IMG/VR virus record: IMGVR_UViG_3300044643_001072
Location: 1 to 37,477 of that record
Reading direction: 5' to 3' (one strand)
From: a virus
DNA length: 37,477 bases
The notes under the pieces are model-generated. The model saw only the letters and a list, made by a program, of their open reading frames with translations, was not told the origin of the DNA and ran no database searches. Numbering within the stretch: the stretch's first letter is position 1; every line of letters begins with the position of its first letter. This document shows positions 1 to 37,477 of the stretch, one piece after another. The translations under genes and the position numbers were made by a program.

Positions 1-48
1 CAATCGGGCGTTCTTGATATGCTCTTGCCGCTATGATAGAAAATAAAC

Positions 49-78
49 GACCCCGCACCTTCGAAAGAGGCCGGGGTC
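49..78. terminator. Terminator-like hairpin
   Basis: A 7-bp perfect stem (GACCCCG at 49-55, CGGGGTC at 72-78) encloses a 16-nt loop that can itself form a small CCT/AGG stem. Read on the minus strand the stem is followed by a T-rich stretch (GTTTATTTTC), the better intrinsic-terminator arrangement. On the plus strand it is followed by a weaker ATTTTC about 12 nt later. If the two ends of the window join, it lies about 50 nt downstream of the last virion gene (37102-37464), so it would end that transcript and insulate the HNH gene. Confidence 0.55.
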
Positions 79-140
79 ATGATGGCGCGATTTTCTTGGC
101 AGGAGTTGTAGTGCCGTCCTAGCAATGGGATGGATAAACT

Positions 141-728
141 ATGCGATATACGCTGAAGCTAGACGTTGACCAAATCAAAAACAGAAAACTCTCAATAATC
201 GAGACCGGGAAGGGCGAAATGATTGCCGTTCTTGTGTTATGGGAGGATCGGTGGGCAATAGATTACTCGACGCGATCCCCATATGATGCCGCAAGGATAT
301 GGAAGAAGCGCAGTGGGCGCGACGCAGTGGGACCCCTGAGCCTGGCGATACTGGCCATTCGCCCACAGGCGCAAAAGCGCGTAGAGAACTTGCTTGCCGA
401 GACTAATCGCCGTGCGGCGCGCAGAGCGGAACTAGAAGCAGCCCGCCATAAAAAACACCAAGCAAATGCAGCGAAGGCGTTCTATGCGTCGTGGGAATGG
501 AAGAAGGCTAGGTTTGAAGCCATAAATCGGCTTGGGAGAAAGTGCCTCTGTTGTGGGTTTGTCCCGGTCCCCGGCTCCACAAACTACCTTGTCGTTGACC
601 ACATCAAGCCTCGAAAAAGATACCCGAAGCTGGCGCTAGACCCAAACAACCTTCAGGTTCTGTGCAACGATTGCAACATGGGCAAAAGCAACCGCAGCAT
701 AGCGGACTTTCGGCCATTGCGTGATTAG
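141..728 (+). CDS. HNH endonuclease
   Basis: This 195-aa protein has a C-terminal HNH nuclease domain at about residues 133-186. The signature is C135-x2-C138, then VVDH (D153-H154), an LDPNNLQ segment, and C175-x2-C178 followed by GKSN, i.e. the zinc-braced beta-beta-alpha-metal fold. The N-terminal 80 residues and the basic, Ala/Arg-rich coiled segment at 80-115 are not recognised and may bind DNA. Codon use is more AT-rich (several ATA, AGA) than in the neighbours. It stands alone between a hairpin and a promoter within the virion genes, as expected of a free-standing homing nuclease. A packaging-associated HNH is less likely because it is far from the terminase genes. Confidence 0.85.
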   Translation: MRYTLKLDVDQIKNRKLSIIETGKGEMIAVLVLWEDRWAIDYSTRSPYDAARIWKKRSGRDAVGPLSLAILAIRPQAQKRVENLLAETNRRAARRAELEAARHKKHQANAAKAFYASWEWKKARFEAINRLGRKCLCCGFVPVPGSTNYLVVDHIKPRKRYPKLALDPNNLQVLCNDCNMGKSNRSIADFRPLRD

Positions 729-731
729 CCG

Positions 732-760
732 TTGTAGGTTGGAAGGATTTTAGCTATAGT
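732..760 (+). promoter_or_regulatory. Candidate sigma70 promoter for the ejection-protein operon
   Basis: TTGTAG (732-737), a 17-nt spacer and TATAGT (755-760) form a good sigma70-like promoter just after the HNH stop codon. Transcription would start near 767, giving a leader of about 45 nt before the GTG at 812. It would restore expression of the ejection-protein genes downstream of the inserted HNH gene and its terminator. Confidence 0.5.
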
Positions 761-811
761 CATTCTGCTGTGTAATCCGCGCCCGCCAGCAAGCGCGTTC
801 ACCTGAACGGG

Positions 812-1261
812 GTGACTTTGGATTACGCAGGCATCCTGGAAGATCGGCTAGATAAGCTGGGCCTGCCCGACGCGGCCCATAATTGGCTGATGGACGTTTG
901 GCACGCATGGCAGGTGCTTGATGATGCCGCCGATGGAACGAGCGGCAATCGCGCGCTGGCCGAAGATGTGACAATGGCCCTGTTTGTGCGGATGCCGCTG
1001 AATGGTTTTTGGCAGGCCAATGCCGGTGCCTTGGTTCCAATGCTGGCGCTTCAGATCACCAAATGGCAAGCGGCGAATGCGGCAGAAGCGGAAGGGCGGG
1101 CCGATGCCCGGTCCTATATGTGGCGAGCCGGGTATTATGATCTTGTCGCGGCGGTCTGTCTGCTTTGCGGCAAGGACCATGACGCTTTGGCCGCGCTGTC
1201 GATCTACGGCGAAACTTTTGAAGAATATCGGGGGGAGTTCCCATGCCAGCCCCAGCAATAG
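812..1261 (+). CDS. P22 gp14-position virion protein, unknown function
   Basis: This 149-aa protein starts at GTG 812, with only a modest purine-rich sequence upstream. I recognise no domain. It is soluble, rich in Ala, Trp and Asp, without signal peptide or membrane segment. Its end overlaps the next gene by 19 nt. P22 places a small protein, gp14, directly before ejection protein gp7, and this gene has that position and a similar size. A role in virion assembly or in loading ejection proteins is therefore inferred from context only. Confidence 0.6.
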   Translation: MTLDYAGILEDRLDKLGLPDAAHNWLMDVWHAWQVLDDAADGTSGNRALAEDVTMALFVRMPLNGFWQANAGALVPMLALQITKWQAANAAEAEGRADARSYMWRAGYYDLVAAVCLLCGKDHDALAALSIYGETFEEYRGEFPCQPQQ

Positions 1262-2196
1262 GCGGCGCAATCGCGTCAATCGGCGGGTCTCTGCTTTCGG
1301 GTGGGTCAAGGCGGCGTGCCGCCAAGCGCGCGCAGGCGGCGTTGCAGCAGGGCAATGCGAGCGCACGGGATGCCATGCTTCCAGCAATCAAAGAGGCTAC
1401 GGGATCGCGCCTGTCGGGCTTGACGAATGCTGGCTTTCGGATCGACGCTGCGACACGGGCGCGGCTTCGCGGTTTCGATAAGGCGCGGGCGGCGGAATCG
1501 GCGGGGATCGGGCGCATCCGCGATCTTTTGAACCCGTATATCACCGGCGGTCAGCAAGGGCTGTCAGGCCTGGTTGCCCTGATGGGCCTGAACGGCGCGC
1601 AGGCGCAGACGGACGCAATCGGCGGGATCAAGACGGGCGGTCAGTTCACCGAACTGGCGCGGCAACAGGAAGAGGCGCTGCTCGCAAATGCCAGCGCGAC
1701 CGGAGGGCTTCGCGGGGGCCGCACGCAGGATGCGCTGGCGTCTTCACGGGTGAACCTGTTGCAAGGTCTGATTGACAAGCAGTTGGCCGGGCTTGGCGGG
1801 CTGGCGGCAATGGGCGGAAACGCGGCGAATAACCTTTCCGGCTTTGAAGAGAACAATACGAGAGCGATGTCGGGACTCGCAATGGGGCGGGGAGACGCAA
1901 TGGCTCAAGGCCAATTGTCACAGGCTGATCTGGACCGGCTTGTCGGCGAAACGCGGGCGCAAGGGCTGCTCGGGGCCGGGCAGGTCAATTCGGATTACTT
2001 CCTGAATAATGGGTCTATCGCGGCAGGCGGCGCATTGGCCAAGGGGCAGGCAAATGCGCAGATGTTCGGCGGTATCGCGCAGGGGATCGGCAGTGTGTTT
2101 GGCGGTATGGCCCCGGTAAATATGGGGCCAGGCTCTGCGGCAAAGCCCGCTTTTGGCGGGTTCTTTGGTAACTTCGGCTTTCCGGGGGCGCGGTGA
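1243..2196 (+). CDS. DNA ejection (pilot) protein, P22 gp7-like
   Basis: A 317-aa Gly/Ala-rich protein beginning with a hydrophobic glycine-rich stretch (about residues 4-20). It is followed by an Arg/Ala helical region and long helical segments with a GGLRGGRTQDAL motif near residue 155. The Gly/Ala composition, amphipathic ends and position before two more such genes match the P22 gp7 DNA-transfer proteins, which leave the capsid and help build a conduit across the cell envelope. The ATG at 1243 has a strong ribosome site (GGGGGAG, 1231-1237). The stop overlaps the next start as TGATG. Confidence 0.75.
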   Translation: MPAPAIGGAIASIGGSLLSGGSRRRAAKRAQAALQQGNASARDAMLPAIKEATGSRLSGLTNAGFRIDAATRARLRGFDKARAAESAGIGRIRDLLNPYITGGQQGLSGLVALMGLNGAQAQTDAIGGIKTGGQFTELARQQEEALLANASATGGLRGGRTQDALASSRVNLLQGLIDKQLAGLGGLAAMGGNAANNLSGFEENNTRAMSGLAMGRGDAMAQGQLSQADLDRLVGETRAQGLLGAGQVNSDYFLNNGSIAAGGALAKGQANAQMFGGIAQGIGSVFGGMAPVNMGPGSAAKPAFGGFFGNFGFPGAR

Positions 2197-3482
2197 TGGC
2201 TGAATTTGGATTGCAGATGCCGCAAATGCCGGACTTCACATTCCAGGCCCCGGATGTGGGCGGGATGGCTTTGGACGGCTTCTATGCCGCGCAAGACAAT
2301 GTGCGGGCAAACCAGAACGCGGGGCTTCTGCAGAACGCGGATCGTCGCCAGGATGTGCGGCTTGGCATGGACCAGCAAGACGCGGCTATGCGGCAAACGC
2401 AATTCACCCAGGAACAGCAAGACCGGGTGGCGATGATCACCCGCGCCAAGGAAGCACAGGCCGCCTTTGCAGAGTTTTACGACAAGATTGATGATGGCAC
2501 CGCTTCGGCGGCGGACATCGCGCAGCTTACTGCGGCCTACCCCGAATTGTCTGAGAGCGTGAAGCAAACAATGGACGGTTTGGCGCAGGAGCAAAAGGCG
2601 ACCTATTCCGGCCTGATCTTTCAGTCGGCATCAGCCTTGAAGCTTGGAAAGCCAGAAATGGCCGCAAAGCTGTTTGAGGATTATGCGGCGGCGGCCGAAA
2701 ACAGCGGGCAGACGGATGTTGCCGCGCTTTCGCGGGCGATGGCCGAAACGGCGCGGCAAGACCCGGCGGCGGCACTTGGAACGCTTGGGGTCTTTGCGCA
2801 GTCGCTTGACCCTGAGATCAATACGGCGGTGTTTGGGGAAGGTGGTGGTAATCCATCTGACCGGTTCAAGGTTGTTGGCAATCAGCTTGTAGACCTCAAT
2901 GCCGATGGTGGACCGCAAGCCGTCCTTACAGCGCCTGGGCAAACGGAAACCGTTTACGGTCCTGACGGGCAACCGATCCTTACGCGCGGGCCTTCTCCGT
3001 CTGATCTGAGGTTGACGGAAGCCCAAGGCAAGGCGACCGGTTTTGTCTACCGTATGGAGGAAAGCGACAAGACCCTGACAGAGTTGGAACAGCAGGGAAC
3101 AAGCCTGTGGAACAAGGCCGCAGACAAAGCGCCGATTGTCGGGAACTACATGCGCAGCGATGAGGCGCAGAAGTTTGACCAGGCGAAACGGGACTTCTTG
3201 AACGCTATCCTGCGGCAGGAATCAGGCGCGGTGATTTCGCCGGAAGAATTCGCAAATGGAGACAAGCAATACTTTCCGCAGCCCGGTGATGGTCAGGCCG
3301 TCATTGAGCAAAAGCGGCGCAACCGCGAGGTAGCTATTGCCGGGGTGCGGGCGTCTTCCGGGAAGGGCGGCGAGACTTCGCCTCCGGCGGCGGGCAGTCC
3401 AGATTCGCAGCCGTCAACGGCGGCGGTTCCGGCGCAGTCTCGGGCTGACGAACTCCTGAAAAAGCACGGAGGCTCGCCATGA
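2196..3482 (+). CDS. DNA ejection protein, P22 gp20-like
   Basis: A 428-aa protein, Gln/Ala/Asp-rich and largely helical, with a coiled-coil-prone N-terminal third (about residues 30-110). A more conserved-looking C-terminal block at about 330-390 reads RDFLNAILRQESGAV and then PEEFANGDKQYFPQ, a pattern seen in many phage internal or ejection proteins. ATG 2196 is chosen because it overlaps the preceding stop as TGATG; GTG 2193 is an alternative. The Ser/Pro-rich tail at about 385-415 is probably disordered. It is the second of three consecutive ejection-type genes. Confidence 0.7.
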   Translation: MAEFGLQMPQMPDFTFQAPDVGGMALDGFYAAQDNVRANQNAGLLQNADRRQDVRLGMDQQDAAMRQTQFTQEQQDRVAMITRAKEAQAAFAEFYDKIDDGTASAADIAQLTAAYPELSESVKQTMDGLAQEQKATYSGLIFQSASALKLGKPEMAAKLFEDYAAAAENSGQTDVAALSRAMAETARQDPAAALGTLGVFAQSLDPEINTAVFGEGGGNPSDRFKVVGNQLVDLNADGGPQAVLTAPGQTETVYGPDGQPILTRGPSPSDLRLTEAQGKATGFVYRMEESDKTLTELEQQGTSLWNKAADKAPIVGNYMRSDEAQKFDQAKRDFLNAILRQESGAVISPEEFANGDKQYFPQPGDGQAVIEQKRRNREVAIAGVRASSGKGGETSPPAAGSPDSQPSTAAVPAQSRADELLKKHGGSP

Positions 3483-3634
3483 TTGATCGTCCTAACCAAA
3501 GCGTGGCGGAAGCAACCAAGTGCATGAAAACAATCAGCGCAGTCCAGAAAAGGATTGTGCCGACGACGATGGCGGCAGCGGCGGCCAAGATCGCAAGAAT
3601 AATCGAAACCGAATGCAGCATCCGTTCAATATAG
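3479..3634 (+). CDS. Small ORF between ejection genes, uncertain
   Basis: A 51-aa frame whose ATG overlaps the previous stop as ATGA, the coupling used through most of this genome. It is Ala/Lys/Ile-rich with a possible helix (about residues 22-44). No family is recognised. The opposite strand (3619 down to 3334) also holds an open frame with two hydrophobic segments, so the coding strand here is not certain. Without either, 3483-3649 would be a 167-nt gap. Confidence 0.35.
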   Translation: MIDRPNQSVAEATKCMKTISAVQKRIVPTTMAAAAAKIARIIETECSIRSI

Positions 3635-3649
3635 GGCAATCGCGGCAAA

Positions 3650-5941
3650 ATGGCAACGGCTGAAGAATATAGGGCGGCGGCGGATCGGGCCGAAGCGGCA
3701 GGCCAGCCGGGGGAGGCTGCGGAACTGCGCGCTTATGCCGACAGCCTTGCGCCGGTTGCGACCAATGCGACACCCTATCTTGAGGCGGCAAAGCGTGCAG
3801 AAGCGTCCGGCGCGGCAGATGATGCTGCGGAACTGCGCGCCTATGCGGCAACGCTAGCACCCGCAGCCACGGGGCCTGTGCAGACCGGTGCGCCCGCCAA
3901 TTCCACAAGCCGGATTGACTGGTCGCAAGCCCCGCAAGGCGCGAGTGAACGTGACGCGCTCGTTGGCATGGACGAGGCCGGGAACCGGGCATATCGCAGT
4001 CCAACCGGTCAGGTTTACACGCGCCCGATGGTCACAAGCGTACCTATGACGCGCAGTCTTTCGGACGTGACGCTCGGGGATATGGGTGATGCGGCTTACA
4101 ACTTGGGCGCAGGCATCGTCGGCGGAATAGCGCAGGGCATCATGAACCCAGGCCGCGCGCTTTCCGGCGAACCCGTGACGAATGCGGACGTGTTGACGAC
4201 GGCGGCACTGATCGCGCCTGGCCAGCTTGCGGGGCGCGCGGCGTCTGCCACAGGCGGCGCGGCGAGGGTCGCAGATGCATTGCCTGGCCCCCTATCGGCG
4301 GCGGCGGTGCGAGAGGCCCCGTTTGCGCCCGCTGTGCGCGCCGCTGTGCCTGCCGCCAAGGCGCTGACCGAAGCGGAAGTGCAGGCGCTGGCGGCAAAGG
4401 CCGGGCGCGGTGGCATGGGCGCGGTGCGCGCGCAGGAGCAACTTGCCCAAGAAGCGAAGGTGAATCTGACCGCCAAAGCGGCGGCGGATCGCTTGGGCAT
4501 CGACCTGCCCGCCGATGTGTTTTCCGACAATCAGACAGTGCGGGCCACGGCGGGGCTTACCCGGTCTAAGGTTGCCAGCGAAGCCGAAGGCGCATGGCGC
4601 AACAGCGTCAACGCTGTGCGCGACCGGGCCGACGAAATCATGAAGGAAATGGACGGATCGCCGGATATCGCCAGCGTTTCGGAAAAGGTCAAGTCATCGC
4701 TTCAGGCAACGCAGGCGCAACTAAAAAAGGCGGCGGATGATCTTTACAATGAGGTAGACGCAGCCATTCCGCAAAGCGCGCGGGTGCAGCCTGACAACGC
4801 GGTCAAGACGCTAAATGCGACAATTACCGATTTGGGCGGAATTGAGGGCCTTAGCGCGCCGGAACGGGGGCTGTTCAACCTTGTGACTGGGAAAGACCCT
4901 GTGACCTATGCGCGGCTCATGCGTGAAAAACGGGCGATTGGCGCGGCGCTGGCAAAGCAACAAAGCACGTATGGCGGCGTAGATGAGGCCATGCTTAGCC
5001 GTCTTTATGGCGCGCTATCGGATGACCAGATGGCGGCAGTCCAGACAATAGGCAGCGAGGAATTGCGCGCCAAGCTGCGAAACGCAAACCAGTTGTTTGC
5101 AAAAAAGAAGGCGCTGGAAAAGCGGATCGTCAATGCCTTCGGGCAGGACTTGGACGGTTCGATAGTTTCCAAGTTGCGCGCATCAATCCAGCAGGGCGCG
5201 AAAGGCGATATCGCAAACCTTAACCGGATCATCAAGACCATACCGGAGGATTTGCGCAAGGAAACGGTCGCCACGGCGCTGACCGCGCTAAGCCGTTCGG
5301 CGCGATCTTCGCAACCCGGCTTTGGCCTGACCGAATTTGCCAAGACCTACACTGGCCTGAAGGCGAACGCGCCAGTTTATAACCAGATCGGCAAAGCTAT
5401 CGGGCCGGAAGGCATGAAAATGCTGGACGACTTGGCGACGGTTGCCGAACGGGTCAACATCGCAAACGCCAATGTTCTGACGACCGGCAAGGCCAATCAG
5501 GTTGGCTTCAACGCTTCGGGGCTTGCGGGGCGCGTGCTGCAATCTACCGGCGGGCAACGGGCGGCGCGGGCGGCGGGTGCTGCGGGCGGCGCGGTTACGG
5601 GCGGGCCTATGGGGGCAATCGCCGGGGCAGAAATGGCAGCGGCGATTACAGCGGGGCGGGCGGACGGTCAGCTTGCGGCGGGCCGGTTGTTTTCCAGCCC
5701 TGAATTTACGCAAGCGGCGGTGGAAGCCGCGCAAGGGGCTGTCACGCCCGCGACCAAGGCCGCGCTGGTTAACTCGCGCCCGTTCCAGTCTTGGGCGCGG
5801 GTGGTCAAGATCAGCAATCCGACAAAATGGCTTGACGGCGCTTTGAATGTGCCCGTGGCGCAGTCGTCTGCCGTGAGTGCCGCGCAATCGAATAGCACGC
5901 CCTATGATGGCCTGTTTCAGCGCTACGGTGGGCAGAGATGA
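3650..5941 (+). CDS. DNA ejection protein, P22 gp16-like
   Basis: A 763-aa protein, the largest product here. It opens with two repeats of about 32 residues (about 4-35 and 42-72), each ending AAELRAYA-x-LAP. A Gly/Ala-rich hydrophobic stretch (about 140-210) and long helices follow (about 220-560). Another Gly/Ala-rich segment (about 625-670) could insert in a membrane. Size, composition and last place among the ejection genes fit P22 gp16, the internal protein that crosses into the host with the DNA. The fold is not directly recognisable, so the name rests on context. ATG 3650 is used; upstream AGGG at 3633-3636 is a weak ribosome site. Confidence 0.7.
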   Translation: MATAEEYRAAADRAEAAGQPGEAAELRAYADSLAPVATNATPYLEAAKRAEASGAADDAAELRAYAATLAPAATGPVQTGAPANSTSRIDWSQAPQGASERDALVGMDEAGNRAYRSPTGQVYTRPMVTSVPMTRSLSDVTLGDMGDAAYNLGAGIVGGIAQGIMNPGRALSGEPVTNADVLTTAALIAPGQLAGRAASATGGAARVADALPGPLSAAAVREAPFAPAVRAAVPAAKALTEAEVQALAAKAGRGGMGAVRAQEQLAQEAKVNLTAKAAADRLGIDLPADVFSDNQTVRATAGLTRSKVASEAEGAWRNSVNAVRDRADEIMKEMDGSPDIASVSEKVKSSLQATQAQLKKAADDLYNEVDAAIPQSARVQPDNAVKTLNATITDLGGIEGLSAPERGLFNLVTGKDPVTYARLMREKRAIGAALAKQQSTYGGVDEAMLSRLYGALSDDQMAAVQTIGSEELRAKLRNANQLFAKKKALEKRIVNAFGQDLDGSIVSKLRASIQQGAKGDIANLNRIIKTIPEDLRKETVATALTALSRSARSSQPGFGLTEFAKTYTGLKANAPVYNQIGKAIGPEGMKMLDDLATVAERVNIANANVLTTGKANQVGFNASGLAGRVLQSTGGQRAARAAGAAGGAVTGGPMGAIAGAEMAAAITAGRADGQLAAGRLFSSPEFTQAAVEAAQGAVTPATKAALVNSRPFQSWARVVKISNPTKWLDGALNVPVAQSSAVSAAQSNSTPYDGLFQRYGGQR

Positions 5942-6576
5942 CCGTTTCCCCCGAATACATCCGCGCAGGCTTGATAGCCCGAGGCATGGCCCCGCATCAT
6001 GCGGAAGGCTTTGTGATGAATTTCGGCGATGAAAGCGGGTTTGATCCGGGAATCAATGAAGCCGATCCGATGGTGACAGGGTCGCGTGGAGGCTTTGGGT
6101 TGTATCAGGTCACCGGCCCGCGCCGTGTGGCATTTGAACGGTTCGCCGCCGGACGCGGAAAAGCGGCAAGCGATGTGGATACGCAACTGGACTTCCTGAT
6201 GACCGAATTGCGGGGACCGGAGGCAAATGCGGCGAAAGCCATTTTTGCGGCACCGGACGCGCGGTCTGCGGCTATCGCAATTGCTTCGCAGTTCCTGCGC
6301 CCGGCCAAAGCGAACCTCGACAAGCGCGTGGCCAAATATGGCGGCGCTGCGGCCCCGCGCGACCGGCAGGGCGTCGCGCCCATCGCCGCCGCCTATGTCA
6401 ACGGGCGCATGACGCCTGAAGATGCCGCGCTGTACGAACAGGGGATGGCGGACGGCACTTTCCCAAAGGTTTCCCGGCGCGCTGATCCCCCCGCGCCTGA
6501 ACAACCTGATCCGCTGCAGCCGCTCGCGGATTTGAACCTTCGCCGCTTTCGTTTCGGCAACATGGCAGGAGCCTGA
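5938..6576 (+). CDS. Virion-associated lysozyme (phage tail lysozyme)
   Basis: A 212-aa protein with a phage tail lysozyme domain at about residues 5-135. Seen are FGDESGFD with the candidate catalytic Glu32, then GSRGGFGLYQVTGPR, and TQLDFLMTEL, in the order typical of this family. It should cut cell-wall peptidoglycan locally during DNA entry, unlike the endolysin at 8847. The C-terminal part (about 165-200) is Pro-rich and probably a linker or attachment segment. The ATG overlaps the gp16-like stop as ATGA, tying it to the ejection set. It lacks a signal peptide, as expected for a virion part. Confidence 0.85.
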   Translation: MTVSPEYIRAGLIARGMAPHHAEGFVMNFGDESGFDPGINEADPMVTGSRGGFGLYQVTGPRRVAFERFAAGRGKAASDVDTQLDFLMTELRGPEANAAKAIFAAPDARSAAIAIASQFLRPAKANLDKRVAKYGGAAAPRDRQGVAPIAAAYVNGRMTPEDAALYEQGMADGTFPKVSRRADPPAPEQPDPLQPLADLNLRRFRFGNMAGA

Positions 6577-6579
6577 CAC

Positions 6580-7371
6580 ATGGCGATTAACTCGGTTACG
6601 GCCCCTTTCTTTTCGTTTTTAGATACGGCGGGCAAGCCGCTGGAAGCGGGTTATATCTACATAGGCCAGCCTGGGCTTGAAGCGCGGTCGTCACCGAAGG
6701 CCAGTTTCTTTGACCTTGCCCTGTCTGTCCCGACGGGGACATCGACGGGCGCGGCGGTGCGGACGATGGGCGGCTATCCGGTGCAGAACGGCAGCGCCGC
6801 GCTGATCTACGTTGACGGCGACTATTCGATGACGGTGACAGATCGCAATGGCGTCTTGGTCTTCAGCCGGTTGAACCGGGCAATTCAGGTCGGGATTGAA
6901 ACAACGTCAAGCGGTCTATTCGGCGACGGCAACCTTGCCGGAGTTGGAATCGGTTTTGGCGCAGAGCCTACGACCGGCTTGATCCGCAGCGCGGCAAGCC
7001 AAATGCGCGGCATAGTATCGGGGGTGCCGATTTGGCAGGCTGCGGCGTCCGGGTTTTCTCTGTTTTCGCCCTTGCCAATTTCAAGTGGCGGGACGGGGGC
7101 TGCGGACGCTGCTGCTGCTCTCACTGCCATTGGGGCGCAGCCTCTGTCTACAGTATCTACAGGTCTTGGGCAGTTCTTGGCGATTGGGGCAGGACCCAGC
7201 GCCAACCTGACCTTGCCAGCAGGTGGGACTTGGGTATTTGATTATATCGTCTGGAACTCGGGTTCAGGCTCATACTTTAACAGAGTTTCCAGCATCTCCG
7301 CTGGTGGCACTGTTCTTTGGACAACAAGCGCGTCGCAATTTGCGAATGGCTGGGTAAAGAGGATCGCATGA
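6580..7371 (+). CDS. Tailspike/tail fibre with P22-type head-binding domain
   Basis: A 263-aa protein. Residues about 1-110 resemble the P22 tailspike head-binding domain: PLEAGYIYIG, FFDLALSVP, RTMGGYPVQNG, then a VDGDYSMTV stretch. The middle carries a SGGTGA tail-fibre motif (about 167-172). The C-terminal 70 residues are a short beta-rich tip. It lacks the long beta-helix with endorhamnosidase activity, so it is probably a short adaptor or fibre that may carry further receptor-binding proteins. The ribosome site is AGGAG (6566-6570). The gene is followed directly by its likely partner. Confidence 0.8.
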   Translation: MAINSVTAPFFSFLDTAGKPLEAGYIYIGQPGLEARSSPKASFFDLALSVPTGTSTGAAVRTMGGYPVQNGSAALIYVDGDYSMTVTDRNGVLVFSRLNRAIQVGIETTSSGLFGDGNLAGVGIGFGAEPTTGLIRSAASQMRGIVSGVPIWQAAASGFSLFSPLPISSGGTGAADAAAALTAIGAQPLSTVSTGLGQFLAIGAGPSANLTLPAGGTWVFDYIVWNSGSGSYFNRVSSISAGGTVLWTTSASQFANGWVKRIA

Positions 7372-7820
7372 TGCACCTGCGTTGCAAACGAACCGACGGA
7401 ACTTTTGTTGGCACGGCAAACGGGCTTGATTTTCACATCATCCCCGATGATCCGGATGCCTCCTCTGGTTTGTGGGATTGGGCAAGCGCAGAAGCGGTGC
7501 GGCTTGGCGATGATCTGCCGTTTGAACCCGCCCCGCCTGCACTGACGCCGGAACAGGTGCAGGCGGCATATACCGCTGCAATCGAAGCGCATGTAGAGGC
7601 CACGGCACGGGCGCGCGGATATACCTCGGCGGTGTCCTGCGCGACCTACGCAGTAAGCACCATCCCGGCATGGAAGGCGGAAGGGGTGGCTTTCGTGGCA
7701 TGGCGTGATGGAGTTTGGACTGCGGCGTTGGCAAGCCTTGCCGCCGTGAAGAATGGCGGCCCAATTCCCGATAATCCGCTCACAGGGTTGCCACAAATTC
7801 AATGGCCGGTGTTGCCATGA
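7368..7820 (+). CDS. Tail-fibre-associated (assembly-type) protein
   Basis: A 150-aa protein. ATG 7368 is chosen over an upstream in-frame ATG at 7317 because it overlaps the previous stop as ATGA and has a good AAAGAGG site at 7356-7362. The C-terminal half has a pattern seen in many phage fibre-associated proteins: AAIEAHVEATARARGY, then FVAWRDGVW, then PQIQWP at the end. This suggests it caps or helps assemble the fibre encoded just upstream. The N-terminal third has no recognised domain. Confidence 0.65.
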   Translation: MMHLRCKRTDGTFVGTANGLDFHIIPDDPDASSGLWDWASAEAVRLGDDLPFEPAPPALTPEQVQAAYTAAIEAHVEATARARGYTSAVSCATYAVSTIPAWKAEGVAFVAWRDGVWTAALASLAAVKNGGPIPDNPLTGLPQIQWPVLP

Positions 7821-8206
7821 GCCGGTGGCGCACCATACTGGACGCCCTGCGCGTCCCTGACAGCTTCCGGGGGAACTGGTACGGTGAGGCCACCAATCAG
7901 GCGGGCCACGCGGCGGTGATCGGTATGCCCGCCGCTATGGTCCTTGCGCTATTCGTCCCGGCGGTATGGGTGCCGGTGACTGTGACCGTGATCTATGCCT
8001 TCGCCTGGGAGTTTCTGGCCCAGCACGGGGCAGACTGGCGCGACAGCCTGACCGACACGGCCAATGTCGCTGCAGGGGCTTCGATCATCGCCGGGCTGTT
8101 CTACTACGTCCCGGCGGAATCGTTTTGGCAAGTCTGGAACACCGTCGGCCTGTGCTTCGCGGCATGGCTGGCTCTTGTGGGGTATGGGGTATGGCGCAGA
8201 GTGTAA
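7817..8206 (+). CDS. Small membrane protein, unknown
   Basis: A 129-aa protein with hydrophobic segments at about residues 35-70, 88-103 and 107-125, so three or four membrane helices. The N-terminus is polar and positively charged (MSRWR). ATG 7817 overlaps the previous stop as ATGA; an in-frame ATG at 7802 is possible. No family is recognised. Lying just before the lysis genes, it may belong to the holin/antiholin set or modify the membrane after infection, but nothing in the sequence decides this. Confidence 0.6.
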   Translation: MSRWRTILDALRVPDSFRGNWYGEATNQAGHAAVIGMPAAMVLALFVPAVWVPVTVTVIYAFAWEFLAQHGADWRDSLTDTANVAAGASIIAGLFYYVPAESFWQVWNTVGLCFAAWLALVGYGVWRRV

Positions 8207-8613
8207 CGGACGTACGGTCTCGATCAGATGGATTGGCGCGCTACAGGCCAATGCTGGTCGCGTTCAACATAGCGACGCTGATCATCGGCTCCATGTTTAT
8301 GGCCGATGCTTTGGCCGGGGCAAAGGGTTTCAACCCTGACACCTGGGGTGAGTTCGCCTATTCTTTTGAGGCAGAAATGTGGGCCGCGCTCATGATCGTC
8401 GGAAGCGTGCTTTGCCTGATCGGACTGGCCAAGCCGGTAAGGTACTGGATGGTGGCCGTGGGTGCCTTTTCTCAGTTTTTCCAATTCTTTGCCATCGCGT
8501 GGAGTGTCTTCTATACTGGCGGCGAGTTTGTTGTTGGCATATATGCCTCCACGCTTTTCATCCCGCTTTATCTCTGGAAGCTGTATGAAGCTGTTCGCGG
8601 GAGCGTAAAATGA
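8191..8613 (+). CDS. Small four-helix membrane protein, unknown
   Basis: A 140-aa protein starting at ATG 8191 behind a GGGG-rich site, overlapping the preceding gene by 16 nt. Four hydrophobic segments are apparent (about residues 24-44, 60-80, 85-105 and 110-130), with aromatic-rich FSQFFQFFAIAW in the third. No family is recognised. The open frame extends further upstream, but that part is the shadow of the preceding gene. Together with 7817 and 8614 it makes three membrane proteins in a row before the endolysin. Confidence 0.6.
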   Translation: MAQSVTDVRSRSDGLARYRPMLVAFNIATLIIGSMFMADALAGAKGFNPDTWGEFAYSFEAEMWAALMIVGSVLCLIGLAKPVRYWMVAVGAFSQFFQFFAIAWSVFYTGGEFVVGIYASTLFIPLYLWKLYEAVRGSVK

Positions 8614-8850
8614 ATGGATCAAATACCGAAAGAGCTGGTCGCTCTGGTTGGTCCGGCCACCGCGTTTTTTATATGGGGACTTCTGTACGGCCCCAAAAGA
8701 GATCAAGGCGATCCGCTGCACAAGCTGGAGTTGGACATGAAAGATGAGATTGCGGCATTGCACAGGGAACTTGCAAACACGCGGGAAAGGCTGGCCGCAC
8801 TTGAGGCCACGGTGGCAGCAACGGTGGCAGCAATGGGGAGTCGGAAGTGA
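8614..8850 (+). CDS. Single-helix membrane protein with coiled coil
   Basis: A 78-aa protein with one hydrophobic helix (about residues 9-27) and then a heptad-rich helix (about 35-72, LELDMKDEIAALHREL and later LAALEATVAATV). The layout resembles small phage lysis accessory proteins of the haemolysin/XhlA kind, which oligomerise at the membrane with a holin. Its stop overlaps the endolysin GTG as GTGA, so the two are translationally coupled. Function is inferred from layout and position only. Confidence 0.6.
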   Translation: MDQIPKELVALVGPATAFFIWGLLYGPKRDQGDPLHKLELDMKDEIAALHRELANTRERLAALEATVAATVAAMGSRK

Positions 8851-9485
8851 ACGGTAACTTCGAGCGCGCGCTTGCGCTGACACTTGCTCACGAGGGCGGA
8901 TGGTCAGATCACCCCAAAGACCCCGGCGGGGCCACGAATATGGGCATCACCATCGGCACGCTGAAGCGACTTAAAATTGACGTTGACGGGGACGGGGACA
9001 GCGACCTTGCCGATCTGCGCAATCTGCGGCCAGCGGACGTGGCAAAGGTGTATCGGGTGTTCTATTGGGATGCTGTGCGGGCAGACCTGTTGCCTGCTGG
9101 GGTAGACCTTGCGGTATTTGACTTTGCCGTAAATTCAGGCCCGGCGCAAGCCGCAAAGGTGTTGCAGCGTGCTCTCGGGGTAGCGCCGGACGGGGACATT
9201 GGTCCGCAAACGCTTGCCGCTTTGGCGAAGGCAGATGCCGGTCTGATCATTTCTGCAGTATCCGACAAGCGGCTGCGCTTCCTGCGGTCCCTAAAGACTT
9301 GGGGGGCGTTCGGCACGGGCTGGCTGCGACGGGTGACTGTAATAAAAGAGGCGGCTTTGAAACTGGCAAAGGAACCGATTGAGGCCCCGCCACAAGTCGC
9401 CGAACCGACGCCGCTCGCCGGTAAAAGCTGGCTGGCCGCGCTGTTGGAATTGCTTTCCACACTCATGAAGGGATCGAAGAAATGA
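8847..9485 (+). CDS. GH108 endolysin
   Basis: A 212-aa peptidoglycan hydrolase. Residues about 5-95 form the glycosyl hydrolase 108 (N-acetylmuramidase) domain with the hallmark EGGW (catalytic Glu16), followed by DPGGATNMGIT. Residues about 97-170 are the associated peptidoglycan-binding domain (FDFAVNSG, then DGDIGPQTL). It has no signal peptide, so release depends on a holin. GTG 8847 overlaps the preceding stop, behind a GGGGAG site. A hydrophobic, basic C-terminal tail (about 190-212) might touch the membrane. Confidence 0.93.
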   Translation: MNGNFERALALTLAHEGGWSDHPKDPGGATNMGITIGTLKRLKIDVDGDGDSDLADLRNLRPADVAKVYRVFYWDAVRADLLPAGVDLAVFDFAVNSGPAQAAKVLQRALGVAPDGDIGPQTLAALAKADAGLIISAVSDKRLRFLRSLKTWGAFGTGWLRRVTVIKEAALKLAKEPIEAPPQVAEPTPLAGKSWLAALLELLSTLMKGSKK

Positions 9486-9688
9486 AACTTGTTTCTGACG
9501 CACGTCAGGCGTGGCGCTGGTTTTCCATCCAGGCCTTTGTTGCAATCGCAGCGCTGCAGGCGGCCTGGGCGGCGCTGCCGCCAGAGGGTCTTTCGGTCAT
9601 TCCAGCCGAATGGCGCGGGTACGTGACGCTTGGCCTGGCGCTTGCGGGGCTTGTCGGGCGGCTTATCCCGCAGGATGCGAAGAAGTGA
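9482..9688 (+). CDS. Holin
   Basis: A 68-aa protein with an N-terminal amphipathic region (ARQAWRWFSIQ) and two hydrophobic segments (about residues 15-33 and 46-62). This matches a common family of small phage holins found directly after GH108 endolysins. It would form pores in the inner membrane at the set time of lysis. ATG 9482 overlaps the endolysin stop as ATGA, and its stop overlaps the next GTG. Confidence 0.8.
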   Translation: MKLVSDARQAWRWFSIQAFVAIAALQAAWAALPPEGLSVIPAEWRGYVTLGLALAGLVGRLIPQDAKK

Positions 9689-10026
9689 TCGGGATTATTC
9701 CTCTGGACGTGTTCTGTTTGAACGTCGCGGTTTTTGCGGATGACGAATCCCGCTGCGCAGCATTGCGCGAGGAAGGGTGCGACGTTTCGGGGCATGACCA
9801 AGATTGCCTCGCATCGGCGCATATTGACACTGCAGGGGACGGGTCGACACGCCTTTCGATGGTTATCAAACCTGTGGCGACGAAAGCAACATGGGCGCAC
9901 GAGTGCGTTCACATTGCCGACTTTGTTATGAACCGCCTTGGCGTTCCGATGGGGGTCAGGAATACCGAAATCCGGGCATATCTGGTCGCGCATCTGTTCG
10001 CCGGACTAGAGGAACTGATGCCATGA
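9685..10026 (+). CDS. HECVH-motif protein (putative small metallopeptidase)
   Basis: A 113-aa protein with WAHECVHIADF at about residues 68-78, an HExxH-type zinc motif, followed 20-25 residues later by NTEIRAYLVAHLF, where a Glu could be the third ligand. It may be a minimal metallopeptidase fold. GTG 9685 is chosen because it overlaps the holin stop as GTGA; the open frame extends upstream only as a shadow. It lies between holin and spanins, so a role in envelope breakdown or superinfection control is possible, but the substrate is unknown and activity is unproven. Confidence 0.6.
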   Translation: MIGIIPLDVFCLNVAVFADDESRCAALREEGCDVSGHDQDCLASAHIDTAGDGSTRLSMVIKPVATKATWAHECVHIADFVMNRLGVPMGVRNTEIRAYLVAHLFAGLEELMP

Positions 10027-10256
10027 TCAGCGAAATCATCGCAACCCTTTGGAAGCCCATAGCCGCGCTGCTGGCGCTGATCATGGGCGGGGGCGTCCTG
10101 TACGCCAAGGGCCGATCCGATGCCAAGCGGCGGGTCGAAAACAAGGCCCTCACGGCCAGACTGAAAACCATCAAGGAGGTGCAGGCACATGCGCGCGAAT
10201 CCGAAACGCAGGATGATGACGCTTTGGTCGCTCGGCTTACTCGCAAGCCTGACTAG
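10023..10256 (+). CDS. Inner-membrane spanin (Rz-like)
   Basis: A 77-aa protein with an N-terminal membrane anchor (about residues 8-27) and a charged, helical periplasmic domain (about 30-70), the layout of an i-spanin. ATG 10023 overlaps the previous stop as ATGA. The outer-membrane partner starts inside this gene in another frame at 10189, the usual nested spanin arrangement. It would join inner and outer membranes for fusion after the endolysin has acted. Confidence 0.78.
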   Translation: MISEIIATLWKPIAALLALIMGGGVLYAKGRSDAKRRVENKALTARLKTIKEVQAHARESETQDDDALVARLTRKPD

Positions 10257-10422
10257 CGCCTGTGCACCGCTTGGGGCAAGCTCGTTCTGCGATGTCGTAT
10301 CGGGTCCGATCCTGTTTCCGGGCGAAGTGGCGGCGGTGGTGGTGCAGGGCGCTCGCCCGCAGGCCGTGAAGATCAACACGCAAAACAGCTACGGTGCCGC
10401 CCGCTGCGGCTGGAAGGAGTGA
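10189..10422 (+). CDS. Outer-membrane lipoprotein spanin (Rz1-like)
   Basis: A 77-aa protein with a signal sequence (about residues 9-24) ending in a lipobox-like LTSAC, the Cys being the expected lipidation site. The mature part is short, about 50 residues with two further Cys. It starts within the i-spanin gene in a +1-shifted frame behind a strong AAGGAGG (10173-10179), itself embedded in the i-spanin coding sequence. ATG codons at residues 9 and 10 could also serve as starts. Confidence 0.78.
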   Translation: MRANPKRRMMTLWSLGLLASLTSACAPLGASSFCDVVSGPILFPGEVAAVVVQGARPQAVKINTQNSYGAARCGWKE

Positions 10423-10426
10423 GACA

Positions 10427-10711
10427 ATGCCACAAAACACTACAATTACCGGCCCGGCGAATACTTGGGTTCTGGGCACCGATGCCAACGTGACGGAGAT
10501 CAGGTTTCAGAACATCGGGTCTGGGATTCTTTACGCACAAGGCACTGTGGGTGCGGTTCCTCCCACCAGCACATTAGGGGCCATAAAATACGAGCCCGGC
10601 GATGGGCAGGTCAGGACGCCGCTGGTGGACATGTTTGAAGGGGTTACAGGGGCCAACCGGGTTTACTTTTACTCAGATGTGGATTTTGCCGTGTCGGTAA
10701 GCCATGCTTGA
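10427..10711 (+). CDS. Small beta-rich protein, probable virion part
   Basis: A 94-aa protein beginning at ATG 10427 behind an excellent GGAAGGAG site (10412-10419). It is rich in Thr, Val and Gly with alternating hydrophobic residues, so probably all-beta, without membrane segments. No family is recognised. Overlap by 8 nt with the lectin-like gene after it suggests a joint host-recognition or tail module, for example a small adaptor or fibre-base protein. Confidence 0.6.
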   Translation: MPQNTTITGPANTWVLGTDANVTEIRFQNIGSGILYAQGTVGAVPPTSTLGAIKYEPGDGQVRTPLVDMFEGVTGANRVYFYSDVDFAVSVSHA

Positions 10712-11561
10712 TCTTCCCAGCCCGCTGGACGGCATCCGCAGCCCGCTTGGGCGGCTTCGTGGCGGCACCCGCTACCTCCTGGACCAACTCTCCACCCCTG
10801 CCGCTGTGGCCTATAGCTCGCGCAGGCTGAGCGCCAGTGCCACCCTTGCCAATCGTGTGCGTCGGTCTTCAGACAACGCGGAAAACAATTTCGGTTTTTG
10901 GGGTGGGAATTTGGACACGGCTTCGCTGCTGGCACACTGCGCGGGAGGCAATGGTTTCTTGACGACCGTGTATGACCAGAGCGGGAATGGCCGAAACTTC
11001 ACGCAAATAACGGCGCTCAACCAGCCGTCTATCGTGACAGCAGGAGTGGTGAACACGCAAAATGGGAGGCCCTTGATAAACTTCGACGGGGCTGGCGATG
11101 TGTTACACTCCGCCACTGGCGTTGCAAACACGATTATGGCAGGGAGAGCCTTCACCGCCATTCATGTCACCTTCAGCTCAAGCGGCGGTTTTGGCGTTTC
11201 GGGCAATAACGCGGATGGAGTGGGCACATCTCCTAGAGCTTACCTTCAAAGGGCCGGGTTCAGTTACAATACTCTGTCGGTTGTTGTGGTCCCTACGGCA
11301 TCAGGTGGTCAAATAACCAGTTACGGGCACGATGGCGTAAACACGGCAATTGCGTGGAAAAACGGGGCCTTAGTTGGCACTGGAACGCAAGCCGTATTAG
11401 CTGCTTTTGGTGGTACAGGTACATTAGCTGTGCCCCTAACGCCCACTACCAATGCGGGAAGCCTTGGCGAACTTTTGATTTTTAGCTCCGCGCTTTCGGA
11501 TGCGGATCGCCTTTTGGTGGAGCGTGATATGGGCAATTACTATGGAATAGCGGTGGCGTGA
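10704..11561 (+). CDS. Concanavalin-A-like receptor-binding protein
   Basis: A 285-aa protein. After a short Pro/Arg-rich N-terminus, a ConA-like lectin/LamG-type jelly-roll is suggested by TVYDQSGNGRNFTQ (about residues 88-101, also seen in the arabinofuranosidase B catalytic domain) and RPLINFDGAGD. It ends with ELLIFSSALSDADR and a NYYGIAVA close. Such domains bind cell-surface glycans. A hydrolase role is possible but cannot be decided here. It is the second candidate receptor-binding protein after 6580, and lies at the 3' end of the virion/lysis operon. Confidence 0.72.
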   Translation: MLDLPSPLDGIRSPLGRLRGGTRYLLDQLSTPAAVAYSSRRLSASATLANRVRRSSDNAENNFGFWGGNLDTASLLAHCAGGNGFLTTVYDQSGNGRNFTQITALNQPSIVTAGVVNTQNGRPLINFDGAGDVLHSATGVANTIMAGRAFTAIHVTFSSSGGFGVSGNNADGVGTSPRAYLQRAGFSYNTLSVVVVPTASGGQITSYGHDGVNTAIAWKNGALVGTGTQAVLAAFGGTGTLAVPLTPTTNAGSLGELLIFSSALSDADRLLVERDMGNYYGIAVA

Positions 11562-11776
11562 TGGAACAGCTTTACCGAATCTTCGATAAGCAAGCCGATG
11601 CGCAAGCCTATGCAGACTTTGCGAGGGAAAACAAACTGCCTCTTGGCCCGGATGACGCGACGCGGATATGGGATACCCCGCGCGAGCTTGTCGATGGCCG
11701 ATGGGTTGTTGGTTGCGCCAATGGCGGGTGCGTGCCGTGGGGCGAGGACTGGGTGCTCAAGGACGTGGCGGGATAA
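11561..11776 (+). CDS. Small protein downstream of receptor-binding gene, unknown
   Basis: A 71-aa acidic protein (LYRIFDKQADAQAYADFA near the start, then RELVDGRWVV) with no membrane segment and no recognised domain. ATG 11561 shares its A with the previous stop; GTG 11558 is an alternative. Small proteins of this kind often follow fibre genes and may assist folding, but that is a guess from position. It is the last gene before the convergent hairpin at 11781. Confidence 0.6.
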   Translation: MEQLYRIFDKQADAQAYADFARENKLPLGPDDATRIWDTPRELVDGRWVVGCANGGCVPWGEDWVLKDVAG

Positions 11777-11780
11777 GGAA

Positions 11781-11810
11781 AGGGCCGACACGGCTTTCCC
11801 GGTCGGCCCT
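11781..11810. terminator. Hairpin between convergent transcription units
   Basis: A perfect 9-bp stem (AGGGCCGAC at 11781-11789, GTCGGCCCT at 11802-11810) with a 12-nt loop lies exactly between the stop codons of convergent genes. T-runs are short on both strands, so it may be a bidirectional intrinsic or a factor-assisted terminator. Confidence 0.7.
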
Positions 11811-12278
11811 CTAGCGCTCTTTGCCGTTCGGCATCATTTCCAGCAGCAACGCCAAGGTTTTACTTGGCGTCTTGCGACCACACTCAATGTCGGAAATGTA
11901 TTGCGGACTCTTAAGCCCTAATGCTTCAGCCATTTGACCCTGATTAAAGCCTAGCGCTAATCGCGCAACACGGAATTGTTCAGCTTCCATTGGCAGGTTT
12001 TCCCTTTTCGCTGGATCATACAGATGGTGTGGCGTGTTATGCCTTGGCCTCTCTCGGTGAATAGCGCGGCCTTCTTCGTAAAGCGCCTCCGCTATTGAAA
12101 TAAAATGCTGGTCTACGCGCCGCGCCACCTCTGCATACCACGGCTTTGTCCGGTGCGATCTATCCCGGCTCCACACGTTTCTGGTAACGCCCAGATAAAG
12201 CAGCGTGCCATCTTCGGCATAATACCGGTACATCAACGGCTGGCGTTCCATCGCGGGATGCACTCTTTCTGGCTGCAT
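11811..12278 (-). CDS. GIY-YIG nuclease domain fused to XRE helix-turn-helix
   Basis: A 155-aa fusion. Residues about 15-85 look like a GIY-YIG nuclease: YRYY (17-20) and YLG (28-30) in place of GIY/YIG, R40, an EALYEE helix (64-69), and RPRHN ending at Asn81. Residues about 98-150 form an XRE-type helix-turn-helix: ARLALGFNQGQMAEALGL, then YISDIECGRKTPS. ATG 12278 is chosen for its AGGAG site; a TTG 24 nt upstream is weaker. The gene has its own promoter and operator-like dyad. It could be a DNA-targeted nuclease, or a repressor carrying a nuclease-derived domain. Confidence 0.75.
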   Translation of the reverse strand: MQPERVHPAMERQPLMYRYYAEDGTLLYLGVTRNVWSRDRSHRTKPWYAEVARRVDQHFISIAEALYEEGRAIHRERPRHNTPHHLYDPAKRENLPMEAEQFRVARLALGFNQGQMAEALGLKSPQYISDIECGRKTPSKTLALLLEMMPNGKER

Positions 12279-12302
12279 GGCTTTCTCCTGTGCGCGCCAC
12301 AA

Positions 12303-12331
12303 TAATTAAAACATTGTTGTAGTCGGGTCAA
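12303..12331 (-). promoter_or_regulatory. Promoter of the GIY-YIG/XRE gene
   Basis: On the minus strand TTGACC (12331-12326) is followed by AT-rich sequence offering TTTAAT (12310-12305) at 15 nt or TAATTA (12308-12303) at 17 nt as the -10 box. The start site would lie near 12296, leaving a leader of about 18 nt with AGGAG before ATG 12278. Confidence 0.5.
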
Positions 12332-12339
12332 CAGACTAC
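12319..12339. promoter_or_regulatory. Operator-like dyad over the -35 box
   Basis: GTAGTC (12319-12324) and GACTAC (12334-12339) form a 6-bp inverted repeat centred on the TTGACC -35 element. A dimeric helix-turn-helix protein bound here would block the promoter. The fusion protein encoded downstream is the obvious candidate for autoregulation (inference). Confidence 0.45.
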
Positions 12340-12408
12340 TCATAAAGCTTGTTATTCCTCACGGACTAACCCGGAACAATGTCAAGGGGGAAAGATCAGG
12401 GGTGCCGT

Positions 12409-12555
12409 TCAAACTTTCCGGGCGGCATCGGTATAGTATTCGGGATGCGATTCCATGGCATCCACAACTGCGCCCTCAATCGCTCTCCATAGGCGGGCAT
12501 GATCGGCGCGCTTCATGCGCGCGGGCGAGTTGGAATGCGGACGGCGCGGGGTCAT
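12409..12555 (-). CDS. Small basic protein, end of early operon
   Basis: A 48-aa protein whose ATG (12555) overlaps the preceding stop as ATGA. It has a basic, Pro/Ser-rich N-terminus and a helical ARLWRAIEGAVVDAMESH segment (about residues 21-38), a pattern I have seen in small phage proteins of unknown role. It is the last gene of the leftward operon. No clear terminator is seen in 12279-12408, so transcription may run on into the GIY-YIG gene. Confidence 0.6.
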   Translation of the reverse strand: MTPRRPHSNSPARMKRADHARLWRAIEGAVVDAMESHPEYYTDAARKV

Positions 12556-12770
12556 GCGCGCACCGGGTCAAAGACCTGCCCGCCCCTGACGATTCCCGAC
12601 TTCCAGTTCTTGGCGTCCGCGTCGATCTTCATGCGCTCCACTGTAAGCATCGCCAGTGGCGCACACTCGCGGCAGTAGTATCCGACCGCCGACAGCACGG
12701 CGACGTGCCGCCAGTCCCGTTCCCCGCACATGCGGCAGGTATGGGTAGGCATGGTGATTGTGTAAGTCAT
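12552..12770 (-). CDS. Small zinc-ribbon protein
   Basis: A 72-aa protein with CRMCGERDW (C-x2-C) near the N-terminus and YCREC (C-x2-C) about 20 residues later, a four-cysteine zinc ribbon. Start ATG 12770 overlaps the previous stop; GTG 12773 is an alternative. No specific family is recognised. It may bind nucleic acid or a host protein; several small Cys-rich proteins share this operon. Confidence 0.65.
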   Translation of the reverse strand: MTYTITMPTHTCRMCGERDWRHVAVLSAVGYYCRECAPLAMLTVERMKIDADAKNWKSGIVRGGQVFDPVRA

Positions 12771-13006
12771 CACTGCACCGCATTGCGGTTTCCCCGCACA
12801 TGAGCCTTGAACATATCAACAGCTTGCTGCTCCGAAATGTCGAAGCACTCAGCGACAAAGGCAAAAAGCCCAATCGAGGCCGCAACTGCGGCGATTGCTG
12901 CTTCATTTGTTCCTGCGCCCGGATTTAACTCTGTCAACTTCCCCAGCATGGCCGACCGGGCCGCGTTCACTGCCTCGTTGATCTCGTCATCGCTAAAGTC
13001 CCTCAT
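12770..13006 (-). CDS. Small helical protein, unknown
   Basis: A 78-aa protein beginning MRDFSDDEI at ATG 13006, behind GGAGGGG and overlapping the previous stop as ATGA. It is mostly helical, with an Ala-rich amphipathic segment (about residues 37-57) and FDISEQQAVDMFKAH near the end. No recognised domain. Confidence 0.6.
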   Translation of the reverse strand: MRDFSDDEINEAVNAARSAMLGKLTELNPGAGTNEAAIAAVAASIGLFAFVAECFDISEQQAVDMFKAHVRGNRNAVQ

Positions 13007-13158
13007 CCCCGCCCCTCCGCCAACGGATAAACCCAAAGACCAACGGCCAAGCCGAACAAATAATGCACCACATTGCCGGGCGATGCGAATACATCTGCAA
13101 AGCCCGTCAGTGCCGCGCAGATCAAGCCCGCCGCGACCCAGAAGACCATCTTATTCAT
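13003..13158 (-). CDS. Small membrane protein
   Basis: A 51-aa protein with two hydrophobic helices (about residues 4-22 and 30-45) and short charged ends. ATG 13158 has a GAGGCGGGG site and overlaps the upstream gene's stop as ATGA. Probably an inner-membrane early protein. Function unknown. Confidence 0.6.
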   Translation of the reverse strand: MNKMVFWVAAGLICAALTGFADVFASPGNVVHYLFGLAVGLWVYPLAEGRG

Positions 13159-13850
13159 CCCCGCCTCTTCATGCTGTCGATGTTGCCGTGATGGACGCTG
13201 AAGCTGTACGCCCACACCCAATCGTTCCGTTCCCATGCGTCGGGGCCGTGGAGGCTGTTCCAGAGGGCGCGGTATTCATCCCATGGGCCGGTCCACCCTA
13301 CCGGCAGAGCGCCCGCGTCCGCCTCTGCCTTGCCGACTGTGCAGCCCTCTGCGTAGCAATCGCCAAGGGTGATGTCCCGCAGCCGTTGCGGGCGAACCTC
13401 GGTGACGGTCAGGGTGATCCGGCTGAACCGGCGCGGCATGAAGCGGGCGTTCAGCTTTTCGCGCTTCCAAGGCCACGCGGCGTACCACCCGTTGTACGCC
13501 GCCGGGGTTCCGTCTTCGGCATAGCAGACAACATCGACACACCGGTCGGCCCCGCCTAAATCCAGCGTTTCGCAGATCAGGTCTTCTTTCACCCACAGCC
13601 GGTCGCCGGGTTCGGCCAAGCCATAGTGACGGTGCATCACGCAATCGTTCCAATCGGTCGGTTCATCAGGATGGTGAAACGGTACCAAAAGGCGCTGAAC
13701 GCCTGCCGGGTTGTCGATGCGCGCATGGTCAAAGCTGTGTGGATAGCCCTTCGGGCCCTGCCATTTTATGACCCGCCGGGTCTGCGTTTTTATCCCGTCC
13801 CGCAGGGCGCGCACCATCGGCGCGCTGTATATCATCGGGTAGTCCCTCAT
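13155..13850 (-). CDS. ASCH-like phage protein
   Basis: A 231-aa protein of a phage family with ASCH-like features. It starts IYSAPMVRALRDGIKTQTRR, has PGDRLWVKED in the middle and RFMPRRFSRITLTVTEVRPQ later. The C-terminus reads WNSLHGPDAWERNDWVWAY. ASCH domains belong to the PUA-like fold and are thought to bind RNA or modified bases. The cellular target is unknown. It is the largest non-recombination protein in the left half of the early operon. Confidence 0.75.
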   Translation of the reverse strand: MRDYPMIYSAPMVRALRDGIKTQTRRVIKWQGPKGYPHSFDHARIDNPAGVQRLLVPFHHPDEPTDWNDCVMHRHYGLAEPGDRLWVKEDLICETLDLGGADRCVDVVCYAEDGTPAAYNGWYAAWPWKREKLNARFMPRRFSRITLTVTEVRPQRLRDITLGDCYAEGCTVGKAEADAGALPVGWTGPWDEYRALWNSLHGPDAWERNDWVWAYSFSVHHGNIDSMKRRG

Positions 13851-14182
13851 CCCCGCCCCTCCGCTTGCAAAGGGCGAAGGGCCGCGCTTTCAATGTCGTA
13901 GCGCGGGTCAGCGGGCCATGCGGATGCCGGGGCATCCAGTGGGCCGATCCAGATCATGCCAATTTCCCAACGCCAGAGACTTGTACCGCCGCACACACCG
14001 CAGGTCAGTACGTCCAGAAAAGGGTCGCGTTCCCATTGCTTGATTGACCAGGTGTCGTTCTGGTTAGCGGTTTGCCTGCACCAACAGCATTGCTGGATAC
14101 CGCCGAACCGCCGCATAAGCGATGCTTCCTGCTTGCGGTTGGCCCAGCCGCCCACCGCTTCGATCAGCTTATCCATGGTCAT
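13847..14182 (-). CDS. Zinc-binding small protein
   Basis: A 111-aa protein with CCWCR (about residues 32-36) and CGVCGG (about 61-66), enough for a zinc ribbon. Its N-terminus DKLIEAVGGWANRKQ resembles that of the gene at 14346 (GKLIEAVQSG), hinting at a shared short N-terminal module. ATG 14182 has GGGGAAG upstream; ATG 14176 is also possible. Function unknown. Confidence 0.6.
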   Translation of the reverse strand: MTMDKLIEAVGGWANRKQEASLMRRFGGIQQCCWCRQTANQNDTWSIKQWERDPFLDVLTCGVCGGTSLWRWEIGMIWIGPLDAPASAWPADPRYDIESAALRPLQAEGRG

Positions 14183-14349
14183 AGCTGCTTCCCCTTACCA
14201 AGCATCAGTTCAATGACCGGCAAAAATATGCCAGCCAGCACGCCAATTGCAAAGGACCGCTCGGGGAAAGAAAGAGCCGCAACCTGAAATGCCGTCAGTA
14301 AAACAAAGGCGACGGCGACACGCAGGGCAAACGAAAGCAACCAATTCAT
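14179..14349 (-). CDS. Small membrane protein
   Basis: A 56-aa protein with two membrane helices (about residues 3-22 and 28-47) and a basic C-terminus (GKGKQL). ATG 14349 is preceded by GAGGGGG and overlaps the previous stop as ATGA. A longer in-frame start at 14391 would add residues that only shadow the neighbour. No recognised family. Confidence 0.6.
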   Translation of the reverse strand: MNWLLSFALRVAVAFVLLTAFQVAALSFPERSFAIGVLAGIFLPVIELMLGKGKQL

Positions 14350-14687
14350 GGCTGTTCCCCCTCTTTCGCCCGCAAGATTGCCAGAAGCCATGAACGGGAA
14401 GCCTTTCCCGGAATATCCCCGCTATATGTCGGCCCAAAATCCCCTCGGTTTTCGACACTGGCACCGTCGCCCGCGTCAACCGTCCACGCCGACTCCGGTA
14501 GCAGTTCTTGTTGTAGGGAATGGGCGGCGTCGAGGGAACCGTTGTATGCGAGGAATACCCACCTGCGCTGCTCGGCGTTAAAGCCGGTCTTATAGGGCCA
14601 ATGCCCTCTTTTGGAGGAGCTGCCATGGAAAATGGGTTGCGGTAGCGTCCCCGACTGTACCGCTTCGATCAACTTACCCAGGCTCAT
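14346..14687 (-). CDS. Phage ABA sandwich domain protein
   Basis: A 113-aa protein resembling the phage ABA sandwich family. It has an N-terminal helix (GKLIEAVQSG), then DAAHSLQQELLPESAWTVDAG in the middle, and SRSWLLAILRAKEG at the end. These proteins are common in phage early operons and their function is unknown. Starts at ATG 14687, overlapping the upstream stop as ATGA. Confidence 0.7.
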   Translation of the reverse strand: MSLGKLIEAVQSGTLPQPIFHGSSSKRGHWPYKTGFNAEQRRWVFLAYNGSLDAAHSLQQELLPESAWTVDAGDGASVENRGDFGPTYSGDIPGKASRSWLLAILRAKEGEQP

Positions 14688-14929
14688 GACTGATCTCCCT
14701 CACCGAGAATGACTTTCCGAAACGCAACCGGGTCCATATCCAGAAGCCTGCACATAGCCGCCCATGCGTCATCAGCCCGGTATCCGCCACTCCATTCATG
14801 CGGGTCTTGCCAGCCCACAAAACAGCCTAGTACAATAAGGTCATCGACCTGCGCCTTGCGGTCGTATTGTCTGTGGACAGCCCCGCCGCGCGATATGTAC
14901 TTGTCGGCGATACGTTTCGCGTCACTCAT
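14684..14929 (-). CDS. Small protein, unknown
   Basis: An 81-aa protein, mixed charge, with no membrane segment. Segments such as LIVLGCFVGW and AWAAMCRLLDMDP suggest a small folded globule. ATG 14929 has a GGAG site and overlaps the upstream gene by 8 nt. No family recognised. Confidence 0.6.
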   Translation of the reverse strand: MSDAKRIADKYISRGGAVHRQYDRKAQVDDLIVLGCFVGWQDPHEWSGGYRADDAWAAMCRLLDMDPVAFRKVILGEGDQS

Positions 14930-15188
14930 GGCTGTCTCCTTTCTGCGCGAGGGTTGCGTGGCGCTCTGCGCTAATGTCCGGCAGGGGCAAGCCTTGGATG
15001 GCGTCCAGTTCCTGTACAGTCGCGTTATGGCTCGACCAGGGCCAGAAGCCTTCCGCCCTGCGCCAACGCGTCTCGCGGGCCAGCACGGCGGCGTCGGTGG
15101 TGTCGCTGTCGTACCAGACCTTGAAGCACTGCGTGCAAAGCGCGGCGCCGGGCGTGCCGGGCGTGCAGCAGTAGCACTTGTCGTCCAT
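14922..15188 (-). CDS. Small zinc-binding protein
   Basis: An 88-aa protein with two cysteine pairs at the N-terminus (CYCC at residues 5-8 and CTQC at 18-21), a compact zinc site. A Trp-rich region (RRAEGFWPWSSHN) and an acidic C-terminal helix follow. No specific family is recognised. ATG 15188 abuts the preceding TAA by one base. Confidence 0.6.
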   Translation of the reverse strand: MDDKCYCCTPGTPGAALCTQCFKVWYDSDTTDAAVLARETRWRRAEGFWPWSSHNATVQELDAIQGLPLPDISAERHATLAQKGDSHE

Positions 15189-15544
15189 TATTCACCGCCT
15201 TTCTGCGCGAGGGCAGCCAAGGATTCCAGAACCCGATTAAAGCGATACACCTTCACAACGCCGGAACATGCGCCAAAGACGGCCCCCTGCTGCGCTTCCC
15301 ATTTTAGCAGCACCCGCGCCGCTTCCTGGACCGTCACAGGCGCGGCCCCGGCAACCGCTTGATCGCCGGGCGGTTTCCATCCCATGACGATCATCAAAGA
15401 CACAAGTTCGCCAATCGTCGCATCGCCGCCCATGTGCATATTCACCGACTCTTCAACCGCGTTGATCTGCCTGGCGTGGAGCAGGTGGGTTCTGGCAGCG
15501 CGGATACCGATAGACTCAGGTGTTTCGTTTGCTTTGTCTGTCAT
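15188..15544 (-). CDS. Helical protein, unknown
   Basis: A 118-aa mostly helical protein. Its C-terminal half (VQEAARVLLKWEAQQ, then YRFNRVLESLAALAQKG) resembles the helical ends of other small phage early proteins. The LAALAQKG ending is echoed by LAQKGDSHE in its neighbour at 14922, suggesting recombination between neighbours or shared descent. Starts at ATG 15544, overlapping the previous stop as ATGA. Confidence 0.55.
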   Translation of the reverse strand: MTDKANETPESIGIRAARTHLLHARQINAVEESVNMHMGGDATIGELVSLMIVMGWKPPGDQAVAGAAPVTVQEAARVLLKWEAQQGAVFGACSGVVKVYRFNRVLESLAALAQKGGE

Positions 15545-15774
15545 GTTTCAGCCTTTCCGGTGCTGAGGGCGGCGCGGGCGATAGCGGGATTGGGAAGGGC
15601 AATTGATGCTAGCAGTCCATCAGGACTCCCATATGTTTGTCCGTTTGTTCCCACAAAAGACAATTGAGCACAATCAAACTCCCAAGGGGGATTTTCTATA
15701 AGAGAAAGCCATTTAATGGCTGTACCACGATTGACCCTGTATTGTATGGGTCCGATGAAAACTTCTTCATTCAT
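15541..15774 (-). CDS. Small AT-rich protein, unknown
   Basis: A 77-aa protein (MNEEVFIGPIQYRV at the start) whose N-terminal two-thirds is clearly more AT-rich than neighbouring genes, while the end is GC-rich. ATG 15774 is chosen over a TTG 12 nt upstream. The ribosome site is weak (GGGTG). No domain is recognised. Composition suggests recent acquisition from a different genome. Confidence 0.55.
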   Translation of the reverse strand: MNEEVFIGPIQYRVNRGTAIKWLSLIENPPWEFDCAQLSFVGTNGQTYGSPDGLLASIALPNPAIARAALSTGKAET

Positions 15775-16312
15775 CAAAACACCCAATGAATTCTACTGTA
15801 TAACCGACACGTTCACCTTTTAGCAAACGATTATTTTCTAGTTCCATTTCAACGAGAATGTACATCATCTCTTCAAGATCAGCTGGATTTTGTGCAATCC
15901 ACCTAGCAACATCCCTCCAACTATGGTCTTCATTGAATGTGTATGATGGATTTCCTTCGTCATCGTACGTGATGATAGGTGGTGTGCAAATTTCTGAGGC
16001 ATCTGGCATCACCTTTCCAAGTTTGTCGATCAGGGCGAGTACATTGGCGCGCAGAGCGTAGGCTTCGCTGTGCAGGTGAGCCTCTGTTGCGGCGGCGATG
16101 TAGGTCAGATTGTCACCAAGACTTAATAGGCTCTCGGCGATTTCCCTCAGCGCCGCCTCTCGGATTGCAGCGGCGTCGGTCTGCACGGCGGGAAGGGCGC
16201 GGATGGCGTCCTGTAGGCGCGTGTCGGTAACTTTGTCGGTTTGCGGGTCGTAGAACCAACCATTCAGTTCGGTCAGCACATCCCCGCGCAGGATCAGGTC
16301 ATCATCACTCAT
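15767..16312 (-). CDS. Chimeric small early protein
   Basis: A 181-aa protein that begins MSDDDLILRGDVL at ATG 16312, overlapping the upstream stop as ATGA. Residues about 1-105 are GC-rich and helical (AAIREAALREIAESL). From about residue 110 the coding sequence turns AT-rich and the protein acidic (YDDEGNPSYTF, MMYILVEMELENN). This looks like a join between two modules. No domain is recognised in either part. Confidence 0.6.
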   Translation of the reverse strand: MSDDDLILRGDVLTELNGWFYDPQTDKVTDTRLQDAIRALPAVQTDAAAIREAALREIAESLLSLGDNLTYIAAATEAHLHSEAYALRANVLALIDKLGKVMPDASEICTPPIITYDDEGNPSYTFNEDHSWRDVARWIAQNPADLEEMMYILVEMELENNRLLKGERVGYTVEFIGCFDE

Positions 16313-17106
16313 TCGGTTTCCCTCCCAGGGTTGATGGCGCGAATAATCGCCATCGCAGTGTTCTTGGCGCTGACGGGGTGGCCTTCGTCGCACATGGCAA
16401 TAGCGTCTTTGGAAATGCTCTCGCATTTGTCCACCACGCCACGCAGCCGCGCGTTCTCTGCCTCAACCAACTCAACACGGCGATCTGCCCCGGCCATCAG
16501 GCTTTCCAGCCTGCGCCTTGACCGTTCCAGGCCGTTGATCTGGTCGGTCTGGTTCTGGACCTTTTTCCGCAGTTGCGCGTTGTCTGCCTCTGCGGCCCGC
16601 AGATCAGCAGACGTCGCGGCGCGCTGGATCGCGGCATACTTGGCCTCGGTCGTGTGTCCGTCCCACTCACCCTCGTAGGGCGGCAGATGCGCAAACAGGT
16701 GCGCCTGACTGTCGTGGTAGTGCCAAGATGCCTGCCCCCATGGGAAGTCGATATAGACGGCTCCGTGCCATTCGGCGTCCCAGCCTGGAATGTCGGTGCG
16801 CTTTGTTCCGCTCGGGAACATGCTGGCAAGCAGTGCTGCCAGCCGGTTGCGTTCCTCGTATGCCTGATCCTTGTTCTGACGCTGGTGATCACGCTCTGCC
16901 GTCAGGGCATCAACCTGCGCCACAAGCTCCTCAATGCGGTGGTCGATCTGTGTCCGCACGTCTGCGTCTTCGGCAAGCTGCGCCGTCAGGGCTTCAATGC
17001 GGGCCTTGGCTTCGGAGCACAAATCTTCCCACCATCCTTGCGCGTCAACCTCAGGATCGTAAGGTACCATCGGGTTTGTCAGCCGCTTCACCAGATCATC
17101 CGTCAT
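16309..17106 (-). CDS. Coiled-coil early protein with central WDGHTTE domain
   Basis: A 265-aa protein with coiled-coil regions at about residues 30-92 and 160-235, flanking a central aromatic domain (about 98-158) with YIDFPWG, SWHYHD and EWDGHTTEAKY. That central motif is shared by other phage early proteins of unknown role. ATG 17106 overlaps the preceding stop as ATGA. It could be an oligomeric scaffold or an anti-host factor. Nothing decides this. Confidence 0.65.
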   Translation of the reverse strand: MTDDLVKRLTNPMVPYDPEVDAQGWWEDLCSEAKARIEALTAQLAEDADVRTQIDHRIEELVAQVDALTAERDHQRQNKDQAYEERNRLAALLASMFPSGTKRTDIPGWDAEWHGAVYIDFPWGQASWHYHDSQAHLFAHLPPYEGEWDGHTTEAKYAAIQRAATSADLRAAEADNAQLRKKVQNQTDQINGLERSRRRLESLMAGADRRVELVEAENARLRGVVDKCESISKDAIAMCDEGHPVSAKNTAMAIIRAINPGRETE

Positions 17107-17276
17107 TGCAGAACCTCCGCTTTCGCCGTGGCTACACCGTTTTCCACACGGACTGTGATTTTAAGCGTGTCAGTCGGATTGCGGTTCGACTCGGCGTACC
17201 ATTCTCCATTTTGGACCTGGCAGGCATAGAGGGTGATAGTGATAGGCGGGTCGTTTGGGGTGTCGGGTTCGGTCAT
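17103..17276 (-). CDS. Small beta-rich protein
   Basis: A 57-aa protein starting at ATG 17276 (MTEPDTPNDPP), with alternating residues ITITLYACQV and LKITVRVENGVATAKAEV that suggest a small beta-sheet. Its stop overlaps the next start as ATGA. It is the first gene after the hairpin at 17298-17325. No family recognised. Confidence 0.55.
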   Translation of the reverse strand: MTEPDTPNDPPITITLYACQVQNGEWYAESNRNPTDTLKITVRVENGVATAKAEVLQ

Positions 17277-17297
17277 CTGGGGTGCCTTTCGATTGAA

Positions 17298-17325
17298 GCC
17301 CCCGGCGCATGAGGTCGCCGGGGGC
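17298..17325. terminator. Strong intra-operon hairpin
   Basis: A 10-bp perfect GC-rich stem (GCCCCCGGCG at 17298-17307, CGCCGGGGGC at 17316-17325) with an 8-nt loop lies in a 96-nt gap (17277-17372) of an otherwise gapless operon. There is no real T-run on either strand (TTCAATC on the minus strand), so it may attenuate transcription, protect mRNA ends, or be a processing site. Confidence 0.6.
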
Positions 17326-17372
17326 CAGTGCGCGCCGTCAACAGGGAGGAAAACCGGCGCGGTTGTGGCGGC

Positions 17373-17642
17373 TCAGGCGGAGGTGGCCGGCAGGGCGGTC
17401 AGATCGAGAAACCGATCAATGTCCCAATTCACATCTCTGCCGTAGCCGATCCCATTACTGGCCGGCATCAATCCGATCACCTTTCTCAAAGTGTCATATG
17501 CTTCGGCTTTGGGTTCCAGAAACTGGATTTGCCTGCGCAGCGAAACGATCTCTTCTTTCGCTGCCTGGAGAAGAAAGCAGGCGTCTTTGAGGTCGGGTGC
17601 CTTTCTGGCAGGTTCGCCCTCGGGAGCGTTGGTATCCATCAT
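17373..17642 (-). CDS. Small helical early protein
   Basis: An 89-aa protein with a long helix (about residues 18-50, LLQAAKEEIVSLRRQIQFLE), the motif PKAEAYDTL, and a C-terminal DVNWDIDRFLDL. This pattern recurs in small phage proteins of unknown role. Starts ATG 17642 or 17639, overlapping the upstream stop. Confidence 0.6.
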   Translation of the reverse strand: MMDTNAPEGEPARKAPDLKDACFLLQAAKEEIVSLRRQIQFLEPKAEAYDTLRKVIGLMPASNGIGYGRDVNWDIDRFLDLTALPATSA

Positions 17643-17818
17643 GCATCTCCTTTCGTTTGCATCGTGGGGTAGTCAACGGTTTCGCCCCGCTTACCGGGGA
17701 GGGCGGGGCGCGGATCGTCGTCGGGGTCAGCTATCCAGTCGTTGACCAGGCAGATGACGGCCAGGGTCAGACACGCGCCAAGGGCGAAGCCAAGGGAAAG
17801 GCCAAGGGCGAAGGTCAT
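17639..17818 (-). CDS. Single-helix membrane protein
   Basis: A 59-aa protein with an N-terminal hydrophobic segment (about residues 3-27, repeating LGLSLGFALG) and an acidic then basic soluble tail (ADPDDDPRP). ATG 17818 overlaps the previous stop as ATGA, and its own stop overlaps the next start. Probably membrane anchored with the tail in the cytoplasm. Function unknown. Confidence 0.55.
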   Translation of the reverse strand: MTFALGLSLGFALGACLTLAVICLVNDWIADPDDDPRPALPGKRGETVDYPTMQTKGDA

Positions 17819-18069
17819 TCTGCGCCACCCTTCCCATTCAACTCGTCGCAGATAGCCCGCGCGGCGTCATATACCGGCTTGGGGTCACTGCGCTTTCCCG
17901 AAACGCGCCGAACCACCTTTCCGCGCTTCAGTCCTTCGCCGGATGCCTTTGGCACCCATTGGAATATGCCCAGGGAAAAGGTGCGGTAGATTGATCCCCC
18001 GCTCCAACTTTCACTCGGCGCACACTGTCCAGAAAAATCCCACTGGTAGGGACGCGGTTCGTTTGTCAT
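17815..18069 (-). CDS. Small basic protein, unknown
   Basis: An 84-aa protein directly downstream of recT, rich in Ser, Gly and Lys. KRGKVVRRVSGKRSDP at about residues 48-63 might contact nucleic acid, and it has a C-terminal helix. The ATG at 18069 overlaps the recT stop as ATGA. No family is recognised. An accessory role in recombination is possible from context only. Confidence 0.55.
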   Translation of the reverse strand: MTNEPRPYQWDFSGQCAPSESWSGGSIYRTFSLGIFQWVPKASGEGLKRGKVVRRVSGKRSDPKPVYDAARAICDELNGKGGAE

Positions 18070-18803
18070 TCCGCGCCGCCCTCCGCGAATTCCCGCGCGA
18101 CTTCGGCCATCTTGGCTTCAACCTCGGCAGGGGTGGGGATAGCTTCAATGAAGTCATCGGCGGCGGGCGGCGGAAGCGCCGGGTCATCGTCGCGGTAGAT
18201 CACACCACCCCGGCGCGGCGTCACATCGCGCGCGCGGTCAGGGCCGTGATCGCTGGCTTCGTCAGAGATTTGCAGCCCCATCATCGCGTCGGCTGCACCG
18301 TCGCGGATCGCCCATGAACGGGCGCGCATGGACAACATGCGGCCTGTATATTGCTGCCAAGGCCCGGTCTTGCCCGCCAGACCGGCACGCTTGGCGTCGG
18401 CCACGCTGAATCGCCGCACAATGGTTTTGCCCGTGTCGCCGCGTGTCAGGGTTGCTGTCGCGACCATCGCGTCACCTTCGCCGGTCAGTTCAACATCAAT
18501 ATGATGCCCCGCGCGCTGCATCAGGGCGGGAAGCGCATCGCCCCATAGTGAAGCGCGGCCATTGATGACGGCGATAGACGCAAGGGCCTGCATCGGGGCT
18601 AAGCCAATTTCCATGCCCTTGATGATCGCGGCCATGACGGATTGCGGCTGGCCCTGATAGGTCTTTGGCACCATGTCACCCGAACCTGCCAGCGCCGTAG
18701 CAAGGCGGAAGGCTTGGTCAAGGTCTTGCGGCACAAGCGCGGCAAGGACGCCCCCGGTGGAAACGGGGGGCTTAGGCGCGGGGCGTTCGGCGGGAACATT
18801 CAT
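18066..18803 (-). CDS. recT: RecT single-strand annealing protein
   Basis: A 245-aa RecT-family protein. The core (about residues 30-185) shows KTYQGQPQSVMAAIIKGMEIG, then PMQALASIAVINGR, LWGDALPAL and the closing RMLSMRARSWAIRDG, all diagnostic of RecT. It coats and anneals complementary single strands made by the exonuclease encoded just upstream. The C-terminus is Pro/Asp-rich. ATG 18803 is chosen because it overlaps the exonuclease stop as ATGA with GAAAGGAT upstream. The open frame extends further but only shadows the neighbour. Confidence 0.93.
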   Translation of the reverse strand: MNVPAERPAPKPPVSTGGVLAALVPQDLDQAFRLATALAGSGDMVPKTYQGQPQSVMAAIIKGMEIGLAPMQALASIAVINGRASLWGDALPALMQRAGHHIDVELTGEGDAMVATATLTRGDTGKTIVRRFSVADAKRAGLAGKTGPWQQYTGRMLSMRARSWAIRDGAADAMMGLQISDEASDHGPDRARDVTPRRGGVIYRDDDPALPPPAADDFIEAIPTPAEVEAKMAEVAREFAEGGAE

Positions 18804-19747
18804 GCTTTCATCCTTTCGGGGGCTTGCCACGCGGCGGCGCTGGCAATGGTTGCGGGGGAAGCGGTTGGCGTGGGCGTGCGGTTTTCCCATTTCGCCCGGT
18901 GCCAGGACGGCGCGCCGACAATGGCGACACGGGCGGGATAGTCGGGCCAGACGCCGGTTGATAAGCATTCCGCCCAAAGACGGCGGGCTTCGGCGGTCTT
19001 GCCGCGCGCATCATCCATCCAGTCTGCGCTGTCGTTGGCGGCACCGTGCAGCTCGATCACCGACGCACTGTGCGGCGGGCTTTTCTCAACAAAGACAAAC
19101 CGGAAGCGGCGGGTTTCGCCTGTCGCGGCGCGCCATGTGTCCAGATACCATGCCGCTTGGAAGTCGTAGCCGTAGTTGCAAACGGCACGGATCACTGCAT
19201 CCGGATTGGCGTCTTCGCATGTCTTTACATCGTAAAGCGGCAGGCGCGGATCGGCGGGCGCGTTGTCGATCATGGCCTTGCACGACACGCCGTCAATCTC
19301 TGCCAGCGCGACCATTTCTGACCGGGCCGGGTCCAAGGTGATGCCCATCGCGGTAAGGCGGCGGGCTGCGCTGGCGGCAATCGCGCCGATCAGGTCAACG
19401 TCATCCGCCTTCAGCGGCGTCCGGCCCGCCTCCCGCTGTTCTGCGGCCCATTCCTTCGCGGCCTTAGTGCTGATCGCGCCGTTTGCGGCCAGCATATCGG
19501 ACGGATAGGCAACGTACTCGCCACCGGCTCCAAGGATTGCGCGGTGTGCCGCGCGGCCAATGTCAAAGGTTGCGCTTTCGGTCGGTTCCCATTGCGGGTT
19601 AAGCTTGGGGTGCTGCGTCCAAGCGTGCAGTGGGCTTTGACCGATCAGGATTTTCCCGATGGTATTGGAAAGCAGCGGGATCGGCGAAAACTGTTCGGCG
19701 TGATATTCGTCCGCCGTCATGCGGTGCAGTCCGGGGGTGATCGTCAT
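18800..19747 (-). CDS. RecE/YqaJ-type PD-(D/E)xK exonuclease
   Basis: A 315-aa nuclease. GRAAH (near His68), KAMIDNA (D161), YDVKT (D173-x-K175) and FQAAWYLD (Q197, Y201) match the lambda-exonuclease/RecE superfamily active site. It should resect double-strand ends so that RecT can anneal the strands; the two genes overlap as ATGA, a classic pair. ATG 19747 is chosen over GTG 19756 because it overlaps the stop of the 29-aa gene before it. The Ala/Pro-rich tail (about 285-315) is probably flexible. Confidence 0.88.
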   Translation of the reverse strand: MTITPGLHRMTADEYHAEQFSPIPLLSNTIGKILIGQSPLHAWTQHPKLNPQWEPTESATFDIGRAAHRAILGAGGEYVAYPSDMLAANGAISTKAAKEWAAEQREAGRTPLKADDVDLIGAIAASAARRLTAMGITLDPARSEMVALAEIDGVSCKAMIDNAPADPRLPLYDVKTCEDANPDAVIRAVCNYGYDFQAAWYLDTWRAATGETRRFRFVFVEKSPPHSASVIELHGAANDSADWMDDARGKTAEARRLWAECLSTGVWPDYPARVAIVGAPSWHRAKWENRTPTPTASPATIASAAAWQAPERMKA

Positions 19748-19833
19748 ATCCGCCACCCCGCATACATGCGCCGATCAGCATCATCTGCGGCGGCTTCATC
19801 TTCCGCTTCCAAAACTGTCTTGTGGTCGGTCAT
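19744..19833 (-). CDS. 29-aa acidic microprotein before the exonuclease
   Basis: A very small frame (MTDHKTVLEAEDEA at the start, ending YAGWRI) with a GGAAG site before ATG 19833 and an ATGA overlap with the exonuclease start. The coupling is the main support. It may be a translation-coupling leader or a small regulator of the nuclease. It directly follows pentamer array 4. Confidence 0.5.
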   Translation of the reverse strand: MTDHKTVLEAEDEAAADDADRRMYAGWRI

Positions 19834-19864
19834 TCTTCCGGTTCCTCTATCTTCCCAAGTGGTT

Positions 19865-19929
19865 GATCGTTGCGTTGCGGTGAGTAGCGGTGCGTTGCGC
19901 GGCGTTGCGGTGCGGGGCGGAGCGGAGCG
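19865..19929 (-). repeat. Pentamer array 4 (13 units)
   Basis: On the minus strand 13 consecutive 5-nt units follow the pattern CGCNN, with the last two positions varying (CGCTC, CGCCC, CGCAC, CGCAA...). One unit is CTCAC, and the array ends CGCAA CGCAA CGATC. It fills the gap between the gene at 19936 and the 29-aa microgene. A 5-nt period cannot be coding. See the findings for the comparison of the four arrays. Confidence 0.85.
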
Positions 19930-19935
19930 GCGGAA

Positions 19936-20406
19936 TTACTGTACCTCGAACGCCTGCCTGAGCGCAGCGGCATCGGTTGTGGCAGGCGGCACGGGCGCGG
20001 CGGGGGCCTTCGGCGAAAAAGCACTTGCACCCTGGGCCATTGCAAAAATCGTCTGGTTGATCGTCGCCTGTGCCTGTTCTTGCGGGGGCAGGTCGGCGAA
20101 GTTGCGCACCGCGCCAAGGCGGAGAATACCGGATTTGGCTTTGCGGTGGATGCTCTGCCGGATCGCATTGGTGCTGCGGACCACATCAATATCGGCAAGG
20201 CGGCGCAGGCCAATGCCGCGCACCGTTTCAAAGACAATGCTGTGTTCCCGTTCCAGCGAACGGCGGGCGCTGATGACGGCGCTGCGAAGGCGGGGCGTGA
20301 ATTCGGCGAGGCCTACATGGCTTGCCAACGTGGCGTAGGAGACTTCGCCATTGACGCCGATCAGCAGATCGTGGGTCTTTTGGGTCAGGTCGGATTTCTG
20401 AAACAT
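19936..20406 (-). CDS. Winged-helix-like protein of the pentamer-array module
   Basis: A 156-aa protein. Residues about 10-72 suggest a winged helix: VSYATLASHVGL, a recognition-helix-like LRSAVISARRSLEREH, then IVFETVRGIGLRRL, which resembles the wing of OmpR-type DNA-binding domains. A basic segment follows (QSIHRKAKSGILRLG), then an Ala/Pro-rich C-terminus (about 125-150). No exact family is recognised. It lies between pentamer arrays 3 and 4 and is a good candidate to bind them. ATG 20406 has AAAGG upstream. Confidence 0.6.
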   Translation of the reverse strand: MFQKSDLTQKTHDLLIGVNGEVSYATLASHVGLAEFTPRLRSAVISARRSLEREHSIVFETVRGIGLRRLADIDVVRSTNAIRQSIHRKAKSGILRLGAVRNFADLPPQEQAQATINQTIFAMAQGASAFSPKAPAAPVPPATTDAAALRQAFEVQ

Positions 20407-20426
20407 GGTGAACCTTTTGGGTTGTG

Positions 20427-20471
20427 GATCGTTGCGGTGCGCGGCGTGGCGGGGCGATGCGCTGCGATGCG
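20427..20471 (-). repeat. Pentamer array 3 (9 units)
   Basis: Nine 5-nt units on the minus strand, starting CGCAT CGCAG CGCAT and ending CGCAC CGCAA CGATC, followed by a related CACAA. It occupies the 69-nt gap between the genes at 20476 and 19936, leaving about 20 nt for the ribosome site of the latter. Confidence 0.85.
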
Positions 20472-20475
20472 TAGG

Positions 20476-21036
20476 TTATTCCCAATCAAACCTTTCGGCC
20501 TTGAACCGGCCATTCAGCCCGCCCTTCTCTGGCCGAAAGCGCCCGATGCCGACACTCATTCCCGACGCGGCAAAGACCCGCTCGAAAACCTCCTGGGTGA
20601 TGGTGTCGTCAAAAATCGTAAACCGGGCAGACGTGTGCCACGGGGCCGGGATGACCGGGAATATCCGCTTCACCCGCTTGCCGGAGCCGCGTACGCCGTC
20701 CGAGTTGGCGTTGATGGTGACGGACGCCACATCATCCTTATGGACGCCAAGGGGCGCATTGCCTTCGCAGATCACATCGCCCTCGAAAAACTTGGTGTAT
20801 GTCGCCTTGCCCTTGCCGGGGATTTGGTCGCCAAGGCGCTTCGACGCGATGGGGAGTGCCTGCTTGAAGGCCATTGCCGGAATCTCGATCATGCCGGTTG
20901 CATCAAATGTGCATTTTTCGCGCCATGTGCGGGCTTCGTATTCGTCGGGGCGTTCCTTGTCGAGTTTCGGGGTGTCGTGCATCCGGCTTTGGCTGTAGGG
21001 CGTGATGCCGACGATATGGACGGTTACTTGACGCAT
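20476..21036 (-). CDS. Conserved-looking protein of the pentamer-array module, possibly RAMP-like
   Basis: A 186-aa protein, unrecognised at family level. It has VHIVGITPYSQSRMH at the N-terminus, then an EARTWREKCTF segment, IPAMAFKQALPIASKR, QIPGKGKATYTKFFEG, SDGVRGSGKRVKRIFPVIP, and a glycine-rich GIGRFRPEKGGLNGRF at the end. Beta-rich structure with a late glycine-rich loop is reminiscent of RAMP (Cas5/6/7-type) RNA-binding folds, but this is only a resemblance by eye. ATG 21036 is chosen for its GAGAGGG site; the longer frame runs back into repeat array 2. It sits between arrays 2 and 3. Confidence 0.6.
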   Translation of the reverse strand: MRQVTVHIVGITPYSQSRMHDTPKLDKERPDEYEARTWREKCTFDATGMIEIPAMAFKQALPIASKRLGDQIPGKGKATYTKFFEGDVICEGNAPLGVHKDDVASVTINANSDGVRGSGKRVKRIFPVIPAPWHTSARFTIFDDTITQEVFERVFAASGMSVGIGRFRPEKGGLNGRFKAERFDWE

Positions 21037-21055
21037 GGTGATTACCCTCTCAGGT

Positions 21056-21135
21056 GGTTGTTGCGTTGAGTTGTGGGGCGGAGCGTTGAGGCGCACAGCG
21101 TGGCGTTGCGATGCACTGCGGCGCGGGGCGGAGCG
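21056..21135 (-). repeat. Pentamer array 2 (16 units)
   Basis: The longest array: 16 units on the minus strand, mainly CGCNN with variants TGCAT, TGCGC, CTCAA and CACAA, ending CTCAA CGCAA CAACC. It ends 19 nt before ATG 21036, immediately before the ribosome site. Confidence 0.85.
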
Positions 21136-21153
21136 GCGGTAAATTGCCAAAAG

Positions 21154-21213
21154 AATCGTTGCGTTGAGTTGCGGGGCGATGCCGTGCGGAGCGCAGCCGT
21201 GAGATGCGACGCG
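21154..21213 (-). repeat. Pentamer array 1 (12 units)
   Basis: Twelve units on the minus strand, CGCNN with variants CTCAC, GGCTG and GGCAT, ending CTCAA CGCAA CGATT. It is separated from array 2 by about 18 nt containing CTTTTGGCAATTTA, and begins about 20 nt after the stop of the gene at 21235. Confidence 0.82.
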
Positions 21214-21234
21214 ATGGAAATGGTCTATTCACCA

Positions 21235-21582
21235 TCACCGCCACCCTGAACACATGCGTTCAAGGTCTCTATCCTCGTCATATTGTTTCGCCGATTCATA
21301 TTCCGCGTCATACATCGTGTCCAAAGACGAAAACCACAGGTCCAGAAACGTGCTGTATTGCGCCCGGTCGCGGGGCATACACACGCCGTCTTCTGTCACC
21401 AGATGGCGGTCTGTGCAGTCCTTGCAGCAGGCCGCTTTGTATCGATCTCGCATGGCTTGGGAATGATGCCAGAAGTTGTGGAGGTCCATGTCTTCGGCAT
21501 CAAGCCCGTGCGATGTGCAGGCGGGGCAGTAAAATCCGGCTTGCTGGGCTTTGCGGGTGAGGAAGTCAGCGACGGCGTTCAT
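21235..21582 (-). CDS. Zinc-finger small protein
   Basis: A 115-aa protein with FYCPACTSHG (C-x2-C), a central HNFWHH, and ACCKDC (C-x2-C), a plausible zinc-binding unit (about residues 18-56). The C-terminal half is acidic and aromatic (DLWFSSLDTMYDAEYES). No specific family is recognised. ATG 21582 overlaps the upstream stop as ATGA. It is the last gene before arrays 1 and 2. Confidence 0.6.
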   Translation of the reverse strand: MNAVADFLTRKAQQAGFYCPACTSHGLDAEDMDLHNFWHHSQAMRDRYKAACCKDCTDRHLVTEDGVCMPRDRAQYSTFLDLWFSSLDTMYDAEYESAKQYDEDRDLERMCSGWR

Positions 21583-21926
21583 GCTGCACCGCCTTCGGCC
21601 TTGCGAATGGCGGCGGCGATTGCGCGCAACTGGCCGACTGTAACGACTACGGAAACGGTGTCGCTATCCCGCCATTCCGGCGCATCGGCTGCGCGGTCAA
21701 CTGCCAGCGCCGCAAACGGCCTGCCAGCGTCCAGCAGATCGGGTGCGGCGGCGATAAGCCGGGCGTTGGCAATCTGTTGGTCAAGCGGAAGGTCGCAACC
21801 GTCAAACCCTGTCCAGTCCACGATGTTGGGGCGATTGCCGGTTGGATGGGGGCCAATGTCTACGGCAACGGTCTTTCCCATGATGAAAGCGGACCAAGGC
21901 CCCCGCGTATGCTTGCCCCCGGTCAT
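21579..21926 (-). CDS. Common phage early protein (KHTRGPW family)
   Basis: A 115-aa protein with KHTRGPW at the N-terminus, VDIGPHPTGNRPNIVDW, then ANARLIAAAPDLLDA and a C-terminal helix RAIAAAIRKAEG. This pattern occurs in many phage and prophage early proteins of unknown function. ATG 21926 overlaps the previous stop as ATGA. Confidence 0.7.
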   Translation of the reverse strand: MTGGKHTRGPWSAFIMGKTVAVDIGPHPTGNRPNIVDWTGFDGCDLPLDQQIANARLIAAAPDLLDAGRPFAALAVDRAADAPEWRDSDTVSVVVTVGQLRAIAAAIRKAEGGAA

Positions 21927-22009
21927 GATGGCGTCACCGCGAGAAACAGCGACAGCAGCGCGAAGATGCAGGCAACCCAGATGGCGGCCGACAGATAGGC
22001 GCGGGTCAT
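21923..22009 (-). CDS. 28-aa membrane microprotein
   Basis: A tiny frame, MTRAYLSAAIWVACIF followed by more hydrophobic residues, so nearly the whole product is one membrane helix. ATG 22009 overlaps the preceding stop and its own stop overlaps the next ATG, both as ATGA. The double coupling argues that it is translated. Function unknown. Confidence 0.5.
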   Translation of the reverse strand: MTRAYLSAAIWVACIFALLSLFLAVTPS

Positions 22010-22182
22010 TTGCCTGCCCCTTGAATCTGCGACGGATTGAAATGATACCGCTCCATTTCCTTACGGAAGACTCGGAAAACCACCATCTGCGCGGTCAAAG
22101 GAATTGCTTCGTCGTCCATTGCGATGGATACGGCGTTGCGCAGCTTGAGAAGCATTGCGCCTTCTGCGGGTGTGTCGGTCAT
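22006..22182 (-). CDS. Small protein, unknown
   Basis: A 58-aa protein (MTDTPAEGAMLLKLRN at the start, FRVFRKEMERYHFNP near the end), mostly helical and amphipathic. Coupled on both sides by ATGA overlaps. No family recognised. Confidence 0.55.
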   Translation of the reverse strand: MTDTPAEGAMLLKLRNAVSIAMDDEAIPLTAQMVVFRVFRKEMERYHFNPSQIQGAGK

Positions 22183-22295
22183 GCTGCCACCCCGGCCATG
22201 CGCGCCATATCGGCCAGCGCGGTTACGTTGTCGCAGTCGATCTCTGCGGTGATCTGCACTGCACCGGACCAGCGGTTTCGGATTTCAAACTGCAT
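22179..22295 (-). CDS. 38-aa first gene of the early operon
   Basis: A short protein beginning FEIRNRWSGAVQITAEID after Met-Gln. This N-terminal segment resembles the start of longer phage proteins that continue into pentapeptide repeats; here it stops after 38 residues, so it may be a shortened version. ATG 22295 has GAGAGGGG upstream. It is the promoter-proximal gene of the leftward operon. Confidence 0.55.
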   Translation of the reverse strand: MQFEIRNRWSGAVQITAEIDCDNVTALADMARMAGVAA

Positions 22296-22350
22296 GTTTT
22301 CCCCTCTCTTGCGGTGTGCGGCGGCCCATGTGTCGCGCCCTTGAGGGACA

Positions 22351-22379
22351 GGTGTACTTAGGTTTTTTCCGAAGCGCAA
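22351..22379 (-). promoter_or_regulatory. Candidate leftward early promoter
   Basis: On the minus strand TTGCGC (22379-22374), 17 nt, TACACC (22356-22351) is a modest sigma70 match in the 200-nt divergent gap (22296-22495), with a leader of about 50 nt to ATG 22295. Nearby upstream lie an inverted repeat TTTGG/CCAAA (22388-22392, 22399-22403) and an imperfect one CTTAGG/CCGAAG (22357-22374), possible operators. Confidence 0.35.
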
Positions 22380-22460
22380 CAGAAAAGTTTGGGGAAAGCC
22401 AAAAAAAATGGTGCGGGGCATCCGACCGACGCATTTACGCCGCGCCCTGCCAGTTCGGTG

Positions 22461-22489
22461 TTGACAGGCTCTTGGAAGTGTCCTAGCGT
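22461..22489 (+). promoter_or_regulatory. Rightward promoter giving a leaderless transcript
   Basis: A consensus -35 TTGACA (22461-22466), a 17-nt spacer and TAGCGT (22484-22489). The expected start site, 6-7 nt after the -10 box, falls on or next to the ATG at 22496. No ribosome site lies between, so the first gene would be translated from a leaderless mRNA, as for the maintenance transcript of lambda cI. Confidence 0.65.
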
Positions 22490-22495
22490 CGCGCT

Positions 22496-22717
22496 ATGCA
22501 AAACCATGATGTCCCTATCACGAACGAAGTGCTGACATTCCTGGAGCGGTCTGGCATGGCTAAGACGCGTTTCGGAGACTTGGCGGTTGGCGACTACAGT
22601 CTGGTGGACGATCTTCTGGCGGGCCGGGAGCCGCGCTCTGCAACGGTGCGAAGGATCAGGGCCAAGATTGAGGAATTGTCGGCTGGTATCACTGCCCAAG
22701 CCGGTGACGCAGCATGA
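22496..22717 (+). CDS. Small helix-turn-helix regulator (candidate repressor)
   Basis: A 73-aa protein. Residues about 10-60 suggest a compact helix-turn-helix: FLERSGMAKTRFGDLAVG, then SLVDDLLAGREPRSATVRR, a pattern seen in small alphaproteobacterial phage regulators. It lies at the divergent control region facing the early operon and seems to be expressed from a leaderless mRNA. It is therefore a candidate cI/Cro-like switch protein. It lacks a C-terminal dimerisation or protease-sensitive domain. Confidence 0.65.
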   Translation: MQNHDVPITNEVLTFLERSGMAKTRFGDLAVGDYSLVDDLLAGREPRSATVRRIRAKIEELSAGITAQAGDAA

Positions 22718-23139
22718 CGCGACCGGTCGCATTTTACCGAACTTGCGCCCGACCTTTCATCGAAAAGCTGCGCACCAGTTCCATGACGCGCTCCGCAAAG
22801 GGCACGCTTGCCAAGCCGGGGCGAAATGTCGGGGCAAAAAGCGGGCTGAACCGCTCGATCCTGAACGTCGGATGGCATCAAATCGAAATGATGCTGGCCT
22901 ACAAATCGGCGCGGTTGATTAAGGTCAATCCTGCCTACAGTTCTCAGACCTGCGCGTCCTGCGGGACCGTGGACAGACGAAGCCGCGAGAACCAAGCGGC
23001 CTTCGTCTGCACCTCGTGCGGGCATAGGGACAACGCCGACCGCAACGCTGCGGTCGTGATCCTGCACCGGGGGAGCACTCCGGGCATTGAGCCTTGCCGC
23101 AGGGCGGGCGATGACGTGCGAACTGTTCAAGCGGCTTAG
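22714..23139 (+). pseudogene. TnpB (IS200/IS605 OrfB) C-terminal relic
   Basis: A 141-aa frame matching only the last third of TnpB. Seen are IEKLRTSSMTRSAKGT with the RuvC-II Glu17, GLNRSILNVGWHQIE, a zinc finger (C80-x2-C83, C99-x2-C102) and the RuvC-III segment NADRNAA with Asp109. The N-terminal and RuvC-I parts are missing, and a few residues seem lost around AYKSARLIK. It starts in an ATGA overlap with the regulator gene, so it may still be translated. A cleavage-competent enzyme is unlikely. An element-style right end follows the stop. Confidence 0.85.
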
Positions 23140-23152
23140 TCCTCTTGGAAAT

Positions 23153-23182
23153 CCCCAGCCTTCAGGCAGGGGTAGATGTTAA
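23153..23182 (+). mobile_element. IS605-type right end hairpin (omega-RNA 3' part)
   Basis: Just after the tnpB stop, CCCCAGCCT (23153-23161) and AGGCAGGGG (23164-23172) form a stem with one A/A mismatch, followed by TAGATGTTAA. This is the layout of the right ends of IS200/IS605-family elements whose RNA guides TnpB. The element would end near 23182, and the adjacent bases would be the guide. No left end is found, so the element cannot move by itself. Confidence 0.65.
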
Positions 23183-23238
23183 CCGTTGAATCGCTTGGAA
23201 TACTTGCCGGACGCCCACCCTTAGACTCGGAGGCCAAC

Positions 23239-23313
23239 ATGATCTTTGACGGCCCCGCTTTGTTCCTTGTGGTGCTTCTGATCTGCGCCGCTGCTTTGGC
23301 GGTGCGGTCATGA
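23239..23313 (+). CDS. 24-aa membrane microprotein
   Basis: A tiny frame (MIFDGPALFLVVLLICAAA) behind a clear GGAGG (23229-23233) and overlapping the next ATG as ATGA. Essentially one membrane helix. Function unknown. Confidence 0.5.
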   Translation: MIFDGPALFLVVLLICAAALAVRS

Positions 23314-23483
23314 CCCTTTCCGAAGCCCGCGCCCTTTCCGAAGCTGACCGGCGTATCCGCTGGATACAGGCCATGCAGGCAGAGGAATTGGACGGGTATC
23401 TCGCCGAAGCGCGCCTGCGTGGACTTGCCCCATACGAAGTGACCGCGATTGCCAATCGGCGGAAAGAGTTGGTGCGCAAATGA
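23310..23483 (+). CDS. Small charged helical protein
   Basis: A 57-aa protein (SEARALSEADRRIRWIQ, then LRGLAPYEVTAIANRRKEL) of Arg/Glu/Ala-rich helices, with ATGA overlaps at both ends. No family recognised. It might bind nucleic acid, given its charge. Confidence 0.55.
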   Translation: MTLSEARALSEADRRIRWIQAMQAEELDGYLAEARLRGLAPYEVTAIANRRKELVRK

Positions 23484-23671
23484 TCCGCCTATTGTCCCTG
23501 TTCCGCCGCACCCCGCAATCACGCGCGCCGCGTGTAGCCGTCGCATCGCTGGACGCCCGCCTTCGGGCGCGGGCAATGCGGGTCTGCAACAGGGACGCGG
23601 ACAGTGTTGAACAATACGTGCGCCTGCATAGCGCGCTGGCACATCATCCCAAGGAGTCCGCAGATGCTTGA
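23480..23671 (+). CDS. Small basic protein
   Basis: A 63-aa Arg-rich protein (MIRLLSLFRRTPQSRAPR at the start; LDARLRARAMRVC) with a His-rich C-terminus. ATGA overlap with the previous gene. It ends 8 nt inside the next gene. Not recognised. High basicity is compatible with DNA or RNA binding. Confidence 0.5.
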   Translation: MIRLLSLFRRTPQSRAPRVAVASLDARLRARAMRVCNRDADSVEQYVRLHSALAHHPKESADA

Positions 23672-23951
23672 CGGTCGCATGAAAAACACCCCCGCCGATA
23701 CCGCCGTTGCGGACAAGGCTCTGTCTGTGTCGGCAGAGGAATTGCGGCAATTCATCGAGCGGGCCGAAACCCTGGCAGCCGAAAAGCGCGACATTGCCGG
23801 TCACGAAAAGGAACTGTTCGCAGAGGCCAAGGGGCGCGGGTACGACACGAAGGCGATGCGCAAGATCATCGCCATTCGCAGGCGCAAGCCGGATGACGTG
23901 GCAGAGGAACAGGCTGTGATGGACCTCTATCTGTCTGCGCTTGGGATGTGA
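23664..23951 (+). CDS. GapR-like DUF2312 DNA-binding protein
   Basis: A 95-aa protein whose residues about 22-94 match DUF2312: SAEELRQFIERAETLAAEKRD, then ELFAEAKGRGYD, MRKIIAIRRRKPDD and a MDLYLSALGM end. The alphaproteobacterial prototype GapR is a nucleoid protein that encircles overtwisted DNA ahead of replication forks. A phage copy at the start of the replication block may aid phage replication or displace the host protein. ATG 23664 has AAGGAG (23651-23656); ATG 23679 is also possible. Confidence 0.88.
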   Translation: MLDGRMKNTPADTAVADKALSVSAEELRQFIERAETLAAEKRDIAGHEKELFAEAKGRGYDTKAMRKIIAIRRRKPDDVAEEQAVMDLYLSALGM

Positions 23952-23953
23952 TT

Positions 23954-24337
23954 ATGAAGACCATCCGCGCCTTACCAAGTGAGCACTCGGAACAGGTGGC
24001 CTTTGTCCAGTGGTTCCGCCTGCAATTCCCCGGGATTTTGGTGTTCTCGATTCCGAACGGCGCGCACCTTGCCGGAACCATCGCACAGCGGGCCGCACAG
24101 GTCGCACGGCTCAAGGCCGAGGGCATGGTAGCCGGGGTGCCTGACTTGGAGATTCCTGAGTGGAATCTTTACATTGAAATGAAGCGCCAGCGAGGCGGGA
24201 AGCTGTTTGCTGACCAAGTGCGGATACACGCCGAACTGCGGCGCGCTGGCAAGCGGGTGATCGTCGCCAAGGGCTGGGAAGATGCTGCGGATCAGGTCCG
24301 CGCGATCCGGCGCAAGCCTATGGAATTGTCGGCATGA
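23954..24337 (+). CDS. VRR-NUC domain nuclease
   Basis: A 127-aa protein covering a minimal VRR-NUC domain of the PD-(D/E)xK superfamily: SEQVAFVQWF with an early Glu, GVPDLEIP (D64), then YIEMKRQRGG (E75-x-K77) and a late Q. Phage VRR-NUC proteins can act as structure-specific (Holliday junction-type) nucleases, fitting a replication/recombination role. ATG 23954 is used; GTG 23948, overlapping the previous stop, is an alternative. Confidence 0.85.
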   Translation: MKTIRALPSEHSEQVAFVQWFRLQFPGILVFSIPNGAHLAGTIAQRAAQVARLKAEGMVAGVPDLEIPEWNLYIEMKRQRGGKLFADQVRIHAELRRAGKRVIVAKGWEDAADQVRAIRRKPMELSA

Positions 24338-24507
24338 AAGTTATCCCGGTACTTACACCCATACTTACACGCATACTTATGCGCATCCCTGATGGGCACT
24401 TACGCGGTAAGTTATCCATATTGCTAAGTTTTTCGGATGCTGTAGAATCAAACGGCGCGGCGGATGTTGGAAGCATCGCGCCGCGCCTGACCGAAACTCG
24501 ATGTTAG
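24334..24507 (+). CDS. Small protein overlapping the candidate origin
   Basis: A 57-aa frame in ATGA overlap with the nuclease gene. Its N-terminal part encodes a four-residue repeat (VLTP ILTR ILMR) that follows from the 12-bp iterons in the DNA. The C-terminal ADVGSIAPRLTETRC looks like ordinary protein. Translation seems likely from coupling, though the DNA repeats themselves may be what is selected. Confidence 0.45.
   Translation: MKVIPVLTPILTRILMRIPDGHLRGKLSILLSFSDAVESNGAADVGSIAPRLTETRC
24349..24420. other. Candidate replication origin: 12-bp iterons and DnaA-like box
   Basis: Three tandem 12-bp units (GTACTTACACCC, ATACTTACACGC, ATACTTATGCGC at 24349-24384) and a fourth in phase at 24397 (CACTTACGCGGT) share ACTTA. 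Then TTATCCATA (24412-24420) matches the DnaA box TTATCCACA at 8 of 9 positions. AT-rich sequence follows to about 24450. The spot lies just before a winged-helix protein, helicase and primase, as the iterons in lambda gene O do. Confidence 0.5.
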
Positions 24508-24518
24508 GAGCATCAAGA

Positions 24519-24578
24519 ATGGCTTTCAAATATATGGGCGGATTCCGCCTTCAATGTCAAGTTCGCGGTGCCGCATGA
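24519..24578 (+). CDS. 19-aa coupled leader ORF
   Basis: ATG 24519 has a good TAGGAG site (24514-24509 region) and the frame ends in an ATGA overlap with the next gene. The product (MAFKYMGGFRLQ...) has no known role; it may simply deliver ribosomes to the replication gene. Confidence 0.4.
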   Translation: MAFKYMGGFRLQCQVRGAA

Positions 24579-25042
24579 GTGGGCCGGATTTTGCCAGCAG
24601 CGAAGAAGCTGCGTTCCGTCGCCTTGTGCGCGATGCCGTCCGCAAGGGTCCGTTTACCAAGGGTGAGCGCGATGTGGTCATGGCTCTGGTGAACCACTGG
24701 TTCCACCACCGCAACAGCGCCAAGAACGTCATCCATCCAGGCCGCACCAAGCTGGCCAAGCGGGCGGACGTGACAATCAAGACGGTATCCCGGTGCCTCG
24801 ACATGCTGCGGGACCAGAAGGTGATAACGGCGGTCGGATACCTTGAAGGGCTGCACGGAAAAGCCACCGAATACACGCTGTCATCGGTGCATTTGCTTGC
24901 GCTGTGCAAGCGCAAAAAAGCCGATATTTCCCAGAGCGGTGAGACAAATGTCCCGACTCGTGGGTGGGACAAAATGTCCCGCCGGTCTTGTGATGTAATC
25001 TCTTTTCCTAGCCAAGGCAAAAGGGGTGCATCGAATGCGTGA
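24575..25042 (+). CDS. Winged-helix replication initiator-like protein
   Basis: A 155-aa protein. Residues about 25-105 form a helix-turn-helix/winged helix like those in phage replication proteins: GPFTKGERDVVMALVNHW, then HPGRTKLAKRADVTIKTVSR, LDMLRDQKVI and a wing ending KATEYTL. The C-terminal 45 residues are polar and basic. It lies immediately after iteron-like repeats and before helicase and primase, so it probably binds the origin (inference). ATG 24575 overlaps the preceding 19-aa frame as ATGA. Confidence 0.7.
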   Translation: MSGPDFASSEEAAFRRLVRDAVRKGPFTKGERDVVMALVNHWFHHRNSAKNVIHPGRTKLAKRADVTIKTVSRCLDMLRDQKVITAVGYLEGLHGKATEYTLSSVHLLALCKRKKADISQSGETNVPTRGWDKMSRRSCDVISFPSQGKRGASNA

Positions 25043-26567
25043 CGCAGGATGTTCCAGCCAAGGTTTTGAAACCACCAGCGACCTGTTCGCTTCACCTGTC
25101 CGCAAGACACTGCGTCCCTACCAGATCGAGGCTATCGAAAAGCTGAATGCCTCAATCTTGGCTGGAAACCGTAAGGTCGTGATTGTTCTGCCCACGGGCG
25201 CAGGCAAGACGCTTCTGGCTTCGCATATCGTATCATCGGTCTTGGAAGACGACGGGCGTGCGGTGTTCTGCGCCCCCATGATTACGCTGATCGACCAGAC
25301 CATCGCAGCGTTTGAGGCGGAAGGCATTAACCGGGTCGGCGCTATCCAAGCGCAGCACCCCCGCACGGACGCCCGCGCCCCGGTGCAGGTTGCCAGCGTG
25401 CAGACGCTTGTGCGCCGGGATGCCTTCCCCGATGCGTCCATTGTCTTGGTGGATGAATGCCATGTGTTCAGCCAAGCCGTGACGGACTGGATGCGGCAGC
25501 GGCCTGACTTGGTGTTCATAGGGCTGTCGGCAACGCCTGGACGGGCTGGCATGGCGCAGGAATGGGATGATCTGATTGTGGGTGTCACCACGTCCGATCT
25601 GATCGACGCCGGGTATCTGTCGCAATACACGGTCTACGCCGCGACCAACCCCGACATGAGCGGCGTCAAGATCGTGGCTGGCGAATATCAGGCCCGTGGC
25701 GCTGAAGCGGTGATGACCGACCGGGGCTTGGTCGGCGACATTCTGCAAAACTACATCCTGCACGGGGAAGATCGGCCCACGCTTGGGTTTGCTGTCAGCG
25801 TTGCCCACGCCAAGCGCATGGCCGAAGAATTTACGCAGGCCGGTATTCCATCGGCCTTCGTCGAGGCCCGCACCGATACGCTGGAACGGCAGGCGGTACA
25901 GCGCCAATTCCGCAACGGCGACATTCGCGTGATCTGGTCGGTGCGGACGATGACCACGGGCGTTGACCTGCCGGTGTCGGGGATCATCGACGCGGCCCCC
26001 ACTCGGTCGGCCATGCTGCACCAGCAAAAGATTGGCCGGGGTCTGCGTGTCAATGACGGCACCGAAGACCTGAAGATTTGGGACCACGCCGGGAACACCC
26101 TGCGCCTTGGGTTTATCACCGATCTGGATTGGTCGGTTCTGCCTGATGGTCGCCGTCAGGTGAACGATGTCGAGCGCAAGGCCCCGCTGCCGAAGCCCTG
26201 CCAGGATTGCAAGGCGCTGATGCCGCCGAAGGTGAAGGTCTGCCCGTGCTGCGGTGCCGAGCGCAAGCCGCCGACCGGGTTTGTCGAAACTGAAGACGGT
26301 GTGCTGGTGCCGTTGAACCGGGAAGTTGCCCCGGTGCAGGCGACACTGGCGGTCAAGCAGCTTTGGTACAGCGGGCTTTTGGGTTTCGCTCAAGAGCGCG
26401 GCTATGCCCAAGGCTGGGCTTGGCACAAGTACCGCGAGAAATTCGGGGTCTACCCGCCGCCCGCTGTCTCCAAGGTAGCAAAGCCGCCGACCGACGAAAT
26501 CCGGTCTTGGGTCAAGTCGCGCCAGATTGCCTACGCTAAGGCAAAGGAGGCGGCAAATGCGGTTTGA
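25035..26567 (+). CDS. DEAD/DEAH-box SF2 helicase
   Basis: A 510-aa helicase. Motif I is PTGAGKT (about 53-59), motif II DECH (140-143), motif III SAT (165-167), and motif VI QKIGRGLR (331-338), so both RecA-like lobes are complete. A zinc ribbon at about 389-406 (C-x2-C, C-x2-C) and a C-terminal helical domain follow. The layout is that of phage SF2 helicases of the type III restriction/UvsW-like group, likely for origin melting or fork remodelling. ATG 25035 has AAGGGG upstream; GTG 25026 is possible. Confidence 0.93.
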   Translation: MRDAGCSSQGFETTSDLFASPVRKTLRPYQIEAIEKLNASILAGNRKVVIVLPTGAGKTLLASHIVSSVLEDDGRAVFCAPMITLIDQTIAAFEAEGINRVGAIQAQHPRTDARAPVQVASVQTLVRRDAFPDASIVLVDECHVFSQAVTDWMRQRPDLVFIGLSATPGRAGMAQEWDDLIVGVTTSDLIDAGYLSQYTVYAATNPDMSGVKIVAGEYQARGAEAVMTDRGLVGDILQNYILHGEDRPTLGFAVSVAHAKRMAEEFTQAGIPSAFVEARTDTLERQAVQRQFRNGDIRVIWSVRTMTTGVDLPVSGIIDAAPTRSAMLHQQKIGRGLRVNDGTEDLKIWDHAGNTLRLGFITDLDWSVLPDGRRQVNDVERKAPLPKPCQDCKALMPPKVKVCPCCGAERKPPTGFVETEDGVLVPLNREVAPVQATLAVKQLWYSGLLGFAQERGYAQGWAWHKYREKFGVYPPPAVSKVAKPPTDEIRSWVKSRQIAYAKAKEAANAV

Positions 26568-27480
26568 TATTCACGAAGCAACGCAAGGCCGCTGGCGGGG
26601 CATCCTCGCAAGCGTGGGGCTGTCGCAGAGGGAACTGAGCGGGAAGCATTGCCCCTGCCCGATCTGCGGCGGTGTGGATCGGTTCCGCTTTGATGACAAG
26701 GCAGGCCGGGGGACATGGTTCTGCACCCATTGCGGTGCCGGGTCCGGTGTTGATCTGGTGATGAAGATGAAGGGCTGGGATTTCCGGGAAGCAATGACCG
26801 AAGTCCGCAAGCTGGTCGGGGCCAGTGCCGCCGAGCCGATCAAGGCGGGCATGTCCGATGATGACAAGCGGAACCTGCGCCTGTCGTTGTGGAATGCCTC
26901 GGTGCCGATCCAGCGCGGGGACATGGCCGACCAGTATTTCGCATCCCGCGAAATCGACCAAGGGGCCTATCCCAAGACCCTGCGGTTCTGCCCGTCCTGC
27001 CGGTATTCCGCAGACCAGTCTTTCCCGGCGCTGATTGCCGCCGTGCAGGATTTGGGCGGCAAGGCCATCACGCTGCACCGCACCTTCCTGAAGGACGGTG
27101 CCAAGGCACCGGTCGATACCCCGCGCATGTTGATGCCGGGAACGGTGCCAAGCGGATCAGCGGTGCGCCTTTCAGCCCACGGTGAAGTGCTGGGGATTGC
27201 CGAGGGGATCGAAACGGCCTTTGCCGCAAGTGATTGGTATTCGGTGCCGGTCTGGGCTGCGTTGAATGCCTCGCTCATGGCTGAATGGGAGCCGCCTGCG
27301 GGTGTGACCGAGGTCGTGATTTTCGGGGACAACGACGCGAACTTTGTCGGCCAGTCCGCAGCGTATCAACTTGCCCGCCGCCTTTCCAAAAAGAACCTGA
27401 CCGTAACCGTTCACATCCCGCCGATCCAAGGCACGGATTGGAACGACGTTGTATTGGATCACAAGGGGAAATCCAAATGA
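26557..27480 (+). CDS. DNA primase (zinc-binding plus TOPRIM)
   Basis: A 307-aa primase. Zinc module at about residues 30-62: CPICGG (C34, C37) and FCTHCG (C56, C59). A second Cys pair (FCPSC, about 144-148) is also present. The TOPRIM domain is at about 208-290, with IAEGIETAFAA (Glu216) and IFGDND (258-260). It ends GTDWNDVV. It belongs to the phage primase group without a fused helicase; the helicase is the separate gene upstream. The start ATG 26557 has a perfect AAAGGAGG (26543-26550). Confidence 0.92.
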   Translation: MRFDIHEATQGRWRGILASVGLSQRELSGKHCPCPICGGVDRFRFDDKAGRGTWFCTHCGAGSGVDLVMKMKGWDFREAMTEVRKLVGASAAEPIKAGMSDDDKRNLRLSLWNASVPIQRGDMADQYFASREIDQGAYPKTLRFCPSCRYSADQSFPALIAAVQDLGGKAITLHRTFLKDGAKAPVDTPRMLMPGTVPSGSAVRLSAHGEVLGIAEGIETAFAASDWYSVPVWAALNASLMAEWEPPAGVTEVVIFGDNDANFVGQSAAYQLARRLSKKNLTVTVHIPPIQGTDWNDVVLDHKGKSK

Positions 27481-28037
27481 CCATTCAAACCCGCACCATC
27501 GCCAATAAGCCCGGCCATGACGCCGGACACATCAACCGCGTCACATTGCGCGCAGAGCCATGGTTCACACCACCGGAAGCCAAAAAGGATCACCCGCGCC
27601 CAACTGCCGGAAAGCTTGAAGCCGTATCCCTTCGCGCGCCTCAAGTCGCAAGGGTGCGCGCTCCATGCCCAGACAGGTTCGCCGATTGGGATCAGGTCCT
27701 GCTTGCCGAACAATGGCTGGCCCTGTGCCGACGTGAAGGACATCGGCCAATGCTGCCGCCCAGTTCGGCATTGCAAAGCGAAGCCGCAAGGCGCGGCGCG
27801 GAAACCCGAAAGCCAGGATCATCGCAGATCATGATTGATCTCCTGGAACGCCTGCGCCACGGCGATATCCGGCGCAGCGAGCTTCTCAGCAGCAGAGTTT
27901 CCAGAAACGCAACGCTGCAGCGAAAGCGCGCCTTCGAATTGGGTTGGATCAAGGGCGGCTCGCACCCGGATTCGCTGATCACGATCACGACAGAGGGATA
28001 TGCGGCGCTGCAGGCAATGAGGCGGGAACACGGGTGA
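27477..28037 (+). CDS. Protein with C-terminal winged-helix-like region
   Basis: A 186-aa protein, basic and Arg/Pro-rich in the first 80 residues. The last 70 residues suggest a winged helix: IDLLERLRHGDIRRSELL, then SRNATLQRKRAFELGWI and ITITTEGYAAL. ATG 27477 overlaps the primase stop as ATGA; a long upstream extension of the frame is a shadow. It closes the replication block and may be a late-gene regulator or replication accessory. Family not recognised. Confidence 0.65.
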   Translation: MTIQTRTIANKPGHDAGHINRVTLRAEPWFTPPEAKKDHPRPTAGKLEAVSLRAPQVARVRAPCPDRFADWDQVLLAEQWLALCRREGHRPMLPPSSALQSEAARRGAETRKPGSSQIMIDLLERLRHGDIRRSELLSSRVSRNATLQRKRAFELGWIKGGSHPDSLITITTEGYAALQAMRREHG

Positions 28038-28201
28038 TCGAAACAGCGCGCCAGAGGCACCCTACAGCGGCAAGTCGGCTGGACGAGGAAAACCTTGTAA
28101 AACGCGACAAGGGCATCAGGCGGCCATCCTGCGAAGTTCTAGGGGGCATCAGCCGCCATCGCGCCGGGCGCGCGCCACCAGAAGCGCCGCAAACCGCTTG
28201 A
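28034..28201 (+). CDS. Small ORF, doubtful
   Basis: A 55-aa frame starting at GTG 28034 in GTGA overlap with the previous stop. Its end overlaps a more convincing minus-strand gene (28149-28301), and the composition (Arg/Pro-rich, no pattern) is unremarkable. The coupling is the only support. The stretch 28038-28148 otherwise holds only the repeat CTTGTAAAACGC. Confidence 0.25.
   Translation: MIETARQRHPTAASRLDEENLVKRDKGIRRPSCEVLGGISRHRAGRAPPEAPQTA
28094..28111. repeat. CTTGT repeat, first copy
   Basis: CTTGTAAAACGC (28094-28105) recurs exactly at 28343-28354, where it contains the -35 box of the late promoter. Here it is followed by GACAAG, giving an inverted repeat CTTGT/ACAAG (28094-28098, 28107-28111). 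Its half-site resembles the arms of the palindrome at 28308. Confidence 0.5.
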
Positions 28202-28301
28202 TCCGGTCATGCAAAGGCTTCGGTGCCCATATCTCAAGCCGGACAAGGCCAGCGTCCCGCTTGCGCTGGCGCTCGGCTGCTTTCCATTCAGCGGGGGGCA
28301 T
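28149..28301 (-). CDS. Small DNA-binding-like protein on the opposite strand
   Basis: A 50-aa basic protein (MPPAEWKAAERQRKRDAGLV, then RLEIWAPKPLHDRIKRFAALL). The pattern of a short basic N-terminus, a beta strand and a helix is that of small ribbon-helix-helix-like proteins common in phages. It is a lone minus-strand gene between the replication and packaging blocks. No ribosome site is evident before ATG 28301. A perfect palindrome lies 7 nt upstream, suggesting autoregulation and control of the late promoter beyond it. Confidence 0.65.
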   Translation of the reverse strand: MPPAEWKAAERQRKRDAGLVRLEIWAPKPLHDRIKRFAALLVARARRDGG

Positions 28302-28307
28302 GAAAAA

Positions 28308-28322
28308 AAGTTGTCACAACTT
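28308..28322. promoter_or_regulatory. Perfect palindromic operator
   Basis: AAGTTGT (28308-28314), a central C, and ACAACTT (28316-28322): a 15-bp perfect palindrome between the start of the minus-strand small gene and the rightward late promoter. A symmetric dimer is expected to bind it; the adjacent 50-aa protein is the best candidate (inference). Confidence 0.6.
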
Positions 28323-28343
28323 CACAGCCGACAGGCGTCATGC

Positions 28344-28372
28344 TTGTAAAACGCCATCTTGTGTATTACGAT
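28344..28372 (+). promoter_or_regulatory. Candidate late promoter
   Basis: TTGTAA (28344-28349), a 17-nt spacer and TACGAT (28367-28372) form a good sigma70-like promoter, starting transcription near 28379 and giving a 20-nt leader with GGTAGGG before the small-terminase ATG at 28399. The -35 box lies within the repeated CTTGTAAAACGC. Confidence 0.6.
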
Positions 28373-28398
28373 GCCTCGCAGGCAATAGGTAGGGCAAC

Positions 28399-28782
28399 AT
28401 GACCGGAAGGCCGTCAACATTCACGCAAGAGGTTGCCGACGCGATCTGTGAGCGGATTGCAGGCGGTGAAAGCTTGCGGGCAATCGGTCGTGATGACGAT
28501 ATGCCAAGTGCGGTAACGGTGTGCAAATGGCTGGATCAACAGCCGGATTTCGCGAAACAGTACACGCGCGCGCGCGAAATCCAAGGTGACGGGGAATTTG
28601 ATGAAGCCCGCGCTATTGCCTTTGCTGCCACGCCTGAAACTGCGCAGGTTGCACGGTTGCAGTATGACGCTGTGAAATGGCGGGCTTCCAAACTGCGCCC
28701 GAAAGTCTATGGCGACAAGCTTGATTTGAGCGGCAACATCGGAATGACCGTCACCATTGCCAGCCCGGATGCTGACCTGTGA
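28399..28782 (+). CDS. Terminase small subunit
   Basis: A 127-aa protein of the Sf6-like small terminase type. The N-terminal helix-turn-helix reads GRPSTFTQEVADAICERI, then GESLRAIGRDDDMPSAVTV and WLDQQPDFAKQY. The C-terminus has YDAVKWRASKLRPKVYGDKL. It recognises the packaging site and forms an oligomeric ring with the large subunit. The pac site of such phages is often within or near this gene; none can be pointed to here. Confidence 0.9.
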   Translation: MTGRPSTFTQEVADAICERIAGGESLRAIGRDDDMPSAVTVCKWLDQQPDFAKQYTRAREIQGDGEFDEARAIAFAATPETAQVARLQYDAVKWRASKLRPKVYGDKLDLSGNIGMTVTIASPDADL

Positions 28783-28866
28783 TCATTACGTCCAATCAGA
28801 TCAGCGATGCAGCGCGCGCCCGGTTGTAAGCATGATAAAGTCTCGCAAGATATGGGCGCACTTGGA

Positions 28867-30183
28867 ATGACGTTTTCCCTGACCCCAAAGCAATCGGAGC
28901 TGCGCGCGCTTGCGGCATCGCCGCGCAAGAATGTACTGTGCTATGGCGGGTCACGGTCTGGCAAGACGTTTGGCTTTTGCTATTTCACAGCGACCCGCGC
29001 GGTCAAGGCCCCAGGGTCACGCCATGCGATATTCCGGCGGCATGGCGTGGCTGTGAAGCAATCCATCGGAAAGGACACGCTGCCCAAGGTTTTTGCCTTG
29101 GCCTATCCTGCGGTCAAGTTGGACTGGCACGAACAAGACGGTTATTTCAGCCTGCCGAACGGTTCCGAAATATGGCTTGCAGGCCTTGATGACAAAGACC
29201 GCGTTGATAAGGTGCTGGGCCGCGAGTTTGCCACGCTTTATTCAAACGAGGCTTCCGAGATACCGCTGTCATCATACCTTGTTGCGCAGACCCGTCTTGC
29301 GCAAAAGGTGGTGCAGGTTGACGGGCGCGATCTGCCGCTGAAAAACTATGTCGATCTCAATCCAACCACCAATGCGCACTGGACCTATCGCATGTGGATT
29401 GATGGGGTAAATCCAGACGGCGAGGGCCAGATTGATTTGGCGACCTACGCCCATATGGTGATCAACCCGATGGATAACGCGGACAACCTGCCTGCCGATT
29501 ATCTAGACAGCTTGCGCGCTCTGCCGGAACGCCAGCGCCGCCGTTTCTGGGACGGTGATTACATGGCGGACGTGGAGAATGCCCTTTGGCGGCGCGACTA
29601 CATCCGCCGGACACAGACAAAGCCGGACATGGTGCGAATTGTAGTTGCAGTTGATCCCGCTGTATCAAACGAGGTGGGCAGCGACGAAACGGGCATTATC
29701 GTGGCCGGTCTTGGCACAGATGGCCGGGGCTATGTGCTGGCGGATGAAAGCGGGCGCTACAGGCCAGAGGAATGGGCGCAGCGTGCCGTATCCGCATACC
29801 GCACATGGGACGCTGATCGGATCGTGGCAGAAGTCAACCAGGGTGGCGCAATGGTGGAAAGCACCATCCGGGCGCAAGGCGCGAACGTGCCTTACAGGGC
29901 CGTACATGCCAGCCGTGGCAAGGTCACGCGGGCGGAACCGATTGCGGCGCTGTACGAGCGGGACAAGGTGCGCCACGCGGGCGAGTTCGGCGCGCTTGAG
30001 GACATGATGTGCCAGTTCACGACCGGCTTTGACCGCAAGCTGCAAGGCTATTCGCCTGACAGGGTTGATGCTTTGGTATGGGCGCTCACTGATTTGTTCC
30101 CGGACATGGTCAAGAAGGCTGCTCCGGCACCGCCAATTCAAATTGCCCCGCGCCCGGCGCTTGGGGCGGGCCGTCGATTTTAG
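28867..30183 (+). CDS. Terminase large subunit
   Basis: A 438-aa packaging motor. ATPase domain: Walker A GGSRSGKT (about 27-34), RRHGVAVKQS, and a Walker-B-like LYSNEASE (about 124-131). Nuclease domain: AVDPAVS (D263) near the start, VAEVNQGG, and DRVDALVWAL at the end, as in the Terminase_6 C-terminal family. ATG 28867 (MTFSLTPKQ) is chosen because TerL proteins of this group begin so. The frame is open back to 28807. Two tiny frames (28779-28829, 28832-28870) lie in the 84-nt gap before it; the second overlaps this ATG. Confidence 0.94.
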   Translation: MTFSLTPKQSELRALAASPRKNVLCYGGSRSGKTFGFCYFTATRAVKAPGSRHAIFRRHGVAVKQSIGKDTLPKVFALAYPAVKLDWHEQDGYFSLPNGSEIWLAGLDDKDRVDKVLGREFATLYSNEASEIPLSSYLVAQTRLAQKVVQVDGRDLPLKNYVDLNPTTNAHWTYRMWIDGVNPDGEGQIDLATYAHMVINPMDNADNLPADYLDSLRALPERQRRRFWDGDYMADVENALWRRDYIRRTQTKPDMVRIVVAVDPAVSNEVGSDETGIIVAGLGTDGRGYVLADESGRYRPEEWAQRAVSAYRTWDADRIVAEVNQGGAMVESTIRAQGANVPYRAVHASRGKVTRAEPIAALYERDKVRHAGEFGALEDMMCQFTTGFDRKLQGYSPDRVDALVWALTDLFPDMVKKAAPAPPIQIAPRPALGAGRRF

Positions 30184-30195
30184 GGGTGGGGATAA

Positions 30196-30408
30196 ATGGT
30201 GTCGGAGGTTTTGATGCAGACTGACCCCAAAGGTATGGCGATATTCTATGACGCTATGATGGAATCGCTGGATAGCATCATTGACGGCATGGCCCAAGAG
30301 TGGCGTGCCAGCGGTTTCAGTGAATGGCTTATTTCCCGGTGTGTCGCGGATTATTGGGCAGAAGTAAGGCAGAACATTGCGAGGGAATATAATGCCGCGC
30401 CAAAGTAA
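30196..30408 (+). CDS. Small protein between terminase and portal
   Basis: A 70-aa acidic helical protein (FYDAMMESLDSIIDGMAQEW, then WAEVRQNIAREYN) with a GGGGTGGGG site. It overlaps the portal start by 17 nt. Not recognised; possibly a packaging accessory. Confidence 0.55.
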   Translation: MVSEVLMQTDPKGMAIFYDAMMESLDSIIDGMAQEWRASGFSEWLISRCVADYWAEVRQNIAREYNAAPK

Positions 30409-32467
30409 AGAAGCCCGCCTGTCCGATCTGCACGCGCGCGCCCTTCAAGAATTTGAGGACAGCTACAGCGCGACCCGAGAGGACCGTGAGGCCGCAGCCC
30501 TGTCTCGCCGCTTTGTCCGCGTTCGCGGCGCGCAATGGGATTGGGATACCGCCGGAGACTTCGAAAACAAGATGCGCATGGAGATTGACCACATCGGCGG
30601 GGCAATCATGCGGATCAGGAACGAATACCGGAAGAACCGCATTGCCGCGTCATTCCTGCCCGCTGATGGCAGTGAAGCCGACGCGCTGTCGGATGCCATG
30701 ACATCGCGCTACCGGGCCGATACCCAGGACGCGCGGGGCAAGGAAGCGCGGGCGCTGGCGTTTGATGGATCGCTTGAGGGCGGCTACGGCGGCTTGCGGC
30801 TGCGAACGGAATATGAGGGCGACGGGCCGCAGCAACGGATATGCCTTGAGCCGGTGAACGATGCCGAGGCCACCCTATTCTTTGACGTGAACGCCAAGCT
30901 GAAGGACAAGTCGGACGCGGGACATGCCTTCCTGCTGACGCCATGGGCGCGGCGGGCATTTGTGGCAGAATATGGCGAAGAATGCGCGTCCTGGCCGATG
31001 GCATTGGTGGGGAAGTATCAATTCGGATGGTTTGGCACCGGAACGGATTTTGTTTTCATCGCCGAATACTTTGTGAAGGAAACGGTCAACAAGACCTGGC
31101 GCGTTTTCAAGGGCGGGGTCGATGGGGAAGACCTTGAGGAATTTACCGAAGAGGAACTTGATGCCGACGAATTGGAGAGGCTGAAGGCAACAGGCTTCAA
31201 AGAAATCGAACCCCGCGTTGAAAAGGTCGGGCAGGTCCGCAAGTATGTGTTGAACGGCGCGAAGGTGCTGGAAGATGGGGTTATCATTGCCGGGCCGGAA
31301 ATCCCGCTGATCCCGCAGTATGGGCAGCGAACTGTCTTGGACCATGTAGAACGGTTCAAAGGGCATGTTCTGCACGCTATGGACGCGCAGATTCTGTATA
31401 ACCTTCAGGTGTCCAAGGTGGCAGAGACGGCAGCGGTAAGCGGCGTCAGAACGCCGATATTCCTTGGCGAACAGATTGCACCCTATCAGGAGCAGTGGAA
31501 CAACGCGCACAAGAACAATCCGGCGTTCCTCACTATTCAGTCGATGAGCGACCAAAACGGGAATATCCAGCCTGCGGGGCCTGTCGGGTATTTGGAGCCG
31601 CCGGAAGTAGCGCCTGCGGTTGCAGCCCTTATCCAGATCATGCGGCAGGACGTTGCCGACCAGATGGGAAATCCCGAAAATGCGGAACAACTGCAGCCGG
31701 ATCAATCGGGTGTTGCTTTGGACTTGGTGCAGGGCCGGATCGACATGCAGTCGTATGGCTACCTTGATGAGGCGGCGGACGCAGAGCGGCGGCTTGCGGA
31801 AGTATATCAGGGCATGGCGGCTGAGATTTATGTGGAGCCTGGCCGGAAGCTGAAAACGCTGTCGGAGGAAGGCAAGCGCGGCACGGTGGAAATCGGCCGG
31901 AAAGTGCTGAACCCAAAGACCGGGGGGATTGAGAGCGAAATTGACTTTTCGCGGGCGCGGTTTGACGTTGAAGTCGATGTTGGCCCGACCAGCGCCAGCC
32001 GTCGCATGTCGATTGTGCGCACCATGTCAGCGCTGATGGGGCAGACGCAGGACCCGGAAACCAATCTTGTTATTGGCTACAAGACGCTCGAGAATCTTGA
32101 AGCTGAAGGGATGCAGGACATCCGCGATTGGGCGCGCAGGAAGCTGCTGGCGCTTGGCGTGGCGAAGCCGACGAAAGAGGAACAGGCTGAGATTGACGCG
32201 GCGGCGGCTGCGGCAGGCGAACAGCAGCCGGACCCGAATGCCGTGCTGGCCGGGGCAATGGCACAGGAAGCGCAGGCCAAGGCCGCTAAGGCCGTTGCCG
32301 ACACTGCCAAGGCAGAGGCGCAGACACAGCTTACGCAGGCACAGACAGCCGAAACGCTGGCGGGCATACCCATAGCGCAGCAACGATCTGCGCTGGAAAC
32401 CGCACAGGCAATCATGGCCGACATGCAGGAAACCACAACGCAAGGAATGCCCGATGCTGGACAATGA
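30392..32467 (+). CDS. P22-type portal protein
   Basis: A 691-aa portal of the P22 gp1 family. N-terminal wing/stem regions with RFVRVRGAQWDWD, IGGAIMRIRNEYRKNRI and GSLEGGYGGLRL, and the central EPVNDAEATLFFD. The long helical C-terminal barrel (about 590-690) is Ala/Gln-rich, as in P22, where it reaches into the capsid. Twelve copies form the DNA entry vertex. ATG 30392 has GAGGG upstream. It overlaps the scaffold start by 14 nt. Confidence 0.92.
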   Translation: MPRQSKEARLSDLHARALQEFEDSYSATREDREAAALSRRFVRVRGAQWDWDTAGDFENKMRMEIDHIGGAIMRIRNEYRKNRIAASFLPADGSEADALSDAMTSRYRADTQDARGKEARALAFDGSLEGGYGGLRLRTEYEGDGPQQRICLEPVNDAEATLFFDVNAKLKDKSDAGHAFLLTPWARRAFVAEYGEECASWPMALVGKYQFGWFGTGTDFVFIAEYFVKETVNKTWRVFKGGVDGEDLEEFTEEELDADELERLKATGFKEIEPRVEKVGQVRKYVLNGAKVLEDGVIIAGPEIPLIPQYGQRTVLDHVERFKGHVLHAMDAQILYNLQVSKVAETAAVSGVRTPIFLGEQIAPYQEQWNNAHKNNPAFLTIQSMSDQNGNIQPAGPVGYLEPPEVAPAVAALIQIMRQDVADQMGNPENAEQLQPDQSGVALDLVQGRIDMQSYGYLDEAADAERRLAEVYQGMAAEIYVEPGRKLKTLSEEGKRGTVEIGRKVLNPKTGGIESEIDFSRARFDVEVDVGPTSASRRMSIVRTMSALMGQTQDPETNLVIGYKTLENLEAEGMQDIRDWARRKLLALGVAKPTKEEQAEIDAAAAAAGEQQPDPNAVLAGAMAQEAQAKAAKAVADTAKAEAQTQLTQAQTAETLAGIPIAQQRSALETAQAIMADMQETTTQGMPDAGQ

Positions 32468-33353
32468 ATCCCAAGCCGACGACCTGACGCCGGACGTTGA
32501 TCCGCCGGAAGGTGAACCGCCGCAGGAGCCGGAAACTGATGATCCGCCGCCCGAAGCAGAGCTTGTCATCACGATTGGCGATGATGACGCTGGCGATGTT
32601 GACGGCCTTGGTGATGACATCGACACGTCCGGCATGGAAGAAAAAGAGGCCAGGACGGTTCACAAGCTGCGTGACAATCTGCGGCAGAAGATCAAAGAGG
32701 CCAAAGAACTTGAGCGCAAGGCGCGGGCTGCGGAAGCGGCGCTTGCCGCGCGGGATGCAAAGCCGAAGATCGAGGAAAAGCCGTATCCCAAGCCGATTGA
32801 TTACGGCTATGACGATGCGCTTCATGAAGCTGCGGTTCTGGAATGGACTGAAAGCCAAGCCGCTGTGAAGGCGGAAAAGGCGCGGCAAGCCGAAGCGGAC
32901 AAAGCCGCGCAGGAAGAATACGCCAAGCGGGTGGAGACGTATGCCGAAGGCAAGCGCGCCTTGCGTGTGTCGGATTATGACAGCGCAGAAGCAGCGGTCA
33001 TGGCGGACATGACGGCAGAACAGCAGCAAATGATTCTGCGCAATGCGGCGGACCCGGCCAAACTTGTATATGCCTTGGGGCGGTCGCCGAAAGCGCGGGC
33101 CGAACTTGCGGGGATCAAGGAATGGGATCGGTTTGCATTCCGGCTGGCAAAGATTGAAGGGGAGATCAAAGTGACACAGAAAACACCGCCGCCGGTCGAG
33201 ACGCGGCTTTCGGGTGGGGCGGGTGCAGGCGCGTCTGGCGGGTCACTGGCGGCCCAACTTAAAGAAGCGGAAAGGCGCGCTGAAATCAACGGCATTCGGA
33301 CGGAAGTTATCAGGATCAAGGCGCAAGCAAAGGCGGCGGGGGTCAGGCTTTAA
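32454..33353 (+). CDS. Scaffolding protein
   Basis: A 299-aa protein, strongly acidic and Pro-rich in the first 60 residues, then long charged helices (about 62-110 and 140-200) and a basic C-terminus (about 265-299, GGSLAAQLKEAERRAEING...). The order of acidic N-terminus, coiled coil and basic coat-binding end matches P22-type scaffolds. Position between portal and coat supports this. It guides procapsid assembly and then leaves. Confidence 0.88.
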   Translation: MLDNESQADDLTPDVDPPEGEPPQEPETDDPPPEAELVITIGDDDAGDVDGLGDDIDTSGMEEKEARTVHKLRDNLRQKIKEAKELERKARAAEAALAARDAKPKIEEKPYPKPIDYGYDDALHEAAVLEWTESQAAVKAEKARQAEADKAAQEEYAKRVETYAEGKRALRVSDYDSAEAAVMADMTAEQQQMILRNAADPAKLVYALGRSPKARAELAGIKEWDRFAFRLAKIEGEIKVTQKTPPPVETRLSGGAGAGASGGSLAAQLKEAERRAEINGIRTEVIRIKAQAKAAGVRL

Positions 33354-33390
33354 CCGCCCTTTACAAAATAGCGCTACCGCCCTAATATAG

Positions 33391-33494
33391 TTGCCAAGGC
33401 TCCGTCTGACCTTATCAGGCGTGTTCGGAAACGGCTCCAGGCTCCGTATTGCCTGTGTCTCACCCGTAATCGCAATACAGGAGCCTTGGCAATG
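33391..33494 (+). promoter_or_regulatory. Structured leader of the coat gene with competing hairpins
   Basis: TTGCCAAGGCTCC (33391-33403) is the exact complement of GGAGCCTTGGCAA (33480-33492), a 13-bp inverted repeat that covers the ribosome site GGAG and the A of the coat ATG. A second hairpin competes: 33440-33452 pairs with 33472-33485 as a 13-bp stem (A33479 bulged, 19-nt loop), again trapping GGAGCC. A third GGCTCC sits at 33433. The gap 33354-33491 holds no gene. Confidence 0.75.
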
Positions 33495-34781
33495 CCCAAC
33501 GCATTTTCTAAACAAGAAACGGCCATGTTTGACAAAGTCCTTGAGGGCTTTTCGGATTCTATGGTCATGTCGAAAAACGTCACGATCAGCAGCGAAGGAG
33601 CGCCGCAGACGTTTGAACGCTCGCAGGGCGGCGCTGTCTGGCGTCCGATGCCGTACATCGCAACGGTTTTTGACGGTGTGGACCAAACGTCCAACTTCAG
33701 AGACTACACGCAGCTTATGGTCCCGGCGACCATCGGCTTTCAAAAATCTGTGCCGGTTGCTCTGACTGCCGGTGAAGCGCGGGACAAAGACTACCAGTTG
33801 AACAACATGGCCAAAGCGGCGGTTCAGGGTCTGGGTGCGGCAATCAACCAATCGGTGCTGAGCGTTGTGGCAACGCAGGGGGCGCTTTTTGTCAAGCGCA
33901 CGCCCGCCGCGACAGGCTACGATGATGTGGCACTGTGCGAAGCAGTTATGAATGAAACCGGCGTCCCGATTGGCGACCGCGTGATTGCGCTCAATACCCG
34001 CGATTACAACGCGATGGCCGGGAACCTGGCCGCACGCCAGACATTCAGCGGCGACGTTTCCGAAGCCTACAAAAAGGCGTCCATCGGCGATGTCGCCGGG
34101 TTTGATACCTTCAAGATGGACACCGGGCTTCGTCTCGCGGCGGCGGTCCCTGGGGCTTCGGTTGTGGTCAACGGCGCAAACCAGCGGTATGTGCCGAGGG
34201 CAACGTCAACGGCCTCCACGGGCGAAATCGCGCTTGTGGACAACCGCCAGCAAACCTTGACCATCACGGTCGGGGCTGGTGGCGCGCTGAAAGCGGGCGA
34301 TCACTTCACAATCGCCGGGGTCAACGCGGTTCACCCGATCACCAAGATCGACACGGGGCAGCTCAAGACCTTCACCATCAAGGCAATCCTGACCGGCAAC
34401 GGTACGGCGGGGACAAACACCATTTCGATCTCGCCCCCGATCATCGCGGCGGACTCGTCTCCGACTGCGGCGGAAAGCCAATACAAGAACGTGACCGTGA
34501 CCCCGGCCAACTCGGCTGTCATCACGTTCCTGAATACGGTGGCGGCAGGGATCAACCCGTTCTGGCACAAGTCCAGCATTGAACTGCTCCCGTCGCTCCC
34601 GGGCCAGAATACCGGCGGCTTGGAATTCATGCAGGCGTCTACCGACCAAGGCTTGACGATCCAGATGACGCGGGCGGGCGCAATCAACGATCTCAGCGGC
34701 AAGTACCGCTGGGATTGCTGGTATGGCGTGGTCAACCTGAACCCGGAAATGAATGGCCTGATGATGTTCGGTCAAACCTGA
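33492..34781 (+). CDS. Major capsid (coat) protein, P22 gp5-like
   Basis: A 429-aa P22-type coat protein. Typical features are the early MFDKVLEGFSDSMVMSKNV, the Gln/Asn-rich N-arm start, and WRPMPYIATVFDGVDQT. An inserted domain (about 225-345, rich in Thr and Gly, e.g. LTITVGAGGALKAGDHFTIAG) corresponds to the telokin-like I-domain of P22 coat. It ends with a YRWDCWYGVVNLNPE block. ATG 33492 is chosen with the AGGAG at 33479-33483; a TTG 6 nt upstream is not needed. Its leader is highly structured. Confidence 0.92.
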   Translation: MPNAFSKQETAMFDKVLEGFSDSMVMSKNVTISSEGAPQTFERSQGGAVWRPMPYIATVFDGVDQTSNFRDYTQLMVPATIGFQKSVPVALTAGEARDKDYQLNNMAKAAVQGLGAAINQSVLSVVATQGALFVKRTPAATGYDDVALCEAVMNETGVPIGDRVIALNTRDYNAMAGNLAARQTFSGDVSEAYKKASIGDVAGFDTFKMDTGLRLAAAVPGASVVVNGANQRYVPRATSTASTGEIALVDNRQQTLTITVGAGGALKAGDHFTIAGVNAVHPITKIDTGQLKTFTIKAILTGNGTAGTNTISISPPIIAADSSPTAAESQYKNVTVTPANSAVITFLNTVAAGINPFWHKSSIELLPSLPGQNTGGLEFMQASTDQGLTIQMTRAGAINDLSGKYRWDCWYGVVNLNPEMNGLMMFGQT

Positions 34782-34792
34782 TGACGGCGGGT

Positions 34793-34812
34793 GGGGCGGC
34801 TTCGGTCGCCCC
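34793..34812 (+). terminator. UUCG-loop terminator after the coat gene
   Basis: GGGGCGGC (34793-34800), TTCG loop, GTCGCCCC (34805-34812): an 8-bp stem with one G-U pair closed by a cUUCGg tetraloop, just after the coat stop and followed by TTCTAC. It is probably a partial terminator lowering expression of the tail genes relative to coat. Confidence 0.65.
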
Positions 34813-34842
34813 TTCTACATCAAGCGGTATCGGGGTTGCACA

Positions 34843-35265
34843 ATGGCGGCATGGTCTAAAAGAGATTTGCTTGAGCAAGCCTACCTTGAAATAGGCAAGG
34901 CATCGTATGACTTTGACCTGCAGCCGGAAGAACTGCAGTCCGGCCTGCGGGCGCTTGATGCAATGGTCGCCACCTGGGCAAACAAAGGCGTGCTGATTGG
35001 CTGGGCCGGTGGTGATGGGTTCGGCGATGTGGACGCGCTTTCCAATGTGCCGGAATACGCAATGGAAGCGATCTATCTCAATCTTGCTCTGCGCCTGGCA
35101 CCGTCATTCGGCAAGGCGGTATCGCCGGACACGCGGGCTGCGGCCAAGAATGCTTTTGATATCGTGCTGTCGCGGTCGATTGTGCCGGGGGACAAGAGGA
35201 TCACAGGTTATGCCGGTTCCGGCAATAGAAATGGAGTGACCGCATGGCCCGTATCTCTGACCTGA
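34843..35265 (+). CDS. P22 gp4-like head completion (portal-tail adaptor) protein
   Basis: A 140-aa protein matching the P22 gp4 tail accessory family: WSKRDLLEQAYLEIG, then QPEELQSGLRALDAMVATW and EYAMEAIYLNLALRLAPSFG. It binds under the portal after packaging, closing the head and giving a platform for gp10. It overlaps the next gene by 22 nt. Confidence 0.9.
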   Translation: MAAWSKRDLLEQAYLEIGKASYDFDLQPEELQSGLRALDAMVATWANKGVLIGWAGGDGFGDVDALSNVPEYAMEAIYLNLALRLAPSFGKAVSPDTRAAAKNAFDIVLSRSIVPGDKRITGYAGSGNRNGVTAWPVSLT

Positions 35266-35702
35266 CCCGCGCAACGGGGCCGATGGTTTCAAGTGATTTG
35301 ATCGGGGGCTATCCCCAGGTCGCACAAGACGATCAGGCGTTCACGGCGGGGCAGATTCTGGCCTTTGTGCAGGCCAACCTGACCAGCAATCTGGCACTGG
35401 CGCAGCAATTCGCATCCCCGAGCGCCACGGCCTTCAACGTCTCAATCGTATCGCTGGCCGTGACCCCCAACACCTGGTTGATCTTGACCCCGACCGGCAC
35501 CTTTGCGGCTGGCACCATCACGCTTCCCGCCAATCCGATTGACGGGCAGGTAGTATCGGTCAACTGCACGCAGATTGTCACGACGCTGACCGTGGCGGGG
35601 AACGGGCGGACAGTGACCGGCGCACCAACGACGCTTGCGGCAAACGCTTTTTTCGAGCTTCGCTATTCTGCCACGCTTTCTGCCTGGTATAGGACGGGAT
35701 AA
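35244..35702 (+). CDS. Beta-rich virion protein between gp4- and gp10-like genes
   Basis: A 152-aa protein (MARISDLTRATGPMVSSD at the start) followed by a Thr/Val/Ala-rich region with regular strands (ITLPANPIDGQVVSVN, VTGAPTTLAANAFFELRYS), probably a small beta-sandwich. P22 has no gene here. It may decorate the capsid or tail. Its stop and the next ATG overlap as TAATG. Confidence 0.6.
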   Translation: MARISDLTRATGPMVSSDLIGGYPQVAQDDQAFTAGQILAFVQANLTSNLALAQQFASPSATAFNVSIVSLAVTPNTWLILTPTGTFAAGTITLPANPIDGQVVSVNCTQIVTTLTVAGNGRTVTGAPTTLAANAFFELRYSATLSAWYRTG

Positions 35703-37105
35703 TGACGGCAATCCCAATTCTCAGCGGGATTGCAGCCGACGGCGCGGACTTTGCCACGTCTTTCCCGATGAACCTTGTTCCTGTCGCAAAGCAAACGGGC
35801 ATTTCAGAGGGGTTTCTTCGCCCGGCTGAGGGCATTATCACGCTTGCGGACGGCGGCGGCGCAGGGCGGGGCGGCACGCAATGGCGCGGCGAACAATACA
35901 GGGTCATCGGAAGCGTCTTTGCAAAGGTTGCGCAGAACGGAACCATTACATCGTATGGGCCGATTGATGGCTTGGACTTTTGCACCTTCACGGCCAGCTT
36001 TGATTATCTGGCGATCAACGGCGGCGGTAAGCTTTACCTGTTCAACGGAACGACGCTGACACAAGTTACCGATGTTGATCTCGGGACATCGCTGGATGTC
36101 GAATGGATCAACGGCTATTTCTTTTCGACCGATGGGCAGTCTATCGTCAATAGTTCGCTGCTGGACCCGTTTTCGTGGAGTCCGCTTTCCTATGTATCAA
36201 GCGAGGCCAGCCCTGATCCGGTGGTAGCGCTGCAAGCGATCCGCAACGAACTGTACGCGGTGAACCAGCATACCATTGAAGTTTTCGGCGCGGTATCGAA
36301 TCCCGGCGCAGGCTTTCCTTTTGCGAGAATTGAAGGCGCGCAGATCATGAAGGGCGCGGTCGGGTCGCGCGCTTGCACGGTCTTTGCGCAGACGCTGGCA
36401 TTCCTGGGCGGCGGCGAAAATGACCCCCCCGGCATCTGGATTGCGTCTGGCGGGGCGGCGGAACGGCTTTCCACCCGCGATATCGAAAACATTCTTCGCC
36501 AGTATACCGATGCGCAGATTGCCAGTGCCGTTTTGGAAAGCCGCGTGGACCGGGTCCACGAGTTTCTCTATGTGCATTTGCCGGATCAAACATTGGTATT
36601 CGATGCAGCAGGGACAAAGGCTGCGGGTGCGCCGGTCTGGTTTATTCTGCGGTCGGGTGCGATACCCGGCGGATACCGGGCGCGCGGGTTTGTCTGGTGC
36701 TATGGCCGGTGGAACGTCGCGGACCCGTTCGGGACAAAGATCGGCTATCTGTCGGATGATGTCGGGTCGCACTATGGCGATGTCGTTCTTTGGCAATTTG
36801 CAACCCCGGTCATTTATGGGGAAGGTCGCGGGGTCCAGGTGCATGAATTGGAGCTTGTCGCCCTGACGGGGACTATTGCGATTGGCGATGATCCGGTCAT
36901 TTCCGCTGAATACAGCACAGATGGCGCGGTGTGGTCGCAACCCAAGTATGTTCGAGCGGGGCGCAGGGGAGAGCACAACAAGCGGCTGGTGTGGACAAGG
37001 CAGGGGCAATTCCGGCACTGGCGTGTCTATAGGTTCAAAGGCGACAGCCGGGCGCACTTGGCATTTGCACGGCTTGAGGCGCAGATGGAAGGGCTTGCCG
37101 TATGA
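35702..37105 (+). CDS. P22 gp10-like packaged-DNA stabilisation protein
   Basis: A 467-aa protein of the P22 gp10 family. It has a propeller-like beta repeat architecture with SFDYLAINGGGKLYLFNGTT near residue 100, LDPFSWSPLSY, RIEGAQIMKGAVGSRA, and AFLGGGENDPPGIWIA. The C-terminal YSTDGAVWSQPKYV, RGEHNKRLVW and HWRVYRFK are also typical. It forms a hexameric ring under gp4 where tailspikes attach. ATG overlaps the preceding stop. Confidence 0.9.
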   Translation: MTAIPILSGIAADGADFATSFPMNLVPVAKQTGISEGFLRPAEGIITLADGGGAGRGGTQWRGEQYRVIGSVFAKVAQNGTITSYGPIDGLDFCTFTASFDYLAINGGGKLYLFNGTTLTQVTDVDLGTSLDVEWINGYFFSTDGQSIVNSSLLDPFSWSPLSYVSSEASPDPVVALQAIRNELYAVNQHTIEVFGAVSNPGAGFPFARIEGAQIMKGAVGSRACTVFAQTLAFLGGGENDPPGIWIASGGAAERLSTRDIENILRQYTDAQIASAVLESRVDRVHEFLYVHLPDQTLVFDAAGTKAAGAPVWFILRSGAIPGGYRARGFVWCYGRWNVADPFGTKIGYLSDDVGSHYGDVVLWQFATPVIYGEGRGVQVHELELVALTGTIAIGDDPVISAEYSTDGAVWSQPKYVRAGRRGEHNKRLVWTRQGQFRHWRVYRFKGDSRAHLAFARLEAQMEGLAV

Positions 37106-37464
37106 CGGTTCAACTGCCAAACCGGGATGCGCTGTCAAAGGTTGCGGGCGGGGATCAGCGCACAATCCGGTTTTTTGAGGAACTGACGGGTGCGACAAAT
37201 GCCAGCACGGACGCTTTGACCGGGGCCAGTTTTGGCGGCGTCGGCACGCTGGCATTTGTTCGGCGGATCGTGGCGGCGCAGCCGCTGATTGCGGGGACCG
37301 ATTACGCGGGGACCGATCTGCAATATGCAGGGTTTCGGTCAAATGGCACTACCTTTGTTGCGACGACAAGCGCGGCAGCTTTGGAGGGGCTTTGGAAGGC
37401 ACTCGGCACGGCGATTCCGACCGGGGGCGATTTTGCCTACACCATTGCCTTGCGGATATCCTGA
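37102..37464 (+). CDS. Small virion-cluster protein, unknown
   Basis: A 120-aa protein in ATGA overlap with the gp10-like gene (MTVQLPNRDALSKVAGGDQR at the start, then Ala/Thr/Gly-rich). P22 has the tail needle gp26 at this place, but this protein lacks its long coiled coil, so equivalence is doubtful. It ends 13 nt before the window edge. If the ends join, the terminator at 49-78 follows. Confidence 0.6.
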   Translation: MTVQLPNRDALSKVAGGDQRTIRFFEELTGATNASTDALTGASFGGVGTLAFVRRIVAAQPLIAGTDYAGTDLQYAGFRSNGTTFVATTSAAALEGLWKALGTAIPTGGDFAYTIALRIS

Positions 37465-37477
37465 TTCTTGCAATCGG

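Follow-up and report, generated by a model that had tools for sequence, protein, structure and literature searches.

The DNA ahead of the small terminase gene of this P22-like podovirus is probably, judging from comparison with its relatives, a mosaic junction at which a gene remnant has been joined by deletion upstream of a packaging promoter. The window analysed here is the whole stretch of 37,477 nt, positions 1 to 37,477 of IMG/VR virus record IMGVR_UViG_3300044643_001072. An earlier note on this DNA had proposed that a 50-aa basic gene on the minus strand, a perfect palindrome close to its start and a rightward promoter feeding the packaging genes form a compact early-late switch. The most likely verdict is instead a mosaic joint of the ordinary kind, made up of an orphaned gene remnant, a chance palindrome and a packaging promoter, the last of these real and probably functional. 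Such a joint between phage modules can mimic a compact regulatory circuit.

The gap before terS measures 361 bp. To its right lie a small terminase of the Sf6 type (TerS, PF20901, E 3.1e-37; 28399 to 28782, plus strand), the large terminase (TerL; 28807 to 30183, plus strand) and then portal, scaffold, coat and head-closure proteins, while RecE- and RecT-like genes occupy the minus strand on its left side. We take this gene content to be of the P22/Sf6-like podovirus type. All three elements named in the earlier note are present where it placed them. The 50-aa ORF (28149 to 28301, minus strand) encodes a basic protein with 13 K+R versus 6 D+E; the ATG at 28301 is the sole start codon near its 5' end, and a TGA a few codons upstream closes the frame, which spans 54 codons from stop to stop. 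Seven nucleotides separate this ATG from the perfect 15-bp palindrome AAGTTGTCACAACTT (28308 to 28322), with two 7-base arms around a central C.

The joint itself emerges from the alignment with a related viral contig, L001, which is collinear with the window in four pieces: 27477 to 28077 (601 bp, 95%), 28099 to 28149 (51 bp, 90%), 28158 to 28292 (135 bp of the 50-aa gene, 93%) and 28286 to 28403 (118 bp of the terS-upstream block, 92%). Between these pieces L001 contains, among others, the HTH gene and two genes for products of 204 aa and 139 aa, the latter with weak HNH-type matches, and about 1.5 kb separate its 50-aa gene from the palindrome/promoter block. At the first junction (28286 to 28301, minus strand), the opening ATG CCC CCC is like the terS-upstream DNA of L001 and of a second contig, L015, and from GCTGAATGG on the sequence is like the 50-aa gene of L001. 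Where the promoter block begins on the left, the window's minus strand reads CTTTTTTTCATGCCCCCCGCTGAATGG, L015 upstream of terS reads CTTTTTTTCATTCCCCCTGC, and the corresponding stretch of the L001 50-aa gene reads ATGAAGCCTGCTGAATGG. The first codons of the ORF are best explained as terS-upstream DNA that would have been fused to the gene body over a short shared CC(C/T)GC. With its start and first codons derived from terS-upstream DNA, the ORF would thereby have lost its own leader and translational coupling. At the second junction (28149 to 28158), homology to the L001 50-aa gene stops at 28158 and that to another L001 stretch, on the HNH-gene side, stops at 28149; the C-terminus of the ORF departs from L001 after about residue 44. 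The nearness of ORF and palindrome is a recombination joint, and no second contig with the same joint was found. Of 8 stretches that the 186-aa gene on the left side of the gap recovered from viral sequences, the L001 contig alone was confirmed. A near-repeat, GGGCATCAGGCG at 28111 to 28122 and GGGCATCAGCCG at 28144 to 28155, lies near the second junction and is a possible trace of recombination.

What kind of gene is the ORF? The 50-aa ORF represents a real gene family, because protein relatives exist. With the protein as query, 2 loci were found in viral contigs, and a three-sequence alignment found 4, on four distinct contigs that do not include the window's own record. In all four, the small gene lies directly behind and overlaps an XRE-type HTH gene, starting inside the end of that gene or across its stop; the HTH products of these contigs carry a terminal RPPEWP plus further residues, and the two that were tested match phrog_14076, a transcriptional regulator (E 5.1e-13 and 1.1e-9). 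An HTH alignment, used as query, recovered 32 loci from viral and 12 from genomic sequences, and 23 of these were examined by eye (12 of the 32 and 11 of the 12, respectively). A small gene directly follows the HTH gene in 7 of these 23, four of them the contigs already known; the other three contigs were found via the HTH gene and are hence paired by construction. In the remaining 16 the small gene is missing, and the HTH family therefore occurs without it too. Over the body of the protein, the window ORF is 40-92% identical to its seven homologues. The small gene directly follows an HTH gene in all seven other contigs and fails to do so in the window alone, where a six-frame translation contains no homologue of the relatives' HTH protein. 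Neither the 50-aa protein nor the 383-bp stretch 28038 to 28420 has a match among named phages, a search of plasmids with the L001 homologue as query gave nothing, and a genome scan with the 50-aa alignment yielded 150 stretches, none confirmed. Arrays of a GTGGCGGTTA unit lie just behind the small gene or in frame with it in L002 (L002:3083-3380), L021 and L140, with 11, 6 and 3 exact copies, respectively (those in L140 near the gene), and none in the window. One homologue, L143, weakly matches NF050185 (E 9.6e-5; score 21.9 bits, cut-off 300).

We infer that the direction of change was loss, since distant homologues share the HTH-linked arrangement and loss in the window lineage is likelier than gain in all the others. 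The lasting element would be a short module of rightward promoter and leader, about 28335 to 28403, which would drive the packaging genes and which, from one relative to another, has become attached to either of two unrelated small terminases. Upstream of this module the relatives have a leftward operon, with the HTH regulator gene and then the 50-aa gene at its end. In the window lineage, recombination or deletion would have taken out the operon promoter, the cargo genes and the HTH gene; of the operon's last gene, codons 4 to about 44 would remain between the two junctions. The start codon of the ORF would now sit within former terS-upstream DNA, with no recognisable ribosome-binding site, and the palindrome would be a chance symmetry.

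The rightward promoter of the earlier note, TTGTAA-17-TACGAT (28344 to 28372, plus strand), stands insofar as the sequence is present before terS and is identical in the window, L001 and L015; as a promoter by consensus alone it is not significant. It has 8 of 12 consensus matches, under the cut-off of 9, and sites of this quality number 42 on the plus strand of the window (1.1 per kb) and turn up in 16.5% of 2000 simulated gaps. The window, L001 and L015 agree throughout the promoter (0 of 29 columns variable) and differ at 2 of the 15 palindrome positions and at 5 of 41 positions in the upstream part as a whole, a contrast that is weak and not significant (Fisher p 0.07 for promoter versus upstream variation, 0.13 with the leader included). 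L001 and L015, the two other contigs with the promoter block among the matches listed, are 97.7% alike over 1.6 kb, and because its carriers are so closely alike, the conservation of the promoter rests on few changes. A DNA scan with AAAAAAGTTGTCACA found at least 119 stretches; among the matches listed, L015 and L016 (the L001 contig) were studied in detail, and the motif counts cover all fetched loci. Promoter activity of TTGTAA-17-TACGAT seems probable.

The surroundings of this promoter are those of a module boundary. A 113-bp block (28291 to 28403, plus strand) is 93% identical in L015, where it precedes a non-homologous TerS. The TerS of L001 is of the GP3_package type (PF16677) and that of L015 differs from it by one residue; blastp of the window TerS against that of L015 gave no match at E 10 or better. 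The TerL match between window and L015 is confined to the C-terminal half (50.6%), and 46 nt near the terL 3' end are identical. The same block ahead of two unrelated small terminases marks a mosaic boundary, and together with the shared 46-nt stretch it makes the TerS-TerL pair look exchanged as a cassette (window 28399 to 30183 versus L015:1051-2918). Mosaic boundaries described for tailed phages (PMC3029335) resemble the window's, with its short conserved stretch between non-homologous modules and a second stretch bracketing the TerS-TerL exchange; unlike those, the window boundary itself holds a late-gene promoter and leader, with a gene fragment on one side. An exact direct repeat, CTTGTAAAACGC, occurs at 28094 to 28105 and 28343 to 28354, the second copy overlapping the promoter. 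Its interpretation as a shared control box was dropped, as L001 does not keep the word at the position corresponding to the first copy.

Could the remnant still be expressed, by leftward read-through, as a solo protein that has nothing to do with the promoter, for example as the former partner of a lost HTH regulator? The frame is intact and its differences from L001 are mostly synonymous (5 of 8 codon differences over codons 3-48, codon 3 lying inside the junction), so the gene may still be in use. Nevertheless, the minus strand from 28030 to 28450 contains no leftward promoter with at least 8 of 12 matches in a search for sigma-70-type sites, and the translational coupling to the HTH gene is lost, which makes this explanation unlikely. 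The Shine-Dalgarno energy is -2.1 kcal/mol for the window ORF and -3.1 to -9.1 kcal/mol for six homologous sites, in a test that discriminates poorly (random median -3.2 kcal/mol). The reading as an orphaned remnant, with the ORF probably silent, remains the preferred one.

The idea of a regulatory node suits the relatives better than the window. Beside the block, L001 and L015 carry TTGACC-17-TATGTG, directed leftward and holding the palindrome CCTGACCGGTCAGG in its spacer, a combination absent from the window. Behind this promoter lie small genes and then, in L001, the HTH gene, while L015 ends short of that point. In L001:1500-3147 we see a leftward operon in which an operator-like palindrome accompanies genes of no known kind and an HTH gene resembling Aca3, possibly anti-defence cargo. 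The HTH profile finds Aca3 (9vt3, E 7e-4); the 204-aa gene has no Pfam or NCBIfam match and one weak PHROG of unknown function, and for this and a 94-aa gene there was no informative family match, and no acr gene was recognised in these family searches. In acr-aca operons an inverted repeat lies within the core promoter, and the HTH gene follows downstream (PMC9410906). L001 and L015 (two near-identical contigs only) have in common with such operons the promoter holding an inverted repeat and the unknown small genes behind it, which in L001 an HTH gene follows; the extra small gene behind the HTH gene and the lack of a recognised acr gene are points of difference. The relatives' operon can be said to resemble acr-aca operons, not to be one of them. 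The regulatory object proper would be the HTH and small-protein operon of the relatives, divergent from the packaging promoter and a candidate for autoregulation and anti-defence cargo. Perhaps podoviruses of this group use the DNA from the replication genes to terS as a site for cargo, which in the relatives is an Aca-like, self-regulated and possibly anti-defence operon; the 50-aa protein would then be a dedicated partner of the HTH regulator, kept in the window to modulate, on its own, the late promoter next to it. We consider this combination very unlikely.

Very unlikely, too, is the switch in its original form, in which the 50-aa protein, as a repressor or activator, would bind the palindrome and so switch the late promoter. 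The protein is basic, its family is tied to a regulator gene, and the palindrome sits between ORF and promoter. Against this, no DNA-binding family could be assigned: the ORF has 0 Pfam matches and none below 0.01 among PHROGs (best E 0.017, a family of unknown function), the window has no homologue of the relatives' HTH protein, and an AlphaFold model of two helices, a helix-loop-helix with a low pTM of 0.44, matched no solved structure at E 0.001 or better. A ribbon-helix-helix fold was considered and rejected on the basis of this model. Moreover, L001 holds the 50-aa gene elsewhere, and an operator role of the palindrome is not supported. Palindromes with arms of at least 7 around 0-1 base are at chance level in the window (5 observed versus 7.7, sd 2.5, expected from 40 first-order Markov simulations), and 6.6% of 2000 simulated 361-bp gaps contain one. 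The symmetry is lost in the relatives, paired bases falling from 7 of 7 in the window to 6 of 7 in L001 and 5 of 7 in L015. A search of the window for AAGTTGTNACAACTT with up to 3 mismatches gave nothing beyond the site itself, hence no second operator copy. A role as a leftward terminator hairpin was also rejected: at -2.4 kcal/mol the window's hairpin is weak, and it is not conserved in the relatives (-1.4 and -0.7 kcal/mol). CI/Cro-type early-late switches are approached by the relatives, with a palindrome and promoters near a regulator gene, and differ from the window, which has no regulator, paired operator or leftward promoter.

An assembly artefact of the metagenomic contig is likewise very unlikely, for although the joint is found in no other contig and L004, the relative nearest to the window (98.3% identity over 1705 bp), starts no further left than window position 28467, the homology to L001 is collinear on both sides of the joint and the genes of the window make a coherent phage set. 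Elsewhere in the window, 23604 to 23951 encodes a GapR-like DNA-binding protein (PF10073, E 1e-27), and a 141-aa ORF at 22714 to 23139 matches the C-terminal part of phage transposase families (phrog_506, E 4.6e-24).
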